From Cryobacterium arcticum (GTDB lineage: Bacteria; Actinomycetota; Actinomycetes; Actinomycetales; Microbacteriaceae), in the NCBI RefSeq assembly GCF_003185895.1, contig NZ_QHLY01000012.1:1240001-1304000 (forward strand): a stretch of 64,000 bases of DNA, written 5' to 3'. Positions 1 through 64,000 of the stretch are shown here, one piece after another (position 1 is the first letter of the stretch; each line of letters opens with the position of its first letter). A program made the position numbers and the translations under genes. The notes under the pieces were generated by a model that made no database searches, was not told where the DNA came from, and saw only the letters and a program-made list of their open reading frames with translations.

Positions 1-728
1 TACAGCGCCGGGGCGTCCACTCTCCAGAGCTCGGGCTGCTGGACGTACAGGCGTTGCCGCACCACCGAGGTGCGGCCGGGGGCGAGGGTGACCGGTGTCA
101 CGTCGCCCTCCACCCGCGCGCCGTCCGGCCCGGTGACGTCGGTGCTGACATCCACCTGCGCGGTGGTGAGGCCCAGGTTGGTGACCGTGGTGGCAACCTC
201 GACGACCGCCTGGTCGTGTTCCACCCGCACCGTCGTCACCCGCACGCCGTCGGGAACTATGTGCACGGCCTCATCGACGTGGAGCAGCACCGGCCGGTGC
301 AGGCCGGCGCCGGCGTACCAGCGGGAGTCCTCCCCCGACCGCACCTCGATGCGCAGGGTGTTGGACGCGCCGAAACGGAGGAAGGGCGTGAGGTCGACGA
401 AGAAGCGGGCGAACCCGTCGGCCCGGTTGCCCGCGAATTCATCGTTGAGGAAGACCATGGCGCGGCGGTAGGCACCCTGGATCTCCAGTCGCACAACCTT
501 GCCGGCCCACGCGGCGGGCACGTCGAACTCCTTGAGGTAGGTGTACGCGCCGGCAGGCGAATACGCCGTTCCGCCCTTGCTGGGCGCCTCGGCCGAGCGA
601 TCGGCGTCGCGGAGGGCGTCGTGCGGCAGCCGCACCGGCGTGGCGATCACGGCCTCCGCCCCAGCGGCCGCGAACGGGCCGAGGGGGGTGCGGTAGGTCC
701 AGTCGTCGGTGAATGAAGTGGTGGTCAT
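1..728 (-). CDS. Glycoside hydrolase family 2 (beta-galactosidase-like), N-terminal part, cut by window edge
   Basis: Reading the minus strand from an ATG at 728 gives an open frame of 242 codons that runs off the left edge. Residues about 25-155 look like the GH2 sugar-binding jelly-roll domain, ending in the family hallmark SRWYAGAGLHRPV (residues 135-147). Residues about 156-242 look like the following immunoglobulin-like domain (VTTVRVEHDQAVVEV). The catalytic TIM barrel lies outside the window. The family hydrolyses beta-galactosides, beta-glucuronides or beta-mannosides; the substrate cannot be told from this part. It lies 67 bases downstream of an MFS transporter gene on the same strand, next to a divergent LacI regulator, so it probably hydrolyses an imported glycoside in the cytoplasm. 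No signal peptide is visible. Confidence 0.85.
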   Translation of the reverse strand, partial: MTTTSFTDDWTYRTPLGPFAAAGAEAVIATPVRLPHDALRDADRSAEAPSKGGTAYSPAGAYTYLKEFDVPAAWAGKVVRLEIQGAYRRAMVFLNDEFAGNRADGFARFFVDLTPFLRFGASNTLRIEVRSGEDSRWYAGAGLHRPVLLHVDEAVHIVPDGVRVTTVRVEHDQAVVEVATTVTNLGLTTAQVDVSTDVTGPDGARVEGDVTPVTLAPGRTSVVRQRLYVQQPELWRVDAPAL

Positions 729-795
729 GGGAGAACTCCGATCGGGGGGTGCGAGAGAAGGCCGGGTCGGGCGGGTGCTCGGGAGGAACGGGCGC

Positions 796-2100
796 TCAGC
801 GCACCTTCCTAATCGGCAGGATGAGGCCTGCCGCGAGCGCGAGCATGACGAAGGCCGCGATGAAGGTGGCCTGGTAGCCGCCGGTGGAGGCGACGAGCAC
901 GCTGGTCACCACCGGACCGAGGATCTGCCCGCCGGAGTTTGCCATGTTGAGCAGGCCGAGGTCCTTGGCAGCCGTGGCCTTGTCGGGCAGGACCTCGATG
1001 TTGAGGGCCTGGTCGACCGAGGTGAAGGTGGCGTTGCCCAAGCCGGAGAAGACGGCGAAGGCGATCATCGCCCAGGCGAACGGGGCGACCAGGGGGAACA
1101 CCACACCGATCGCGATGAGCAGGGCCGCACCGATCACGAAGGGCTTGCGGCGGCCGACCCGGTCAGACAATGGACCGGCGATGAAGCCGAACAGGATCGA
1201 CGCGCCCAGGGTGATGGTGGCGCTGATCGCAATCAGGCCGGCGGCCCCACCGGTGTCGAGGCCGATGTAGTCGGTGAGGATGTACAGCTGGTAGTTCGTG
1301 ATGGAGAACATGCCGGCCTGGAGGAAGAACTTGCCGCCGAGGGCGAAGTAGAAGTCGCGGGCACCCGTGCGCGGGAAGGAGAAGCTCTTGAGCAACTCCC
1401 GCGCGGACAGGGTGGCGCGCGGCTGGTCACGGTTGGACCGGTTGGGCATCAGCACGGCGAAGACGACGCCGGAGGCGAGGGTCGCGATGGCGAAGACGAC
1501 CAGGCCGGTGCCGGGGGTTCCGACGAACTGGGCACCGATGATGGTGCTCAGCGACGCGCCGACGGTGAGGGAGACGCCGTAGATGGCCGACACCGTGCCG
1601 CGGTACTTCACCGGAACGCTGTCGGAGATGACGGCGACCATCGGGGCGATGATCGAGTTGAGGAAGAGCATGTAGAAGGCCCACCACAGAATGAGCGCGG
1701 TCGGGCTCTGCGCGGTGCTCAGGCCGAACAGGCCGACGGCCGTTGCGATCGCACCGACCATGACCCAGGGCGTGCGCGCACCGAAGCGGGACCGGGTGAG
1801 GTCGGACAGCGCACCGAACACGATGTTCGCGACCAGCGACAGCGCGGCGCCCAGGATGCCCAGCACACCCACAAGCTGTACCTTGTCGGCCGGGGCGACC
1901 TGTTCCACGGCGGCGGGCAGCAGAACCGCGATGCTGCCGATGTATGGACCGATCCAGAGGATCCCCGCGATGAAGAGCGCCACCGCGATGCGCCAATTGA
2001 ACTTCGAAAGCGACGTGCGTCCCACCACCACGTTTGTGGTTGTCAGCGTGTCGTCGTTGGGATCGACGTTGAAAACCGTCGATCGGGGGTGCTGTGACAT
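796..2100 (-). CDS. MFS transporter, probably sugar/glycoside uptake
   Basis: A 434-residue integral membrane protein with about 12 hydrophobic segments in two halves. Both halves carry the MFS loop 2-3 type motif: LSDLTRSRFGARTPW near residue 115-130 and GPLSDRVGRRKPF in the second half. The ATG at 2100 has an AAGGACG ribosome site just upstream. The protein resembles the MFS protein at 49820-51079 (shared VDQAL..EVLPD..KDLG stretch). It lies between a LacI regulator and a GH2 glycosidase, so uptake of a beta-glycoside is the likely job, by proton symport as usual for the family. The substrate is inferred from context only. Confidence 0.85.
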   Translation of the reverse strand: MSQHPRSTVFNVDPNDDTLTTTNVVVGRTSLSKFNWRIAVALFIAGILWIGPYIGSIAVLLPAAVEQVAPADKVQLVGVLGILGAALSLVANIVFGALSDLTRSRFGARTPWVMVGAIATAVGLFGLSTAQSPTALILWWAFYMLFLNSIIAPMVAVISDSVPVKYRGTVSAIYGVSLTVGASLSTIIGAQFVGTPGTGLVVFAIATLASGVVFAVLMPNRSNRDQPRATLSARELLKSFSFPRTGARDFYFALGGKFFLQAGMFSITNYQLYILTDYIGLDTGGAAGLIAISATITLGASILFGFIAGPLSDRVGRRKPFVIGAALLIAIGVVFPLVAPFAWAMIAFAVFSGLGNATFTSVDQALNIEVLPDKATAAKDLGLLNMANSGGQILGPVVTSVLVASTGGYQATFIAAFVMLALAAGLILPIRKVR

Positions 2101-2118
2101 CTTCGTCCTTCAAGTGAG

Positions 2119-2132
2119 GTAAACTGTTTCGT
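2119..2132. promoter_or_regulatory. Candidate LacI-family operator, transporter-proximal copy
   Basis: On the minus strand this reads ACGAAACAGTTTAC, an inverted repeat of the GAAAC/GTTTC type bound by LacI-family regulators. It lies 19 bases before the transporter start codon. A copy identical at 12 of 14 positions lies at 2193-2206. Binding by the adjacent LacI protein is inferred. Confidence 0.6.
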
Positions 2133-2192
2133 AGATTTCAGTGAACAAAAGTACGCTAGCCGCCCGGGCGCGCGAACTACAAGCTCATGCAG

Positions 2193-2206
2193 ACGAAACT
2201 GTTTCC
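2193..2206. promoter_or_regulatory. Candidate LacI-family operator, regulator-proximal copy
   Basis: Reads ACGAAACTGTTTCC, with perfect GAAAC/GTTTC arms around a single T. It lies 31 bases before the lacI-type GTG start. Together with the copy 74 bases away it would let one regulator control both divergent promoters and its own gene, possibly by looping. Confidence 0.6.
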
Positions 2207-2237
2207 GCGGCGTCGCGGACGCCTTTAGGAGACCTTC

Positions 2238-3257
2238 GTGCGAATTCCCCGCCGCGTCACCCTCAGCGACATCGCCACAGCCGCCGGCGTCTCGAAGGCG
2301 ACGGCCTCGAAGGTACTCAATCACCGCGGCGGAACATCAGACGAGACTCGCCTGCGGGTGGAGTCGGTCATGCGGGAGCTCGGCTATGTGGCCATCACCC
2401 GCGAGCGCGCCCCCGCCGACAATCGCACCGTGACAGCGGTATTCGACAACCTCGTCGCGCTGTATTCGCTGTGCGTCCTGGGCGGCCTGGTCGACGGTGC
2501 CCAGGCGCTGGATGTGGACCTGGTCACCAATGTCACCGATTCCAAGCAGGGCACCGACATCGTGCTGAACCGCGCCTGGGTGCGCCGGCTGGCCGCGAAG
2601 GGACACTCCGGCCTGATCGTGGTGACGACCTCGATCGACGCCGCTCTCGTCAGCGCCTGCGCGCAGTACGGCGTGCCGCTCGTCGCCGTCGACGCGCCCA
2701 ACCTGGTGGACGCATCCGTCGTGAGCATCGGTTCGAACCACTGGAGCGGCGGGATGGACGCCACCCGGCACCTCCTCGAGCTCGGTCACCGGCGCATCGG
2801 CTTCCTGGGTGGGGATGCTGCGATCCCCGGCCTTCGTGAACGGCTGGCGGGCTACCGGGAGGCGCTGGCCGCCGCCGGCGTCGACTACGACCCCGAGCTG
2901 GTCTCCGAAACGGGTATGGCCACCGCGGCCGCGGCCGTGCCCGGGATGCTCGAGCTCGCCGACCCGCCCACGGCCTTCTTCGTCACCAACGACGGCGACG
3001 CCATGGCCGTCGTCCGGGCCGTGCACCAGTCGGGCCGGCGCGTGCCGGAGGACGTGAGCGTGGTGGGCTACGACGACACCTATTCGATCGTCGCCTCGGT
3101 GACCCACCTCACCACCGTGCACACGCCCATGCACGAGATCGGCAAGCTGGCACTCGAAACCGTGATCGGCATGGCGGAGGGTCGGCGGCCGATCTCCTCC
3201 CGCCTGCAGCTGGCCACCCACCTGGTGCCGCGGGAGTCGTCGATCGCCCGGGCCTGA
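2238..3257 (+). CDS. LacI-family transcriptional regulator
   Basis: A 339-residue cytoplasmic repressor. Residues 3-55 form the LacI helix-turn-helix and hinge (RVTLSDIATAAGVSKATASKVL), followed by a periplasmic-binding-like effector domain to the end (GYDDTYSIVASVTHLTTV near the C-terminus is typical). The GTG start is supported by AGGAG at 2227-2231. The gene is divergent from the MFS/GH2 operon, and two matching operator-like palindromes sit in the shared intergenic region, so it most likely represses that operon and itself until a sugar binds. The effector is unknown. Confidence 0.92.
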   Translation: MRIPRRVTLSDIATAAGVSKATASKVLNHRGGTSDETRLRVESVMRELGYVAITRERAPADNRTVTAVFDNLVALYSLCVLGGLVDGAQALDVDLVTNVTDSKQGTDIVLNRAWVRRLAAKGHSGLIVVTTSIDAALVSACAQYGVPLVAVDAPNLVDASVVSIGSNHWSGGMDATRHLLELGHRRIGFLGGDAAIPGLRERLAGYREALAAAGVDYDPELVSETGMATAAAAVPGMLELADPPTAFFVTNDGDAMAVVRAVHQSGRRVPEDVSVVGYDDTYSIVASVTHLTTVHTPMHEIGKLALETVIGMAEGRRPISSRLQLATHLVPRESSIARA

Positions 3258-3283
3258 CCGGTCGAGCGCATCCGGGCACAAAA

Positions 3284-3313
3284 AAAGACCCCGACCGGCC
3301 GGTCGGGGTCTTT
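3284..3313. terminator. Bidirectional intrinsic terminator between lacI-type gene and tRNA-Lys
   Basis: A perfect inverted repeat with arms AAAGACCCCGACCGG and CCGGTCGGGGTCTTT, flanked by a run of A on one side and T on the other. It can stop transcripts from both the regulator gene and the tRNA gene, which converge on it. Confidence 0.9.
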
Positions 3314-3324
3314 CTCGCTAGCTC

Positions 3325-3400
<76 letters not shown>

Positions 3401-3503
3401 ATATTTCTGAGGCGGGGCTTCCCCCGCCGACATGAGACATTACCATCAGTTTCCGGCCCCGCGCCAATCGAGGGCGAATATCGGCGTGTCGGGTCGCACT
3501 CAC

Positions 3504-3509
3504 TATTCT
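3504..3509 (+). promoter_or_regulatory. -10 box of a leaderless-type start for the HisN-like gene
   Basis: TATTCT ends 7 bases before the GTG start at 3517, placing the expected transcript start at or next to the start codon. No recognisable -35 box. Confidence 0.5.
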
Positions 3510-3516
3510 GGGGAGC

Positions 3517-4332
3517 GTGACCGAGACCCTGCCGCCCACCCTCGCCGACGATCTGGCCCTCGCGCTGGAGCTGGCCGATTCCGCCGATGCCATCTCGATG
3601 GCGCGCTTCGAGTCCCTCGACCTCGTCGTCACCACCAAGCCCGACCGCACGCCGGTCACGGATGCCGACCAGGCCGTCGAGCGGGCCATCCGCGAGCTGT
3701 TGGCCGAGCGGCGCCCCTCGGACGGGATCCTCGGCGAGGAGTACGGCACAGCCGGTTCGACCACCCGGCAGTGGATCATCGACCCCATCGACGGCACAGC
3801 CGGGTTCCTGCGCGGCGTGGACATCTGGGGCACCCTCATCGCCCTCGCCATCGACGGCGTGCCGGTGCTCGGCGTTGCGAGCTCCCCCGCGCTGGGCAAG
3901 CGCTGGTGGGCGGCCACCGGCGGCGGCGCCTGGTCGAGCGACGCCCGTTTCCCCGGCGCCGCACCCCGCCGGCTGGCGGTCTCCGGTGTGCAGACCCTCG
4001 CCGACGCATCCATCAGTTACGGCAGCATCCAGCAGTGGGACCAGGCCGGCCAGTTGGACACCCTGGTGGCGCTGACCCGCGAGGTCTGGCGCACCCGTGC
4101 CTACGGTGACCTGTGGTCGTACATGCTCGTGGCCGAGGGCCATCTCGACCTCGCCGCCGAGTACGACCTGCAGCCCTACGACATGGCCGCGCTCGCGCCC
4201 ATCGTGCAGGAGGCCGGCGGCCGGTTCACCTCGGTCGACGGGCAGGAGGGACCGTGGCACGGCAGCGCGCTGGCCACCAACGGCCGCCTGCACGAGCTGG
4301 CGCTCACGGCGCTGGCCCCCCCGACGGCCTGA
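3517..4332 (+). CDS. hisN: Inositol-monophosphatase-family phosphatase, probably histidinol-phosphatase HisN
   Basis: A 271-residue cytoplasmic, Mg-dependent phosphatase of the IMPase fold. Metal ligands are visible: GEE at residues 73-75, DPIDGTAGFLRG at 89-100 and a C-terminal DLWSYMLVAEGHLDLA block. The actinobacterial histidinol-phosphatase subgroup, which makes histidinol from histidinol phosphate, has this length and the GFLRG and YGDLWSYMLVAEG stretches. Inositol-1-phosphatase is the main alternative. The GTG start at 3517 follows a TATTCT box with almost no leader. The next gene starts 8 bases downstream. Confidence 0.8.
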   Translation: MTETLPPTLADDLALALELADSADAISMARFESLDLVVTTKPDRTPVTDADQAVERAIRELLAERRPSDGILGEEYGTAGSTTRQWIIDPIDGTAGFLRGVDIWGTLIALAIDGVPVLGVASSPALGKRWWAATGGGAWSSDARFPGAAPRRLAVSGVQTLADASISYGSIQQWDQAGQLDTLVALTREVWRTRAYGDLWSYMLVAEGHLDLAAEYDLQPYDMAALAPIVQEAGGRFTSVDGQEGPWHGSALATNGRLHELALTALAPPTA

Positions 4333-4340
4333 CCCGCACC

Positions 4341-4910
4341 GTGCGCCTGCCCCGGCTCTCCGTTCCCGTGCTGCTGGCCTGTGGGTTGGTTTGCGGTGGG
4401 ATGACCGCCCTCTCCGGATGCGCGGCCGTCACCGCGGTCTTCTCCGGGGATGCGGACGCGGACCCCGGCAGCGACAAAGAGGTGCGGGGCGACCTCAGCC
4501 CGTCGGACCTTGCGCTCGGGGACTGCCTCAACGCCGTGTCCGGCAGCCTGCTCGCCGGTATCGACGGCGTGCCCTGCACCGACAGCCACGACTGGGAGGT
4601 CTACTTCCAGATCCAGGTCGGCGCCGCATCCGATGGGACCTTCCCTGGCGCCGGGGTCATCGTGGCCGCGGCCGAGGAAGCCTGCGCAGCCGAGTTCCCG
4701 GAGTTCCTCGGGCTGACCTCCGGCCTCGGAACCGATGACGGCACCGCCGAGGATGCGACCGCAGCCTTCGGCTACACCTATCTCACCCCGCTCGAGAGCG
4801 AGTGGTCAGAGAACGACTCCCACCTGGTGTCGTGCCTGATCGGAGACATGAACGGCCAGGTGACGGGGTCGCTCGCCGGCGCCGGCGCATCCGCCGCCGC
4901 CGCTGGCTGA
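4341..4910 (+). CDS. Septum-formation-family lipoprotein
   Basis: From a GTG at 4341 this encodes 189 residues. Residues 1-26 are a lipoprotein signal with lipobox LSGC, so Cys27 should be lipidated and the protein held on the outer face of the membrane. The rest matches the actinobacterial Septum_form domain: LALGDCLN, then PCTDSHDWEVYFQ, and near the end NDSHLVSCLIGDMNGQVTGSLAG, with conserved cysteines that probably form disulfides. The family is linked to cell division only by name and context, and its biochemical role is not known. It starts 8 bases after the HisN-like gene and is probably co-transcribed. Confidence 0.78.
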   Translation: MRLPRLSVPVLLACGLVCGGMTALSGCAAVTAVFSGDADADPGSDKEVRGDLSPSDLALGDCLNAVSGSLLAGIDGVPCTDSHDWEVYFQIQVGAASDGTFPGAGVIVAAAEEACAAEFPEFLGLTSGLGTDDGTAEDATAAFGYTYLTPLESEWSENDSHLVSCLIGDMNGQVTGSLAGAGASAAAAG

Positions 4911-4916
4911 GCTGGC

Positions 4917-6188
4917 TCAGCTGCCCTGGCCGGCACGCTCCGAGCCGTCGTCGGCGGCCCGCTGCTCGGTGGACTGCCAGAGTTCGTTCTGCAACAGCAG
5001 GGCCAGCTCCCGCAGCAGCACGACGTCGACGCCCTCCTCCGAACGCGGTTCCCGATCGTAGACGCACAACGCTCCGATACGCTCGCCTGACGGCGACTCG
5101 ATCGGGAAGCCGGCGTAGAACCGCAGGTGCGGGCCGGAGACGACCAGGGGGTTGTCGCGGAACCGCGGGTCGAGCAGGGCATCGGGAACGACGAGGGCGA
5201 CCGGTTCGAGCACGGTCACGGTGCAGAAGGAACTGCTCCGCGGAATCTCCGCCACCCGCAGCCCCACGATCGACTTGTTCCACTGCCGGTCGCCGTCGAG
5301 CACGGTGAATGCCGCGGCGGTCGTGCCCAGCGTCGAGCTGGCCAGGGCCACGATCCGGTCGAACCGCTCCTCTGGCTCCGTGTCGAGCAGGCTCAGAGCC
5401 ATCACGGCACGATGCCGCGCCTCCTCGATCTCGTCGACGGTACGGTTCTGCGCTTCGGGATACATCGGCCCGTCGGCGGTGCGTCGCTGGGGGTCGAGGG
5501 TGCGGGCCATCCGCTCCGCCAGCACCGCGGCCCAGGTGTCGTAGTCGCTGGCCGACCTGAACCGGCCGGACACCGCGGCCACGGTCACCGGGAGCGGCAC
5601 GAAGGTGACCCGGTCGTCGCCGGCGCAGAACGCCGCGCTGGCCGCGTTGATGGCCGCGGCCTGCGCACCGGCCATCGTGCCCAGCGGGCTGCGGAACACG
5701 GGCATCGAGGCCAGCGGCACGATGCCGGCCAGGAAGATCTCGGTGCCCACCGAGCTCGCCGCCTCGATCTGCCCGAGCAGGCGGTTCAGGTCGGATCGCC
5801 AGGCGCGCATCGACGTCAGGCGCCCGGCATCGCCGATGCCGAGGGTGAGCACGACCGCGTCGTAGCGCCAAAGGTTGACGAAGTCGATGTGCGACGGTGC
5901 GCTGCGGGCGGTCATGCCCGACCTCGCCGTGACATCCACATCGGCGCCCCGGCCGGTTCGGGCGGTCAGTGCCCGCGCCAGGGCACCGGGCAATGCGACA
6001 GCGTGGCTGAGAACACCCCAGCCGACGGCGGGGCCGCCGCCCACGATCAGGATGCGGTCGCTATCCAAGCCGAGAGAATGCGCCTGCGGGGCATCCGTGG
6101 GAACGGGGATGCGCACAAATCGGCGCTCGACGACGGAAACCCAGACGCGCATTGCCGGAACCATGAGCCAGCGGAAGAACTCTCGCAC
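4917..6188 (-). CDS. SGNH-hydrolase-like domain fused to a GAF domain
   Basis: A GTG at 6188 (after AGGGGGG) gives 423 residues; an upstream TTG at 6248 is less likely. Residues about 40-240 resemble actinobacterial SGNH/GDSL proteins ([14 protein letters not shown] at 47-60, LTLGIGD, ITSMRAW-like helices). However, the block I GDS serine is replaced by GGGP, and no C-terminal D-x-x-H is seen, so the domain may not hydrolyse esters. Residues about 262-405 form a GAF domain ([45 protein letters not shown]), a small-molecule or redox sensor. No signal peptide. A degenerate hydrolase domain with a sensor is the best description; its partner is unknown. Divergent from the MshA-like gene. Confidence 0.7.
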
Positions 6189-6280
6189 GACCCCCCTGTC
6201 TGACGTTGGTGTGCAGGCGCGGCCGGGTGCGTCATTGCATACAACCAACCGACTCTCATCTTACGCATCCAGTCATGTCC

Positions 6281-6286
6281 TAAGAT
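6281..6286 (+). promoter_or_regulatory. -10 box of a leaderless-type start for the MshA-like gene
   Basis: TAAGAT ends 6 bases before the GTG at 6293, so the mRNA probably starts at the start codon. There is no ribosome site. Confidence 0.55.
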
Positions 6287-6292
6287 TCTGAA

Positions 6293-7507
6293 GTGTCTCC
6301 TGTCAGCGATCCCCTGCGCATTGCCCTCGTCTCCCTGCACACCTCCCCCGGTGCCGAGCCCGGATCCGGGGATGCCGGCGGCATGAACGTGGTCGTGCGG
6401 CACCAGGCCGAGGCCATGGCCGCACTGGGCCACCAGGTCGAGATCCTCACCCGGCGCTCGTCGAAAGACATGCCCGCCGCCCGCCGTCTCGGCGCCGGCG
6501 TGACGCTACGCTACCTCGACGCCGGGCCGCTGAAATCGGTGCCCAAGGGCGACCACGAGGGTTTCATCGACGAGTTCCGGGAACGGGCACGCGCGCTCGG
6601 CCCGTACGACATCATCCACTCGCACCACTGGTTCTCCGGCATGGCGATGCTGCCCCTCGCCCGCGAACTCGGTGTGCCCCACGTACAGAGTTTCCACTCC
6701 ATCGCAGCGGACGCGGCCACGCCGCTCTCCGACGGCGAACGACCGGAGTCCACCGGCCGGATGGCCGGCGAGGCGTTGCTGGCCCGCGAGTCCGATGCCA
6801 TCGTGGCCGTGAGCGCCGCAGAGGCCGAGACCGTGGTGGAGCGTCTCGGCGGCTCGCCCGAGCGGGTGAGCATCGTGCTGCCCGGTGTCGACGGACATCT
6901 CTTCCACCCCGCCCCGGAACGGGCACACCCCAGCACCGACCGGGGCTACGCCGTGGTCGCCGGGCGCCTGCAGCCGCTCAAGGGCCTCGACCTCGCCATC
7001 GAGGCGCTCGCGGCCGTGCCGGAGCATCTGCGCCCCGAACTGGTGATCGCCGGTGACACCTCCGCCGACTTCGACGGCTACATCGACGAACTGGGCAGTC
7101 TGGCTGAGAAGCACGGCATCGCCGACCTCGTTCGCTTTGTCGGCCCGCGCTCCCGGGTGGACCTCGCCGCCCTGCTGCGCGGTGCGCGGGTCGTGCTTGT
7201 GCCCTCGCACTCCGAGACCTTCGGCCTGGTGGCCTTGGAGGCCGCGGCGAGCGGTGTTCCCGTGGTCGCCCAGGGCACCGGCGGCCTGCGCGAAGCCGTA
7301 CTCTCCGGCGACACCGGCCTCGTGATCGAATCCCGGGACCCGCTGGTGTGGGCTGCCGCCCTCACCGAGGTGCTGTCGAACCCCGATCTGGCCCGCCGAC
7401 TGTCGGTGGCCGCCCGCGCCCGCGCAGAGCTGCTCGACTGGCCGCGGTCGGCCGGCGCGCTGATCTCCGTCTACGGCAGCCTCCTGCAGGTGCCGGTCTG
7501 CGCGTGA
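6293..7507 (+). CDS. Glycosyltransferase family 4, MshA-like (mycothiol pathway candidate)
   Basis: A 404-residue GT-B fold glycosyltransferase. The N-terminal stretch HTSPGAEPGSGDAGGMNVVV is close to the MshA signature, and the C-terminal half has the GT4 nucleotide-sugar motif (SHSETFGLVALEAAASGVPVVA). MshA joins N-acetylglucosamine from UDP-GlcNAc to inositol 3-phosphate, the first step of mycothiol synthesis. The gene overlaps the next one, a PIG-L deacetylase, by 4 bases. A GT followed by a deacetylase is the order of the first pathway steps. It is shorter than mycobacterial MshA, so a related GT4 enzyme cannot be excluded. Confidence 0.72.
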   Translation: MSPVSDPLRIALVSLHTSPGAEPGSGDAGGMNVVVRHQAEAMAALGHQVEILTRRSSKDMPAARRLGAGVTLRYLDAGPLKSVPKGDHEGFIDEFRERARALGPYDIIHSHHWFSGMAMLPLARELGVPHVQSFHSIAADAATPLSDGERPESTGRMAGEALLARESDAIVAVSAAEAETVVERLGGSPERVSIVLPGVDGHLFHPAPERAHPSTDRGYAVVAGRLQPLKGLDLAIEALAAVPEHLRPELVIAGDTSADFDGYIDELGSLAEKHGIADLVRFVGPRSRVDLAALLRGARVVLVPSHSETFGLVALEAAASGVPVVAQGTGGLREAVLSGDTGLVIESRDPLVWAAALTEVLSNPDLARRLSVAARARAELLDWPRSAGALISVYGSLLQVPVCA

Positions 7508-8244
7508 GCCTGCTCGACGACCAGCGGTCGGTGCTGTTCGTACACGCGCACCCCGACGATGAGACAATCTCCACCGGCGCCCTGATCGCCGAGTGCGTCG
7601 CACGCGGGAGCCGGGTGTTTCTGCTCACCTGCTCGCGTGGAGAGCGCGGCGAGGTGGTTGCCGGCCCCCTCACTGCCCTGGCGGGAACCATCGAACTGGC
7701 CCGGGAACGCGAACTCGAACTGGAGCGCGCCACCGGCATCCTGGGCGTGCACTCGAAGTTCTGGCTCGGCGAGCCGCCGGCTCGGGCCGCCGGGCTCTCC
7801 CCCCGCCGGTACCGGGACTCCGGTATGGTCTGGATTCGCCCCGGCCTGGCCGGGCCGGCGGATGATGCCGCGGCCGATGCCTTGTCGGTGGCCCCGCTGG
7901 CCGAGGTCGCCGGGGATATCGCCGCGCTCATCGTGCGCCTGCGCCCCGCGCTGGTGGTGAGTTACGACGACGGCGGCGGCTATGGCCACCCCGACCATGT
8001 GCGCGCCCACGAGGCAGCGCTGGCGGCCAGTCGCTCCACCGGCACGCCGTTCGCCGAGGTGCTCGAGACGCCTGCCGACGGCGCTGAATGGTTCGACCTT
8101 CCGCACCGCCTGGCGGTGGTGACGGATGCCCTGCGCGCGCACGCGAGCCAACTCACGGTGCACGGCACCGACATCGTGCACTCCGGCGGCCAGCGTGAAG
8201 CGATCGTGACCGCGGCAGGGCTGAGGCTGGTTCCCACGCACTGA
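7504..8244 (+). CDS. PIG-L/LmbE family deacetylase, MshB-like candidate
   Basis: 246 residues from a GTG that overlaps the stop of the MshA-like gene (GTGA). The zinc motifs of the LmbE family are present: AHPDDE at 15-20 and HPDH at 162-165. The family removes acetyl groups from N-acetylglucosaminyl substrates; MshB deacetylates GlcNAc-inositol in mycothiol synthesis, which fits the coupled upstream gene. It is shorter than typical MshB. A second, clearer family member (Mca) is at 32519-33394. The enzyme should be cytoplasmic; no signal peptide is seen. Confidence 0.72.
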   Translation: MSLLDDQRSVLFVHAHPDDETISTGALIAECVARGSRVFLLTCSRGERGEVVAGPLTALAGTIELARERELELERATGILGVHSKFWLGEPPARAAGLSPRRYRDSGMVWIRPGLAGPADDAAADALSVAPLAEVAGDIAALIVRLRPALVVSYDDGGGYGHPDHVRAHEAALAASRSTGTPFAEVLETPADGAEWFDLPHRLAVVTDALRAHASQLTVHGTDIVHSGGQREAIVTAAGLRLVPTH

Positions 8245-8268
8245 CCCGGCGTGGGCCGGCCGGCGGCC

Positions 8269-9432
8269 TTACCGCATAACGGTGTCGGCCCCCAGCGGCA
8301 CCGTCGCCTCCGCTGGAGCCCACGTCGCCCGGGTCGATGTGATCGAGGTGCTGAGGGTACGGCGCACACCCTGGATGCCGCCGTGCCGGAACGCGGCACG
8401 CTGACGCTCTGCGCCGGTGCCGTCCACCGCGAGCCGGGCGACCGCATCCCGCACCGGGGCCACATCGCCCGATTCCACCAGCTCGGCCTCGAGCATCCGC
8501 ACGAGACCGCTCAAGCAGTCGTGCGCCGGAGCGAGAGCGCCGATGACGGGGTCGAAGACGTGGTGGCGCATGCCGTGGTGTGCGGAGTGCAGCAGCGCGG
8601 CCGACAACAGCTCAGACGGCACCGCGGCAGACGCCGCCACTGCTGTGCTCTGCGCAGCGGGAACCGAGAGCGAGTGGGTGACAAACGCCCGGCACAGCGC
8701 CGCGACCAACAGGGTCGTGTGGGCATCGAGCTGGGCGTCAGCCATGCGGAACTCCACGGTGGGCAGGTGCTCCGACAACCGCACGTCCCACATGATCACG
8801 CCCAGGTCCACAGTGCCGCCGATGCCGAGCAGCCGCTTGATACGCCGGTCGTAGTCGGCGGCGTCGACGAACGCGGGCGGGCATCCCGAGGTCGTCCATC
8901 GGCGCAGCAGCACCGTGCGCCAGCTGTCATGGCCGGTGTCCTGGCCGCGCCAGAGCGGCGAGTTGGCCGACATCGCAGTAAGCAGGGGCAGCCAGGGGCG
9001 CACCGCGTTGAGCACGATCACCCCGGCCTCCCGGCTCGGAATGCCGACGTGCACGTGCAGGCCGCTCACCTGGTGGTCGGCGATGACACCGTCCATGGTG
9101 CTCACAATGCGCTGGTAGCGGTCGACCTGGGTGATCGAGGGGAACGAGGTCGTGTCCGGCGGCGTGCCGACGCTGGCCACGACCACGCCGAATTCAGCCG
9201 CGAGGTCGGCGACCGCGGCTCGGAAGCCGACCAGGGCTCTCCGGGCATCGTCCATGCGGTCGAACACCGTCGACGCATGCTCCACTTGAGAGGCCAGGAA
9301 TTCCGGATGGGTGACGTCGTGCCACTGCGGCATCGCCCGGAGACGGTCATAGACCTGCGGGCCGACATCCGCTGGTCGCAGCGTCACAGGATCCAGAAAC
9401 TGGAATTCTTCTTCGATTCCGAACGTAGCCAC
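8269..9432 (-). CDS. Carboxylate-amine ligase of the YbdK / GCS2 family
   Basis: A 387-residue enzyme with the glutamate-cysteine-ligase type 2 fold: GIEEEFQFLD at residues 5-14, SGLHVHVG in the middle, and VEFRMADAQLD later. YbdK-type proteins form gamma-glutamyl or other carboxylate-amine bonds with ATP, and the related EgtA makes gamma-glutamylcysteine for ergothioneine. The substrate is not clear from sequence. The GTG start at 9432 follows AGAGGTCACC. It is divergent from a class II amidotransferase that resembles EgtC, and the two share a 164-base intergenic region. Confidence 0.8.
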   Translation of the reverse strand: MATFGIEEEFQFLDPVTLRPADVGPQVYDRLRAMPQWHDVTHPEFLASQVEHASTVFDRMDDARRALVGFRAAVADLAAEFGVVVASVGTPPDTTSFPSITQVDRYQRIVSTMDGVIADHQVSGLHVHVGIPSREAGVIVLNAVRPWLPLLTAMSANSPLWRGQDTGHDSWRTVLLRRWTTSGCPPAFVDAADYDRRIKRLLGIGGTVDLGVIMWDVRLSEHLPTVEFRMADAQLDAHTTLLVAALCRAFVTHSLSVPAAQSTAVAASAAVPSELLSAALLHSAHHGMRHHVFDPVIGALAPAHDCLSGLVRMLEAELVESGDVAPVRDAVARLAVDGTGAERQRAAFRHGGIQGVRRTLSTSITSTRATWAPAEATVPLGADTVMR

Positions 9433-9596
9433 GGTGACCTCTTTCGTCGCCTCGGGTCTCCCGAGCGGTATAGCCGTTCATGCAAATTGTGAACTCTCCG
9501 CCAGCGGTGGTCAAGAGCACGAACCAAAGGCGGCAACTGGGTGCACACTGGTCGCGTATGCGCCTCAGGCGATGGCGCCGGATGGGAGAAGGACAG

Positions 9597-10433
9597 ATGT
9601 GCAGGTGGCTCGCATATATGGGTGAACCGTTGCGGGCGTCGACGATCGTGCTCGATGCCAAACATTCGATCGTGGCCCAGTCGCTGGATTCGCCGCTCGG
9701 AGCGGAGACCGTGAACGGTGACGGCTTCGGATTCGGGTGGTATCCCTCCGACGCCACCCCGACCACCGAACCGGCGGTGTTCCACAGCATCGAGCCGGCG
9801 TGGAACAACCAGAACCTGCGCGAGATCACCCGCGCCGTGGAGAGCCCGCTGTTCTTCACGCACGTGCGAGCAGCATCCGGCCCGCCGATCCAGCAGACCA
9901 ACTGCCATCCGTTTCGGTATGAGAACTGGATGTTCATGCATAACGGGGCCATCGCCAGCTGGCCCGAGTTGCGGCGCGACCTGACCGTGGCGATCGATCC
10001 GTCGCTCTACCCGCAGGTTCTCGGCACCACCGACTCCGAGGTGCTTTTTCACCTCGCGCTCACCCTGGGGTTGCGTGATGACCCGATCAAAGCGATCGGG
10101 CAGGCGATCCGCACGGTGGAGACGGTCGGGCATGCCCACAACGTGCAGTTTCCGTGGCAGGGCACCGTGGCGGTGTCGGATGGGGCGACGATGTGGGCGT
10201 TCCGGTACTCGACCTCTGGGCGCACGCGGTCGCTGTTCCATTCCACCGACGTCCCCACCCTGCGGGAGATGTATCCCACAGTGGAGCGTCTGGCGACGTT
10301 CAGCGACAACGCGAAGGTGGTGGTCTCCGAACCGCTCAACGACCTGCCGGGGGTGTTCGTGGAGGTGCCGGAGTCGACTGCCGTGACCCTGGACGGCGAC
10401 GGCTATCGGCACCAGCCGTTCCTGGCCGCCTGA
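9597..10433 (+). CDS. Class II glutamine amidotransferase (YafJ/EgtC-like)
   Basis: The ATG at 9597 gives MCRWLAYMG, placing the catalytic nucleophile Cys2 at the mature N-terminus as class II amidotransferases need. Upstream starts would abolish this, and GGAGAAGGAC supports this one. The 278-residue protein has the Ntn-hydrolase motifs NGDGFGFGWYP, HVRAAS and HNGAIA. The family hydrolyses glutamine or gamma-glutamyl amides; EgtC removes gamma-glutamate in ergothioneine synthesis, while YafJ has no settled role. The divergent YbdK ligase suggests gamma-glutamyl metabolism, but no EgtB or EgtD is in the window. Confidence 0.82.
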   Translation: MCRWLAYMGEPLRASTIVLDAKHSIVAQSLDSPLGAETVNGDGFGFGWYPSDATPTTEPAVFHSIEPAWNNQNLREITRAVESPLFFTHVRAASGPPIQQTNCHPFRYENWMFMHNGAIASWPELRRDLTVAIDPSLYPQVLGTTDSEVLFHLALTLGLRDDPIKAIGQAIRTVETVGHAHNVQFPWQGTVAVSDGATMWAFRYSTSGRTRSLFHSTDVPTLREMYPTVERLATFSDNAKVVVSEPLNDLPGVFVEVPESTAVTLDGDGYRHQPFLAA

Positions 10434-10447
10434 GCCTGCACCCGGAA

Positions 10448-10484
10448 ACACGAAACGCCACCCCGATGGAGTGGCGTTTCGTGT
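10448..10484. terminator. Bidirectional terminator between the amidotransferase gene and ssrA
   Basis: Perfect 14-bp stem (ACACGAAACGCCAC pairing with GTGGCGTTTCGTGT) with a 9-base loop. On the minus strand it is followed by TTTCC, so it can end the tmRNA precursor 45 bases past the mature 3' end. Confidence 0.85.
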
Positions 10485-10528
10485 GGTCGGCCTGTGGGCC
10501 GATTCAGCAGCGTGTGGCAACAACCCAA

Positions 10529-10915
10529 TGGTGGAGATGCGGGGAATTGAACCCCGGTCCATTGCTGTGGTCATGTTTCTTCTACGGGTGTATCCAGTGA
10601 AGACGTTTTACTCGGCTCCGGAATTTGCCACTGGCACCTACTCCGACGAGCCCAGCCCTCGTTTAAGTCCCCCTATACCCCGAGGCTCAGGATAGGAGCA
10701 ATCTCTCTAAATGACGTCAGGGTCCGAGTAGAGAGCATTCCCGGTCTGACGGTCTCAATGTGGTTCTACTTAGGCCGCGAGGGCGAAAGCGGAACGCGAG
10801 ACAGTGCGGTTTGAATTGGCACTTATTGTTTTGCAGAGATCGTTAACGAGATAACCCTGCATCCTCGACCCGCTTCTCACAGTTACGCAGGCAATGTCGA
10901 AACCGATCATCCCCA
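10529..10915 (-). ncRNA. ssrA: tmRNA (transfer-messenger RNA)
   Basis: 387-nt one-piece tmRNA. The 5' end GGGGATGATCGGTTTCGACA and the 3' end with a tRNA-like T arm (GGGGTTCAATTCCCC) and encoded CCA are typical. GGGGATG pairs with CATCTCC to form the acceptor stem. The tag reading frame (10773-10820 on the minus strand) starts at GCC and encodes ANSNRTVSRSAFALAA followed by TAA (10770-10772). It rescues stalled ribosomes and tags the nascent protein for proteolysis, with SmpB encoded at 13190-13666. Confidence 0.97.
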
Positions 10916-11180
10916 TGGTCACCGTCTGCCGAAGCAGAGGCGGTTGTTGTCACACGCTGTTGAGTTTCCAAAACCGTAGTGGCAAGCATCAGCCCACCAC
11001 CACGGCCTTTCAGGATACATCACTTTGCCTGTGCCGCGGTAGCGGTGCTCTGGTGCTCGCTCTGGGATGCCACCGAGAGTGGATTGCACGTCTCTTTTTT
11101 TGCGAAGACATTTTCGATATTGCCCTGTGGAAAACATGACATTTTCTCGCAAGGAAGCCGATTCGTGGCAAAATGGGGGT

Positions 11181-13064
11181 ATGGATGAAGAGCTCCAGAA
11201 AGGCTCCACCCCACCGATGGGAGACACTCCCACCGGGCAGAAGTCGCATGGCCGGGGCTCCAGCGGCCAGAGCTCCGACGGCCAGAGCGCGTTGGACTGG
11301 AACACCAGCCTGGTCGGCCCGGCACCCGAGATAACGGCGCCGCTCACGTCGACCGTAGCGGCCACCTCTGTCAGCACCGCCGCCGGCACGGACGCGTCGC
11401 CCAGCACGGCGGATGCGGCGCCGGACGGGAGCGGGTCGGGGGTCGGCGATGCCGGTGCCGGGCGCGGTAAGTCGCAGCCGGTGTGGCAAGAGCCCGCCGA
11501 GTTGCCCGCCGTGCAACGGGTGCTGGCCGGGTCGTTCGGGGAGAAGGTCGGTGTTCTGAGGGACGCGGCTCGCACGATTCGGGCGGTGATGGCGTCGATC
11601 GACGTGGACACGGTCAACGATGCCGAACTGGTCGCGTTGACGCAGGTGGTGGAGGAGGTGGGCCGGCCGGTGGATGCGGCCCGGGTCATTACCGCGACCG
11701 TGGTCGCGTACCGGGCCCGCCGGTCCTTGGGCCGGGAGTCGCTGGCCTGGCGGTTAGGTGCCACCCGCGACCTGGACTTACTGACCCGGTTGACGCGCTG
11801 CTCGGATGCGGAAATGAAACGCCGCATCACCCTGGGCGAGAAGGTCTGCCCGCGGATGAGCACGATGGGGGCGCAGGAACCGGTGTTCCCGATCGTGGCC
11901 GCCGCTCTGACCGCGGGGGAACTCGGGGTGGAGGCCGCGGCGGTCATTGTCAAAGCGCTCGGCGATTACACCGTGCACGGCCGGTTGTACGCCGACCAGG
12001 CCCAGGTGCGCTTCGCGGAGGCGAAGCTGGTCGAAAACGCCACCGGCTCCCGCTACGGCCATGCCACCACCGATAGCGATACTGATGGGGGCGCTACTGA
12101 CGGCGGGGCAGACGAGGCTGGAGCCGGGACCGGGACTGGCCCGGTCTGCCGGGTGGGTGACTCCGACCTGGTCGCTGTCGGCGCCGACCATATTCAGGCC
12201 ATGACGCCGGCCTGGCAGGCGTTCCTGAATCCCGACGGGGCGGCCCCGAACGCGCCGCTGCTCGAAGCGAAGTCGTCGTTCTCCTTCGGCAAATTCCGCG
12301 ACGGCCTCTACCCCCTCCGCGGCGGCGTCACCCCGGATCTCAAAGGGGTGATGCAGAACCTGTTCAACACCTACCAGTCCGCCCGCACCGCCGTGAAGTT
12401 CCCCTCCGCCGAGGACCAGCAGCGCATCGAGGCCGGCGAACTGATCCCCGGGGAAATCCTGGACGAACGCACCGGCGGGGAGAAACGAGCCGACATTCTG
12501 CGGGGCATTCTCACCCAGGTCGCCCAAGACCCCCGCACCCCGACGATGGGCGGCATGCCCCCGACCGTGATGGTGCACGTGAATGCCACCGACCTGCTTA
12601 AGAACTCCGGCGTGGGCTGGATCGACGGGGTGGACGGGCCGATCTCGATGAAGAGCATCAACCAGATGATCGACAACGGCGGCATGCAACCCATCTTCTT
12701 CGGCGGAAACGGCGCCGTCCTCGGTTTGGGCTCCAAGGCCCGGTGCTTCTCCCCGTTGCAACGCAAGGCGATCACCGCGAGGGATGGCGGCTGCATCATC
12801 CCGGGCTGTGCCTGTCCACCGCAGTGGTGCGAAGTGCACCACGTCGAAGAATGGCAATACGGCGGCACAACGCACGTGGACAACGGGGTGTTGCTGTGTT
12901 GGTATCACCACCACACCATCACCAGCAGCACCGGCTGGAAAATCCGCATGGTCAGAGGTGTACCCCAAGTGAAAGCACCCCACTGGGTCGACCCCACCGA
13001 GAAGTGGCGCACCCCCGACACGCACCGGGCGCACGACCCAAAAACGCGAAGACCACCCGGATGA
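11181..13064 (+). CDS. DUF222 / HNH endonuclease-domain protein (13E12-repeat type)
   Basis: About 627 residues from an ATG at 11181; ATGs at 11136 and 11067 are alternatives and none has a clear ribosome site. Residues 1-95 are low-complexity Gly/Ser/Pro/Ala. The middle is the DUF222 domain (LAWRLGATRDLDLLTRLTRC, MSTMGAQEPV). Residues about 530-580 hold the HNH module: CIIPGCACPPQWCEVHHV, then HVDNGVLLCWYHHH. Two TTA leucine codons (11754 and 11778) stand out in this GC-rich DNA. This multicopy actinobacterial family is thought to be nuclease-related, but its function is not established. It sits in opposite orientation between ssrA and smpB, with 30-bp repeats just downstream, which suggests insertion. 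Confidence 0.85.
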   Translation: MDEELQKGSTPPMGDTPTGQKSHGRGSSGQSSDGQSALDWNTSLVGPAPEITAPLTSTVAATSVSTAAGTDASPSTADAAPDGSGSGVGDAGAGRGKSQPVWQEPAELPAVQRVLAGSFGEKVGVLRDAARTIRAVMASIDVDTVNDAELVALTQVVEEVGRPVDAARVITATVVAYRARRSLGRESLAWRLGATRDLDLLTRLTRCSDAEMKRRITLGEKVCPRMSTMGAQEPVFPIVAAALTAGELGVEAAAVIVKALGDYTVHGRLYADQAQVRFAEAKLVENATGSRYGHATTDSDTDGGATDGGADEAGAGTGTGPVCRVGDSDLVAVGADHIQAMTPAWQAFLNPDGAAPNAPLLEAKSSFSFGKFRDGLYPLRGGVTPDLKGVMQNLFNTYQSARTAVKFPSAEDQQRIEAGELIPGEILDERTGGEKRADILRGILTQVAQDPRTPTMGGMPPTVMVHVNATDLLKNSGVGWIDGVDGPISMKSINQMIDNGGMQPIFFGGNGAVLGLGSKARCFSPLQRKAITARDGGCIIPGCACPPQWCEVHHVEEWQYGGTTHVDNGVLLCWYHHHTITSSTGWKIRMVRGVPQVKAPHWVDPTEKWRTPDTHRAHDPKTRRPPG

Positions 13065-13071
13065 ATCCCGG

Positions 13072-13101
13072 GGTCTCGACAGGCTCGACCAACGACGGGG
13101 T
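13072..13101 (+). repeat. 30-bp interspersed repeat, copy 1
   Basis: Begins GGTCTCGACAGGCTCGACC and continues to GACGGGGT. It matches copy 2 at 27 of 30 positions, and its core is an imperfect palindrome (TCGAC/GCTCGA). It starts 8 bases after the HNH gene stop. Confidence 0.8.
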
Positions 13102-13124
13102 GAGCACCGCAGGCCGGCTCGCGC

Positions 13125-13154
13125 GGTCTCGACAAGCTCGACCGGCGACGGGGT
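13125..13154 (+). repeat. 30-bp interspersed repeat, copy 2
   Basis: Begins GGTCTCGACAAGCTCGACC and ends GACGGGGT. It is a direct copy of the element 53 bases upstream. The pair fills the space between the HNH gene and smpB. Similar GGTCTCGAC-type elements are, as I recall, dispersed in Microbacteriaceae genomes. Confidence 0.8.
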
Positions 13155-13189
13155 ACGGGCTGCCGACGTCGACAGGTGGGGCCAGTCGG

Positions 13190-13666
13190 TTAGTCGCCGA
13201 GGTTGCGGCGGGCCGAGATGGCGCGGTCGGACTCGCGCTTGTCCTGGCGTTCGCGCAGGGTCTGACGCTTGTCGAATTCCTTCTTGCCCTTGGCCACCGC
13301 GATCTCGACCTTGGCCTTGCCGTCGCTGAAGTAGATCTTCAGCGGAATGAGCGTGTAACCGCCCTCTTTGGTCTTGTGGCTGATCTTGATGATCTCCTGC
13401 TTGTGCAGCAGGAGCTTGCGCTTGCGACGCGGCGGGTGGTTGGTCCAGGTGCCGGCGGTGTACTCGGGAATGTGCACGGCATCCAGCCAGGCTTCACCGG
13501 ATTCGATGAAGGCATATCCGTCGACAAGCGACGCCCGTCCGGCCCGGAGGGACTTCACTTCGGTGCCGCTGAGCACCATTCCGGCCTCGTACGTGTCCTC
13601 GATGAGGTAATCGTGGCGCGCCTTGCGATTGGTCGCGACGACCTTCTCGCCTTTTTCCCTGGGCAC
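13190..13666 (-). CDS. smpB: SsrA-binding protein SmpB
   Basis: 158 residues from a GTG at 13666, chosen because AGGAG sits 7 bases upstream; a longer frame from 13705 lacks such a site. The SmpB fold is clear: [29 protein letters not shown], then SLVDGYAFI, and a basic C-terminal tail ([20 protein letters not shown]) that enters the mRNA channel. It binds tmRNA (ssrA at 10529-10915) and delivers it to stalled ribosomes. It is the last gene of a prfB-ftsE-ftsX-smpB series on this strand. Confidence 0.96.
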
Positions 13667-13755
13667 GGCATTCTCCTCGATCGATTCGGTGGTGGAGCCC
13701 GGCATCCGCCAGGCAGCCCATCAGTCTAGCGGACCACGCATCCGTCGGAGGCCGG

Positions 13756-14670
13756 CTACACCTTCAGATAGCGGGTGATGGCGAAGTTGGCCGAGGCGGC
13801 CGCCAACGCGGCTCCCAGGGCCAGCAGGATCGGCACCACTGTGAGCGCATCATCCAGTCCCACCAGCGCAAAACCGCTCAGACTGGCGCCCAGGTAGTCC
13901 TGCACGAAGAACTTCACGATCGCAACGATCGCACCACCAGCAAGCAACGAACCCAGCAAGGCCGCGAACACGCCCTCGAGAATAAACGGCGTTTGGATGA
14001 ACCGGTTCGACGCTCCCACCAGGCGCATGATGCCCAGTTCCTTCCGGCGGGAGAACGCCGACAGCCGGATAGTCGTGGCGATCAGCAGCGCGGCCGCCAC
14101 CAGCATCAGCGAGGCGATGCCGATGGCCGTGTAACTGGCCACGTTGAGCACCGAGAAGATCTGGTCGAGGTACTTGCGTTGGTCGGCCACGTTCTCCACC
14201 CCCGCCACACCGGAGAGGCTCTCCACCAGAACATCGGAGTCCTCCGGGTTGTTCAGGTTGACCCAGAAGGTCTGGTTGAGCTGCTCAGGAGTCACGTAGT
14301 CGGCAACCGGATTGCCGGCGAACTGCGTCTTGAAGTTCTCGAACGCCTGCTCGTGGGTCTCGAAGTAGTACTTGTCGATGAACGTCGCCAGGGTCGGCGA
14401 GTCCAGCTGGGCCTGAACGGCGTCGATCTGCTCCTGGGTGGCCTCACCCGCGGTGCAGGTCTCCCCCGGCGAGATCGAGGTGCACATGTAAATACCCACC
14501 TGCGCACGGTCGTACCAGAAGTTCTTCATCTGGCCGATCTGCATCTGCATCAGGATCGCCGCACCCACGAAGGTGAGCGAGATGAAGGTCACGAGAACGA
14601 CGGAGACGACCATCGAGGCGTTGCGGCGCAAGCCGTGGGATGCTTCGGAAAGCACGAGTCCGAGTCTCAT
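13756..14670 (-). CDS. ftsX: Cell division protein FtsX
   Basis: A 304-residue membrane protein with the FtsX plan: a first transmembrane helix near 20-45, a large extracellular domain (about 50-170) with the [16 protein letters not shown] region, and three more helices at the C-terminus. [34 protein letters not shown] block marks the FtsX/MacB permease domain. With FtsE it forms the ABC-like complex that activates peptidoglycan hydrolases at the septum. Its ATG overlaps the ftsE stop by 4 bases (ATGA). Confidence 0.95.
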
Positions 14671-15917
14671 CGGGTGGGTCCTACGTTCTGCTCAACTGTG
14701 GGGTCGGGCTTCTCGCCCGGCGCCCGCAGGCCCAGTTTCTCGGCCAGCGTGAGCTGTTCTGGTTCATCGTGCTGGGTGACCGGGAGTACCGGTCGGGACA
14801 TCGTGGAGGTGGGGGGCTCAACCGGGGTGTCCGGCTGGGCGTCGACCTCTGCGGGGCTTTCGGCAACCGGGGGCGCCAGAGGCGCGGGCGCAGGTGCACC
14901 AGGCACAGCAGGTGCGAATGGTGCGGGCGGAGTCGCCGGAACGGCGTTCTGCTCGGGCTCGTCCCGGGGTGCCGGCGCGGACTCGGCGACGGGAACAGCC
15001 GCGGGCGGCACGATCTCGGTCTCGAGCGGCGTGCGGTCACCGTGCTCCGAAGACGCCGGCGGAGCCGTGCTCACCGCAACGGCGGCAGCCTCGACCTCGG
15101 CCGATGCCACCTCCTGCGGCAGTACCTCCGGTGACGGATAGGTGAGGGGTTCGGCCGATGCTGCCGTCGTGGTCGGCATGCGCGACGACCGCGAGGCCGC
15201 GCGTTCGCCGGCAGGCAGAACCATGGGGATGGCCGCGGTGGCGTAGCCACCCTGACGTTCGTCACGCACGATCTGGCCGGCGGAGAGTTCGATCACGCGG
15301 CGCTTCATCTTGTCGACGATGCCGGCCTCGTGGGTTGCCATGATCACGGTGGTACCGCCGGCGTTGATCCGTGCCAGCAGCGACATGATCTCAGCACTGG
15401 TGGTGGGGTCGAGGTTTCCGGTGGGCTCGTCAGCGAGCACGATCTGGGGCTTGTTCACGATCGCGCGGGCGATGGCCACCCGCTGCTGCTCACCGCCGGA
15501 GAGTTCGTGGGGCAGGCGCTGGGCCTTCTCGGCCAGGCCCACCATCTGCAGGGTGTCCGGAACGGCTTCCTGGATGTAGCCACGGGACTTGCCGATCACC
15601 TGGAGGCTGAACGCGACGTTGTCGTACACGCTCTTGTTCGGCAGCAGGCGGAAGTCCTGGAAGACCACTCCGAGATTGCGGCGGAAGTAGGGCACCTTGC
15701 GGTTGGAGATGGAGCGCAGGTCCTGGCCGAGCACGTGAATGCTTCCGCTGGACGGCTTCTCCTCCTTCAACATCAGGCGAAGGCAGCTCGACTTTCCCGA
15801 GCCCGAAGCGCCGACCAGGAAGACAAACTCGCCGCGAAGAATCTCGACGTCGATTGAGTTCAGGGCCGGTCGGTTCGTACCGGGATATTTCTTGGTGATG
15901 TGATCAAATCGGATCAT
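14667..15917 (-). CDS. ftsE: Cell division ATP-binding protein FtsE with long C-terminal extension
   Basis: 416 residues. Residues 1-225 are a standard FtsE ATPase: Walker [10 protein letters not shown] at 36-44, signature [14 protein letters not shown] at 139-152, Walker [13 protein letters not shown] and the H-loop ATHE. Typical FtsE ends there at about 225-230 residues. This one adds about 190 residues rich in Ala, Pro, Glu and Val ([24 protein letters not shown]), with no predicted fold, probably a disordered cytoplasmic tail. It is coupled to ftsX by a 4-base overlap. The ATG at 15917 has no strong ribosome site. Confidence 0.94.
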
Positions 15918-15998
15918 GGCGTTTCGAGCCTAGGCAGGCATCCGCGATTTTCCTATTGCGACATACCCAGATGGGCAACTAGCCAGCTGGGAATGTCC

Positions 15999-17105
15999 CT
16001 AGTCCGTGGGGGTCTTGCGCCAGCGGATGCCCGCGGCGATGAAGCCGTCGAGGTCGCCGTCGAACACGTTGGACGGGTTGTTGACCTCGTATTCGGTACG
16101 CAGGTCCTTGACCATTTGATACGGCGCGAGCACGTAGCTGCGCATCTGGTCACCCCAGCTGGCGGTGATGATGCCGGCGAATTCCTTCTTCGTTGCCGCT
16201 TCCTGCTCCCGCTGCAACAACAGAAGTCGGGATGCGAGCACCCGCATCGCGGCCGCCCGGTTCTGGATCTGGCTCTTCTCGTTCTGGCAGCTCACCACCA
16301 GTCCGGTCGGCAGGTGGGTGATGCGCACGGCGGAGTCGGTGGTGTTGACCGACTGGCCACCGGGGCCGCTGGAACGGAAGACGTCGACGCGGATGTCGTT
16401 GTCCGGGATCTCCACGGCCTCGGCCTGCTCGATCAGCGGCACGACCTCGACCGCGGCGAAGGAGGTCTGGCGCTTGCCCGCCGAGTTGAACGGGCTCATC
16501 CGCACCAGGCGGTGGGTGCCGGCCTCGACGCTCAGGGTGCCGAAGGCGTACGGAGCGTTCACCTCGAACGTGGCGGACTTGATGCCGGCCTCTTCGGCGT
16601 AGCTCACGTCGAGCACGTTGGTGGAGTAGTTGTGCTGCTCGGCCCAGCGCAGGTACATGCGCAGCAGCATCTCGGCGAAGTCGGCGGCGTCGACGCCACC
16701 GGCCCCGGCACGGATGGTGATCACGGCCGGGTTCGGATCGAACTCGCCGTTCAGCAGGGTCTGCACCTCGAGGTCGCCGAGCACCTTCTTCACGCTCGCC
16801 AGCTCAGCGGTGGCCTCATCGGCCGATTCCTGGTCACCCTCGGCGTTGGCGAGTTCCACCAGCACCTCGAGGTCGTCCAACCGGGACTCGATGCTCTCGA
16901 TGCGCTTGAGCTCGCTCTGGCGGTGGCTCAGTTCGCTGGTCACCTTTTGGGCGTGCTCGGAGTCGTTCCACAGGTCGGGGGCGCCCGCTTGGTCGTTCAA
17001 CTCGGCGATGTCAAGTTTCAGACGGTCGATGTCGATCACCGACCGGATGTCGTCAAACGTGGCCCGCAGCGCGGCGATCTGCTCAGAGAAATCCAGCTCA
17101 ATCAT
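15999..17105 (-). CDS. prfB: Peptide chain release factor 2
   Basis: A 368-residue class I release factor. The RF2 tripeptide region SPF (204-206) reads UGA/UAA stop codons, and GGQ (249-251, in [17 protein letters not shown]) triggers peptide release. The frame is continuous from ATG 17105, so the programmed +1 frameshift found in many bacterial prfB genes is absent. It is followed by ftsE after 81 bases. Confidence 0.97.
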
Positions 17106-17161
17106 TGTGTAATCCAGCCTACCGGGCCTCCCGGCGCGGTGACCGGTGCCTGGGGAGCGCG

Positions 17162-17167
17162 TAACAT
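17162..17167 (+). promoter_or_regulatory. -10 box of a leaderless-type start for the MFS gene
   Basis: TAACAT ends 7 bases before ATG 17175. No ribosome site lies between. Confidence 0.5.
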
Positions 17168-17174
17168 CGATTCG

Positions 17175-18467
17175 ATGAGCACCGAGCGCCCCTTCAGCCT
17201 GAGAGGGGTGGCGCTGGCAGCGTTCCTGCCCACGATGTTGTTCTCGATCGGCGAGGGCGCGATGATCCCCCTCATCCCCCTGGTGGCCGACGGCCTCGGC
17301 GCCTCACTCGCCTTCGCCGGGTTCATCGCCGCGATGGTGATGGTCGGCGAGCTGATCGGCGACATCCCCAGCGGCGCGGTGGTGTCCAGGTTCGGCGAAC
17401 GCAACTCCATGATCGGTGCGTCGGTGCTGGCGATCCTCGCCGTGTTGGTCTGCATCATCGCCCCGAACCCCATCGTGCTCGCGGTCGGCATCTTTCTGAT
17501 CGGCCTGGCCACCGCGGTGTTCGCGCTCGCGCGGCACGCGTTCATGACCAGTTATGTGCCGGTCGCCTACCGGGCCAGGGCGCTGTCCACCCTCGGCGGA
17601 GTCTTCCGGGCCGGCTGGTTCGTCGGGCCGTTTCTCGCCGCCGGCGTGATCCACCTCACCGGTGGCACCACGGCGGTCTTCTGGATCTTCATCGTCTGCT
17701 GCCTCGCGGCCGCTTTGGTGCTCTTGTTGCTGCCCGACCCGTCGAGCACGTTCGCGAGTGCGCAGTCCGGCGCCGGCGCCGACAAGCCGGTGCGCACCGC
17801 CGGCGAGGATCTCGCCGCGGCAGAGACCGCGGGACTGTTCGCCACCATCTGGCAGTACCGCGGCGTGCTCCTCCGGCTCGGCACCGGGGCCGGGCTGGTC
17901 GGGGCGATGCGCGCCACCCGCACGGTGATGCTGCCGCTCTGGGCGGTGAGCATCGGGATCAACGAACCCGACACCGCCCTGATCATCGGCATCGCCGGCG
18001 GCATCGACTTCGCGCTGTTCTACGCCAGCGGCCAAATCATGGACCGCTTCGGCCGCATGTGGACCGCCATCCCGTCGATGATCGGTCTCTCGCTGGGCTT
18101 GATCGCCCTCGCCTTCACCCACGACCTGCCCGCCAACGCGCAGTGGTTCATCGCCGTGGCGATGTTCCTGTCCCTGGCCAACGGCATCGGCAGCGGCCTG
18201 CTGATGACCCTCGGCGCCGACCTCGCCCCGCAGACCGGACCAGCTCCGTTCCTGGGCGCGTGGCGCTTCACGGCCGACTTCGGCAGTGCCGCCGCTCCCC
18301 TGGCCGTGGCCGGCATCACGGCACTGGTGTCGTTGTCGGTGGCCAGTGGCACGCTGGGCGTCGTCGGCCTCGTCGGCGCCGGCCTGCTGTGGCGATACAT
18401 CCCGCGGTATGCACCGCGGCACCCCCGGCTCACTCCGACGAACCCCACCAGCCCGAGAAGAAGGTAG
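17175..18467 (+). CDS. MFS transporter (exporter-like)
   Basis: 430 residues from ATG 17175, with about 12 hydrophobic segments. The first loop motif is [18 protein letters not shown], and the segment [23 protein letters not shown] is typical of drug-efflux MFS. The open frame extends upstream, but only this start follows a promoter-like box and clears the divergent prfB gene. It heads a three-gene unit with a deazaflavin-type oxidoreductase and a pentapeptide-repeat protein. Export of a small molecule is the likely role; the substrate is unknown. Confidence 0.82.
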
Positions 18468-18472
18468 CAAGC

Positions 18473-18910
18473 ATGCCCCTGCACGGCGAATACGAACCCA
18501 GCCCCGAGAAGTGGGTGCGCGACCAGGTCGACCTGTACGAGACCTCCGGCGGCACCAAGGGCACCACCCTGCGCGGGATGCCCGTGATAGTCCTGACCAC
18601 CCTCGGCGCCAAGTCAGGCAAGGTCCGCAAGGCCCCGCTGATGCGCGTCGAACACGACGGCAGCTACCTGGCCGTCGCCTCCCTCGGCGGCAGCCCCAAG
18701 AACCCGGTCTGGTATGCCAACGTCGTCGCGCATCCCCTGGTCGAGGTGCAGGACGGCCCGGTGCGCCAGGACATGACCGCCCGCGAGATCACCGGCGACG
18801 AGAAGGCGGTCTGGTGGGAGCGCGCCGTCGCCGCCTATCCCCCGTACGCCGATTACCAGAAGAAGACCGACCGGATCATTCCGGTGTTCCTGCTCGAGCC
18901 CATCGCCTAG
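18473..18910 (+). CDS. Nitroreductase / deazaflavin (F420)-dependent oxidoreductase family protein
   Basis: A 145-residue protein of the Ddn-like split beta-barrel family: the family stretch [30 protein letters not shown], then [26 protein letters not shown], and a C-terminal [31 protein letters not shown]. Members use reduced F420 to reduce quinones or nitro compounds, or have unknown substrates. It starts 5 bases after the MFS stop, with AAGGT upstream, so it is co-transcribed. No F420 biosynthesis gene is in the window. Confidence 0.85.
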
Positions 18911-19566
18911 TGGCGCGCACCAAGAAGCGGGGTCCGCAGCTCGACCGGATCGTGCTGGACAACCTGCTGGACAACGACGGCGCCCTGGTCGGCCGGGGCG
19001 ACGACCGCGAGGCCGAGCGGTTCAGCCGGGTCGACTTCTCCGGCCGCGACCTCACCAGCACCAGCTTCACCGAGTGCGAACTGCACGCCGTGGACTTCAA
19101 CACCACCGTGCTCCGCGGCACCAGCTGGTCGGAGTGCGTCGCCACCGAACTGCACGCCGCGGTGTTCAGCGCACCCCGCTCGAGCTGGCGCGATGTGCGC
19201 ATCGAGCACTCCCGGCTCGGCTCGGTGGAGATGTACGACGCGAACCTGCGCAGCGTGCAGATCGACGGTTCGAAGCTGGACTTCGTGAACCTGCGCAACG
19301 CCACCCTCACCGACGTGCTGATCAGCAACTGCATCATCGACGAACTGGATATCTCCAGCACCGTCGTGCAGCGGCTGGAACTGCGCGACTGCCGGATCGG
19401 CACCCTCGACGTGGCCGGCGCCCGCCTCACCGACGTCGACCTGCGCTCCACCGAGTTCTCGGCCATTCACAGCCTCGAGGGCCTCAAGGGCGCCACCATC
19501 GACGACGCTCAGTTATCGATGCTTGCGCCGCTGCTGGCCGCGCACCTCGGCATCCTGGTGGAGTAG
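18910..19566 (+). CDS. Pentapeptide-repeat protein
   Basis: 218 residues from a GTG that overlaps the preceding TAG by one base (TAGTG). From about residue 38 the sequence runs in pentapeptide A(D/N)LxX-type coils (DFSGRDLTSTSFTECELHAVDF, DANLRSVQIDGSKLDFVNLRNATL, DLRSTEFSAI), expected to form a quadrilateral beta-helix. Some family members mimic DNA and protect gyrase from quinolones, but most have no known role. The coupled MFS transporter makes a resistance function possible but unproven. A TTA codon occurs at 19513. Confidence 0.82.
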   Translation: MARTKKRGPQLDRIVLDNLLDNDGALVGRGDDREAERFSRVDFSGRDLTSTSFTECELHAVDFNTTVLRGTSWSECVATELHAAVFSAPRSSWRDVRIEHSRLGSVEMYDANLRSVQIDGSKLDFVNLRNATLTDVLISNCIIDELDISSTVVQRLELRDCRIGTLDVAGARLTDVDLRSTEFSAIHSLEGLKGATIDDAQLSMLAPLLAAHLGILVE

Positions 19567-19591
19567 CCGGGCGCGCGGCCCACGGGTCAGG

Positions 19592-20578
19592 CTAGAGCCA
19601 CTTCTCGGCGAGGTGTTCGGCCACGACCCGGCGGATGGTGCCCGACTTTCCGCGCAACACGATCGACTCCGTGCGGATCTTCGGGCCCATCTTGCGCACG
19701 CCGCCGACCAGCTGGCCGTCGGTGACGCCGGTGGCGACGAAGTAGGTGTTGTCGCTGGTGACCAGGTCGTTCACGCCCAGGATGCGGTCGAGGTCATGGC
19801 CGGCGTCGATGGCCTTCTGCGCCTCCTCGTCGTCCTTGGGGTGCAGCCTGGCCTGGATGAAGCCGCCGAGCGCCTTGAGCGCACACGCGGTGATGATGCC
19901 CTCCGGGGTGCCGCCGATACCCACGCACAAGTCGATGCGGGTCTCCGTGATCGCCGCGTTGATGCCGCCGGCCACGTCGCCGTCCAGCATCAGCCGGGTT
20001 CCGGCGCCCGCGGCGCGCACCTCTTCGATCAGGCCGACGTGCCGCGGCCGGTCGAGGATGGCGATGGTCATGTCGGCGACGTCCTTGCCCTTGGCCTTGG
20101 CCAGCGCACGAACGTTCTCGCCGATCGGCAGGCGCAGGTCCACGACGCCGTGGCCCTCCCAGCCGGTGACGATCTTGTCCATGTAGAACACGGCGCTGGG
20201 GTCGTACATGCTGCCCCGGTCGGCGACGGCGATCATGCTGAGCGCGTTCTGGCGGCCGTTGGCGGTGAGTGAGGTGCCGTCGATCGGGTCGACCGCGATG
20301 TCGCAAGACGGCCCGCGGCCGCTGCCGACGTGCTCGCCGTTGTAGAGCATGGGGGCGTCGTCCTTCTCGCCCTCGCCGATGACAACAACGCCGTCGAAAT
20401 CGACAGTGCCGAGGAACTTGCGCATCGCGTCGACGGCCGCGCCGTCGGCGGCATTCTTGTCACCCCGGCCGATGAACGGTACGGCACGGATGGCGGCGGC
20501 CTCGGTGGCCCGCACCAGCTCCATGCCGAGGTTGCGGTCGGGGTGCAGATAGAGCGAAGCGTGTTCGGTATTCACCAT
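19592..20578 (-). CDS. glpX: Fructose-1,6-bisphosphatase class II (GlpX)
   Basis: 328 residues from ATG 20578, which has AAGGACG 8 bases upstream. The protein shows GlpX motifs: IGRGDKNAADGAAVDAM, VVIGEGEKDDAPMLYNGE, the metal site DPIDGTSL and GIGGTPEGIITACALKALGG. It dephosphorylates fructose 1,6-bisphosphate in gluconeogenesis, in the cytoplasm. It is divergent from fba, whose enzyme makes or uses the same metabolite, so the two may share a regulatory region. Confidence 0.96.
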   Translation of the reverse strand: MVNTEHASLYLHPDRNLGMELVRATEAAAIRAVPFIGRGDKNAADGAAVDAMRKFLGTVDFDGVVVIGEGEKDDAPMLYNGEHVGSGRGPSCDIAVDPIDGTSLTANGRQNALSMIAVADRGSMYDPSAVFYMDKIVTGWEGHGVVDLRLPIGENVRALAKAKGKDVADMTIAILDRPRHVGLIEEVRAAGAGTRLMLDGDVAGGINAAITETRIDLCVGIGGTPEGIITACALKALGGFIQARLHPKDDEEAQKAIDAGHDLDRILGVNDLVTSDNTYFVATGVTDGQLVGGVRKMGPKIRTESIVLRGKSGTIRRVVAEHLAEKWL

Positions 20579-20722
20579 GGGTAGTCGTCCTTCGAGGTCA
20601 TATGTGGGTTGCTGACGGACTCGCCGGCTCTCGGCCGGTCTGCGGCCCAGCTTACCCAGCCCCCGTTTTGGGGCAGGACCTTCTACCCGCGACCGGCTGA
20701 GCGCTCGCACATCCGCTCTCGC

Positions 20723-20728
20723 TACACT
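20723..20728 (+). promoter_or_regulatory. Possible -10 box for fba
   Basis: TACACT lies 35 bases before the fba ATG, with a normal GAGGAGACG ribosome site between. No clear -35 box is seen. Confidence 0.35.
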
Positions 20729-20763
20729 TGACGGACACCCCAGCTCACTTTCGAGGAGACGCA

Positions 20764-21789
20764 ATGCCCATCGCAACCCCAGACCAATACGCCGAAATGC
20801 TGAACAAGGCCAAGTCGAAGGGGTTCGCGTACCCCGCATTCAACGTCTCTTCCTCGCAGTCGATCAACGCCGTCCTCCAGGGCCTGACCGAAGCCGGCTC
20901 TGACGGCATCATCCAGGTAACCACCGGTGGCGCCGACTACTTCGCCGGCCACACCGTCAAGAACCGCGCCGCCGGCGCCCTGGCCTTCGCCAAGTTCGCG
21001 CACGTCGTTGCCGAGAACTACCCGGTCACCGTCGCCCTGCACACCGACCACTGCCCCAAGGGCGCACTGGACGACTTCGTCCTGCCCCTGATCTCCGCGT
21101 CGGAGACCGCTGTGGCCGACGGCTTCAACCCGATCTTCCAGTCCCACATGTGGGACGGCTCGGCGATCGCCCTCGACGAGAACCTCGAGATCGCGAAGAC
21201 CATCATCAAGCGCACCAAGGCGATCAACGCCATTCTCGAGGTCGAGATCGGCGCCGTCGGCGGCGAAGAAGACGGCGTTGAGGGCGACATCAACGACAAC
21301 CTCTACACGACCTTCGACGACACCGTCAAGATGATCGAGGCCCTCGGCCTCGGCGAGCAGGGCCGCTACATGGCCGCCCTCACCTTCGGCAACGTGCACG
21401 GCGTCTACAAGCCCGGCAACGTCAAGCTGCGTCCGGAGCTCCTCGCGGAGATCCAGGCCAGCGTCGCCGCCAAGTACGCCACCTCCGGCCTGCCGCTCGA
21501 CCTCGTCTTCCACGGCGGCTCAGGCTCGACCGACGCCGAGATCGCGGAAGCCGTCAAGAACGGCGTCGTGAAGATGAACGTCGACACCGACACCCAGTAC
21601 GCGTTCACCCGCGCCATCGCCGACTACATGCTGAAGAACTACGACGGCGTGCTCAAGGTCGACGGTGAAGTCGGAAACAAGAAGCTGTACGACCCGCGTG
21701 CCTGGGGCAAGGTGGCCGAGACGGCCATGGCCGCCCGCGTCGCGCAGGCGACCCGTCAGCTCGGTTCCGCCGGACACTCGAACAGCTAG
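20764..21789 (+). CDS. fba: Fructose-bisphosphate aldolase, class II
   Basis: 341 residues from ATG 20764 after GAGGAGACGCA. Zinc-binding and active-site motifs of the class II enzyme are clear: LHTDHCPKGALDDF, EVEIGAVGGEEDGV, LTFGNVHGVYKPGNVKL and FHGGSGSTDAEI. It splits fructose 1,6-bisphosphate into two trioses in glycolysis and catalyses the reverse reaction in gluconeogenesis. It is followed after 15 bases by a DUF6264 membrane protein. Confidence 0.97.
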   Translation: MPIATPDQYAEMLNKAKSKGFAYPAFNVSSSQSINAVLQGLTEAGSDGIIQVTTGGADYFAGHTVKNRAAGALAFAKFAHVVAENYPVTVALHTDHCPKGALDDFVLPLISASETAVADGFNPIFQSHMWDGSAIALDENLEIAKTIIKRTKAINAILEVEIGAVGGEEDGVEGDINDNLYTTFDDTVKMIEALGLGEQGRYMAALTFGNVHGVYKPGNVKLRPELLAEIQASVAAKYATSGLPLDLVFHGGSGSTDAEIAEAVKNGVVKMNVDTDTQYAFTRAIADYMLKNYDGVLKVDGEVGNKKLYDPRAWGKVAETAMAARVAQATRQLGSAGHSNS

Positions 21790-21804
21790 ATCAGAAACAA
21801 CCGG

Positions 21805-22410
21805 ATGACGATGGCAGAGAACGCTCCAGACCAGACGCCGGCGGCGACCCCGCCGGTGGACTACCGACCCCAGCCCCGCTACGGCGAACTGGCTCCGGAA
21901 GGCTGGACCTGGACCCCGCCGCAGGACGAACAGTCCCCGGCGGCCTCTGCCCCCGTCGATCCACCCACCGCGCTCCCGCTGGGCTCAGCCCAGCGGGACG
22001 CGGCATCGGTCTCCGCCACCGGCACCGGCACGGCGACCGGCAAGGCGGCGCCCAGCTGGGACCGCCCGCTGACCATCAGCCTGCTGTTCCTGGGCCTGTT
22101 GGGCACCTTCTTCACGATCTCGATGCTCGGCTCTCTGCCCGAAGCACTGCAGATGCTCTATACACAGGCCGAGCTCGGCGACTACAGCCCCGCCGCATCC
22201 GTCGCCCCGCTGATCCTGGCCGGCAGCATCGGCCAGGCCGTCGTCTGGCTGGCCACCGCCGTCAGCTCGGTGCTGCTGGTGATCAAGTCGAAGCGCGCGT
22301 TCTATGTGCCGCTGATCGGCGGAGTCGTGGCCTTCGTGCTGCTCGTGGCCACCATGGCCGTGGTGCTCGCGGGCGACACCGCCCTGCTCGACTACTTCAG
22401 CCAGCCGTAA
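21805..22410 (+). CDS. DUF6264-type membrane protein
   Basis: A 201-residue protein; the ATG at 21811 is an alternative start. Residues 1-90 are a Pro/Ala/Thr-rich cytoplasmic tail containing PQPRYGELAPEGWTWTPP, a stretch I associate with this actinobacterial family. Three hydrophobic segments follow (about 93-113, 133-157, 166-190). The function is unknown. It probably shares the fba transcript. Confidence 0.7.
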   Translation: MTMAENAPDQTPAATPPVDYRPQPRYGELAPEGWTWTPPQDEQSPAASAPVDPPTALPLGSAQRDAASVSATGTGTATGKAAPSWDRPLTISLLFLGLLGTFFTISMLGSLPEALQMLYTQAELGDYSPAASVAPLILAGSIGQAVVWLATAVSSVLLVIKSKRAFYVPLIGGVVAFVLLVATMAVVLAGDTALLDYFSQP

Positions 22411-22416
22411 CCGGCA

Positions 22417-22436
22417 GCCGGCCGTAACCGGCCGGC
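22417..22436. terminator. GC hairpin between convergent DUF6264 gene and ispH
   Basis: GCCGGCCG pairs with CGGCCGGC around a TAAC loop. There is no T tract, so it is only a possible terminator. Confidence 0.4.
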
Positions 22437-22446
22437 CCAGCCGCAA

Positions 22447-23526
22447 CTACTCGGGCCGGTTGACTCGCCCGCCGAGCGCACGCGCATCCGTCTTGCCCTG
22501 CAGGTCCTTGCGCAGTTCCTTGGGCAGGGAGAAGAGCAGGTCTTCCTCGGCCGTCTTGATCTGCTCAACGTCGCCGTAACCGGCGCCGGCCAGGTCGCGC
22601 AGCAACTCCTCGACAAGCTCTTCCGGCACGGATGCGCCGCTGGTCACGCCGACGGTGTTCACGCCGTCCAGCCATTCCTGCTTCACTTCGCTGGCGTAGT
22701 CCACCCGGTAAGCGGCCTTGGCGCCGTATTCCAGGGCGACCTCGACCAGGCGCACCGAGTTGGACGAGTTCGCCGAACCCACCACGATCACCAGGTCGGA
22801 GTCGCGGGCGACCTTCTTGATGGCCACCTGACGGTTCTGGGTGGCGTAGCAGATGTCGTCGCTGGGCGGATCCTGCAGGTTCGGGAACCGGGCGCGGAGG
22901 CGCCGCACGGTCTCCATGGTCTCGTCGACGCTCAGCGTGGTCTGTGACAGCCAGACCACCTTGTTCGGGTCCTTCACCACGATGGTGTCGGCTTCGTCGG
23001 GGCTGCCGACGAGCGTGGTGTGCTCCGGCGCCTCGCCGGCGGTGCCCTCGACCTCTTCGTGGCCCTCGTGGCCGATCAGCAAGATCTCGAAGTCGTCCCG
23101 GGCGAAGCGCACGGCTTCGCGGTGCACCTTGGTCACCAGTGGGCAGGTGGCGTCGATGGCCATGAGGCCACGGTCGGCGGCGGCGTTCACGACGGCCGGA
23201 GACACGCCGTGCGCGCTGAAGACGATGTGCGAACCGCTGGGAACCTCATCCACTTCTTCGACGAAGATGGCGCCGAGCTTCTCCAGTTCGCTCACGACGT
23301 GGGTGTTGTGCACGATCTGCTTGCGCACATACACCGGGGCGCCGTACAGTTCGAGCGCCTTCTCCACCGCGATGACAGCCCGGTCGACGCCGGCGCAGTA
23401 GCCGCGCGGGGCTGCCAGCAGCACCCGTTTCAGGCCATCCACCGGGGTATCCTTGAGCCTGTTGCGCAGGCTCGGAATTCTAGGCATGCCAAGGCCGATC
23501 ACGGGCGCGGGGGTACTGGTACTCAC
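22447..23526 (-). CDS. ispH: 4-hydroxy-3-methylbut-2-enyl diphosphate reductase
   Basis: 359 residues. The iron-sulfur cysteines are in the expected contexts: [11 protein letters not shown] (Cys44), [11 protein letters not shown] and [18 protein letters not shown] and [15 protein letters not shown] are active-site stretches. It makes IPP and DMAPP in the last step of the MEP isoprenoid pathway, supplying UppS (30680-31465). The GTG at 23526 has no ribosome site but lies 6 bases after TAGACT, so the mRNA is probably leaderless. Confidence 0.96.
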
Positions 23527-23532
23527 CTGAAC

Positions 23533-23538
23533 AGTCTA
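23533..23538 (-). promoter_or_regulatory. -10 box of a leaderless-type start for ispH
   Basis: TAGACT on the minus strand, then GTTCAG, then the GTG start. The same TAGACTGTTC string occurs before the AI-2E family gene and the enolase gene. Confidence 0.6.
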
Positions 23539-23610
23539 AGCGGGCGTATCTGTACAGACACCCCGCACATTCCCGGGCCGGCCGGTGCAACACCCCGAGG
23601 TAGGAGAGCG

Positions 23611-24837
23611 ATGAACGCAGTCAGCATGCCCGCAGCAGGCGACGAGCCGCCCACTCTCGACGCGCCCTGGCCCGTGGCAGTGCTGTCGAACAAGATCCGC
23701 GGCTACATCGAACGCCTCGGCACCGCCTGGGTCGAGGGTGAGATCGTGCAGTGGGGCACCAGCGGCGGCAACGTCTACGGCAAGCTCAAGGACCTCACGG
23801 TGGACGCCTCCGTGAGCTTCACCGTGTGGTCGTCGGTCAAGGCCCGCCTCACCAGCGACTTCAAGCAGGGCGACCGGGTGATCGCCCTGGTGAAGCCGAA
23901 CTACTGGGTCAAGGGCGGCACGCTGACCATGCAGGTCTATGAGCTGCGGCACGTGGGCCTGGGCGACCTGCTCGAGCGCCTGGAGCGCCTGCGCGCCCAG
24001 CTCAAGGCAGAGGGCCTCTTCGACGCCTCCCGCAAACGCGCGCTGCCATTCCTTCCGCACCGCATCGGCCTGGTCACCGGCAAGGACTCTGACGCCGAGA
24101 AAGACGTGCTGCGCAACGCCCAGCTGCGTTGGCCGGCCGTGGAGTTCAGTGTGGTGCACGCCGCCGTTCAGGGCGACCGCATGGTGAGCGAGGTCACCGC
24201 CGCCGTCAAGAAACTGGATGCCGACCCGTCGGTCGACGTGATCATCGTCGCCCGCGGCGGCGGCGACTTCCAGAATCTGCTCGGCTTCAGCGACGAGGGG
24301 CTCGTGCGCGCCGTCGCCGCCTGCACCACCCCGGTGGTGAGCGCCATCGGCCACGAGGCCGACCGGCCGCTGCTCGACGACGTCGCCGACCTGCGCGCCT
24401 CCACCCCCACCGACGCCGCCAAACGGGTGGTGCCCGACGTCTCCGACGAACTCAACCGGGTGCAGCAGGCCCGGGCGCGGCTGAGCAACCGGCTCACCGG
24501 CATCCTCTCCACCGAGGTCCACCGGCTCGAACAGCTGCGCAGCCGGCCGGTGCTCGCCGGCTCGGACTGGATCATCGACAACCGTTCGCAGGACCTCACC
24601 CGATACGTCGCCCGCGGCACCGAGCTGATGCACCGCGCCCTCGAGCGCGCGGGCTCCGGCGTCACCGAACTCCGCAGCCAACTGCGGGCACTCTCACCGC
24701 AGGGCACCCTCGATCGCGGCTACGCCATCGTGCAGTTGCCCGACGGACACGTGATGCGCTCCAGCGACCAGGCCCCGGCCGGCACCGAGCTGCGCATCAC
24801 CGTGGCCGTCGGCACCGTGCCCGCCGTCTCGAAATAG
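23611..24837 (+). CDS. xseA: Exodeoxyribonuclease VII large subunit
   Basis: 408 residues from ATG 23611, with TAGGAGAGCG directly upstream; a longer frame to 23020 overlaps ispH and is not used. An N-terminal OB-fold ([31 protein letters not shown]) is followed by the catalytic domain ([77 protein letters not shown]) and a coiled-coil C-terminus. With XseB it degrades single-stranded DNA. Confidence 0.96.
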
Positions 24838-24857
24838 ATCGAAATAGAAGAAATAGA
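24831..24857 (+). repeat. Three short GAAATAGA repeats spanning the xseA stop
   Basis: GAAATAGA occurs at 24831, 24841 and 24850; the first contains the xseA stop TAG. It is an AT-rich patch between xseA and xseB, probably slippage-born. Confidence 0.6.
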
Positions 24858-24866
24858 ATAGGACCC

Positions 24867-25115
24867 ATGACTTCGTCCGCTGCAACGCCCACGCACGCCC
24901 CCGGAGCCGTCCCGGCCGTCGACTCGCTCAGCTACGAGCAGGCCAGGGACGAACTGATCCGGGTGGTGTCGGTGCTCGAACAGGGCGCAGCCACGCTCGA
25001 AGAATCACTCGCACTCTGGGAGCGGGGCGAAGCCCTCGCGACCCGCTGCGAAGAATGGCTGATCGGCGCCAAGGCGCGCCTGGATGCCGCTCGCGGCGCG
25101 GCCACAGCGGAATGA
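24867..25115 (+). CDS. xseB: Exodeoxyribonuclease VII small subunit
   Basis: 82 residues from ATG 24867 after AGGACCC. The family core [37 protein letters not shown] fits the small helical subunit that binds XseA. It overlaps the next gene by 4 bases. Confidence 0.94.
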
Positions 25116-25774
25116 GCCGCGCCCCGCGCCCACCGCGAGTCGTCGCGGAGCTGGGCCGGCCGGAAACGGCGGAAGAGCGGGCCACCCGGCTGGCCACGAA
25201 CTCCCGCAACTATCGCTCCCGCAAGACCATCAACAACCTCGTCTACTCCCTGCTGGCCACGGTGGGAGCGGTCATCGTGCTGGTGCTCATCGTGCCCCGC
25301 AGCGACACCCCGCTCGACCGCGCCGTGGACTTCGGCTCGGTCGCCGAACAGGTGCAGCAGGGCGTCGACGAGCCGCTCGTTGCCCCGACCCTGCCGCCGG
25401 GCTGGAGCGCCAACGCCGCCGAGTGGCGCGCGGGCGGCAGCGACGGCGTCTCCAGCTGGTACATCGGCTTGATCACCCCTGAGAACGAATTCATCGGGCT
25501 TACTCAGGCCGTCGACGCCAACCCCACCTGGCTGGCCGAACAGCTGGACAAGGTGGCCGCCAGCGACACCATCACCATCGATGGCGTGGAGTGGGACGTC
25601 TACCGCAACCCCGCGCCCGCCGCCGACCAGGGCAACTTCGAATCCGCTCTCGTCACCGATGCCGGCGACAGCACCTATCTGCTCATCGGCACGGCCTCCG
25701 ATCAGGAACTCACCGTGCTCGCCGGCGCGCTCTCCGACCAAATCACCGCCAACCAGGCCGAGGACAACACATGA
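25112..25774 (+). CDS. DUF4245 membrane-anchored protein
   Basis: 220 residues from an ATG overlapping the xseB stop (ATGA). A basic cytoplasmic N-terminus is followed by one transmembrane helix (about 42-65, [21 protein letters not shown]) and an extracytoplasmic domain with [15 protein letters not shown] and [20 protein letters not shown], typical of DUF4245. The function is unknown. Its position after xseB is conserved in actinobacteria. It overlaps the carbonic anhydrase gene by 4 bases. Confidence 0.82.
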
Positions 25775-26409
25775 CCACAGAACTCTCTCCGGCCACCGTC
25801 TGGAACGACCTCGCCGAAGGCAACGAACGTTTCGTCAACGGTACGCCGCAACATCCGCGCCAGGATGTCGACCGTCGCGCCGAGACCGCGTTCGAGCAGA
25901 CCCCGATGGCCGCCCTGTTCGGCTGCAGCGACTCCAGGCTCGCTGCCGAGATCATCTTCGACAAGGGCCTCGGCGACCTGTTCGTGGTGCGCAACGCCGG
26001 CCAGGTCATCTCCGACTCCGTGCTCGGCTCGCTCGAATACGCCGTGGCCGTGCTGAAGGTGCCGCTGATCCTGGTGCTCGGCCACGACCGCTGCGGCGCC
26101 GTCCTGGCCGCCATCGACTCGCAGGCCGAAGACGCCGTGCCGCTGCCGCCGCACATCAACAACATCATCGAGAAGATCGTGCCAGCGGTACGCCGCGTGG
26201 GCGGCCCGACGACGGGCCCGCTCGACCCGCAGACCGTCGACGCATCCGCCGTTGGCCGGGAACACCTGCGCGACACGGTGGCCGAGCTGGTGCAGCGCTC
26301 CGAGATGATCAGCGCCGCCATCGCAGAAGGTACATTGGCTATCGTCGGCGCGAACTACCGGCTCCTCGAGGGCCGCGCCGACCCCGACATCGTCGTCGGC
26401 ATCGTCTAG
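25771..26409 (+). CDS. Beta-class carbonic anhydrase
   Basis: 212 residues. Zinc ligands are present: Cys52 in GCSDSR with the Asp54/Arg56 dyad, then His105 and Cys108 in GHDRCGAV. It interconverts CO2 and bicarbonate in the cytoplasm, supporting carboxylation. It is the last of four overlapping genes and precedes fumC by 48 bases. In other actinobacteria, such as mycobacteria, glpX lies between DUF4245 and fumC; here carbonic anhydrase occupies that slot and glpX is at 19592-20578. Confidence 0.94.
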   Translation: MTTELSPATVWNDLAEGNERFVNGTPQHPRQDVDRRAETAFEQTPMAALFGCSDSRLAAEIIFDKGLGDLFVVRNAGQVISDSVLGSLEYAVAVLKVPLILVLGHDRCGAVLAAIDSQAEDAVPLPPHINNIIEKIVPAVRRVGGPTTGPLDPQTVDASAVGREHLRDTVAELVQRSEMISAAIAEGTLAIVGANYRLLEGRADPDIVVGIV

Positions 26410-26457
26410 GTGCCGTCAGACCCGTTACCCGCTTTGAATCGAAAGGTATGACACACC

Positions 26458-27873
26458 GTGGTGGACATTTCAACTGAGACCGATTTCCGCATCGAGCACG
26501 ACACGATGGGCGAGGTGCGGGTTCCCGCCGCCGCCCTGTACGGCGCCCAGACGCAGCGGGCGGTCGAGAACTTCCCGATCTCAGGGTCGGTGCTGGAGTC
26601 CGCCCAGATCGCCGCGCTCGCCCGCATCAAGAAGTCCGCCGCCCTCGCCAACGCCCGGCTCGGGGTGCTGGATGCCGCCATCGCCGATGCCATCGCCGCC
26701 GCTGCCGACGAGGTCATCACCGGCCGGTACGACAGTGAATTCCCGATCGACGTGTACCAGACCGGCAGCGGCACCTCCTCGAACATGAACATGAACGAGG
26801 TGCTCGCCACCCTCGCCACCCGGCGGCTGGGCAGCCCGGTGCACCCGAACGACCACGTCAACGCGTCGCAGTCCTCCAACGACGTCTTCCCCACGTCGGT
26901 GCACATCGCCGTCACCAGCGCGCTGATCGACGACCTCATCCCGGCCCTCGACCACCTCGCCGTGGCCTTCGAGGCCAAGGCCGAACTCTGGGCCACCGCG
27001 GTCAAGGCCGGCCGCACCCACCTGATGGATGCCACCCCGGTCACCCTCGGCCAGGAATTCGGCGGGTACGCCCGGCAGATGCGGCTCGGCATCGAACGCA
27101 TCCGCACCGCCCTCCCCCGCGTGGCCGAAGTCCCGCTCGGCGGCACCGCCGTGGGCACCGGCATCAACACCCCGGCCGGGTTCCCGCAGCTGGTGATCGA
27201 ACTGCTCACCCTCGAGACCGAGCTGCCGATCACCGAGGCCGTCGACCACTTCGAGGCGCAGGCCAACCGCGACGGGCTGGTCGACGCCTCCGGGGCGCTC
27301 CGCACCATCGCCGTCGGCCTCACCAAGATCTGCAACGACCTGCGCTGGATGGGATCCGGCCCGAACACCGGCATCGGCGAGCTCAGCATCCCCGACCTGC
27401 AGCCCGGCTCCTCGATCATGCCCGGCAAGGTCAACCCGGTGATCCCCGAGGCCGTGCTCATGGTCTGCTCCCGGGTGATCGGCAACGACGCCACCATCGC
27501 CTGGTCCGGCGCCTCCGGTGCCTTCGAGCTCAACGTGGCCATCCCGGTGATGGGCACCGCGCTGCTCGAATCGATCCGCCTGCTCACCAACGGCGCCCGG
27601 GTGCTGGCCGACAAGACCGTGGACGGCCTGGAAGCCAACCTCGACCGTGCCCGCGCGCTGGCCGAGTCGTCGCCGTCGATCGTCACCCCGCTCAACCGGG
27701 TGATCGGCTACGAGGCCGCCGCCAAGGTAGCCAAGCACTCCGTGGCCCAGGGCCTCACGGTGCGGGAGTCGGTGATCGACCTCGGCTTCGTGGAGCGCGG
27801 CGAGGTCACGCTCGAGCAGCTCGATGTGGCGCTCGACGTGCTGAGCATGACGAGGCCGCCGCAAGCGCGCTAA
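26458..27873 (+). CDS. fumC: Fumarate hydratase, class II
   Basis: 471 residues. The fumarase/aspartase signature [11 protein letters not shown] lies at 317-327, with [14 protein letters not shown] and [18 protein letters not shown] as further active-site regions. It hydrates fumarate to malate in the TCA cycle without an iron-sulfur cluster. The GTG at 26458 was chosen; a second in-frame GTG follows at once, and the AAGG site is rather distant. Confidence 0.96.
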
Positions 27874-27881
27874 CCCGTCAC

Positions 27882-27940
27882 GCGAAAGCGGCGAAACGGT
27901 TGCTTCAGCTGGGCTGAGGCAACCGTTTCGCCGCTTTCGC
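27882..27940. terminator. Long bidirectional terminator between fumC and phoH-type gene
   Basis: Two perfect 22-bp arms (27882-27903 and 27919-27940) start GCGAAAGCGGCG and close with CGCCGCTTTCGC. The 15-base loop itself holds a smaller CAGC/GCTG stem. It ends both convergent genes. Confidence 0.88.
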
Positions 27941-27944
27941 AGGT

Positions 27945-29306
27945 TTAGGCCAGCTCGTTGCCCTCCAGCATCTCGGTGACCAGGGCGGCGATGGCGCTGC
28001 GCTCGGACCGGGTGAGGGTCATGTGCGCGAACAGCGGGTGACCCTTGAGGGTCTCGATGACCGAGGCGACCCCGTCGAACCGGCCCACCCGCAGGTTGTC
28101 GCGCTGGGCAACATCGTGGGTGAGCACCACGCGGGAGTTCTGCCCGATGCGGCTCAGCACCGTCAGCAGCACGTTCCGCTCCAGCGACTGCGCCTCGTCC
28201 ACGATCACGAAGGCGTCGTGCAGGCTCCGGCCGCGGATGTGGGTGAGCGGCAGCACCTCGAGGATGCCGCGTTCCACCACCTCCTCGAGCACGTTCTCGC
28301 TGACCAGGGCACCGAGGGTGTCGAAGACCGCCTGGCCCCAGGGGCCCATCTTCTCCTGCGCGTCACCGGGCAGGTAGCCGAGCTCCTGGCCGCCCACCGC
28401 GTAGAGCGGCCGGAACACCATGATCTTGCGGTGCTGCTGACGCTCCAGCACGGCTTCCAGGCCCGCGCAGAGGGCGAGCGCCGACTTCCCCGTCCCCGCT
28501 CGACCTCCCAACGACAGGATCCCGATTTCCGGGTCGAGCAGCAGGTCGATCGCCAGGCGCTGCTCGGCCGACCGGCCGTGCAGGCCGAACAGGTCGCGAT
28601 CGCCGCGCACCAGGCGCAGCTCACCCCGACCGGTGACCCGGCCGAGCGCCGAACCGCGATCGGAGTGGATCACCAGGCCGGTGTTCACCGGCATGTCCTG
28701 CACCAGGCGGGTCTGCAGCGACTCCTTGTCGTAGAGGTCGTTCACCTGCTCGGCGCTCAGGGTGATCTCGTCCATGCCGGTCCAGCCGGAGTCCACGGCG
28801 AGTTCGTGCCGGTACTCGTCGGCAGCCAGGCCGATCGAGGCGGCCTTGACGCGCAACGGCAGGTCCTTGGACACCACGGTGACCGCGAGCCCGTCGTTGG
28901 CGAGGTTCATGGCCACGGCGAGAATGCGCGAGTCATTGTCTCCCAGCTGCAGCCCGCTGGGCAGCACCGACATGTTGGAGTGGTTGAGTTCGACCCGAAG
29001 GCTCCCGCCCTCCCCCACCGGGATGGCGAAGTCGAGCCGTTCGTGCTTCACCCGCAACTCGTCGAGATAGCGCAGCGCTTGCCGGGCGAAGTAGCCGATC
29101 TCAGGGTCATTGCGCTTGGACTCGAGTTCGGTGATCACCACTACCGGAAGAACGACCGAATGTTCGGCGAACCGGAAGATGGCCTTTGGATCAGAGAGCA
29201 GTACCGAAGTGTCCAGTACGAAGGTGCGCTCGGATTGGTCGACCCCTGTCTTCTCTGCAGACGAGTCCAGGTAGTCGGTTCGATTAGCGGTCACAACCAC
29301 TCCCAC
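27945..29306 (-). CDS. PhoH-family protein with N-terminal PIN domain (PhoH2-like)
   Basis: 453 residues; GTGs at 29300 and 29294 are alternative starts. Residues 27-160 are a PIN ribonuclease domain with acidic residues Asp32 (FVLDTSVLL), Glu60 (VVITELE) and Asp124/Asp126 (LGDNDSRI). Residues 240-450 are a PhoH ATPase with Walker [10 protein letters not shown] (267-275) and [13 protein letters not shown] as Walker B. PIN-PhoH proteins are ATP-dependent RNA helicase/nucleases in mycobacteria. The gene is single and convergent with fumC. Confidence 0.9.
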
Positions 29307-29516
29307 CCCACACCCTTCCGGGTGCGGATTCTTTGGCGAGCGACCACAAGCTTTTTTCTCGAGCCGTACTTATGTGGCCGTCTCGATCAGGTGCCGTACC
29401 TGATGAGTTGAACGTACGTCGATTGGCTGGGAATAGGAAAAACGACACGCCGGGCGACATCAGACGTTAATCCGAGTGGCAGAACGCACGGCACCCGGTC
29501 GAGCAGCGGATGCGGC

Positions 29517-30683
29517 TCAGTAGCGGGCGGAGGCCGCGTAGGTGCTGAACGCACCACGCAGCATGTCAACCGTCTCGTCGGCCAGCGCTGCGTGCACGCT
29601 CAACCGCACCTCGTTTTGCCTGATCGTGGCGGTGATTCCGTGGTTGTGCAGCGCGGCGGTGAGTGCGGTCAAACGCTCCGCGGGCGGCTGCAGCACAATC
29701 AGCCCCGCGCGGTCCCTGGGATCCCGCGCCGACACCACCGGAAGGGCGAACTCGTCGGCCAGGTCGATCACCCGGTCGGTGTTGGTGGTGACGAACGATT
29801 CGATGGCGGCCACACCCACCCGGCCGATTTCCTCGAGCGCGGTGGCGAAGCGGGCCTGGGCCACTCCATCGGCGTTGCTCACCCGGAACGCCGAGGCGGC
29901 GCGCACGGGCGGCGGCACGTCATCCCACGGCACGACGTCGTCGGCGCCCGTGCCGACGAACCCTGACACCACCGGGGTGAGCCGTTCGATCGCCCGGTCG
30001 CTCAGGGCGAGGAAGCCGGTGCCCCAACCCGCCCGCACCCACTTCTGGCCGCCGGTGGCGACGACATCCGCCGCCGTGTAGTCGGCATCCAGCACGCCGA
30101 AGCCCTGGATGGCGTCGACGAGCAGGAGCCTGTCGCCGATCACCTGGCGGATGCCGTCGAGGTCGGCGCGGAAGCCCGTGCGGGAGTCGACCAGGCTGAC
30201 CGCCACCGCGACGGTGGACGGTGTCAGCTGGTCGCGCACCTGGCCTGGGGTGACCTGGCCGACGGTGTCGGAGCTTTCGGCGGCCACCAGCCACTGCGGG
30301 GTGGCCACGTGCAGGGCCTCGGCGGCGCGCATGGCGGCGAACGGAACACTGGGGAAGTCGGCCGGCGAGAGCAGCACGTCTCCGGTCAGGCCGAACATGG
30401 CGTGCATGAGGCCCATGCTGGTGTTCGGCTGCGCGGCGATCTGGTCTGGGGCGAACCCGGTGACGGCGGCCACGGCCTCGCGCATGCGCTGGTCCTGCTG
30501 GCCGAAATGGTCGAGGCTGCCGAACCTGGCCCGGCCGAGGATCTCGGTCTGGCCGAGGGTCTCGGCGGCGACGGCGGCGGACACCGGGCCGATCCGGCCG
30601 TAGTCGAGGTAACCGGGGTCTTCGGTGAAACCGGCCAGGTAGTCGGCCAGGGCGCCGGTAACAGCGCTCGGCAGCACGCTCAT
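29517..30683 (-). CDS. Class V aminotransferase-family PLP enzyme
   Basis: 388 residues with the class V fold: YLDYGRIGPVS at the start, LVDAIQGFG with Asp190 for the PLP pyridine nitrogen, and the Schiff-base Lys214 in TGGQKWVRAGWGTGFL. Relatives include cysteine desulfurases, kynureninases and isopenicillin-N epimerase-like enzymes. No catalytic cysteine loop of a desulfurase is evident, so the reaction is open. Its ATG overlaps the uppS stop (ATGA), so it is translated with the prenyl transferase. Confidence 0.8.
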   Translation of the reverse strand: MSVLPSAVTGALADYLAGFTEDPGYLDYGRIGPVSAAVAAETLGQTEILGRARFGSLDHFGQQDQRMREAVAAVTGFAPDQIAAQPNTSMGLMHAMFGLTGDVLLSPADFPSVPFAAMRAAEALHVATPQWLVAAESSDTVGQVTPGQVRDQLTPSTVAVAVSLVDSRTGFRADLDGIRQVIGDRLLLVDAIQGFGVLDADYTAADVVATGGQKWVRAGWGTGFLALSDRAIERLTPVVSGFVGTGADDVVPWDDVPPPVRAASAFRVSNADGVAQARFATALEEIGRVGVAAIESFVTTNTDRVIDLADEFALPVVSARDPRDRAGLIVLQPPAERLTALTAALHNHGITATIRQNEVRLSVHAALADETVDMLRGAFSTYAASARY

Positions 30684-31465
30684 CCGCCGAACCTGCGGTG
30701 CCGCTTGGCGAAGTCGCGCAGCGCCCGCAGGAAGTCGACCTGGCGGAGGTCGGGGCCGAGCGCCTCGACGAAGTAGAACTCGCTGTGCGCGCTCTGCCAG
30801 AGCATGAAGTCACTCAGCCGCTGCTCCCCCGAGGTGCGGATGACCAGGTCGGGGTCCGGCTGGCCGCCGGTGTAGAGGTGCTGGCCGATCAGCTCGGGGG
30901 TGAGGGTCTCGGCGAGGTCTTCGAGGGTGCCGCCGTGGGCGTGGTGGGTGGCGACGATGCTGCGCATGGCGTCGGTGATCTCGGTGCGACCGCCGTAGCC
31001 GACGGCGAGGTTCACGTGCAGGCCTTGGTTGGCCATCGTGCGGGCCTCCGCGGCACCCAGGGCGGCTTCCAGCGGCCCGGGCAGGCACTTCTTCGAGCCG
31101 ACCTGCTGCACCTTCCAGTCGCGGTAGTGCGAGAGATCCTCGGCCAGATCGGCGATGATCTCGAACAGGGCGTTGAGTTCTTCGGTGGGCCGTTGGGTCA
31201 GGTTGTCGGCCGACAGCAGGTACAGGGTGACCACCGAGATGCCGAGGTCGTCGCACCACTCCAGGAATTCGCGCATCTTGGCGGCCCCGGCCCGGTGGCC
31301 GTGCGCGGCGGAATCGTAGCCGAGCTGCTTGGCCCAGCGGCGGTTGCCGTCGATGATCATGGCGACGTGGTTGGGGAGGACTGCCGCGGACAGCCCGCGA
31401 CGAAGCCGACGCTGGTAGACCCGGTAAAGGAGCCCGCGTCCGAGGGAAAACTTCCGCTTCTGCAC
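30680..31465 (-). CDS. uppS: Isoprenyl transferase (undecaprenyl/decaprenyl diphosphate synthase family)
   Basis: 261 residues. The active-site block VAMIIDGNRRWAKQLGY contains the Asp39-Gly40-Asn41 diphosphate/Mg site, and RTSGEQRLSDFMLWQSAHSEFYF is the C-terminal signature. It extends an allylic diphosphate with IPP to make the lipid carrier for peptidoglycan. The GTG start has no ribosome site and lies 6 bases after TAGCGT. Divergent from trhA. Actinobacteria often have two such enzymes with different chain lengths; which one this is cannot be told. Confidence 0.93.
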   Translation of the reverse strand: MQKRKFSLGRGLLYRVYQRRLRRGLSAAVLPNHVAMIIDGNRRWAKQLGYDSAAHGHRAGAAKMREFLEWCDDLGISVVTLYLLSADNLTQRPTEELNALFEIIADLAEDLSHYRDWKVQQVGSKKCLPGPLEAALGAAEARTMANQGLHVNLAVGYGGRTEITDAMRSIVATHHAHGGTLEDLAETLTPELIGQHLYTGGQPDPDLVIRTSGEQRLSDFMLWQSAHSEFYFVEALGPDLRQVDFLRALRDFAKRHRRFGG

Positions 31466-31471
31466 ACAGTT

Positions 31472-31477
31472 ACGCTA
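31472..31477 (-). promoter_or_regulatory. -10 box of a leaderless-type start for uppS
   Basis: TAGCGT on the minus strand, then AACTGT, then GTG. It shares a 69-base intergenic region with the trhA promoter box. Confidence 0.5.
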
Positions 31478-31522
31478 GCCCAATCCGGCTGGCGTCCGCG
31501 CCGCGACCGACCGGCGCTGCCG

Positions 31523-31528
31523 TATCCT
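31523..31528 (+). promoter_or_regulatory. -10 box of a leaderless-type start for trhA
   Basis: TATCCT ends 6 bases before ATG 31535. No ribosome site lies between. Confidence 0.5.
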
Positions 31529-31534
31529 GACAGC

Positions 31535-32236
31535 ATGGCCCCCGAGGACGACATCCCGAATCTGCCCCTGCTCGAAGACGAAATCGAGCAGGTCATCCCC
31601 GAGAAACCGCTCTGGCGGGGCTGGATCCACGCGGGCACGTTCCCGGTCACGATCGTGGCCGGCATCATCCTGCTGGTGGCCGCCGACGGACCGGCCGCCA
31701 CCTGGAGTTCGGCTGTCTTCGTGGCCAGTTCCATGCTCCTGTTCGGCAATTCGGCGCTGTACCACCGCATCAACTGGCAGCCGCGCACCAAGATGATCTT
31801 CAAGCGCATCGACCACGCCAACATCTTCCTGCTCATCGCCGGCTCGTACACGCCCATCGCGGTGCTGGCCCTGCCGCCGGACAAGTCGGTGCTGCTTTTG
31901 TCGCTGGTCTGGGGCGGCGCGCTGCTGGGCATCGCGTTCCGGGTGTTCTGGATCAACGCCCCGCGCTGGCTGTACGTGCCGCTCTACCTGGCGTTGGGCT
32001 GGGGCGCGCTGATGTTCATCGTCGACTTCTTCCAGGCCAATGCCGTGATGATGACCCTGATCATGGTCGGCGGGCTGTGCTACTCAGTGGGTGCCGTGGT
32101 CTACGGGCTCAAGAAACCGAACCCGGTACCCGGGGTGTTCGGCTTCCACGAGATCTTCCACGCGCTCACCGTGGTGGCGTTCCTCTGCCACTGGGTCGCG
32201 ATCCTGATCATCGCGACGCATCCGCTCTACCCGTGA
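31535..32236 (+). CDS. trhA: Hemolysin III family / TrhA-type membrane protein
   Basis: 233 residues with seven hydrophobic segments, the PAQR/hemolysin III fold. Family metal-site regions are visible: GNSALYHRINW, KRIDHANIFLLIAGSYTP and, at the end, GFHEIFHALTVVAFLCHWVAI with conserved histidines. Members are linked to membrane-energetics homeostasis; a haemolytic role is not implied. Its neighbours uppS, mca and greA keep the actinobacterial gene order. Confidence 0.88.
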   Translation: MAPEDDIPNLPLLEDEIEQVIPEKPLWRGWIHAGTFPVTIVAGIILLVAADGPAATWSSAVFVASSMLLFGNSALYHRINWQPRTKMIFKRIDHANIFLLIAGSYTPIAVLALPPDKSVLLLSLVWGGALLGIAFRVFWINAPRWLYVPLYLALGWGALMFIVDFFQANAVMMTLIMVGGLCYSVGAVVYGLKKPNPVPGVFGFHEIFHALTVVAFLCHWVAILIIATHPLYP

Positions 32237-32275
32237 CTCAGCTCGCCGTGACTCAGGTCGCCGTGAGTCAGCTCG
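32231..32275. repeat. Three tandem 15-bp units carrying stop codons on both strands
   Basis: Units CCGTGACTCAGCTCG, CCGTGACTCAGGTCG and CCGTGAGTCAGCTCG follow head to tail. Because 15 is a multiple of 3, each unit repeats an in-frame TGA after trhA and also an in-frame TGA for the small gene on the opposite strand. Confidence 0.85.
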
Positions 32276-32522
32276 CGTCGGGCTTCTTCTGCTCGGCTTC
32301 GGCGGCAGCGGCGTCTCGTGCGGCGACCTCGGCCTGCAGGCGTTCCTGCATCTCGGCGCGGTAGTTGGTGCGGCGGATGCGCCGGGCCAGGTCCATGCCG
32401 AGCAGCAGCGTGACCGCGGCGACGAAGAAGATCGCGAAGAAACCCCACGGGCCCGGGGTCACGGTGTCGGGGTTGAACTCCGGCGGCGGGGTGTTCGACA
32501 GGATGAAGTGAACGACATTCAT
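32268..32522 (-). CDS. Small single-pass membrane protein downstream of mca
   Basis: 84 residues. One transmembrane helix (about 27-46, WGFFAIFFVAAVTLLLGMDL) is followed by a basic stretch (ARRIRRTNYRAEM) and a charged, coiled-coil-like tail (MQERLQAEVAARDAAAAEAEQKK). Its ATG overlaps the mca stop by 4 bases, and a small membrane protein next to mca is also found in mycobacteria. The function is unknown; a role as membrane anchor or partner for Mca is possible. Confidence 0.75.
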   Translation of the reverse strand: MNVVHFILSNTPPPEFNPDTVTPGPWGFFAIFFVAAVTLLLGMDLARRIRRTNYRAEMQERLQAEVAARDAAAAEAEQKKPDAS

Positions 32523-33394
32523 GCGTCGTCTCGCACTGACTCGGTGACGCCGGCGAAGAGATCTGATTCGGGCATGACGGAGTCAACTTTCGATTCGACG
32601 AGCTGGAAGTCCTCGTAGGGCCAGGCCTTCCGCACCATGTCGTTGGGCCAGAAGAAGAAGCTGCTGGTGGGCGACACCTGGCTGGCGTGGGACTTGAGGG
32701 CGGTGTCCCGCACCTCGAGGAAGTCGCCGATGGGCACGTGGGTGGTGGCGAGGTTGGGGTATTCGCTGAGGCGTTCGCGGGCGCCGGCGAGGGGCTCGAG
32801 CAGGTCGGAATCGGGTTCGGCGACGCTCAGCTCGAGGTACATGGCGTCCATGCGTTCGAGGTTGAAGATGCGGTCGTAGTAGAGCTTGTCGATCTGCCAC
32901 GGCTCGCCGGCATCCGGGTACCTGTCGGCGTCGGCGGCGGCGCGGAACGCCTCGAGGGAGACCTCGTGGCAACGGATGTGGTCGGGGTGAGGGTAGCCGC
33001 CGTTCTCGTCGTAGGTGATGAGCACCTGCGGGCGGAACTCGCGCACGATCCGCACCAGCGGCTCCGCCGAGATCTCCAGCGGAACGTCGGCGAAGGAGTT
33101 CTTGGGCACCCCGCCGTCGTCCTGCATGCCGGAGTCCTGATAACCCAGCCACCGGTGCTGGATGCCGAGGGCCTCCTGGGCCGCCTTCATCTCGAGCCGG
33201 CGGAGCCCGGAGAGATCCCGCTCGGCCATGGACTTGTTCGCAAGGTCTTCGTTGAGGATGCTGCCGCGCTCACCGCCGGTGCAACTGACCACCATGACCT
33301 CGGCGCCGAGGCTCCGGTAGTACGCGTACGTTGCCGCACCCTTGCTCGACTCGTCGTCGGGATGGGCGTGCACTGCCAAGAGCCGCAGCGTCAT
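32519..33394 (-). CDS. mca: Mycothiol S-conjugate amidase
   Basis: 291 residues of the LmbE/PIG-L family: AHPDDE at 10-15, GGERGSILN, and YPHPDHIRCHE. The Mca-specific LGYQDSGM and the C-terminal SFFFWPNDMVRKAWPYEDFQLVES separate it from MshB. It cleaves mycothiol conjugates so that the mercapturic acid can be exported, with zinc, in the cytoplasm. GAGGAG upstream supports ATG 33394. It is coupled to a small membrane protein. Confidence 0.93.
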   Translation of the reverse strand: MTLRLLAVHAHPDDESSKGAATYAYYRSLGAEVMVVSCTGGERGSILNEDLANKSMAERDLSGLRRLEMKAAQEALGIQHRWLGYQDSGMQDDGGVPKNSFADVPLEISAEPLVRIVREFRPQVLITYDENGGYPHPDHIRCHEVSLEAFRAAADADRYPDAGEPWQIDKLYYDRIFNLERMDAMYLELSVAEPDSDLLEPLAGARERLSEYPNLATTHVPIGDFLEVRDTALKSHASQVSPTSSFFFWPNDMVRKAWPYEDFQLVESKVDSVMPESDLFAGVTESVRDDA

Positions 33395-33463
33395 GAAACT
33401 CCTCAGAAATGCCAGCTAACCTTGGGTCAAGCCTAATCGTTGAATATCAAGTGTGGAGTCTCA

Positions 33464-33865
33464 GTGGCGCTCAGCAGCAACCTCGACGAACGCTATGGGC
33501 GAACCTCCAGCAGCCGATTGCGTGACCGTCGGGTGCAGTGGATCGTCGCCGGCGTGTTCGCGCTGATCCTCACCGGCTGGGTGGTCTGGGCAGGCCTGGA
33601 TGGCGCCGGGCCATCGATCGAGGCCAGGGACACCCGGCACCAGATCATCGACGACAACAGCATCAGCGTCACGTTCGAGGTGTCGCTGCCCACCGACACG
33701 GCGTCCAGTTGCGCGGTGCAGGCCCTCAACGAGACCTTCACCGTGGTGGGCTGGAAGATCGTCGACCTGCCGCCGTCGCCCGAGTACACCAGGTCGTTCA
33801 CCGAGGTCGTGCACACAACCGAGCTGAGCAACACCGGATTGATTTACCGTTGTTGGTTGACCTAG
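33464..33865 (+). CDS. DUF4307 membrane-anchored protein
   Basis: 133 residues from GTG 33464, chosen for GGAG 5-8 bases upstream and because it clears the mca promoter. It begins ALSSNLDERYGR, followed by one transmembrane helix (about 27-47, WIVAGVFALILTGWVVWAGL) and an extracytoplasmic beta-rich domain with ISVTFEVSLPTDTASSCAVQALNE. This matches the actinobacterial DUF4307 family, usually beside mca and greA. Function unknown. The greA promoter overlaps its end. Confidence 0.8.
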   Translation: MALSSNLDERYGRTSSSRLRDRRVQWIVAGVFALILTGWVVWAGLDGAGPSIEARDTRHQIIDDNSISVTFEVSLPTDTASSCAVQALNETFTVVGWKIVDLPPSPEYTRSFTEVVHTTELSNTGLIYRCWLT

Positions 33866-33868
33866 ACT
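33839..33868 (+). promoter_or_regulatory. Probable greA promoter overlapping the DUF4307 stop
   Basis: TTGATT, an 18-base spacer, then TAGACT; the -10 box contains the DUF4307 stop codon. Transcription from here would give greA a leader of about 190 bases, which contains several GC hairpins (for example GCCGCC/GGCGGC near 33996-34012). Confidence 0.5.
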
Positions 33869-34067
33869 GACGTATTCGCCCTGGCAATAGTCGGGGCGTC
33901 CGCTGTATGACGTGGCTCCTTCCGGGTATCTGGAGAGCGGCCACCTCAGTACCACAGCGCTGCACCCGGCCTCCGGCCGTCTCAGCGACGAACGGCCGCC
34001 ACCGTGGCGGCACCATCGGCGCACTATCTGCCGGCGCATCACCGATCAGCACGAGAAGGAGAGAACC

Positions 34068-34556
34068 ATGACTACCGAAACTTCGGTCACCTGGCTGACC
34101 CAGGAGGCCTACGACCGCCTCGCTCTGGAGTTGGAGACTCTCAGCGGCGCTGCCCGGGTGGATATCGCCAACAAGATCGAATCCGCACGCTCCGAGGGCG
34201 ACCTCAAGGAGAACGCCGGCTACCACGCGGCCAAGGAAGAGCAGGGCAAGATGGAGGCGCGCATCCGCACCCTCACCCTGCTGCTGCGCACCGCCGAGGT
34301 GGGCCACGCACCCGAGAGCAAGGGCGTCGTCGAGCCCGGCACCGTCATCACGGCCACCATCGCCGGTGACGAGACCCGGTTCCTGATCGGCAGCCGCGAG
34401 ATCGCCGGCGACAGCGACCTCGACGTCTACAGCGAGAAGAGCCCCCTGGGCGAGGCCATCATCGGCCTCAAGGTCGGCGCGACGACCAGCTACGAGACCC
34501 CCAACGGCAAGCAGATCGCGGTCGAGATCCACAGCGTGGAAACCTTCACCGGCTAA
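34068..34556 (+). CDS. greA: Transcription elongation factor GreA
   Basis: 162 residues from ATG 34068 with AGAAGGAGAG upstream. The N-terminal coiled coil carries the acidic tip region ESARSEGDLKENAGYHAAKEEQGKME, and the C-terminal FKBP-like domain ends SYETPNGKQIAVEIHSVETF. It enters the RNA polymerase secondary channel and rescues backtracked complexes by transcript cleavage. It is preceded by an approximately 200-base leader. Confidence 0.96.
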   Translation: MTTETSVTWLTQEAYDRLALELETLSGAARVDIANKIESARSEGDLKENAGYHAAKEEQGKMEARIRTLTLLLRTAEVGHAPESKGVVEPGTVITATIAGDETRFLIGSREIAGDSDLDVYSEKSPLGEAIIGLKVGATTSYETPNGKQIAVEIHSVETFTG

Positions 34557-34572
34557 CTGCCCCCGAACGACG

Positions 34573-34604
34573 AAACGGCCGACTGCGGATGCAGCCGGCC
34601 GTTT
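34573..34604. terminator. Terminator after greA
   Basis: AAACGGCCGACTGC pairs with GCAGCCGGCCGTTT (one mismatch), followed by TTCGTG with five T in the run. It also faces the end of ilvA on the other strand. Confidence 0.85.
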
Positions 34605-34617
34605 TTCGTGTGCGGGT

Positions 34618-35889
34618 TTAGTCGGTGCGCGGGTCGTAACCGGCCGCGCGCAGGGTGTCGACCACGTGCTGGCGGTGCTCGGGGCCACGGGTCTCGACGC
34701 TGATGTCGATCTCGACCTCACTGATCTGGATGCCCACCCCGTGCCGGGTGTGCAGCACCTCGATCACGTTGGCGTGCGCCTCGGCGAGCAGTTCGGAGAT
34801 GCGGGCGAGCTGGCCGGGGCGGTCGGGCAGCATGATGCGCAGGGTGAGGTACCGGCCGCTGGCGGAGAGGCCATGGCTGATCACCCGCTGCATCAGCAAC
34901 GGGTCGATGTTGCCGCCGGAGAGCATTGCCACCGTGGGTCCGGTGGCGGTGATCTTGCCGGCCAGGATGGCGGCCACCGAGACGGCGCCGGCGGGTTCGA
35001 CGACGAGCTTGGCCCGTTCGAGCAGCACCAGCAGCGCCCGGGCCATGTCGTCTTCACTCACCGTGACGATCTCGTCGACGGCGTCGCGGATGATCTCGAA
35101 GTTCAGCAGACCCGGCTTGGCCACGGCGATGCCGTCGGCCATGGTGGGTGTGATGTCGATCGCGAGCACCTCACCGGCTGCGATGGAGGGCGGGTAGGCC
35201 GCGGCGTTCTCCGACTGCACCCCGATCACCCGGATGCTGCGGCCCTCGCGGGCGGCGTACTGCTTGAGCACACTGGCCATGCCGGCGGTGAGACCGCCGC
35301 CGCCGATGGGCACGATCACCGTCTCGAGGTCGGGCACCTGGTCGAGGATCTCCAGGCCGAGGGTGCCGGCGCCGGCGACCACATCCGGGTGGTCGAACGG
35401 CGGGATCAGGATCGCACCGGTCTCGCGGGCATACTCGGCGGCGGCCAGCAGCGGCTCTGCCACGGTGTGGCCGCGCAGGATCACCTGTGCGCCGTAGTCG
35501 CGCGTGGCCTGGAGCTTGGGCAGGGCGACGCCGATGGGCATGAAGATGGTGGCGTCGATGCCGAGCTCCCGCGCGGCGAAGGCCACGCCCTGGGCATGGT
35601 TGCCGGCCGAGGCGGCCACGACGCCGCGGGCCTTCTCCTCGTCGGTGAGCTTGGACAGCCGGTTGTAGGCCCCCCGGATCTTGTACGACCCGGTGCGCTG
35701 CAGGTTCTCGCACTTGAGGAAGACCGGGGCGCCCAGAATGGTGGCCAGGTAGCGCGAGCTCTCCATCGGGGTGACGTCGGCCACCCGGGAGACGACGGCG
35801 CGGGCCGCTTCGAAATCGGCCAGGGTGGGGCCTGCCAGCACGGGCGCGGCCGCTACCGGCGCCGTCTGATCGGTGTGGGTGTCTGTCAT
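34618..35889 (-). CDS. ilvA: Threonine ammonia-lyase with C-terminal ACT domain
   Basis: 423 residues from ATG 35889. PLP binds Lys70 in RTGSYKIRGAYNRL; GGGGLTAGM is the phosphate-binding loop, and SAGNHAQG is the substrate loop. Residues about 345-423 are an ACT domain (LRIMLPDRPGQLARISELLAEA), as in catabolic/biosynthetic IlvA with a short regulatory domain. It deaminates threonine to 2-oxobutyrate for isoleucine synthesis. Its start overlaps the AI-2E family gene stop by 4 bases. Confidence 0.93.
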   Translation of the reverse strand: MTDTHTDQTAPVAAAPVLAGPTLADFEAARAVVSRVADVTPMESSRYLATILGAPVFLKCENLQRTGSYKIRGAYNRLSKLTDEEKARGVVAASAGNHAQGVAFAARELGIDATIFMPIGVALPKLQATRDYGAQVILRGHTVAEPLLAAAEYARETGAILIPPFDHPDVVAGAGTLGLEILDQVPDLETVIVPIGGGGLTAGMASVLKQYAAREGRSIRVIGVQSENAAAYPPSIAAGEVLAIDITPTMADGIAVAKPGLLNFEIIRDAVDEIVTVSEDDMARALLVLLERAKLVVEPAGAVSVAAILAGKITATGPTVAMLSGGNIDPLLMQRVISHGLSASGRYLTLRIMLPDRPGQLARISELLAEAHANVIEVLHTRHGVGIQISEVEIDISVETRGPEHRQHVVDTLRAAGYDPRTD

Positions 35890-37172
35890 GGACGGGTCTC
35901 TCGGGCTCGGTCGGTCTCTACGGTGTCGAGGCGCCGCGACGGGCGGAAACCCGGGCGCTGCGGGATGGTTTGCCACAGCACGGATCCGCCTGTCACGCCC
36001 GCTGGTGGCACATCCCCCCGCCAGGCGCCGCTATGGATGTAGCTGATCATAACGTTCAGGACGGCGGCGACGGGTACGGCGAACAGGGCGCCGGGGATGC
36101 CGGCCAGCAGCGCGCCGGCGGCCACGACGAGCACGACGCCGAGCGGGTGCACCTTCACGGCGGTGCCCATGATCAGCGGCTGCAGTACGTGCCCCTCGAT
36201 CTGCTGCACCAGCAGCACCACCCCGAGCATCAGCAGGGCGACCCACCAGTCGTTGAACACGAGCGCGATCAGCACGGCGACGGCGCCGGTGGCCACGGCG
36301 CCCACGATCGGGATGAAGGAGCCCAGGAACACCAGGACGCCGATCGGGATGGCCATGGGCACGCCCAGGATGGCCGCACCGGCGCCGATGCCGATGGCGT
36401 CGATGGTGGCGACCAGGATCTGCACCCGGGCGAAGTTGCCGAGCGTGGTCCAGCCGGCCGCACCCGCACCGGCGATCGCCGGGCGGGCCCGGCGAGGAAA
36501 GATCTTCACGATCCAGTTCCAGATGCCGGTGCCGTCGATCAGGATGAACAGCAGGCTGAACAGGGTGAGCAGCAGGCCCGTGGCCAGGTGGCCGAGCGAG
36601 GAGCCGACCGAGAGCGCGCCGGTGATGAAGATCTGACTGTCGGCCTGCAGGGCATCCGCCGCCTGGCTGAGGTAACCGTTGATCTCGGCGTCGCTGAGTG
36701 CCAGGGGCGAGGCGGCCAGAACCTCTTTGAGGTTGGCGTACGACGCGGCGAACCGGTCGCTGAGTCCCACCGAACCCGCCGCGATCTGGGTGACGGCCAG
36801 GGTGACCAGGCCGGCCACCACGGCCAGGGTGCCGATCAGCGCGAAGGTGACGGCCAGGCCCTTGGGCCAGCGGTGTCGCACCAGGAAGGAGACCAGCGGC
36901 ACCAGCAGGGCGGAGACCAGCACGGCCACGAGCACCGGGATGACGATCAGGCGCAGCTGCACGATCAGGAAAAGCACCACCGCGATCGCCGCGGCGATCA
37001 CGAGCAGCCGCCAGGACCAGGCGCCGGCCAGGCGGATGCCGGCCGGCACATTCTCATCGACCCCGTTCGGCACCGGCTCCACCGGAGCGAGCACGGCGGT
37101 GACCGTGCCCGGGTCTGTGCGCTGTTGCCGCTTTCGGCCGAACCAACCGGATCTTCCCGTGGATGTGCTCAC
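35886..37172 (-). CDS. AI-2E family transporter (YdiK/PerM-like membrane protein)
   Basis: 428 residues with about eight hydrophobic segments in the AI-2E exporter arrangement: an N-terminal pair (IAAAIAVVLFLIVQL, LIVIPVLVAVLVSALLVPL), a soluble middle (about 150-200), and the family stretch FIPIVGAVATGAVAVLIALVFNDWWVALLMLGVVLLVQQIEGHVLQP. Members are linked to signal or ion export, but most are unassigned. The GTG start lies 6 bases after TAGACT. It is coupled to ilvA by a 4-base overlap. Confidence 0.85.
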   Translation of the reverse strand: MSTSTGRSGWFGRKRQQRTDPGTVTAVLAPVEPVPNGVDENVPAGIRLAGAWSWRLLVIAAAIAVVLFLIVQLRLIVIPVLVAVLVSALLVPLVSFLVRHRWPKGLAVTFALIGTLAVVAGLVTLAVTQIAAGSVGLSDRFAASYANLKEVLAASPLALSDAEINGYLSQAADALQADSQIFITGALSVGSSLGHLATGLLLTLFSLLFILIDGTGIWNWIVKIFPRRARPAIAGAGAAGWTTLGNFARVQILVATIDAIGIGAGAAILGVPMAIPIGVLVFLGSFIPIVGAVATGAVAVLIALVFNDWWVALLMLGVVLLVQQIEGHVLQPLIMGTAVKVHPLGVVLVVAAGALLAGIPGALFAVPVAAVLNVMISYIHSGAWRGDVPPAGVTGGSVLWQTIPQRPGFRPSRRLDTVETDRARETRP

Positions 37173-37178
37173 CGGAAC

Positions 37179-37184
37179 AGTCTA
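37179..37184 (-). promoter_or_regulatory. -10 box of a leaderless-type start for the AI-2E family gene
   Basis: TAGACT, then GTTCCG, then GTG on the minus strand, nearly the same string as before ispH. Confidence 0.6.
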
Positions 37185-38312
37185 GGACGGGGTCTGTGCC
37201 TCTACCGGAATGTGCGCCTCGACCGGAACCGGTGCCCCGGAGAAGCGCACCAGCACGGACTCCCCCACCGTGGGATGCAGCCGCACATCGTGCTGCAGCA
37301 CCACCGTGCCGCCCACATCGAGCCGTACGCTGGTGCGCCGCAGCGAGCCCAGGAAGCTCGACAGCAGCACGGTTCCCGGCAGTCCGGTGCCGGGCTGGTC
37401 GTCGATGGTGCCGAGCGTCAGGTCTTCCGGCCGCACGAACACCCGAACGGGGCCATCCGGCTGCGACGGGTCCACCAACGGCAGGGTCACCCCGTGCACC
37501 TCGGCGAAGCCGTGCCGCACCAGCCCGGGAAGACGGTTGGAGAGGCCAACGAAGTCGGCGATGAACGGTGTGGCCGGCCGGGTGTAGAGCTCCTCGGGCG
37601 TGCCGACCTGCTCGATCCGGCCGCCCTGCATCACGGCGACCCGGTCGGCCACGGCGAGGGCCTCGTCCTGGTCGTGGGTGACGAACAGCGTGGTGATGCC
37701 CAGCTCGGTCTGGATGCGCCGGATCTGTTCCCGCAGCGACACCCGTACCTTGGCGTCGAGGGCGGAGAGCGGTTCGTCGAGCAGGAGTACCCGCGGACGG
37801 GTGACCAGGGCCCGGGCCAGCGCCACCCTCTGCTGCTGGCCGCCGGAGAGCTGGTGCGCGAACCTGTCGTAGTGGGTGTCCAGGCCCACGAGGTCCAGCG
37901 CCTCCGCCGCGCGACTGCGGCGCTCGGCGGCCGGCACGCGGCGCATCCGCAGGCCGAACTCGACGTTCTCCCCCGCACTCAGGTGCGGGAAGAGCGAGTA
38001 GGACTGGAAGACCATGCCCATGTCGCGGCGGCTGGTGGGGACGCCGGAGACGTCGTCGCCGTTGATCAGGATGCGGCCGCCGTCGGTCGATTCCAGGCCG
38101 GCGAGTACGCGGAGTGCCGTGGTCTTGCCGCTGCCGCTCGGGCCGAGCAGGGCCACGAGCTCGCCGGCGTGCAGGGTCAGGGCGAACTCGGACAGGGCCA
38201 GGTGGGTGCCGAACCGCTTGACCACCCCGGCGAATTCGACCACGGAACCGGTCCGGGCCGGGCTGGTTGTCGTGGGGCTGGTGGTCTTTGGGCTCACGGT
38301 CTTCTGGCTCAC
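37182..38312 (-). CDS. ABC importer ATP-binding protein (iron/polyamine/phosphonate type)
   Basis: 376 residues from a GTG overlapping the upstream permease stop (GTGA); a second GTG lies five codons later. After a Thr/Ser/Pro-rich start, the ATPase shows Walker A GPSGSGKTT, Q-loop MVFQSYSLFPHLS, signature LSGGQQQRVALARAL and Walker B LLLDEPLSALD. The C-terminal third is a TOBE domain (VFVRPEDLTLG). The FbpC/PotA/PhnT group fits best. It powers the two permeases encoded upstream. Its stop overlaps the -10 box of the next gene by a few bases. Confidence 0.9.
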   Translation of the reverse strand: MSQKTVSPKTTSPTTTSPARTGSVVEFAGVVKRFGTHLALSEFALTLHAGELVALLGPSGSGKTTALRVLAGLESTDGGRILINGDDVSGVPTSRRDMGMVFQSYSLFPHLSAGENVEFGLRMRRVPAAERRSRAAEALDLVGLDTHYDRFAHQLSGGQQQRVALARALVTRPRVLLLDEPLSALDAKVRVSLREQIRRIQTELGITTLFVTHDQDEALAVADRVAVMQGGRIEQVGTPEELYTRPATPFIADFVGLSNRLPGLVRHGFAEVHGVTLPLVDPSQPDGPVRVFVRPEDLTLGTIDDQPGTGLPGTVLLSSFLGSLRRTSVRLDVGGTVVLQHDVRLHPTVGESVLVRFSGAPVPVEAHIPVEAQTPS

Positions 38313-39187
38313 GGTCGGGCTCCGGTCGGGGTCGGGGTGGAGGTCGGGGATGCCGCGGAAACCGGCGTGCGGGCGGTCTGTGCGCGGGGGCGGCGCACCG
38401 TGCCGAGCCGGCCGATCGCCAGCAGCAGCAGGAACGCCACGGACAGGGCGATCAGCGACAGGATGACGGCGGTGTACGGGTCGTTCTTGCTCACCACCAC
38501 CAGGGCGGTCTGCAGGTTCACCCGGTTGAGCAGCGACGCGATGGTGAATTCGCCGAGCACCACGGCCACGGCGATGAACGCCCCGGCCAGGATGCCGCGG
38601 CGCAGGTTCGGCACCAGCACGCGCAGCAACACGCTGCCCCAACCGGCGCCGAGGGTGCGGGCCGCTTCGCTCAGGGTGCGCACGTCGACGCCATCGAGAT
38701 TGGACTGGATGGCCCGGTAAGCGAACGGCAGCACGGTGATGCCGTACGCGAACGCGAGGGTCCACACGCCGCTGCCCACGAGCTGGGCGACGACGGAGAA
38801 CACCGGCGCCAGGCCGACCACGAGCACGATGGCCGGAATGGAGATCGGCAGGATGCAGAGAATCTCGAGTACCCGGCGCAGCTGCGGGAACCGGATGTGC
38901 ACGAGCAGCATGGTGGGCACCAGCAGCAGCAGGATGATCGCGACGGTGCCGATCGCCAGGCCCACGGAGTTGCCCAGTGCCACCAGAACGGGCTTGTATT
39001 CGCCGGTCAGGCCGCCCTGGAACAGGTCGGTCCAGCGGTGCAGGTCGTAACCGCCCTCGAGTCCGCGGCGCAGGGTGAACTCGACCATGGCCAGGATCGG
39101 TACCGCGAACACCAGCCCGACGACGCCGAGGATCAGGCCGCGGGTGAGACGGTTGGGCGCGTGCGCGACCCTGATGTCGCCGCTCAT
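38309..39187 (-). CDS. ABC importer permease 2
   Basis: 292 residues from ATG 39187, which overlaps permease 1 by 4 bases. It has six hydrophobic segments and the permease EAA motif EAARTLGAGWGSVLLRVLVPNL that docks with the ATPase. The Pro/Thr-rich C-terminal tail (TPVSAASPTSTPTPTG) is probably disordered. It forms the membrane channel with the protein encoded at 39184-40044. Confidence 0.9.
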   Translation of the reverse strand: MSGDIRVAHAPNRLTRGLILGVVGLVFAVPILAMVEFTLRRGLEGGYDLHRWTDLFQGGLTGEYKPVLVALGNSVGLAIGTVAIILLLLVPTMLLVHIRFPQLRRVLEILCILPISIPAIVLVVGLAPVFSVVAQLVGSGVWTLAFAYGITVLPFAYRAIQSNLDGVDVRTLSEAARTLGAGWGSVLLRVLVPNLRRGILAGAFIAVAVVLGEFTIASLLNRVNLQTALVVVSKNDPYTAVILSLIALSVAFLLLLAIGRLGTVRRPRAQTARTPVSAASPTSTPTPTGARP

Positions 39188-40044
39188 CGCTGCCACCTCG
39201 CCGCACGGGACTGCAGCACCGAGTACCCGACCATCACGACGGCCATCACCAGGATCATGCCCAGCGCCAGCGCCCCGGCCAGGTTCTCCCGGCCGAGCAT
39301 GGTCTCGCTGGTCAGCGCCGACCGGATCTGCAGCGGCACGATCTGCGAACCCTGGCTGGTGAGGGCGGCCGCGGTCGCGTACGACGAGAACGCGTTGGCG
39401 AACAGGAGCAGCAGGCTGCCGAGGAACGACGGCGCCAGCACCGGCAGCGCGATCCGCAGCCAGTAGCTGCGGGCAGTGCCTCCGAGGGTGGCGTTGGCTT
39501 CGGCCCAGGTGGTCTTCAACGAGACCAGGGCGGGCATGAACGTGATCACCATGAGGGGCACCTGAAAGTAGATGTAGGGCAGCACAAGGCCCGGCAGCTC
39601 GTAGAGCCACACGCCATCCGCGTAGATGTCGATGCCGAAGCTGTCGCGCAGCAGCACCGTGATCATGCCCTGGATGCCGATGGTCGCGACGAACGCGAAC
39701 GCCAGCATCACGCCGCCGAACTGGGCCAGCACACTGCTGAGCGAGTCGATGGTGGAGCGGAGCGGACCGTCGGCGGGTGCGCCGAGGAGGGCATAACAGA
39801 CCAGGGCGCCGACGATGGCGCCGATCACCGCGGTCAGCGCCGACAACCAGATCGAGCTGCCGAAGGCGGAGAGCACAACCGGGTCGGCGAGGGCGCCGAC
39901 GGTGTCGAGGGTGAATCCGCCGTCCGCGCCGACGAACCCGGTGCCGACGGCGATCAGGGTGGGCAGGGCGAGGAAGAGCAGCACGTAGACCGCGAACGGC
40001 AGCAGCCCGAAGGCTGCTGCCGGAACACGGAACCTACTGGACAG
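39184..40044 (-). CDS. ABC importer permease 1, start codon unclear
   Basis: About 286 residues with six hydrophobic segments and an EAA motif (EANATLGGTARSYWLRIALPVL). Homology-like sequence begins around RFRVPAAAFGLLPFAVYV, but no ATG, GTG or TTG lies in frame near it. The options are a CTG at 40044 (given here, overlapping the binding-protein gene by 11 bases), an ATG at 40137 deep inside that gene, or a GTG at 39984 that would remove part of the first membrane segment. A non-standard start with translational coupling is plausible, as is a sequencing error. Confidence 0.8.
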   Translation of the reverse strand: MSSRFRVPAAAFGLLPFAVYVLLFLALPTLIAVGTGFVGADGGFTLDTVGALADPVVLSAFGSSIWLSALTAVIGAIVGALVCYALLGAPADGPLRSTIDSLSSVLAQFGGVMLAFAFVATIGIQGMITVLLRDSFGIDIYADGVWLYELPGLVLPYIYFQVPLMVITFMPALVSLKTTWAEANATLGGTARSYWLRIALPVLAPSFLGSLLLLFANAFSSYATAAALTSQGSQIVPLQIRSALTSETMLGRENLAGALALGMILVMAVVMVGYSVLQSRAARWQR

Positions 40045-41170
40045 CCGCTGCCCACTTCTCGCCGAGGAGCGTCGCGGCGGCTTCGCTCTGGTCGGCCGTG
40101 GGAACGACGGTCTCGTCGGGCACGACGGGCAGGGCATCGAACAGGTCGGTGTCGATGGTGCCGGCCTCGGCCATGGCCTCGGCGAGCACGGGGCGGGCGC
40201 CACCGGCGAGCCACAGGTTCTGGGCGTCGTCGCTGTAGAGGAACTCCTGCCAGAGGCGGGCGGCCGCGGGGTGCGGCGCGTCCTTGTTGATCGCCTGGTT
40301 GTAGTAACCGGCGTAGCCGGTGCCGGGGAAGACCACGACCTCCCAGTTGCGCTCACCCTCCAGCTGGGTGCCGTAGCCCACGTTGAGGTAGTCCCAGTCG
40401 AAGACGACGGGCGTCTCACCGGAGGCGATGGTGGCGGGTGTCGGGTCGATCTTCACGAAGTTACCGGCGGCGTTGAGCTCGCTGAAGAAGTCGATGCCGG
40501 CCTGGAAGTCGTCCACGGAGCCGTCGTTCTGCACGGCGGCCATGCCGACCGCGGCGAAGGCAGCGCCGGCCTGGGTCGGGTCACCGTTGATGGCGACCTT
40601 GCCCTTGTACTCGTCGCCGAGCAGGTCGCTGAGCTCCTTCGGGGCCGGCACGGCGTCGGGGTCGTAACCGACGGCCATGTATCCGCCGTAGTCGCCCACG
40701 AACAGGCCGCTCTCTTCCTTCAGGGCGTCGGGGATGTCGGACCAGCTGGCGACCTGGTACGGGGCGAACTGGTCGGTGCTGGACAGCGCCACGGCCAGGC
40801 CGAGGTCGAAGACGTCGGGGGCGGTGTCCTGGCCGGCCAGGTTCTCAGCCGCCTGGATCTCCTCGGCGCTGGAGCCGTCGGGCGCGGCCTCGGTGATGGT
40901 GATCTCGGGGTACTTCTCGGCAAAGAGGTCGAGCACGGCGCCGTAGTTGGCCCAGTCGCGCGGCAGGGCGATGACGTTCAGGGCACCCTCCTCGATCGCG
41001 GCGGCCTCGAGGCCGGCCAGGTCGCCGAAGGCGGAGACGTCGGTGGCGGTGGCGGCGTCGACGGCGCCGGCGGTGCCGGACGCGTCAGCGGCGCCGGAGC
41101 ATCCGGTGAGGGTGAGCGCGACGATTGCGGTCGCCGCGATGGTGGCTGCCAGGGTGCGGGTGGTAGGCAA
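40034..41170 (-). CDS. ABC importer substrate-binding lipoprotein
   Basis: 378 residues from a TTG at 41170, well supported by GGAGGAACC 5 bases upstream. The lipoprotein signal ends in LTLTGC, so Cys24 is the anchor. The mature protein has the family 1/6 periplasmic-binding fold (INVIALPRDWANYGAVLDLFAEKYPEI-like start, VFDLGLAVA, DWDYLNVGYG, FLYSDDAQNLWLAGGARPV). Such proteins bind Fe(III), polyamines, phosphonates or similar ligands, and the ligand is not evident. It is the first gene of the importer operon, divergent from ycaQ. Confidence 0.9.
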   Translation of the reverse strand: MPTTRTLAATIAATAIVALTLTGCSGAADASGTAGAVDAATATDVSAFGDLAGLEAAAIEEGALNVIALPRDWANYGAVLDLFAEKYPEITITEAAPDGSSAEEIQAAENLAGQDTAPDVFDLGLAVALSSTDQFAPYQVASWSDIPDALKEESGLFVGDYGGYMAVGYDPDAVPAPKELSDLLGDEYKGKVAINGDPTQAGAAFAAVGMAAVQNDGSVDDFQAGIDFFSELNAAGNFVKIDPTPATIASGETPVVFDWDYLNVGYGTQLEGERNWEVVVFPGTGYAGYYNQAINKDAPHPAAARLWQEFLYSDDAQNLWLAGGARPVLAEAMAEAGTIDTDLFDALPVVPDETVVPTADQSEAAATLLGEKWAAAVQ

Positions 41171-41296
41171 GGGTTCCTCCGTTGTGAACAATTCGGGTGC
41201 CGGATAACCGGTCGCTGAGAGGCTAGAAGCGGGGAATGTCCTGGTGCCGCCCAGCTCCTGAACGGCGCGTGAACGTCGTGTGTCACCGGGCATCGG

Positions 41297-41302
41297 TAGG
41301 GT
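41297..41302 (+). promoter_or_regulatory. -10 box of a leaderless-type start for the YcaQ-like gene
   Basis: TAGGGT ends 6 bases before GTG 41309. No ribosome site is present. Confidence 0.45.
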
Positions 41303-41308
41303 CGAGTC

Positions 41309-42532
41309 GTGGTCCAGACGATCTCCCCCGCCCTTGCCCGCCGCATCGCCCTCGCCGCTCAGGGCTTCGGCCGCCCGGCCGCGCCCGCGGGTTTGCTCCC
41401 GGCCGCACCGGGCATCCGCCAGCTCGGGGCGCTGGTGGAAAGGCTCGGGCTGTTGCAGATCGACTCGGTGAATGTCTTCGAACGCAGCCACTACGTGCCG
41501 GCCTTCAGCCGGCTCGGCCCTTACGACAAGGCGCAGCTCGACCGGCTGAGCAGCGGAGCGAAACCCCGGCTGACCGAGTACTGGGTACACGAGGCGTCGC
41601 TGATCCCGGTCGACGACTGGCCGCTGTTCCGCTGGCGGATGCAGGCCTTCCGAGACCGCGCCGCCACCGACGACGCGCACTGGTCGCAGCAGAACGCCCC
41701 GATGCTGGCCTGGCTGCTCGACGAACTGGCCGCGAACGGCCCGATGCGCGCGAGCGCCATCGAGCACGACGCCAACAAGCGCAGCGGCCCCTGGTGGGGC
41801 TGGTCCGACGTGAAGATCGGCCTGGAGACCCTGTTCCGCTGGGGCGACGTGGTCAGCGGCGGCCGGGAGCGGTTCGAACGGGTCTACGCGTTGCCCGAGC
41901 AGGTCTTCAGCAGCGAGCTGCTGGACCGCCACGTGCCGGCCGGCGACGCCCATCGCGCGCTGATCGCACAGTCCGCCCGGGCGCACGGCATCGGCACCGT
42001 CAGCGACCTGGCCGACTACTTCCGGCTGGCCACCGCGCCCACGCGGGTCGCCATCACCGAGCTCGAGGAGTCCGGCGAGCTGATTCCGGTACAGGTGCCC
42101 GGCTGGGGCCGGAACGGCGCACCCGGGGCCGCCTGGTTGCACCGGGACGCCCGTCTGCCGCGCCGGTTGGACGCGGCGGCGGTGCTCAGCCCGTTCGACC
42201 CGGTGGTCTGGGAGCGGGCCCGCGCCGAGCGGATGTTCGGCTTCCACTACCGGATCGAGATCTACACGCCCAAGGAGAAGCGGCAGTTCGGGTACTACGT
42301 GCTGCCGGTGCTGCTGGGCGATGCCATCGTGGGCCGGGTCGACCTGAAGAACGACCGCCAGAACGGGGTGCTGCGGGTGCAGGCCAGCTGGGCGGAACCC
42401 GGCGCGCCCGCCGATACCGCCGAGCGCTTGGCCGACGTGCTGCGGAGCACCGCCGCCTGGCAGGGCCTGGCCGAGATCGAGGTGGTGCCGCGCGGCACCC
42501 TCGCGCCCGCACTAGCCGCCGAGCTCGCCTAG
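41309..42532 (+). CDS. Winged-helix DNA glycosylase, YcaQ/AlkZ family
   Basis: 407 residues of the HTH_42 family. The catalytic QxD motif is seen at Gln50-Ile51-Asp52 in ERLGLLQIDSVNVFERSHY, followed by PYDKAQLDRL and TEYWVHEASLIP; LSPFDPVVWERARAERMFGFHYRIEIY is the conserved C-terminal half. YcaQ excises interstrand crosslinks and alkylated bases; AlkZ has QxQ instead, so YcaQ is the closer type. It is a single gene, divergent from the ABC importer. Confidence 0.88.
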   Translation: MVQTISPALARRIALAAQGFGRPAAPAGLLPAAPGIRQLGALVERLGLLQIDSVNVFERSHYVPAFSRLGPYDKAQLDRLSSGAKPRLTEYWVHEASLIPVDDWPLFRWRMQAFRDRAATDDAHWSQQNAPMLAWLLDELAANGPMRASAIEHDANKRSGPWWGWSDVKIGLETLFRWGDVVSGGRERFERVYALPEQVFSSELLDRHVPAGDAHRALIAQSARAHGIGTVSDLADYFRLATAPTRVAITELEESGELIPVQVPGWGRNGAPGAAWLHRDARLPRRLDAAAVLSPFDPVVWERARAERMFGFHYRIEIYTPKEKRQFGYYVLPVLLGDAIVGRVDLKNDRQNGVLRVQASWAEPGAPADTAERLADVLRSTAAWQGLAEIEVVPRGTLAPALAAELA

Positions 42533-42551
42533 CTCCCCGCGGGTCAGTTCG

Positions 42552-43436
42552 TTAGAACTTGCTGCCCATCGCGTGCAGGCGCTCGATGCGCTCGTTCAGC
42601 GGCGGGTGGGTGGCGAAGAGCTTGTCCATCACGCCGGGCTTGAGCGGGTCGGCGATCCAGAGGTGCGCCATCGAGGTGTTCTGCTTGCGCATCGGGCGGC
42701 CGTATTCGCCGAGCTTGGCCAGGGCGCTGGCGAGCGCATCCGGCTGCCGGGTGGTGAGGGCGCCGGTGGCGTCGGCGAGGTATTCGCGCTGCCGGGAGAC
42801 CGCGAGCTGAACGATCGAGGCGATCAGCGGGGCCACGATCATGGCCACCAGGCCGAAGACCAGCACCACCGGGTTGCCGTTGCTGTTGTTGTTACGGCCG
42901 AAGAACGCCATCCGCAGGAAGATGTCGGAAATGAAGCCGACGGCCACGACGAGGCCGAAGACGATCATCGACACCCGGATGTCGTAGTTACGAACGTGCC
43001 CGATCTCGTGCGCCATGACGCCCTCGAGTTCGGCGTCGTCCATGATGTCGAGCAGGCCCGTGGTGGCCGCGACGATGGCGTGCTTGGGGTCACGCCCGGT
43101 GGCGAAGGCGTTCGGAGCCGGGTCGTTGATGATGTAGACCTCTGGCATGGGCGTGCCGGTTGTGATCGAGAGGTTCTCCACGATGCGCCAGAGCCGGGGG
43201 TGGTCGGTGACGCTGTTCACCCGGATGCCGCCGCTCATCGCGATCGACTGCCGCCCGGCGGCGAAGTACTGGATCAGCGCGTAGCCGCCGGCGATCACGA
43301 GGGTCATGATGAGCACGCCGGGGCCCTGCACACCGTAGGCCAGGCCGGCCAGCCAGCCGAGTGCTGAAATGATCAGCAGGAACAACACGATGATAATGAC
43401 GGTGTTGCGCTTGTTTCGCGCAATCGCGCTATACAT
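42552..43436 (-). CDS. htpX: Zinc metalloprotease HtpX homologue (M48B)
   Basis: 294 residues. Two N-terminal transmembrane helices (about 12-32 and 40-58) are followed by HEIGH (143-147) and a later REYLADATGA that supplies the third zinc ligand, with more hydrophobic segments between. The active site faces the cytoplasm and degrades damaged membrane proteins. The ATG at 43436 follows AAGAGG. It lies downstream of lemA, a common pairing. Confidence 0.94.
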   Translation of the reverse strand: MYSAIARNKRNTVIIIVLFLLIISALGWLAGLAYGVQGPGVLIMTLVIAGGYALIQYFAAGRQSIAMSGGIRVNSVTDHPRLWRIVENLSITTGTPMPEVYIINDPAPNAFATGRDPKHAIVAATTGLLDIMDDAELEGVMAHEIGHVRNYDIRVSMIVFGLVVAVGFISDIFLRMAFFGRNNNSNGNPVVLVFGLVAMIVAPLIASIVQLAVSRQREYLADATGALTTRQPDALASALAKLGEYGRPMRKQNTSMAHLWIADPLKPGVMDKLFATHPPLNERIERLHAMGSKF

Positions 43437-43502
43437 GGATCCTCTTCAGTACTGCGAGCACGGGGACGTGGAGCACGGGGTGGGGCCGGAAGCCAGTGAC
43501 GG

Positions 43503-44069
43503 TTAGAACTGCACGCGCGGCGGCTCGGCGATGGCCGCCGAGTCGGTGACCTCGAAGAAGTCGCGCTGGGTGAAGCCGAGGTTCTTGGCGAACAGGTGGT
43601 TCGGGAAGACCTGGATCTTGGTGTTCAGTTCGCGCACGCCACCGTTGTAGAACCGGCGGGACGCCTGGATCTTGTCTTCGGTGTCGACCAGCTCGCCCTG
43701 CAACTGCAGGTAGTTCTGGCTGGCCTGCAGCTGCGGGTACGCCTCGGCGACGGCGAAGATGCTCTTCAGCGCGGTCTGCATGTGGTTCTCGGCGGCAGCG
43801 GCGTCAACCGGGCCCTGAGCGGAGAGAGTCTCGGCGCGGGCCTTGGTGACGTTCTCGAAGACGGCCTTCTCGTGTGCCGCATAGCCCTTGACCGTTTCGA
43901 TCAGGTTGGGGATCAGGTCGGCACGACGCTTCAGCTGCACCGTGATGTCGCTCCACGCTTCATCCACCCGCACCTTGAGGGTGATGAGCGAGTTGTAGGT
44001 CGCCCACAGGTAGATACCCGCGATCGCAACGAGTACGACAACGATGAGGACCGGGATGAGCCATTCCAT
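43503..44069 (-). CDS. lemA: LemA family protein
   Basis: 188 residues from ATG 44069 with AAGGAGACG upstream. One N-terminal transmembrane helix (about 4-26, WLIPVLIVVVLVAIAGIYLW) is followed by a long helical domain: YNSLITLKVRVDEAWSDITVQLKRRADLIPNLIETVKGYAAHE and NGGVRELNTKIQVFPNHLFAKNLGF are family signatures. The function is unsettled; it often occurs with M48 proteases, as here with htpX 66 bases downstream. Confidence 0.93.
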   Translation of the reverse strand: MEWLIPVLIVVVLVAIAGIYLWATYNSLITLKVRVDEAWSDITVQLKRRADLIPNLIETVKGYAAHEKAVFENVTKARAETLSAQGPVDAAAAENHMQTALKSIFAVAEAYPQLQASQNYLQLQGELVDTEDKIQASRRFYNGGVRELNTKIQVFPNHLFAKNLGFTQRDFFEVTDSAAIAEPPRVQF

Positions 44070-44149
44070 GGCAGCGTCTCCTTGCGATTGAACCTGCGCG
44101 CGACGGGCCGCACGTGGCGGCCCCCCGCAGCATGTGTGCGATTGCAGCA

Positions 44150-44155
44150 ATCATA
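44150..44155 (-). promoter_or_regulatory. Possible -10 box for lemA-htpX
   Basis: TATGAT on the minus strand, 81 bases before the lemA ATG, would give a leader of about 75 bases. Confidence 0.35.
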
Positions 44156-44268
44156 ACGAAGCCCGCTGGGGCTCCCATGCTCTTCCCATCACACTCCAAG
44201 GAAGTGCGCTTCGGACCGGCCGTTCCGGGGGCGTGACTTTGCGGGCTGACCGGCGAATAATTCAAGGC

Positions 44269-45015
44269 ATGGAGCAACAGACCGGGATCGGTGCCGTGCA
44301 GGCGGTCGAGGTGCGGGGCCTGCGCGTGCGGCGGGGGCCGCAGTCCGTGCTGCACGGGCTCGACCTCACCGTGCCGCGTGGCATCGTGGTGGGACTGATC
44401 GGTCCGAGCGGGTCGGGCAAGACCACCCTGATGCGCGCCATCGTCGGAGTTCAGGTGGTGCAGTCCGGCACCGTCACCGTGCTGGGCGAACCGGCCGGCA
44501 CCGACTCGCTCCGCCGCCGGGTGGGTTACGTCACCCAGGATGCGAGCGTGTACACCGACCTGAGTGTGCGGCAGAACCTGGACTACTTCCGGGCCGTGCT
44601 GGGTGTGACCCGGGCGGATGTGGACCGGGTGATCGAGGAGACCGATCTCGGTGCCAACGCCCGACAACTGGTCGGCTCGCTCTCCGGCGGTCAGCGCAGC
44701 CGGGTGTCACTGGCCGTGGCCCTGCTGGGCCGGCCGGAGCTGTTGGTGCTCGATGAGCCCACGGTGGGCCTGGATCCGGTGCTGCGGCGCGACCTGTGGG
44801 CGCTCTTCCACCGTCTGGCGGCCGCCGGCACCAGCATCCTGGTCTCCAGCCACGTGATGGACGAGGCCGCCCGCTGCGACCGGCTGCTGCTGATGCGCGC
44901 CGGCGAGATCCTCGCCGACGACACCCCGGCCGGGTTGCTCCAGGTGACGGGCACGACCGACATCGAGACCGCGTTCCTCGGCCTCATCGGCACCGGCCAG
45001 GGGGATGCGCGATGA
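44269..45015 (+). CDS. ABC-2 type exporter ATP-binding protein
   Basis: 248 residues from ATG 44269. Walker A GPSGSGKTT, signature LSGGQRSRVSLAVALLGRPELLVLDEPTVGLDP and the H-loop SSHVMDEAARCD fit the DrrA/NatA group of exporters. The variant signature GGQRSR is usual for this group. It pairs with the permease gene that overlaps its stop. The substrate (drug, lipid or antibiotic) is unknown. Confidence 0.88.
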   Translation: MEQQTGIGAVQAVEVRGLRVRRGPQSVLHGLDLTVPRGIVVGLIGPSGSGKTTLMRAIVGVQVVQSGTVTVLGEPAGTDSLRRRVGYVTQDASVYTDLSVRQNLDYFRAVLGVTRADVDRVIEETDLGANARQLVGSLSGGQRSRVSLAVALLGRPELLVLDEPTVGLDPVLRRDLWALFHRLAAAGTSILVSSHVMDEAARCDRLLLMRAGEILADDTPAGLLQVTGTTDIETAFLGLIGTGQGDAR

Positions 45016-45746
45016 AACCGTCCCGCACCCTCGCCACCACCGGCCGCGTGCTCAGCCAGGTGCGGCACGACCCGCGCACGGTGGCGCTGCTGCTGCTGGT
45101 GCCGAGCCTCCTCATCGGGCTGGTCGCCTGGATCTTCTCCGACACCACGGTGTTCGACTCAGTCGGCCCGGCGATGATCGCGTTGTTCCCGTTCATCGTG
45201 ATGTTCCTGGTCACCAGCATCACCACGCTGCGGGAACGGCGCACCGGCACCCTGGAGCGGCTGTTGTCGATGCCGCTGGGCCGGGGCGACCTGATCCTGG
45301 GCTACACGCTGGCGTTCGGACTGCTCGCGGTACTGCAGTCCAGCATCGCGGTGCTCTTCGCGGTGACGGTCTGCGGCCTCGAGGTGGAGGGGTCGGTGTG
45401 GCTGCTGGTGACCGTGGCGGTGGCCGACGCGGTCCTCGGCACCACCCTGGGCCTCCTGGCCAGCGCGTTCGCTCGCACCGAATTCCAGGTGGTGCAGTTC
45501 ATGCCGGTGATCGTGTTCCCGCAGATCCTGCTCGGCGGCATCTTCCTGCCCCGCGACCAGCTGCCTGAGGTGCTGCGGGTGATCAGCGACTGGTTGCCGC
45601 TCTCGCACGCCGTCGACGCGCTGAACGCCGTCGCCACCGGCAGCGAGGACGCGGCCTACGTTCTCGGCGAACTCTCGATCATCCTGGCCTGGATCGTGGG
45701 CGCGGTCATCCTGGGCTCGATCACGTTGCGCCGCCGCACCCCCTGA
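45012..45746 (+). CDS. ABC-2 type exporter permease
   Basis: 244 residues with six hydrophobic segments. The stretch TTLRERRTGTLERLLSMPLGRGDLILGYTLAFG is the ABC-2 signature region, and FPQILLGGIFLPRDQLPEVLRVISDWLPLSHAVDAL is the typical C-terminal half. Its ATG overlaps the ATPase stop (ATGA). It forms the export channel as a dimer. Confidence 0.88.
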   Translation: MKPSRTLATTGRVLSQVRHDPRTVALLLLVPSLLIGLVAWIFSDTTVFDSVGPAMIALFPFIVMFLVTSITTLRERRTGTLERLLSMPLGRGDLILGYTLAFGLLAVLQSSIAVLFAVTVCGLEVEGSVWLLVTVAVADAVLGTTLGLLASAFARTEFQVVQFMPVIVFPQILLGGIFLPRDQLPEVLRVISDWLPLSHAVDALNAVATGSEDAAYVLGELSIILAWIVGAVILGSITLRRRTP

Positions 45747-45817
45747 TCCGGCCCGCGAGCCGTGAGTAAAGCACCCATCCGGGCACGTTTTCGGGGCTTA
45801 GGTCACGGGTCGCGGGT

Positions 45818-47257
45818 CTACCGGGAGCTCAGGACGTGCTGGAGCCAGGAGAAACTTTGCTTGGGGGTGCGCGGGCGGGACGGGTCGGTGAAGTCGACGT
45901 ACACCAGGCCGAAGCGCTGGGTGTAGCCGGCGGCCCACTCGAAGTTGTCCAGCAGGGACCAGATGATGTAGCCGCGCAGGTCGACGCCCTCGGCCGGGCC
46001 GCCGGGGGCGACGGCCTCCACAGCGGCGAGCAGGTGTTCGGCGAGGTAGTCGATCCGGGCGAGGTCGGTGACGGTGCCGTCCCGGTCGGCCCGGTCGGGG
46101 AAGCTGGCGCCGCCCTCGGTGATGTACACCGGCGGCAGGGCCTCGGCGTAGCGGTCCCGCAGCTCGGTCAGCACCACGAGCAGGTATTCCGGTGCGTTCG
46201 GCCAGCCGAACCCGGTCACCGGATGTTCGCGGAACGGCTCGAAGTGGAACGGGAGCCGGTTCATGGCCGGGCTGCTCCCATCCGGGCTGACCGGGCCGCC
46301 GGCACCTGCCGCCACGCGGGTGGGCTGGTAGTAGTTCAGGCCGTAGAAGTCCAGGCTCTGGTGGATGGTGCGGAGGTCGTCGGGTTCGATCTCGTGCAGG
46401 AAGCGCAACTCGTTCTCGAACACGCCTGCCGGGTCCGGGTACCGGCCGAGCAGCACCGGGTCGGCGAAGAGCCGGTTGTGCAGCAGGTCGTAGAGGGCGG
46501 CCGCGTCTCGGTCGGCCTCCCGGTCGGTGGCCGGCTGCACCGGGGAGTGCACGTTCGCCAGGCCGATCTGGCCGCGCACATCCGCCGCTCGCAGGGCCTG
46601 CACGGCCAGGCCGTGGCCGAGGAGTTGGTGGTGCGCCGCCGGCAGCGCGTCGAACAAAAGGGTCTCCCCCGGCGCGTGGATGCCGAGGGCGTATCCGTTG
46701 AAGGTGACCGTGGCCGGTTCGTTCACGGTGACCCAGGCGTCGATACGGTCGCCGAAGACCTCGCCCATCTGGTTCGCGTAATCGCCGAACCGTTGCGCGG
46801 TGTCGCGGTTCAGCCACTGGCCGCGCAGCGCCACCGGGGTGTCCCAGTGGTGCAGGGTCGCCATCGGGCTGATGCCGTTGCCGAGCAACTCGTCGAGCAA
46901 CCGATCGTAGAAGGCCACCCCGGCGCGGTTGAGCGAACCGCGACCGTCGGGCTGCAGGCGCGGCCAGGCGAAGGAGAACCGGTAGATGTCGGCGCCGAGT
47001 TCGCGGAGCAGGGTGACGTCTTCGCTCAGCTTGCCGACGTGGTCGGTCGACACCGAGGCGTTCTGGCCGTCCAGGATGCGGCCCTTCTGCCGGGTGAAGG
47101 CATCCCACGTCGATTCACCGCGGCCGCCGTCGCGAGCGCCGCCCTCGATCTGGAAGGCCGAGGTGGCGGTGCCGATCCGGAATCCGGTGGGCAGCCGGTC
47201 GCCCAGCTCCCCCGCCCGGTGCTGCCAGGCGCGGGACGCTGGGGTGTTGCTGCTCAT
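45818..47257 (-). CDS. GH1 beta-glucosidase
   Basis: 479 residues from ATG 47257. GH1 features: FRIGTATSAFQIEGG, STWDAF, the acid/base Glu180 in TVNEPATV, NYYQPTR, and the nucleophile Glu381 in YITEGGASF. In most GH1 enzymes the nucleophile motif is (I/V)TENG; here Asn is Gly. WSLLDNFEWAAGYTQRFGLVYVDF near the end completes the +1/-1 site. It cleaves beta-glucosides or related sugars in the cytoplasm. It is the last gene of a five-gene overlapping operon with an MFS transporter and a flavin oxidase. Confidence 0.93.
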   Translation of the reverse strand: MSSNTPASRAWQHRAGELGDRLPTGFRIGTATSAFQIEGGARDGGRGESTWDAFTRQKGRILDGQNASVSTDHVGKLSEDVTLLRELGADIYRFSFAWPRLQPDGRGSLNRAGVAFYDRLLDELLGNGISPMATLHHWDTPVALRGQWLNRDTAQRFGDYANQMGEVFGDRIDAWVTVNEPATVTFNGYALGIHAPGETLLFDALPAAHHQLLGHGLAVQALRAADVRGQIGLANVHSPVQPATDREADRDAAALYDLLHNRLFADPVLLGRYPDPAGVFENELRFLHEIEPDDLRTIHQSLDFYGLNYYQPTRVAAGAGGPVSPDGSSPAMNRLPFHFEPFREHPVTGFGWPNAPEYLLVVLTELRDRYAEALPPVYITEGGASFPDRADRDGTVTDLARIDYLAEHLLAAVEAVAPGGPAEGVDLRGYIIWSLLDNFEWAAGYTQRFGLVYVDFTDPSRPRTPKQSFSWLQHVLSSR

Positions 47258-48564
47258 CGGCCGAGGACTCTTTCCAGGTAACGGTTGGCGAAGCGACGCT
47301 CGGGATCGAGCCGGTCCCGCACGGCGAGGAAGTCGTCGAAGTGCGGGTAGACCGCCCGGAGGGAGTCGGCGTCGAGATTGTGCATCTTCCCCCAGTGTGG
47401 GCGACCGTCGTGCGCACGCATAATCGCCTCCACGGCGGCGAAGTACTCGCGCGGGTTCTCCCGGTAGTACTTGTGCACGGCGATGTACCCGGTGGCGCGG
47501 CCCTGGCCGGTGGAGAGCCAGATGTCGTCGGCCGCGGCCGAGCGCACCTCGAGCGGGAAGGAGATGCGCCAGCCGCGTTTGTCGATCAGTGCGCGCACCT
47601 CGCGGAGGGCTTCCGGCACCTGCTCCAGCGGCAGGGCATATTCCATCTCGTGGAACCGCACCGTGCGGTGCGTGACGAACACCCGGTGGGAGAGGTCGGT
47701 GAAGTCGCGGTGGCTGGTCAGCCTGTCGGCGAGGCGGTTCACCGGCGGCACCAGCGGCCGCAGCACGGTGCCGGCGGCGCAGGTGACCCGGTAGACACCG
47801 TTGGCGAGCAGTTCGTCGTCGACCCATCGGCTGAACCGGCCGAGAGGCTGCCGGGCGGCGTCGGCGGGCAACCGGGTGTTGGTCTTGGTCAGGGCGGTGT
47901 CGGTGTGTGGAAACCAGTAGAACTCGAAGTGGTCGACGGCGGCGCTGCGTTCGCCGAACGCGGCCAGCACGGCATCGAGCGGTTCGGGGGTCTCCACGGC
48001 GTGCAGCAGGTAGGCGGGCACGCACTGCAGGGTGAGGTCGACCAGGATGCCGAGCGCGCCGAGGCCGAGCCGCACAGCGGGCAGCAACTCGGCGTTCTCG
48101 GTCGCGGAGACGCGGAGCAGGCTGCCGTCGCCGGTGACGAGGGTGACCCCCACGATCTGGTCGGTCAGGCCGCGGAAGGCGGCCCCGGTGCCGTGCGTGC
48201 CGGTGGAGGTGGCACCGGCGAGAGTCTGCCGGTCGACGTCGCCCATGTTCTCCAGCGCCAGACCGTATGGTTTCAGCAGCGACGGCAGCTGGTGCAGGTG
48301 GGTGCCGGCGGCCAGGGTGACCCGGCCGCGGGCTTCGTCGACGTCGATCACGCCGCTGAACGCCAGGTCGAGTTGCACGCCGGGGCTCAGGGCGATGCCC
48401 GAGAAGCTATGGCCGGCGCCGACGGCCTTGATGCGCATGCCGGCGCGACCCGCGGCGAGCACGGCGCGCTGCACGGCGCCGGCGCTGGTGGGCCGCTCCA
48501 CCCGGGCGGGCACCACCGATTCGCTGCGGGACCAGTTCTGCCAGCGGGCACCGGAGGCCGTCAC
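47254..48564 (-). CDS. FAD-linked aldonolactone/alditol oxidase-like enzyme
   Basis: 436 residues. An N-terminal FAD-binding (VAO/PCMH) domain with PARVERPTSAGAVQRAV and AVGAGHSFSGIAL is followed by a C-terminal ALO domain with GRPHWGKMHNLD. His52 in GHSF matches the histidine that carries covalent FAD in alditol oxidase and gulonolactone oxidase. Such enzymes oxidise sugar lactones or sugar alcohols with oxygen or another acceptor. The start GTG overlaps the PLP-protein stop, and its own stop overlaps the GH1 start, so it probably acts on the sugar released by GH1 or a derivative. The substrate is unproven. Confidence 0.88.
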   Translation of the reverse strand: MTASGARWQNWSRSESVVPARVERPTSAGAVQRAVLAAGRAGMRIKAVGAGHSFSGIALSPGVQLDLAFSGVIDVDEARGRVTLAAGTHLHQLPSLLKPYGLALENMGDVDRQTLAGATSTGTHGTGAAFRGLTDQIVGVTLVTGDGSLLRVSATENAELLPAVRLGLGALGILVDLTLQCVPAYLLHAVETPEPLDAVLAAFGERSAAVDHFEFYWFPHTDTALTKTNTRLPADAARQPLGRFSRWVDDELLANGVYRVTCAAGTVLRPLVPPVNRLADRLTSHRDFTDLSHRVFVTHRTVRFHEMEYALPLEQVPEALREVRALIDKRGWRISFPLEVRSAAADDIWLSTGQGRATGYIAVHKYYRENPREYFAAVEAIMRAHDGRPHWGKMHNLDADSLRAVYPHFDDFLAVRDRLDPERRFANRYLERVLGR

Positions 48565-49823
48565 AGGAACGCCTTCCCCTCGCCGCGGTAGGTGGGCAGC
48601 ATGTCCACCACCTGCCCGTTGTCGACGACGGCGAATTCATTCAGGTGCTCGCTGAGCTCACCGGACTTGGTGTGCCGCAGCCACACCCGGTCACCGACCC
48701 CAAGCGTCTGGGCCGCGGCGCCGGTGACGGGCGACTGCACCTCGCCGGCCATCTCCCGGGGCACCAGGCGGAGACCCTCCGGCCAGACCAGCCTCGGCGA
48801 CCGGTCGGCCCCGGGCGGGCCCGAGGCGATCCAGCCGCCGCCGAGCAGGGTGGCGGAGGCCGGGGTGGGCTTCCGCACCACCGACAGCGCGAACGCGGCC
48901 GCCGGCGCCGGGGTGAACCCGGAGTAGGTGTCGAACAGGTGGCCGCCGAAGAAACCGCTGCCGGCCGCGATATCGGTCACAGAGGGATCGGCGTGCGTGC
49001 TCTCCAACGACCCGGTCCCGCCGCCGTTCACGAACTCGAGCTCGGCGACCTGCCGCACCGCGGCCACCGCGGCCGCGCGCCTCGCGCTGATGTCGACGAT
49101 CGACCGATTCCGCACCCACCGGTTCAGGCCGCCCTGCACCGGATGTCCGGCGGGCCGGTCGCCGAGGCCCGCGACCTGCGCCTCGTAGGCCATCATGCCC
49201 ACCAGGGCGAAGCCGGGCCGGGAGACGATGGCCAGCGCCAGCGCCCGCGCCTGATCGACCGAGTGCACCGGTGAGCGCCACACGCCCAGGTGCCCGAGCA
49301 CCGGGGCGTTCCAGGACGCGTCCAGTTCGAGGCAGAGCCGGATGGTCTCCCGCCGGCCGGGCGCGACCACAGAGTCGATGAAGTCCAGTTGGTCGAGCGA
49401 GTCGACCATGAGGGTCACCTGGCGGGCGGCAGCGGCGGAGCCGGCCAGGGTGCGGATCGCGTCCCAGTCTGCCGTCGGGTAGCCGACCACGATGTCGTCG
49501 ATGGTCTCGGCCAGCCACAGGGCCTCAGCCAGGGTATAGGCGAGCACGCCGCTGTAGCCCGGCAGGGCGAGGACGGCCTCGAGCACCCCGCGCACCCGCA
49601 GGGACTTGCTGGCCACCCGAATGGGCGTGCCCGCGGCCCGGGCGAGCATGTCGTGGGTGTTGTGCCGCAGGGCGCCGAGGTGCAGGGCACCGACCGGGGT
49701 GGGCAGATCGGCGGTGGCCGCGGTGAGCGCGGGCCAGTAGCTCGCGGGGGTGAGCCACGGCGCCGCATCCGGATGGGTCGCAGCCGTCTGAACGGCCAGG
49801 TCGTGGGCGAGGTTGAGGCTCAT
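48561..49823 (-). CDS. Alanine-racemase-fold PLP protein (amino acid deaminase/aldolase-like)
   Basis: 420 residues. The N-terminal TIM-barrel region carries the probable PLP lysine, Lys73, in RVASKSLRVRGVLEAVL, in the position of the alanine racemase/D-threonine aldolase lysine. GYSGVLAYTLAEALWLA, EFVNGGGTGSLESTH and the C-terminal GDRVWLRHTKSGELSEHLNEFAVV fit the family named amino acid deaminase/aldolase. The reaction is not established. It is coupled by 4-base overlaps to the MFS gene before it and the oxidase gene after it, an unusual setting for a D-amino-acid-type enzyme. Confidence 0.78.
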   Translation of the reverse strand: MSLNLAHDLAVQTAATHPDAAPWLTPASYWPALTAATADLPTPVGALHLGALRHNTHDMLARAAGTPIRVASKSLRVRGVLEAVLALPGYSGVLAYTLAEALWLAETIDDIVVGYPTADWDAIRTLAGSAAAARQVTLMVDSLDQLDFIDSVVAPGRRETIRLCLELDASWNAPVLGHLGVWRSPVHSVDQARALALAIVSRPGFALVGMMAYEAQVAGLGDRPAGHPVQGGLNRWVRNRSIVDISARRAAAVAAVRQVAELEFVNGGGTGSLESTHADPSVTDIAAGSGFFGGHLFDTYSGFTPAPAAAFALSVVRKPTPASATLLGGGWIASGPPGADRSPRLVWPEGLRLVPREMAGEVQSPVTGAAAQTLGVGDRVWLRHTKSGELSEHLNEFAVVDNGQVVDMLPTYRGEGKAFL

Positions 49824-51079
49824 GAGCGCACAGCTTTCACTCGTGTCACCGCGAGGGCCCCGGTGAAGGCAAACAGTCCGGCCGTCAGGAACAGGCCCTG
49901 GAAGCCGCCGGCGAGGGCGACGACGCCCGCACCGATCAGTGGTGCGATCGCCTGGGGCACTGCCGTGGCGATGTTCATGATGCCCAGGTCCTTGCCGCGG
50001 GAGGCCGGATCCGGCAGCACCTGGGTGGCCAGGGCCTGGTCGACCGAGAGGAAACACCCGTAGCCGAGGCCGAGGATGCCGGCGGCCACCATGGCCACCG
50101 TGAGGTCGGGCAGAAAGGCCAGCATCAGGGCCGCCACACCCTGCAGGGCCGAGGCGACGAAAACGAAGACCTTGCGCCGGGCGAGCCTGTCGCTGAGCCG
50201 GCCGAAGCCGAGTGCCGCAACGATCACGAACACCATGTACACCAGGGTGAGCAGGATCAGGTCGTCTTCGGCGTTGGCGTCGTTCAGGCCGAACATCAGG
50301 AAGTACAGCAGCAGGGTGGTGCCGAAGGCGTTGCCGAAGCTCACCAGGACCCGGCTGGTGAGGGTCCAGGCGAAGTCCGGGTTCTCCCGCGGGCTGATCC
50401 ACAGGCTGTCGATCACCCCGGCCAGGGACATCGGTTGGCGCTGTTCCGGCGAGAGCACGGCATCCGGCAACAGCAGGAAGGGCAGGCAGAGCACCAGGAG
50501 CAGCACCGCCACCGCGGCGTAGCCGGCGAACTGGCCGGTGAACAGCAGGGTCACCAGCAGCAAGCCGAGGATGGTGCCGATCGCCTGCGGCGCGGACAGC
50601 CAGCCGGAGACGTACCCGCGCTGGCCGGTGGGCACCTGGTCGGAGATGGTGGCGGTGAGCGCGGCCGTGAGCACGCAGAAGCCGGTGAGGGCCAACGACC
50701 AGAAGACGCCGATGCCCAGCAGGCTGGTTTGCGCGCCGAGCAGCACCAGCGCGGCGGCGAAGAGCACGGCCCCGCCGGCGATCCACGGCCGGCGCCGCCC
50801 GAACCGTGACGTGGTGCGGTCGGAGAGGGCGCCGGTGAGCGGATAGGCCACGATCGCGCAGAGGCCGGCGATGCCGGAGATGATGCCGAACGCGACCACA
50901 CTGTCGACCCAGTTCTCCGGCTGCAGGCGCCGGTCGATCTGGGCGGGCAGCAGCAACTGCACCGGCGTGAGTTGCGCCATCCAGATGCCCAGCCAGGCCG
51001 TCGCGAACGCGGCGATCCAGCGGGCGGGCACCCGGCGGGTGGGCTCGGCGAAGACGGCCGGAACCGCTGGGGCGCTCAC
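49820..51079 (-). CDS. MFS transporter in the GH1/oxidase operon
   Basis: 419 residues from a GTG overlapping the tetR-type stop (GTGA). About 12 hydrophobic segments, with TGALSDRTTSRFGRRRPW and FGRLSDRLARRKVFV as the two MFS loop motifs. VDQALATQVLPDPASRGKDLG matches the same region of the MFS protein at 796-2100, so the two are paralogues, both beside glycosidases. Uptake of the glycoside cut by the downstream GH1 enzyme is the likely role. Confidence 0.87.
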   Translation of the reverse strand: MSAPAVPAVFAEPTRRVPARWIAAFATAWLGIWMAQLTPVQLLLPAQIDRRLQPENWVDSVVAFGIISGIAGLCAIVAYPLTGALSDRTTSRFGRRRPWIAGGAVLFAAALVLLGAQTSLLGIGVFWSLALTGFCVLTAALTATISDQVPTGQRGYVSGWLSAPQAIGTILGLLLVTLLFTGQFAGYAAVAVLLLVLCLPFLLLPDAVLSPEQRQPMSLAGVIDSLWISPRENPDFAWTLTSRVLVSFGNAFGTTLLLYFLMFGLNDANAEDDLILLTLVYMVFVIVAALGFGRLSDRLARRKVFVFVASALQGVAALMLAFLPDLTVAMVAAGILGLGYGCFLSVDQALATQVLPDPASRGKDLGIMNIATAVPQAIAPLIGAGVVALAGGFQGLFLTAGLFAFTGALAVTRVKAVRS

Positions 51080-51699
51080 GCCGGCCGCCCCAGGGCGGCC
51101 ACCGCGTCGGCGATGGTGTCGAGCAGGGCCTCGGTGGCCGGGTCGTCGCGATCGACCAGCCAGGCGATGGTGAGGCCGTCGGTGAGGGCAATGAGCAGCC
51201 GCGCCACCTCGTCGACGGGCCGGAGCCAGACCGACCCGCTCTGTTCGGCCGCGCTGGTCAGGGCGAGCGCCGCGAGGGCGTGGTAGCCCTCGTATTGCTC
51301 CCGCGCCAGCGGCTGCATCTCGGCCGAGCGCAGGGCGTACTGGGTGAGTTCGAGCATCGCCTTCTCCCGTAACGGGTCCTGGCGCAGGTGCTCGGCGTAC
51401 CGGCCGAGGCCGTGCCGCAGCAGCACGCGCAGCGCCGCCGGGCCGGTCGGGCCATCCAACTCCTCGGCCGGGTCGGGCAGGATGGCGGTGGTCTCGGCGC
51501 GCATGACGTGCCGGATCAGCTCGGTCATCAGCTCGTCGCGGCTCGCGAAGGCGTAGTGGAAGCTTGCCAGTGACATGCCCGCCTCGGCGACGATCGCGCG
51601 GGTGGTGGCCTGCGCCACTCCCCGGTCGGCGACGACCCTGAGCGCTGCGAGCACGAGGGCGCTGCGCCGGTCTGCGGCCGTCATCCTGGTCATGGTCAC
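51076..51699 (-). CDS. TetR-family regulator heading the GH1/oxidase operon
   Basis: 207 residues. The N-terminal helix-turn-helix covers about 10-57 (ALVLAALRVVADRGVAQATTRAIVAEAGMSLASFHYAF), followed by a helical ligand-binding domain. It is the first gene of the operon, with GAGGTGACC before ATG 51699, so it probably represses its own transcript. A 10-bp palindrome GCACCGGTGC at 51730-51739 is a weak operator candidate. The ligand is unknown. Confidence 0.88.
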   Translation of the reverse strand: MTMTRMTAADRRSALVLAALRVVADRGVAQATTRAIVAEAGMSLASFHYAFASRDELMTELIRHVMRAETTAILPDPAEELDGPTGPAALRVLLRHGLGRYAEHLRQDPLREKAMLELTQYALRSAEMQPLAREQYEGYHALAALALTSAAEQSGSVWLRPVDEVARLLIALTDGLTIAWLVDRDDPATEALLDTIADAVAALGRPA

Positions 51700-51846
51700 C
51701 TCGCTCGGACTGGCAGAAACAGGTGTGGGGCACCGGTGCAGTGGGGCAGATGACCCAGTCGCCAGTATGCCGCAGACGGCACCGTCTCGCTCGGATTTCG
51801 GCGCCGTGGCCGAATCCGCGCATTCGCCGGGCGAAGGCGCGTCACG

Positions 51847-51875
51847 TTGACTTTCGGCCGCGAGGCCTCTGAAAT
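51847..51875 (+). promoter_or_regulatory. Possible promoter of the Ig-like/polytopic protein gene
   Basis: TTGACT, a 17-base spacer, then TGAAAT, followed by GAGAGGGGG and ATG 51891. The -10 box is imperfect. Confidence 0.4.
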
Positions 51876-51890
51876 GGTGAGAGGGGGTTC

Positions 51891-54281
51891 ATGGAAACGC
51901 ACGACCAGATCTGCGCGCACGGGCCGAACCAACGATCCCGTCGGCGTCCCTGGCGCGCCTCGATACTCTTCGCCGTGCTCACCGGCCTGCTCGTTGCCGG
52001 GCCGCTCCTGGCCGTTCCCGCGCCGGCCCTGGCCGCACCGGCAGCGGCAGCCACCGCCACGCCGAGCCCCACCCCCACGCCGACGCCCAGTCCAACCCCC
52101 ACGCCGACCGGCACGACGGTGCCCCGGGCGACCGACGCTCCCGCGCCGAGCGCCGCTCCTGAACAGTCCGTCACGCCCTCCCCGTCTGCCGCGCCGTCCG
52201 CCACGCCGTCGCCCACCCCGACCCCGTCGGCCGCCCCGACCCCGACGCCCACGCCAACGCCAACGCCGACACCGACGCCCACGCCCACCGACACCCCGAC
52301 GCCCACGCCGACCCCGGAGCCCTCCGCGCCCACGATCGACGGACCGTCGCCCGATGCCTTCATCAGCGGATCGGCCACGGTTGGTGGCAGCCGGGACCCC
52401 GACCAGGAGATCCAGGTGCTCTCCCCCACCGGCGGTGACCCGCTCTGTATCGTCGCCCCCAACGGCACGAACAGCTGGAAGTGCATCGGCCTGAGCCTGC
52501 CGAGCGGCCCGGCCGTCACCCTGCGCGCGGTGGTCACCGGAAACGCCGATCTGGCCGCATCCGTCACCGTCCGGGTGCTGCAGGCGCCGACGGTCACGGG
52601 CGGCAACACCGGCCAGCCCTCCTCGAACGGCCTGGTGCGCGGCACCGGCTACCCCGGAGCGACAGTCACCGCCACTCTGTCCAGCGGCCAGCGCTGCTCG
52701 TTCACGGTGGATGGCTCCGGCGCCTGGGCCTGCCTGATGCAGGGCCTGACCAGCGGCTCTGAGCAGATCACCGCTTCCCAGCAGACCGGTTTCAGCAAGC
52801 CGGAGTCCTCCCCGGCCAGCAACCCGGTCACCCTCGTGATCGACGTCGACGCACCACCGGCCCCGGTCGTGGCCGGGCCGGTCGCCGGCGCGACCCTGGC
52901 ACTGTCGGGCTCGCAGTACTTCGGCTCTGGTGAGAACGGCGCCACCGTCACGGTCTTCGCCGGCGCCTACTCGCTCTGCAGCACCGTCGTCTCCGGCGGA
53001 ACCTGGTCGTGCGCCGGTGGCGCGGTCGCCGACGGCGCCTACGATCTGCGCGCCGTGCAGCAGGATGCGGCGGGCAACGTCAGTGCCGGCAGCGCCGCTA
53101 TCCGGGTGGCTTACGGCACCGGTACCCCAAGCCCCACCCCCACGGCCACCCCGACACCGACGCCGTCGCCGACCAAAACACCCCAGCCGAGCGCCACCCC
53201 GACGCCCGCCGCCCCGGGAACCCCGTCGGCGACGCCTACTCCGGCCGTACCGGCACCGACCGATCCCGATGACCCGGCCACGGCGCTGCCGCCGGAGCTG
53301 ACCGTGCCGGGCGGCTGGAATGACCCCACCCCGTTCAGCACCGCCGTGATCGTGCCCTGGACCGTGGCGCAATTCCCCTGGCTACAGGCGTCGCTGCTCA
53401 CCCTCGGGGCGCTCGGGTTGCTGGTGGTGCCCGCCCGTCTGCTCGCCGGCACCGTCGCTCGCGCCCGGAACGGAAGGCCGCTGTTCAACCGGCACCGGTT
53501 CTCCGGCCGCAACCGGGCCGGCGAAGAATTCGAGGTGGCACCGACGGTACGCCTGAACAGGTGGGTGGTGGGTGGCGGCGCCATCTTGGCCGCCGCGGCA
53601 CTGGTGCTCCTCTCCGGACCCGTCACCAGCGCCCCGGCCTACCTGCGGCTGTTTCTGGCCGTGGTGCTCGCGCTCAGTGTGGTGAACGCTGTGGCGACCC
53701 TGCTGCCGCAATGGTGGGGATCCCGGGCGCTGCACGTCGAGGTCGATGTCACTTTCCTGCCGCGGTACCTGCTGCTCGTCGCGGTCACGGCGCTGGGCTC
53801 GCGCGCGTTCGACCTGCACCCGGCGCTGCTCTTCGGCCTGCTCGGCAGCGTGGTGGTGACTCAGGGACCGGTGGCGGGTCAGCGCGGCCGCCTCGCTGCC
53901 ATCCGTGCCGGCAGTCTGCTCGCGCTCGGGCTGGTGGCCCTGCTGCTGGTGGGAGTGCTCCCGCCGGCGGACACCTTCGTGAGCGCCTTGGCTGCCGAGT
54001 TCGCCAACACCATCGTGCTGGCGTCGATCGGCTCGGCCGTGCTCGTACTCATTCCGGTCGGCAGCACCAGCGGGCGCAGCATCCTGGCCTGGTCACCGCC
54101 GATCTGGGCGGCCTTGGCCGTGCCCGCGTTCCTCACCCTGTTCGTGCTGCTCTCGCCGATGCTGCCCCGCTGGCAGGGCGACGGCACCGTGACGCTGCTC
54201 TGGCTGGTCGCGGCCGCCTTCGCCGCGGTGAGCGTGGCGGTGTGGGCGTGGCAGCGCTGGGTGGTGCCCGCGCTCCGCTGA
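51891..54281 (+). CDS. Large Pro/Thr-rich protein with Ig-like repeats and polytopic C-terminus
   Basis: 796 residues; I recognise no named family. Residues 24-48 are a signal-like hydrophobic segment ending in ALAA. Residues 53-148 are Pro/Thr/Ser-rich with long PTPTPT runs. Three repeats of bacterial Ig-like type follow (about 149-232, 233-318 and 319-409; [28 protein letters not shown] and [28 protein letters not shown]), each with a Cys pair. A second PT-rich linker (410-460) leads to seven or eight hydrophobic segments from about 497 to 790. The Ig-like part should be outside the cell and the C-terminus in the membrane. It may link the wall to a membrane sensor or transporter. Confidence 0.8.
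52047..52330 (+). repeat. Low-complexity coding repeat (Pro-Thr)
   Basis: Near-tandem CCGACGCCGACC-type units encode the first PTPTPT linker. Such tracts are prone to length change by slippage. Confidence 0.85.
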
Positions 54282-54306
54282 CCCGCTAGCCCGCTCTGCT
54301 GTGCAG

Positions 54307-54876
54307 CTAGCGCAAGACCCGGTAGCGCAGATGGGTGGAGTACCGTGACTCCACCACCTCGGCCCGCTCGAGGGAGATCACCCGGTCGAGGTGCTCGAAC
54401 AGCCTGGTGCCCCCGCCCAGGAGCACCGGGGCGACGTGCAGGAACAGCTCGTCGACCAGCCCCGCCGCGAGGGCCTGCTGGATGACCCCGGCCCCGCCCA
54501 TGATGTGCACCACCCGGTGCCCTGCGGCGGCCTGGGCCGCATCGACGGCCTCCCGGATGCCCCCGGTGACGAAGGTGAACGTGGTCTCGCCGGTGACGAC
54601 CACCGGATGGGCGCGGTGGGTGAGCACGAAAACGGGCAGTTTGAAGAAACCGTTCTCCGCCGCCCACCCGTCGGTGTCGTCGAAGATCCGGCGGCTGGTG
54701 ATGACCGATCCGGCGATCTGGCGTTCCTCCCCCATCGCGAGATCCATCGCCCGCCGCTCTCCGGTCCAGGCGTGCAGGATTTCGCCGCCCCGGCCCAGGC
54801 CCGGGTAACGCTCGAGGTCGGGTCCGGTGACGAACCCGTCCAACGACATCGAGATGTTCGCTTCGACGGTGCCCAT
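54307..54876 (-). CDS. RibD C-terminal / dihydrofolate-reductase-fold protein
   Basis: 189 residues. ANISMSLDGFVTGPD at the start, AGSVITSRRIFDDTDGW and HIMGGAGVIQQALAAGLVDELFLHVAPVLLGGGTRLF are typical of the YwjB/YyaP-like RibD_C family. Members bind NADPH; the substrate is usually unknown. True folate reduction is unlikely, since DHFR active-site residues differ. It is a single gene, convergent with the large Ig-like gene. Confidence 0.85.
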   Translation of the reverse strand: MGTVEANISMSLDGFVTGPDLERYPGLGRGGEILHAWTGERRAMDLAMGEERQIAGSVITSRRIFDDTDGWAAENGFFKLPVFVLTHRAHPVVVTGETTFTFVTGGIREAVDAAQAAAGHRVVHIMGGAGVIQQALAAGLVDELFLHVAPVLLGGGTRLFEHLDRVISLERAEVVESRYSTHLRYRVLR

Positions 54877-54906
54877 GATGCCTACATGATGCCACGGGTC
54901 GTTCTG

Positions 54907-54983
54907 TGGTGCCCCCGCTGGGATTCGAACCCAGACTGTGACGATTTTAAGTCGCCTGCCTCTGCCGGTTGGGCTACGGGGGC
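54907..54983 (-). tRNA. tRNA with UAA anticodon (tRNA-Leu), class I-like short variable loop
   Basis: A 77-nt cloverleaf: acceptor GCCCCCG/CGGGGGC, anticodon stem GGCGA/TCGTC with loop CTTAAAA (anticodon TAA), T arm CTGGG-TTCGAAT-CCCAG, encoded CCA. The anticodon reads UUA leucine codons. The variable region is only ACAGT (5 nt), whereas bacterial tRNA-Leu normally has a long class II variable arm. Confidence 0.88.
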
Positions 54984-54984
54984 A

Positions 54985-55034
54985 CGCCCGGCAAGCCGGG
55001 CGTCACGAGTGGATGCCGCCAGAGCGGCATCCAC
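54985..55034. terminator. Two hairpins after the ndh-type gene
   Basis: CGCCCGGC/GCCGGGCG (54985-55002) and GTGGATGCCGC/GCGGCATCCAC (55009-55034, loop CAGA) sit between the NADH dehydrogenase gene and the tRNA. Neither has a T tract; one may be a processing or termination structure. Confidence 0.5.
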
Positions 55035-55054
55035 CTGTGACTCTACGGTGCTGC

Positions 55055-56533
55055 TTACGGTGCTGCGACGGTTTCAGCGTCGGATACGACCGCGGCGGCC
55101 GGGGCGGCAGCCGATTCGGTGGGCGCGACGACGGGCTTCTTGACCGGTGCCTTGCGCGGGGCACGCGGCGGCTTGACGGCCTCGGCCGGGGCGGCTGCGG
55201 GTGCAGCTGCCGGCGGCTTCGGGCGGGAGGCGAACTCTTCGAACACGGCGCGGGGCGTCTGCACGGCCTCGAGCGAGACGATGTCCCGGCCCAGGAAGAA
55301 GTTCAGCACCCAGCCGGCGACGACGCGGATCTTGCGCTCCCAGCTCGGCATCGCCAGGCCGTGGTAGCCACGGTGCGCGATCCAGGCGAGGGGGCCGGTG
55401 AGGCCGAACTTGCCGGACTGGAACGCACCGACGCCGACACCGAGACCGGCGACGGCTCCGAGGTTCTTGTGGTTGTATTCCGTCGTGCCTTCGCCGCGGA
55501 GGACCGCGACGATGTTCTTGGCCATGAGCTTGCCCTGGCGCACAGCGTGCTGGGCGTTCGGAACGCAGAAGCCGCCGACGCCGCCACCGGACAGGTCGGG
55601 AACGGCGGTGATGTCACCGGCGCCCCAGGCATCCGCGATGATCTCGTCTTCAGTGCCGACGCGCAGGTCGGTGCGCACCTTCAGGCGGCCACGCTCTTCG
55701 ATCGGCAGGTCGGTGTTGCGCACGATGCCGGGGTTCGCCATCACGCCGGCGGTCCAGACGATCAGGTCGGTCTCGAAGGACTCACCGGTGGACAGCTCGA
55801 TCTTGCCGTCGACGGCGGAGGTGAGCTGCGTGTTGAGGTGCACCTCGGCGCCGCGCGAGGCGAGGTTCTTGATGACCCAGCCAGCGGTCTTCTCGGAGAC
55901 CTCGGGCATGATGCGACCCATCGCCTCGATGAGGTGGAAGTGGGTGTCCTCGAAGGCGATCTGCGGGTACTTCGGCAGCAGCGAGCTGGCGAACGAACGC
56001 AGCTCGGCGAACACCTCGATACCGGCGAACCCGCCACCGACGACCACGAAGGTCAACAGGCGGTCGCGCTCGGGGCCGGCGGGCAGCTGGGCTGCCTTGT
56101 CGAAGTTAGTGAGCACCTTGTCGCGGATGGCGACGGCTTCTTCGACGGTCTTGAGGCCGATGGCCTGGTCGGCGACACCCGGGATCGGGAAGGTGCGCGA
56201 CACGGCGCCGGCGGTGACCACGACGATGTCGTAGTCGAACACCCACGGCTCGCCGACGGGCGGCGTGATGGTGGCCTTCTTCTCGGCGTGGTTCACGTTG
56301 GTGACCTTCGCGGTGAGCACGTTGGTCTTCTTCAGGTGACGACGGTGCGCAACAACGGAGTGACGGGGGTCGATCGACCCGGCCGCCACCTCCGGGAGGA
56401 ACGGCTGGTACGTCATGTACGGCAGCGGGTCGACCATGGTGACCTCGGCTTCGCCGGGACGCAACCACTTCTCGAGCTTCCAGGCGGTATAGAACCCCGC
56501 GTAGCCACCACCGACGATGAGAATTTTGGGCAC
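55055..56533 (-). CDS. ndh: Type II NADH dehydrogenase with Ala/Pro/Lys tail
   Basis: 492 residues from GTG 56533; AGGAGG lies about 11 bases upstream. Two Rossmann motifs are visible: VPKILIVGGGYAGFYTAW for FAD and TFVVVGGGFAGIEVFAEL for NADH; WTAGVMANP and DAWGAGDITAVPDL complete the fold. It passes electrons from NADH to menaquinone without proton pumping, on the inner face of the membrane. After residue 435 a tail rich in Ala, Pro and Lys (KPPRAPRKAPVKKP) extends beyond the usual C-terminus. Confidence 0.93.
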   Translation of the reverse strand: MPKILIVGGGYAGFYTAWKLEKWLRPGEAEVTMVDPLPYMTYQPFLPEVAAGSIDPRHSVVAHRRHLKKTNVLTAKVTNVNHAEKKATITPPVGEPWVFDYDIVVVTAGAVSRTFPIPGVADQAIGLKTVEEAVAIRDKVLTNFDKAAQLPAGPERDRLLTFVVVGGGFAGIEVFAELRSFASSLLPKYPQIAFEDTHFHLIEAMGRIMPEVSEKTAGWVIKNLASRGAEVHLNTQLTSAVDGKIELSTGESFETDLIVWTAGVMANPGIVRNTDLPIEERGRLKVRTDLRVGTEDEIIADAWGAGDITAVPDLSGGGVGGFCVPNAQHAVRQGKLMAKNIVAVLRGEGTTEYNHKNLGAVAGLGVGVGAFQSGKFGLTGPLAWIAHRGYHGLAMPSWERKIRVVAGWVLNFFLGRDIVSLEAVQTPRAVFEEFASRPKPPAAAPAAAPAEAVKPPRAPRKAPVKKPVVAPTESAAAPAAAVVSDAETVAAP

Positions 56534-56571
56534 GATTAGAAGGCCTCCTACAGGATTTGGATGCGCGAAAT

Positions 56572-57849
56572 TTAGAGCTTGGAACGAATTCGCTTGAAAT
56601 GCCGCGTGGCCCCAATGCCGAACAGCGTTACAAGGATACCAAACCCAATCAGCACGGCGAGCGGCAGGCTGACATAGGTGAGGGTGAGCGGGCTGGGCAG
56701 CCAGGCCGCGGCGGTATCCCGCTCGGGCAGGGCCGGGTCGGCATCGGGTACGACGGGCGCCATCGTGCTCGGCTCCGTGGGGGTGACCGGCGCCGTGTCG
56801 GCGCGGCGGTGCAGCGTGATCCAGGCCTGCAGCAGTTCGGCGGGGGTGGCCGTCGTGGGTTTGGGCACGTAGGCCGACACGGCCGCGGCCGCGTCGATCA
56901 GGCCGTTGCCGTAGATCGGGCTCGGCACGGTGTGGCCGTTCGGGTTCGCGGTCTCGATCACCCGGTTGATGACCTCCGCGGCATCCAGCTTCGGATAGGC
57001 GCTCCGCACCAGCGCGACCAGGCCGGACACGATCGGCGCGGCGGCACTGGTACCGTCCCACTGCAGGTACCCGCCGCCGGGTGCCACCCCGACGAGCTTC
57101 TCGCTGGGTGCGGCGACGGCGATGGTGATGCCCTGGGAGGAGGCGTCGAAGCTGGCTTCCTTGGTGCGGTCGACGCCGGCGACGGTGAGCACGCCGGGGA
57201 TGGTGGCCGGCGCTCCGACCTCCGTCGTGCCGCTGCCCCGGTTGCCGGCCGCGGCGACAACGACGACGTCGTTCTCGAACGCGTACATGAACGCGTCGTC
57301 CCAGCTGGTGGGCCAGTCCAGGGTGTTGCGGGTGAGCGACATGTTGATCACGTCGGCGCCGTTGTCGACGGCCCAACGGATGGCCTCCGCGATCTGGTCG
57401 TCGTTGCTCAACTCCGCGTCGCTGGTGCCGAAGGCCACCGAGACGCTGAGGATCGACGCGGCCGGGGCCACCCCGATCAGGCCGCCACCGGCTGGCGTGC
57501 CCCGGCCGGCCAGGAGGGATGCCACCAGGGTGCCGTGCTCGTTCTCGGCGCCGACCGGGGTCTGGCCGTCGGACGAACCCAGCCCGGAGACATCCGTACC
57601 ACCCACGACGGCGCCGCTGAGTTCGGCGACGGTGCCGTCGACGCCGGTGTCGATCACGGCCACCGTCACGCCGGCGCCCCTGCTGGTGGTCCAGGCCTGG
57701 CTGAAGCCATAGTCGTTCAGCCAGTACTCCAGGTCGCGCACCTGGTCGGCGCGCGCGCCGGGGGTGTCGACGACAACACCGCCGACCGCGAGCACGGCAG
57801 CGACGAGAACCGCGAAGCCGGTGAGGATGCGGCGGCCGGAGCCGGTCAC
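56572..57849 (-). CDS. Membrane-anchored subtilisin-like protease (S8, mycosin-like)
   Basis: 425 residues from a GTG overlapping the DUF501 stop (GTGA). A signal segment (about 8-30) is followed by an S8 domain with the complete triad Asp67 (VIDTGVDG), His105 (NEHGTLVAS) and Ser268 (GTSAAAPIVSG), and Asn203 for the oxyanion hole. A Pro-rich linker and a C-terminal transmembrane helix (about 393-417) leave the protease outside and tethered. This layout resembles type VII secretion mycosins, but no other ESX gene is in the window. Confidence 0.88.
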   Translation of the reverse strand: MTGSGRRILTGFAVLVAAVLAVGGVVVDTPGARADQVRDLEYWLNDYGFSQAWTTSRGAGVTVAVIDTGVDGTVAELSGAVVGGTDVSGLGSSDGQTPVGAENEHGTLVASLLAGRGTPAGGGLIGVAPAASILSVSVAFGTSDAELSNDDQIAEAIRWAVDNGADVINMSLTRNTLDWPTSWDDAFMYAFENDVVVVAAAGNRGSGTTEVGAPATIPGVLTVAGVDRTKEASFDASSQGITIAVAAPSEKLVGVAPGGGYLQWDGTSAAAPIVSGLVALVRSAYPKLDAAEVINRVIETANPNGHTVPSPIYGNGLIDAAAAVSAYVPKPTTATPAELLQAWITLHRRADTAPVTPTEPSTMAPVVPDADPALPERDTAAAWLPSPLTLTYVSLPLAVLIGFGILVTLFGIGATRHFKRIRSKL

Positions 57850-58382
57850 GCTTCGGCCGGCGGAACCGCCGGCGGGGCGTAGTCCAGGCACTCGCAGACC
57901 TGGGGCGACCAGGCCGCCCGCAGCAGGGCCAGGTCGCCGATCGGGTTGACCCCCGGGCCGGCGGCCAGGGAGTGCGCGGCGAGGGCGTGCAGGCACTTCA
58001 CCCGCACGGGCATTCCGCCCGAAGAGATGCCGGCGATCTCGGGAACACTGCCGACCAGCTCGCGGTCGGCGAGGAAGCTCTCGTGCGCGGCCTGGTAGTG
58101 GGCACGCAGGTCGTCGTCGTCGGCGAGCATCTGGTTGTACTCGTTCATCACCTGGGTGGCCTCGAGGAAGGAGAGCGCGGCGGTGGCGGCAGGGTGGGAA
58201 AGGTAGTACAGGGTGGGGAACGGGGTGCCGTCCTCCAACCGCGGTGCGGTGGCCACCACGGTGGGTGCGCCGCAGACGCACCGGGCGGCGATGCCGATCA
58301 CGTTGCGGGCGGGTCGGCCGAGCTGGGCGGTGACTGTGGCGACGTCGGCCTCGGTGGCGGGGTCGAAGGGCGGTCGGGTCAT
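57846..58382 (-). CDS. DUF501 domain protein
   Basis: 178 residues. DUF501 stretches include VTAQLGRPARNVIGIAARCVCGAPTVVATAPRL and PFPTLYYLSHPAATAALS, and the C-terminus has CECLDYAPP, with four or five conserved cysteines. Function unknown; in actinobacteria it regularly follows eno and divIC, as here. It overlaps both neighbours by 4 bases. Confidence 0.88.
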   Translation of the reverse strand: MTRPPFDPATEADVATVTAQLGRPARNVIGIAARCVCGAPTVVATAPRLEDGTPFPTLYYLSHPAATAALSFLEATQVMNEYNQMLADDDDLRAHYQAAHESFLADRELVGSVPEIAGISSGGMPVRVKCLHALAAHSLAAGPGVNPIGDLALLRAAWSPQVCECLDYAPPAVPPAEA

Positions 58383-59029
58383 TGTGCTGCCTCCTGTGGG
58401 GCGAGTCCTGCGGTCATCACCGATCGGAACACCGAGTCGACCCAGTCGATCTCGGTGTCCTGGATGGCTGTGCTGATCGGTGCCGTGTCGGCGTCGGCGT
58501 CGACGGCGGTTCCGGTGTCGTTGATCACGAGGAAGCTGATGTCGCCGGGCATGACGTAGGAGAGCCGTTCCCTGGCCTGGGTGGTTACGAAGGTGCGGTC
58601 GTTCCAGCGTTCCCGTTCGGCCTTCTGGGCGTCGACGGCGGCTTCCTGCTCGGCGACGGTGGCACTGAGCGCGTCGATCTGCTGGCGTTGTTCGGCGTAG
58701 GTGCGCACGCTCGGGGCCAGCACGACCACGGCGAGCACGAGGATGCCCAGCATCACGAAGGAGAACCCCGACAGGCGCAGGCCGCGCAGCCAGCTGCCGA
58801 CGGCAGTCTCGTCGGTCGGGAATTGGGCAGGGCGGGTGTCGGTGCGCGGTTTGCGGGCGGGCAGCGTGGTCGTGCTGCCGGCGGGCTTGGCCTTGCTGCT
58901 CGACGACTTGGTGCTCGACGGCTTGCTGCTGGCAGCCTTGGTGCTGCCCGTCGGCGTGGTGGCACGGGCGGCGGGCTTGCGCGGCCCCGGCAGGCGGGGC
59001 GGGGTCATTCCCGAACCGTGAGTGGTCAC
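58379..59029 (-). CDS. Septum formation initiator DivIC/FtsB family protein
   Basis: 216 residues from GTG 59029, with GGAGAGGAAG upstream. A long Ser/Lys/Pro-rich cytoplasmic N-terminus (1-70) is followed by a transmembrane helix (about 80-103) and a coiled coil (about 105-140, YAEQRQQIDALSATVAEQEAAVDAQKAERERW). The FVTTQARERLSYVMPGD block is the family end motif. It bridges early and late divisome proteins at the septum. Confidence 0.9.
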   Translation of the reverse strand: MTTHGSGMTPPRLPGPRKPAARATTPTGSTKAASSKPSSTKSSSSKAKPAGSTTTLPARKPRTDTRPAQFPTDETAVGSWLRGLRLSGFSFVMLGILVLAVVVLAPSVRTYAEQRQQIDALSATVAEQEAAVDAQKAERERWNDRTFVTTQARERLSYVMPGDISFLVINDTGTAVDADADTAPISTAIQDTEIDWVDSVFRSVMTAGLAPQEAAQ

Positions 59030-59181
59030 GATGCTTCCTCTCCGCTGGCGACGTGCCTGATACGCAGACCACGCCTCTTCTAGACTGCCAGATCTTTTCT
59101 CACCCACAGGTCGACACGGGCGGTCAGCCCTGGATCCTGAGCAGATCCGCAGGCCCGGACCGCGCATCCTTGCCATGCAAA

Positions 59182-59209
59182 AGGACCCCAGCCGCAGGGC
59201 TGGGGTCCT
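59182..59209. terminator. Terminator after eno
   Basis: AGGACCCCAGCC pairs with GGCTGGGGTCCT around GCAG. On the minus strand it is followed by TTTTGC. Confidence 0.88.
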
Positions 59210-59233
59210 CTCGTGTTCTGCTCGGGTGAGCGA

Positions 59234-60673
<1,440 letters not shown>

Positions 60674-61924
60674 TCAGTCGCCCAGCGGTTTGAAGACGAG
60701 GTCGGCCGGGTCGGTGTCGTCGGTCACGAAGGCGAACCGGCCGTAGCCGGCGGCACCGGCCCGCTCCAGGAGCGCCTTGAGGTTCTTGGTGCGCTTGTCC
60801 AACCGCACCCGCAGGCCCTGGCCCACGAGCGCGGTCTTCAGCGCCACCAGGGCGGCGGGGTTCGCGTCTTTCTCGTGCACCAGCACGACGGCGCTGGAGG
60901 CGTCGTCGTCGGCGCCGGCGAGGAGGTCGACGATGCGTTCGAAGCCGATCGAGAACCCGCAGGCGGGCACGTCGGTGCCGAGGAACCGGCCGATCATGCC
61001 GTCGTAGCGGCCGCCGCCGCCGAGCGAGTAGCCCAGGTCGGGGTGCGCGATCTCGAAGATGGTGCCGGTGTAATAGCCCATGCCGCGCACCAGGGTGGGG
61101 TCGAACTCGAGCGGAACACCGGGCAGGGCGGCGCGGAGCGCGAGCAGGTCGGTGTAGGCGGCGGGGTCGAGCCAGGCCGGCGCATCCGCAGGGTCTGGCC
61201 AGGCCAAGCCGGCGAACCCGGTGAGGGTGTCGGCCAGTCCCTCGGTGGTGATGCCCAGGTCGCCGAGTTCGGCCACGACGCCGTCGACGCCGATCTTGTC
61301 GAGCTTGTCGAGGGTGATCAGGGCGCGTTCGGTGAGGCTCGCCTCCACTCCCCAGGTGGCCAGCATCGTGCTCAGGATGCGCCGGTCGTTGATGCGCACG
61401 GTGCAGCCGGTGAGGCCGAGGTTGTCCAGCGCCGCCGCGGTGGCAGTGATCAGCTCGATCTCGGCCAGCGGGCCGGCCTCGCCGATGATGTCGATGTCAC
61501 ACTGCACGAACTGGCGGTAACGGCCCTTCTGCGGGCGTTCGGCGCGCCAGACGGGGGCGATCTGGATGGACCGGAACACGGCGGGCAGTTCGGCGCGGTG
61601 GCTGGCGTAGAACCGGGCCAGCGGCACGGTGAGGTCGAAGCGCAGGCCGAGGTCGGCCAGGGAGAGCAGGTCGTCGGCCTCCGCGGCCGCGGTGAGGTCG
61701 GCCGGGGCGAGGCCGCGCTTGAGCACCGCGAAGCCGAGCTTCTCGTTGTCGCCGCCGAGGCCGGAGTGCAGCCGCGCGGTGTCTTCCATCACGGGGGTTT
61801 CGATCTCGTCGAAGCCGTGTGCGGCGAAGCTGCCCCGGATGATGCCCAGCGCCCTCTCGCGGGTGGCCTTGTCGGCCGGGAGGAAGTCGCGCATGCCGCG
61901 GGGAGGGGTCACTGCTGTTGCCAT
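60674..61924 (-). CDS. hisS: Histidyl-tRNA synthetase
   Basis: 416 residues. Class II motifs are visible: PPRGMRDFLPADK at the start, FRSIQIAPVWRAERPQKGRYRQFVQCDIDIIG (motif 2), VRGMGYYTGTIFEIAH and GGGGRYDGMIG, and ACGFSIGFERI (motif 3). The C-terminal anticodon domain ends LVFKPLGD. It charges tRNA-His. CAGAAT 7 bases before the ATG could be another leaderless-type box. Confidence 0.96.
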   Translation of the reverse strand: MATAVTPPRGMRDFLPADKATRERALGIIRGSFAAHGFDEIETPVMEDTARLHSGLGGDNEKLGFAVLKRGLAPADLTAAAEADDLLSLADLGLRFDLTVPLARFYASHRAELPAVFRSIQIAPVWRAERPQKGRYRQFVQCDIDIIGEAGPLAEIELITATAAALDNLGLTGCTVRINDRRILSTMLATWGVEASLTERALITLDKLDKIGVDGVVAELGDLGITTEGLADTLTGFAGLAWPDPADAPAWLDPAAYTDLLALRAALPGVPLEFDPTLVRGMGYYTGTIFEIAHPDLGYSLGGGGRYDGMIGRFLGTDVPACGFSIGFERIVDLLAGADDDASSAVVLVHEKDANPAALVALKTALVGQGLRVRLDKRTKNLKALLERAGAAGYGRFAFVTDDTDPADLVFKPLGD

Positions 61925-61963
61925 GTGCCCAATTCTGTCAGGTCCCCCGCACCCGCCCTGCCG

Positions 61964-62497
61964 TTACAGCGCGCCGCCGGCCGCGCCGGGCGCATCCGCG
62001 TCGACGCCGGCGTCGCCGACCTGCTCGCGGGCGATGAAGTTCTCGATGTCGAAGAGGTTGTCTTTGGCCCGCTTGGCGATGGTCAGCAGGGTCGACATCG
62101 AGGCGACCTCCTCGACCTGCTCCTTGAGGAACCAGAGCATGGCCTGCTCGCCGAGGGCGTCGCCGTCCTGCCGAGCCGCGCGGAACAGGGCCTCGATCTG
62201 GCCGGTGACCTGCTGTTCCTGGGCGAGCGCCAGGGCGATCGGCTCCACGATGTTGGCGAAGCCGTTGATCACCGGCGGCACACCGGGAATGACGACCTCG
62301 AGGCCGCGGTCGAGCCGGTACTGGATGAGCATCATGGCGTGGTTACGCTCTTCAACGGACTGGCGGTAGAAATGGGCGGCCAGCTGAGGCAGGTCCTGGC
62401 TGTCGAACCAGGTGGCGATTGCGATGTACTGCTGCGACGCCCCGAACTCGTTGCCGATTTGCTGGGTCAGGAGGGCGTTGAAAGATGTTTCGGTCAT
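61964..62497 (-). CDS. Ferritin
   Basis: 177 residues with a four-helix ferritin fold. Ferroxidase residues are in place: Glu17, Glu50 and His53 (VEERNHAMM), Glu94, and Gln127 with Glu130. It stores iron as ferrihydrite in a 24-subunit shell, protecting against Fenton chemistry. The C-terminal Ala/Asp/Gly tail is nonconserved. The ATG follows TAACGT by 6 bases with no ribosome site. Confidence 0.92.
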   Translation of the reverse strand: MTETSFNALLTQQIGNEFGASQQYIAIATWFDSQDLPQLAAHFYRQSVEERNHAMMLIQYRLDRGLEVVIPGVPPVINGFANIVEPIALALAQEQQVTGQIEALFRAARQDGDALGEQAMLWFLKEQVEEVASMSTLLTIAKRAKDNLFDIENFIAREQVGDAGVDADAPGAAGGAL

Positions 62498-62503
62498 GAT
62501 CCG

Positions 62504-62509
62504 ACGTTA
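62504..62509 (-). promoter_or_regulatory. -10 box of a leaderless-type start for ferritin
   Basis: TAACGT, then CGGATC, then ATG on the minus strand. Confidence 0.55.
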
Positions 62510-62541
62510 GCGAACAGTGCGGGCGACGCGCCAGACGACAC

Positions 62542-63288
62542 CTAAACGCGGGGCAGACCGATGATTCCGGCGTCGGACGCGTCGTCATCCCACGGCTGGT
62601 CGCCCTCGGTGAATGAGCCGTCTGCCTCGCCCTGCTCGGCGGCCCGGATCTCCTTCTGCAGGTCGCGGAGCGCGGTGCGCAGCGCCCGCTCGGAGTCGAG
62701 CCCCTGCGCCTTGGCCGCCGACACGATCGCCAGCAGGATCGGGCCGAGCTCGGCCTCGCTGTCGATCGGCAGCAGGGCGGGTGCGTCGGTCTCGAGTAGG
62801 CCGATCTTCTGGGCCCGGCCGAGCACCTTGTCGGCCAGCGCCAGCGCCGGCATGCCCTGTGGGATGCCGTCGAGCACGCTCGTGCGGTGCGGCTTCTCGA
62901 CCGCCTTCACGTCGTCCCAGCCGGCCACGACCGCCTCGAGGCTCTGCTCGGCCGCGTCGCCGAAGACGTGCGGATGCCGGCCGACCATCTTCTGGGTCAT
63001 CCGGGCCGCGACATCCTGGATATCGAACCCCTCCCCCGGGGTCTCGGCGGCGATCGACGCGTGGAACACCACCTGGTAGAGCACGTCGCCGAGTTCCTCG
63101 AGCAGGTCGTCGCTGCTTCCGCTCTCGATGGCTTCGATCAGTTCGTGGGTTTCCTCGGTGAGGTACTGCACGAGCGACTCGTGGGTCTGCTCGGCGTCCC
63201 AGGGGCAGCCGCCGGGCGCACGCAGCCGGGCGACCGTGGCCACGAGGTCGTCGACGGAAGAGGGGCTGGGCTGCGGGGAATCGGTCAC
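62542..63288 (-). CDS. mazG: Nucleoside triphosphate pyrophosphohydrolase MazG
   Basis: 248 residues from a GTG at 63288; TACGAT lies 5 bases upstream. The MazG domain shows RLRAPGGCPWDAEQTHESLVQYLTEETHELIEAIE, with the EExxE metal motif, and DLLEELGDVLYQVVFHA. GRHPHVFGD is a further signature. It hydrolyses noncanonical NTPs to NMP and PPi, cleaning the nucleotide pool. A charged C-terminal tail (EGDQPWDDD) is present. Divergent from nhaA. Confidence 0.93.
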   Translation of the reverse strand: MTDSPQPSPSSVDDLVATVARLRAPGGCPWDAEQTHESLVQYLTEETHELIEAIESGSSDDLLEELGDVLYQVVFHASIAAETPGEGFDIQDVAARMTQKMVGRHPHVFGDAAEQSLEAVVAGWDDVKAVEKPHRTSVLDGIPQGMPALALADKVLGRAQKIGLLETDAPALLPIDSEAELGPILLAIVSAAKAQGLDSERALRTALRDLQKEIRAAEQGEADGSFTEGDQPWDDDASDAGIIGLPRV

Positions 63289-63418
63289 ACCCCATCGTAG
63301 GCTCCCGGCTAAACTCGTTGCAGGTGTGCCGGGAAGTCTGGTCGGCGGGCGAAGTGTTTCGCTCTCGACTTTTGACCGACCCCTGGCGCATGTGCAGCCG
63401 GGGGTGGACAGGACTGAC

Positions 63419-64000
63419 ATGACCTTTATCCGCTCCGAGCGTTACGCCGCCGGGTTCCTCCTCCTCGCGGGAGTCCTCGGCCTGCTCATCGCGAACCTCC
63501 CGGTCGGCCCCGACCTGATCACGGCCGCGAATGAACATCTGAACACCGGCATCTTCGGGCTCGACCTGTCGGCCAAGCACTGGATCAGCGACGGCCTGCT
63601 GGCGGTGTTCTTCTTCCTCATCGCTATCGAACTCAAACGCGAACTCGTGATCGGTGACCTCAACAGTTTCGGCAAGGCCGCCCTGCCGGCCCTCGCCGCC
63701 CTCGGCGGGGTCGTCGTGCCGGCCGGTATCTACCTGCTGCTCACCCAGGGCTCCGGCCTGGCAGCCGGCTGGCCCGTGCCCACGGCCACCGACATCGCCT
63801 TCGCCCTCGGGGTGCTGGCCGTCTTCGGGCGGGGCATTCCCACCCGGGTGCGCGTGTTCCTGCTCGCCCTGGCGGTGCTCGACGACCTCGTGGCGATCCT
63901 GATCATCGCGTTCTTCTTCACCTCGGACCCGCAGCTGCAGTTCATCGGCTTCGCCGCCATCACCGCGACCCTGTTCGGGGTGACCAGCCGGCTGCTCAAG
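63419..64000 (+). CDS. nhaA: Na+/H+ antiporter NhaA, N-terminal part, cut by window edge
   Basis: 194 codons from ATG 63419 to the right edge, with no stop. At least five hydrophobic segments are seen. FFFLIAIELKRELVIGDL, PTATDIAFALGVLAVFG and LLALAVLDDLVAILIIAFFF are NhaA signatures, with the essential Asp of TATD and the Asp pair of VLDD. The protein exchanges protons for sodium across the membrane for pH and salt homeostasis. No clear ribosome site lies upstream of this start. Confidence 0.93.
   Translation, partial: MTFIRSERYAAGFLLLAGVLGLLIANLPVGPDLITAANEHLNTGIFGLDLSAKHWISDGLLAVFFFLIAIELKRELVIGDLNSFGKAALPALAALGGVVVPAGIYLLLTQGSGLAAGWPVPTATDIAFALGVLAVFGRGIPTRVRVFLLALAVLDDLVAILIIAFFFTSDPQLQFIGFAAITATLFGVTSRLLK

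Follow-up and report, generated by a model that had tools for sequence, protein, structure and literature searches.

The described system closest to the operon reported here is, by sequence comparison, the sphC/sphD pair of Pseudomonas aeruginosa, which lies in the PA5328-PA5326 region (sphBCD). The excerpted accounts of this system report that sphBCD is induced by sphingosine, that sphingosine builds up without sphBC, and that SphC is exported to the periplasm, and they propose oxidation followed by aldolase cleavage of sphingosine (PMC3900636, PMC5150637, PMC11893366). The same excerpts describe sphD as dispensable, the SphC product as not found and a direct action of SphC on sphingosine as unproven (PMC3900636, PMC5150637, PMC11893366); one of them adds that neither this product nor the biochemical mechanism has been established, and has unspecified Actinobacteria among its co-occurrence matches (PMC11893366). 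Our search of the open-licence literature found neither an actinobacterial PLP/oxidase module for sphingosine nor a Cryobacterium GH1 pseudo-enzyme.

The five-gene operon and its described relatives

The window, by which we mean the whole 64,000-nucleotide stretch of Cryobacterium arcticum DNA that was analyzed, carries a five-gene minus-strand operon in the order TetR, MFS, PLP, FAD oxidase and GH1, as judged from open reading frames and Pfam:

51076-51699, minus strand: TetR regulator, the operon's first gene, with a C-terminal domain of BetI type (TetR_N and TetR_C_6 both above the Pfam cut-off)
49820-51079, minus strand: MFS transporter (MFS_1 PF07690, 107.8 bits)
48561-49823, minus strand: fold-type-III PLP protein, D-threonine-aldolase/SphD-like, without metal domain (Ala_racemase_N PF01168 only)
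47254-48564, minus strand: ALO-family FAD oxidoreductase, SphC-like (FAD_binding_4 PF01565 and ALO PF04030; TIGR01679)
45818-47257, minus strand: GH1 protein, this copy with E180 and E381 (Glyco_hydro_1 PF00232, 440 bits; alignment to the solved GH1 8znv)
51817-51841, no strand: inverted repeat between TetR and the divergent gene, a possible operator (10-base arms, 9/10 matched, spacer 5)

All four junctions are 4-base overlaps, namely GTGA at 51079-51076 (TetR/MFS), ATGA at 49823-49820 (MFS/PLP), GTGA at 48564-48561 (PLP/FAD oxidase) and ATGA at 47257-47254 (FAD oxidase/GH1), and would support co-translation of the five genes. The preliminary description had placed the genes and overlaps correctly, Pfam confirms each family that it named, and its proposal of a likely common operon holds, with the overlaps as supportive evidence.

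As in the window, an ALO-family oxidase in sphBCD adjoins, on one strand, a PLP protein whose only domain is Ala_racemase_N. SphD and the window PLP protein both lack the C-terminal metal-binding domain PF14031 in Pfam and have in common a K-S-L motif at the PLP lysine, but SphD and the window protein (P0003) are only 22% identical, and the oxidase precedes the PLP gene in the sph locus whereas it follows it in the window. The sph locus includes the cytochrome c SphB, the SphA porin and the AraC-type SphR; none of these is found among the operon's own genes, which include TetR, MFS and GH1 instead. SphC is periplasmic and has Ala at the position of GALDH A113, while the window oxidase starts at its FAD domain and has Gly there. 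In M. riyadhense, an "amino acid deaminase/aldolase" and a "D-arabinono-1,4-lactone oxidase" form a homologous pair (47% and 44% identity) with an M28 peptidase gene between them and no GH1, MFS or TetR annotated beside them; Rv1769-Rv1771 of M. tuberculosis presumably has the same layout. The earlier statement that no described pathway has this set thus stands for the five genes together and not for the pair, since sphC/sphD resembles the window pair and is tied to sphingosine; the hint of an amino compound taken from the PLP gene fits this resemblance.

Conservation of the PLP/oxidase pair

The conserved core is the PLP protein and the ALO-type FAD oxidase, with GH1, MFS and TetR present in subsets of loci. 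Of the 80 named loci, 79 have both core genes within one stretch. The oxidase gene follows PLP in the same orientation in 67, and 63 have an in-frame start codon that yields the identical 4-base PLP/FAD overlap, although the script is biased towards that result by choosing whichever candidate start lies closest to the PLP stop (two records, from Tsukamurella and Arthrobacter, have the overlap as annotated). This gene order is not due to chance. Across 246 genomes of the phylum, the oxidase occurs in 25 of 26 PLP-positive genomes versus 15 of 220 others (Fisher 9e-23, ignoring descent), after removal of one genome with a partial PLP match (G214) and of 8 of 48 genomes whose oxidase matches were weaker than 1e-90. 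Of the oxidase genomes that lack the first PLP type, 11 were examined (15 less G074, G182, G193 and G194), and in 3 of them a PLP gene of a second type lies next to the oxidase; comparison with PF14031 covered L137. Behind the Arthrobacter echini pair lies a 612-amino-acid ORF that has no Pfam match and appears to have been called in the wrong frame.

The accessory genes are more restricted. The complete five-gene set was seen at two loci, that of the window and L033 of Glaciibacter superstes; in the latter the PLP/FAD junction is not of the 4-base type. TetR relatives (>60 bits, <=4.5 kb from PLP) are found at 4/19 Cryobacterium, 13/14 Williamsia-type and 10/12 Gordonia loci, and MFS relatives (>150 bits, <=4.5 kb) at 5/19 Cryobacterium and 12/14 Williamsia-type loci; genus labels were assigned from record titles, such that the 14 Williamsia-type loci include one Kitasatospora-titled record and the Arthrobacter group one Sporosarcina-titled record. 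Among the 80 loci, 21 have GH1, and every one of these belongs to the Cryobacterium lineage; 58 have the pair but no GH1, including L048, which stops right after the oxidase. The PLP and oxidase genes are linked to GH1 and MFS in Cryobacterium and Glaciibacter, and to MFS also in the Williamsia type, so that the general lack of such linkage in relatives, which would have spoken against the preliminary description, is not observed. Elsewhere, gcvT lies two genes beyond the oxidase in Tsukamurella, and in Nonomuraea gcvT, gcvH and serine dehydratase genes lie upstream of PLP, with the oxidase elsewhere.

The AF2 model of the PLP protein (pLDDT 91.2) has as its best Foldseek matches BhcC (6qkb) and D-threonine aldolase (4v15), with TM 0.71-0.83. 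K73, the PLP lysine, is kept in 104/104 sequences including the window, and H384 and K386 in 103/104 each. Fold type III and the PLP lysine, both expected of the D-threonine aldolase family, are thus present, and both are common to the D-threonine aldolase/D-serine dehydratase/BhcC family. Known D-threonine aldolases carry an H-x-D/C metal site, whereas the window protein has R-H-x-K-x-G-E in its place, which leaves an aldolase step uncertain.

The window oxidase scores 411.7 bits against TIGR01679 (curated cut-off, 292.25), is 36% identical to the P. aeruginosa sph-locus oxidase over 435 amino acids, and has the solved alditol (xylitol) oxidase 2vfr as a relative. Among 118 oxidase sequences, which count the window twice (L145 and WIN), H52 and R341 are kept in all and E339 and K393 in 116 each; we take H52 to be the histidine for covalent FAD and E-x-R/K to be the active site. 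In a FastTree phylogeny of 53 sequences rooted on the organism's own paralogue, the window oxidase falls in an actinobacterial clade, outside the proteobacterial clade (support 0.96) that contains SphC. It has no dedicated c-type cytochrome gene next to it, its flanks being PLP and GH1. A CxxCH scan around the 118 oxidases flagged 11 ORFs, of which three were clear cytochromes by eye (L147, L149 and L150), one was thioredoxin-like (L130) and seven were judged by eye alone. The position of GALDH A113 is Gly in 115 of the 118; the other three, which have a clear cytochrome c next to them, carry Ala or Pro. This is suggestive, and only suggestive, of a gatekeeper residue tied to a cytochrome c partner; against the idea, Ala occupies this position in the solved alditol oxidase, and the mycobacterial L124 and L139 have Gly even though the M. 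tuberculosis enzyme is described as a dehydrogenase.

Loss of the catalytic nucleophile in GH1

PF00232 and both catalytic glutamates, acid/base E180 and nucleophile E381, place the window GH1 with the beta-glucosidase family, but most congeners examined lack the nucleophile. Of 29 copies, 26 were usable (L040 and L042 were short, and L094 lies in two frames); E180 is kept in 10 of these and E381 in 4, so that the nucleophile has been lost in 22, and glycoside hydrolysis is accordingly not the conserved role of GH1. The window copy itself has TEGG in place of TENG and falls below the TIGR03356 equivalog cut-off (469.3 versus 478.5 bits). E381 was lost three times if regain is excluded by assumption, while Fitch parsimony gives two changes, on a tree with some weak nodes.

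Copies without the nucleophile remain under purifying selection. Their dN/dS is 0.12-0.16 in five groups, as pairwise Nei-Gojobori means within hand-picked clades rather than a branch test, and is below that of both partner genes in groups A-D. These values, together with the higher 0.26 of the four nucleophile-keeping copies (at dS near 1) and the conservation of Q36, Y309, E440 and W441 in all 26 copies and of H137 in all except L111, make it unlikely that GH1 is merely decaying at the operon's end, as could be argued from group E, where GH1 (0.133) exceeds FAD (0.089) and PLP (0.099), and from C. breve L094, with its matches in two frames and a changed H137 or W138 in its clade. Klotho-type pseudo-glycosidases offer a parallel. 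A myrosinase-like GH1 was dropped, as myrosinases have lost the acid/base and kept the nucleophile, the reverse of the main loss here. The genus thus offers a series of GH1 proteins with a lost catalytic residue that are still under selection.

Candidate substrates and reactions

We give a probability of about 0.48, slightly under even odds, to the reading that the operon is an actinobacterial counterpart of SphC/SphD in which a sphingoid base or similar 2-amino-alcohol is oxidized and then undergoes C-C cleavage. The FAD enzyme would oxidize the primary alcohol of such a compound; the PLP enzyme would then bind the amino group and cleave the bond between the amino- and hydroxyl-bearing carbons (retro-aldol), yielding a long-chain aldehyde together with either glycine or aminoacetaldehyde. 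MFS may transport the substrate, or else a toxic amphiphile related to it, and TetR may sense the same compound. In Williamsia, ceramidase would supply the sphingoid base; in Cryobacterium, GH1 would be a later addition that acted on a glucosylated form in the past, removing it, or that is now limited to binding such a form. The analysis itself establishes the families, the linkage and co-occurrence of the genes, the active-site residues, the ceramidase neighbour in a single lineage and the residue loss in a GH1 that stays constrained; the substrate, the order of reactions, the direction of transport and the role of GH1 are what we infer. By our own reasoning, C1 oxidation of (2S,3R)-sphingosine would give a (2R,3R), D-type, hydroxy-amino acid. 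Further points in favour are the near-constant linkage and co-occurrence of the pair, the families, adjacency and K-S-L motif that it has in common with the sph locus, the published sphingosine data, the ceramidase genes, the second PLP type beside the oxidase and the gcvT neighbours. This reading points to a function for a family whose name still refers to sugar lactones. The actinobacterial pair, which is compact, widespread and free of a cytochrome partner in its operon, could make the chemistry directly assayable using proteins from harmless species.

In 10 of the 80 loci, each of them Williamsia-type, the oxidase is followed by a neutral ceramidase gene, identified by Pfam at one locus and by 63-98% identity at the others. 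Matches below 1e-100 occur in 5 of the 246 genomes, all 5 being PLP-positive (P 9e-6), and PF04734 exceeds its Pfam cut-off in 6/26 PLP-positive versus 9/220 other genomes (P=0.002). A strong match is thus seen in just 5 of 26 PLP-positive genomes, with adjacency in one lineage only. These limits count against the sphingoid-base reading, and so do the absence of a PF04734 match from the organism's own genome, the differences from the sph locus in gene content, oxidase clade and PLP identity, and the missing aldolase-type metal site. A Williamsia Exo_endo_phos neighbour is not called a sphingomyelinase, because NCBIfam and PDB searches gave no match for it.

A doubtful but reasonable possibility is that the same chemistry acts on amino alcohols that are short or polar, or on amino-alditols, instead of sphingoid bases. 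ALO relatives adjoin EutH in Paracoccus and DUF819 in Ruegeria and Yoonia, neighbours that would allow short amino alcohols as substrates; the relationship to the alditol oxidase points the same way, as does the organism's own genome, which has no match to PF04734, the model that gave matches in the 246-genome search. In contrast, ceramidase, found in one lineage, is the only degradative partner repeatedly seen beside the pair across the 80 actinobacterial loci, and the relative studied in most depth is linked to sphingosine.

With sphingoid bases as the substrate, a more elaborate proposal can be made that we regard as rather doubtful: the Cryobacterium GH1, originally a beta-glucosidase, would have become a conserved protein that no longer hydrolyzes and whose role is glycolipid-binding, regulatory or transferase-like. 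It would serve a module for sphingoid-base oxidation that is cytosolic, uses oxygen, works without a cytochrome and has a metal-free C-C lyase as PLP partner, and the same pair in mycobacteria would be a sphingoid-base route, not vitamin C synthesis.

The sugar pathway first suggested for the operon, in which an unusual glycoside or amino-sugar conjugate would be imported, hydrolyzed by GH1 and oxidized, is weakened and now seems improbable. That MFS, GH1 and the oxidase are co-encoded still speaks for it, as do the intact glutamates of the window GH1, but the operon persists where the nucleophile is gone, and most loci have the pair without GH1. An oxidative amino-sugar route through glucosaminate, another lead, was dropped when no deacetylase, lactonase or sugar-acid gene was found among about 20 neighbour proteins scanned.

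Aldonolactone or vitamin C type chemistry with an incidental PLP neighbour is very improbable: the Pfam family is shared with M. tuberculosis Rv1771, reported in the excerpted source as an L-gulonolactone dehydrogenase, but that source gives its activity as weak (Km 5.5 mM, Vmax 0.041 umol/min/mg) and the enzyme as without flavin (PMC11505616), and the near-constant PLP pairing has no place there. A standard sugar or aldonolactone route was dropped for leaving the pairing with PLP unexplained.

The operon and its conserved core

The five genes and their coordinates in the preliminary description were borne out in the sequence, as were the 4-base overlaps claimed for all four junctions. The whole operon lies on the minus strand, from 51699 to 45818, with a divergent gene upstream (Pfam domains in brackets):

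51076-51699, minus strand: TetR regulator (TetR_N/TetR_C_6)
49820-51079, minus strand: MFS transporter (MFS_1)
48561-49823, minus strand: PLP protein (Ala_racemase_N)
47254-48564, minus strand: FAD oxidase (FAD_binding_4 + ALO)
45818-47257, minus strand: GH1 protein (Glyco_hydro_1)
51891-54281, plus strand: divergently oriented gene for a 796-aa protein in which an apparent signal sequence precedes long Pro/Thr/Ser runs

In NCBIfam, the oxidase scores above the cut-off of TIGR01679 and the GH1 protein slightly below the beta-glucosidase equivalog cut-off. The closest named matches to this genome are from Cryobacterium (PLP protein identity up to 83%).

From sequence comparison, we read the PLP protein and oxidase as a putative module for oxidation and cleavage of a 2-amino alcohol, probably a sphingoid base, at slightly below even odds (about 0.48). 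The MFS and TetR genes would be optional components, and GH1 an addition specific to the lineage, whose nucleophile has mostly been lost.

Searching genome contigs with the PLP protein gave 105 relatives. Among the best 80 of these 105 loci, the oxidase lies 3' of the PLP gene on the same strand in 67 (with ~0.8 kb between them in two, of Micromonospora type) and is divergent in 12 (Geodermatophilaceae, Frankia); in one it was not found within the 17-kb stretch. The exact 4-base PLP/oxidase overlap is possible via an in-frame start codon in 63 of these 80, an upper estimate because the script picks the candidate start closest to the PLP stop; two annotated records carry it as annotated. GH1 occurs in 21/80 loci (19 Cryobacterium, Glaciibacter superstes and one Rhodoglobus MAG), and MFS and TetR relatives in subsets (for instance, 12/14 and 13/14 Williamsia-type loci, respectively).

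In 246 genomes sampled from the phylum, a full-length PLP gene was found in 26 (27 matches, 1 partial) and a strong oxidase in 40 (48 matches at 1e-40, of which 40 reach 1e-90), with both in 25 (Fisher's test, 9e-23, with no correction for descent). As read from coordinates, the genes lie within ~1.3 kb in 16 of the 25. Since the other nine, seven of them from one genus with genomes of 7-10 Mb, keep both genes apart or on different contigs, co-occurrence of the pair seems to outlive linkage.

At 26 loci, the ORF cluster of the divergent gene is again found upstream of the operon. The window MFS shares 82-85% identity with relatives from Cryobacterium-lineage loci where PLP (73-77%) and GH1 (69-74%) are less similar, and many congener loci have no close relative of it; this raises the possibility of lateral exchange. 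In its gene order, L061 (titled Kitasatospora arboriphila NRRL B-24581) agrees with Williamsia muralis (L057), to whose ceramidase its own is 96% identical; L076, titled Sporosarcina beigongshangi REN13, has an Arthrobacter-like neighborhood. Both records look misnamed or contaminated. The genome under study has a second ALO-family gene (L002, G000:C8:97380-98639), 31% identical to the window oxidase.

Active site and candidate substrate of the pair

A single-sequence PDB search with the PLP protein found no relative; a profile search recovered BhcC, D-threonine aldolases, D-threo-3-hydroxyaspartate dehydratase and D-serine dehydratase. The AF2 model (pLDDT 91.2) best matches BhcC and D-threonine aldolase (TM 0.71-0.83, ~20% identity). 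All 104 of 104 sequences have K73, the PLP lysine. Aldolases and dehydratases of this fold-type-III family bind metal through H-x-D or H-x-C, at the place of which the PLP group has H384-x-K386 (each residue in 103/104). Pfam did not find PF14031 in the window protein. SphD, the PLP protein of the Pseudomonas aeruginosa sphBCD locus, likewise lacks PF14031 and the H-x-D/C motif, and both proteins have K-S-L at the PLP lysine.

The sph operon is induced through SphR. According to a 2025 study (PMC11893366), sphingosine accumulates when sphBC is absent, sphD is dispensable under the conditions tested, the reaction product is unknown and direct action on sphingosine unproven; co-occurrence hits in Actinobacteria are mentioned and not followed there. 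The same locus is present, with an annotated SphR, in P. aeruginosa record L147, whose oxidase and PLP protein are 36% (over 435 residues) and 22% identical to those of the window. A tree of 53 oxidases, with L002 as root, puts the window enzyme and SphC in separate clades. The window pair would thus work like sphBCD without strictly being a member of it. L147 (NZ_CP070468.1, 'plasmid p1B17416', 92.8 kb) carries the housekeeping genes gmk, rph, pyrE and argB around the sph locus and thus may be a chromosomal piece labeled as a plasmid.

Neighboring genes also bear on the substrate. A neutral ceramidase gene lies behind the oxidase in 10/80 loci, all of Williamsia type; one product matches PF04734 (E 4e-157) and scores 517.6 bits with NF041649, below its cut-off of 1200, and the remaining ones are 63-98% identical to it. 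Ceramidase matches better than 1e-100 occur in 5/246 genomes, all PLP-positive, and matches over Pfam's own cut-off in 6/26 PLP-positive versus 9/220 other genomes; the genome under study has no PF04734 match. In 3 of 11 examined oxidase genomes without the first PLP type, another PLP protein of the same superfamily and a different type, with H-x-D, adjoins the oxidase (L131, L136 and L137; PF14031 was tested on L137). An oxidase that pairs with two partner types sharing one fold speaks for a common chemistry in two steps. By our own reasoning, C1 oxidation of natural (2S,3R)-sphingosine would give an amino acid of (2R,3R) configuration, which belongs to the D-series that these enzymes use. 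In Tsukamurella, genes for glycine cleavage are found close to the pair; in Nonomuraea such genes adjoin the PLP gene, and the oxidase sits at another place in the record. A lipid-only view is weakened by relatives in Paracoccus, Ruegeria and Yoonia, which adjoin EutH or DUF819 proteins. In one oxidase-bearing genome without the PLP partner (G150, locus L133, 5532-6749), a class-V aminotransferase, another PLP enzyme, lies upstream of and co-directional with the oxidase.

Nucleophile loss in GH1

Alignment with the solved GH1 8znv places the acid/base at E180 and the nucleophile at E381. Of 29 GH1 copies from Cryobacterium-lineage loci, three (short or in two frames) were set aside; among the 26 counted, E180 is retained in 10 and E381 in only four (window, L033, L043 and L112). 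On the PLP+FAD tree, the E381 pattern requires three independent losses if there was no regain, or two changes by Fitch parsimony. Q36, Y309, E440 and W441, positions with sugar-binding roles, are kept in 26/26, and H137 in all but L111. Mean pairwise dN/dS (Nei-Gojobori) of GH1 is 0.12-0.16 in five hand-picked groups without the nucleophile (partner genes, 0.09-0.28). It is the lowest of the three genes in groups A to D and the highest in group E, a single pair (0.133 versus 0.089 and 0.099); in the four nucleophile-keeping copies it is 0.26 versus 0.24 and 0.21, with dS near 1. It thus seems that most of the genus can do without hydrolysis by the standard mechanism but not without the protein itself. 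Hydrolysis by the GH1 of this strain is possible. A plant GH1 enzyme that acts on glucosylceramide has been reported (PMC8571087). In the Cryobacterium breve chromosome (L094), PLP and GH1 each match as separate pieces and look broken; the oxidase matches in one piece.
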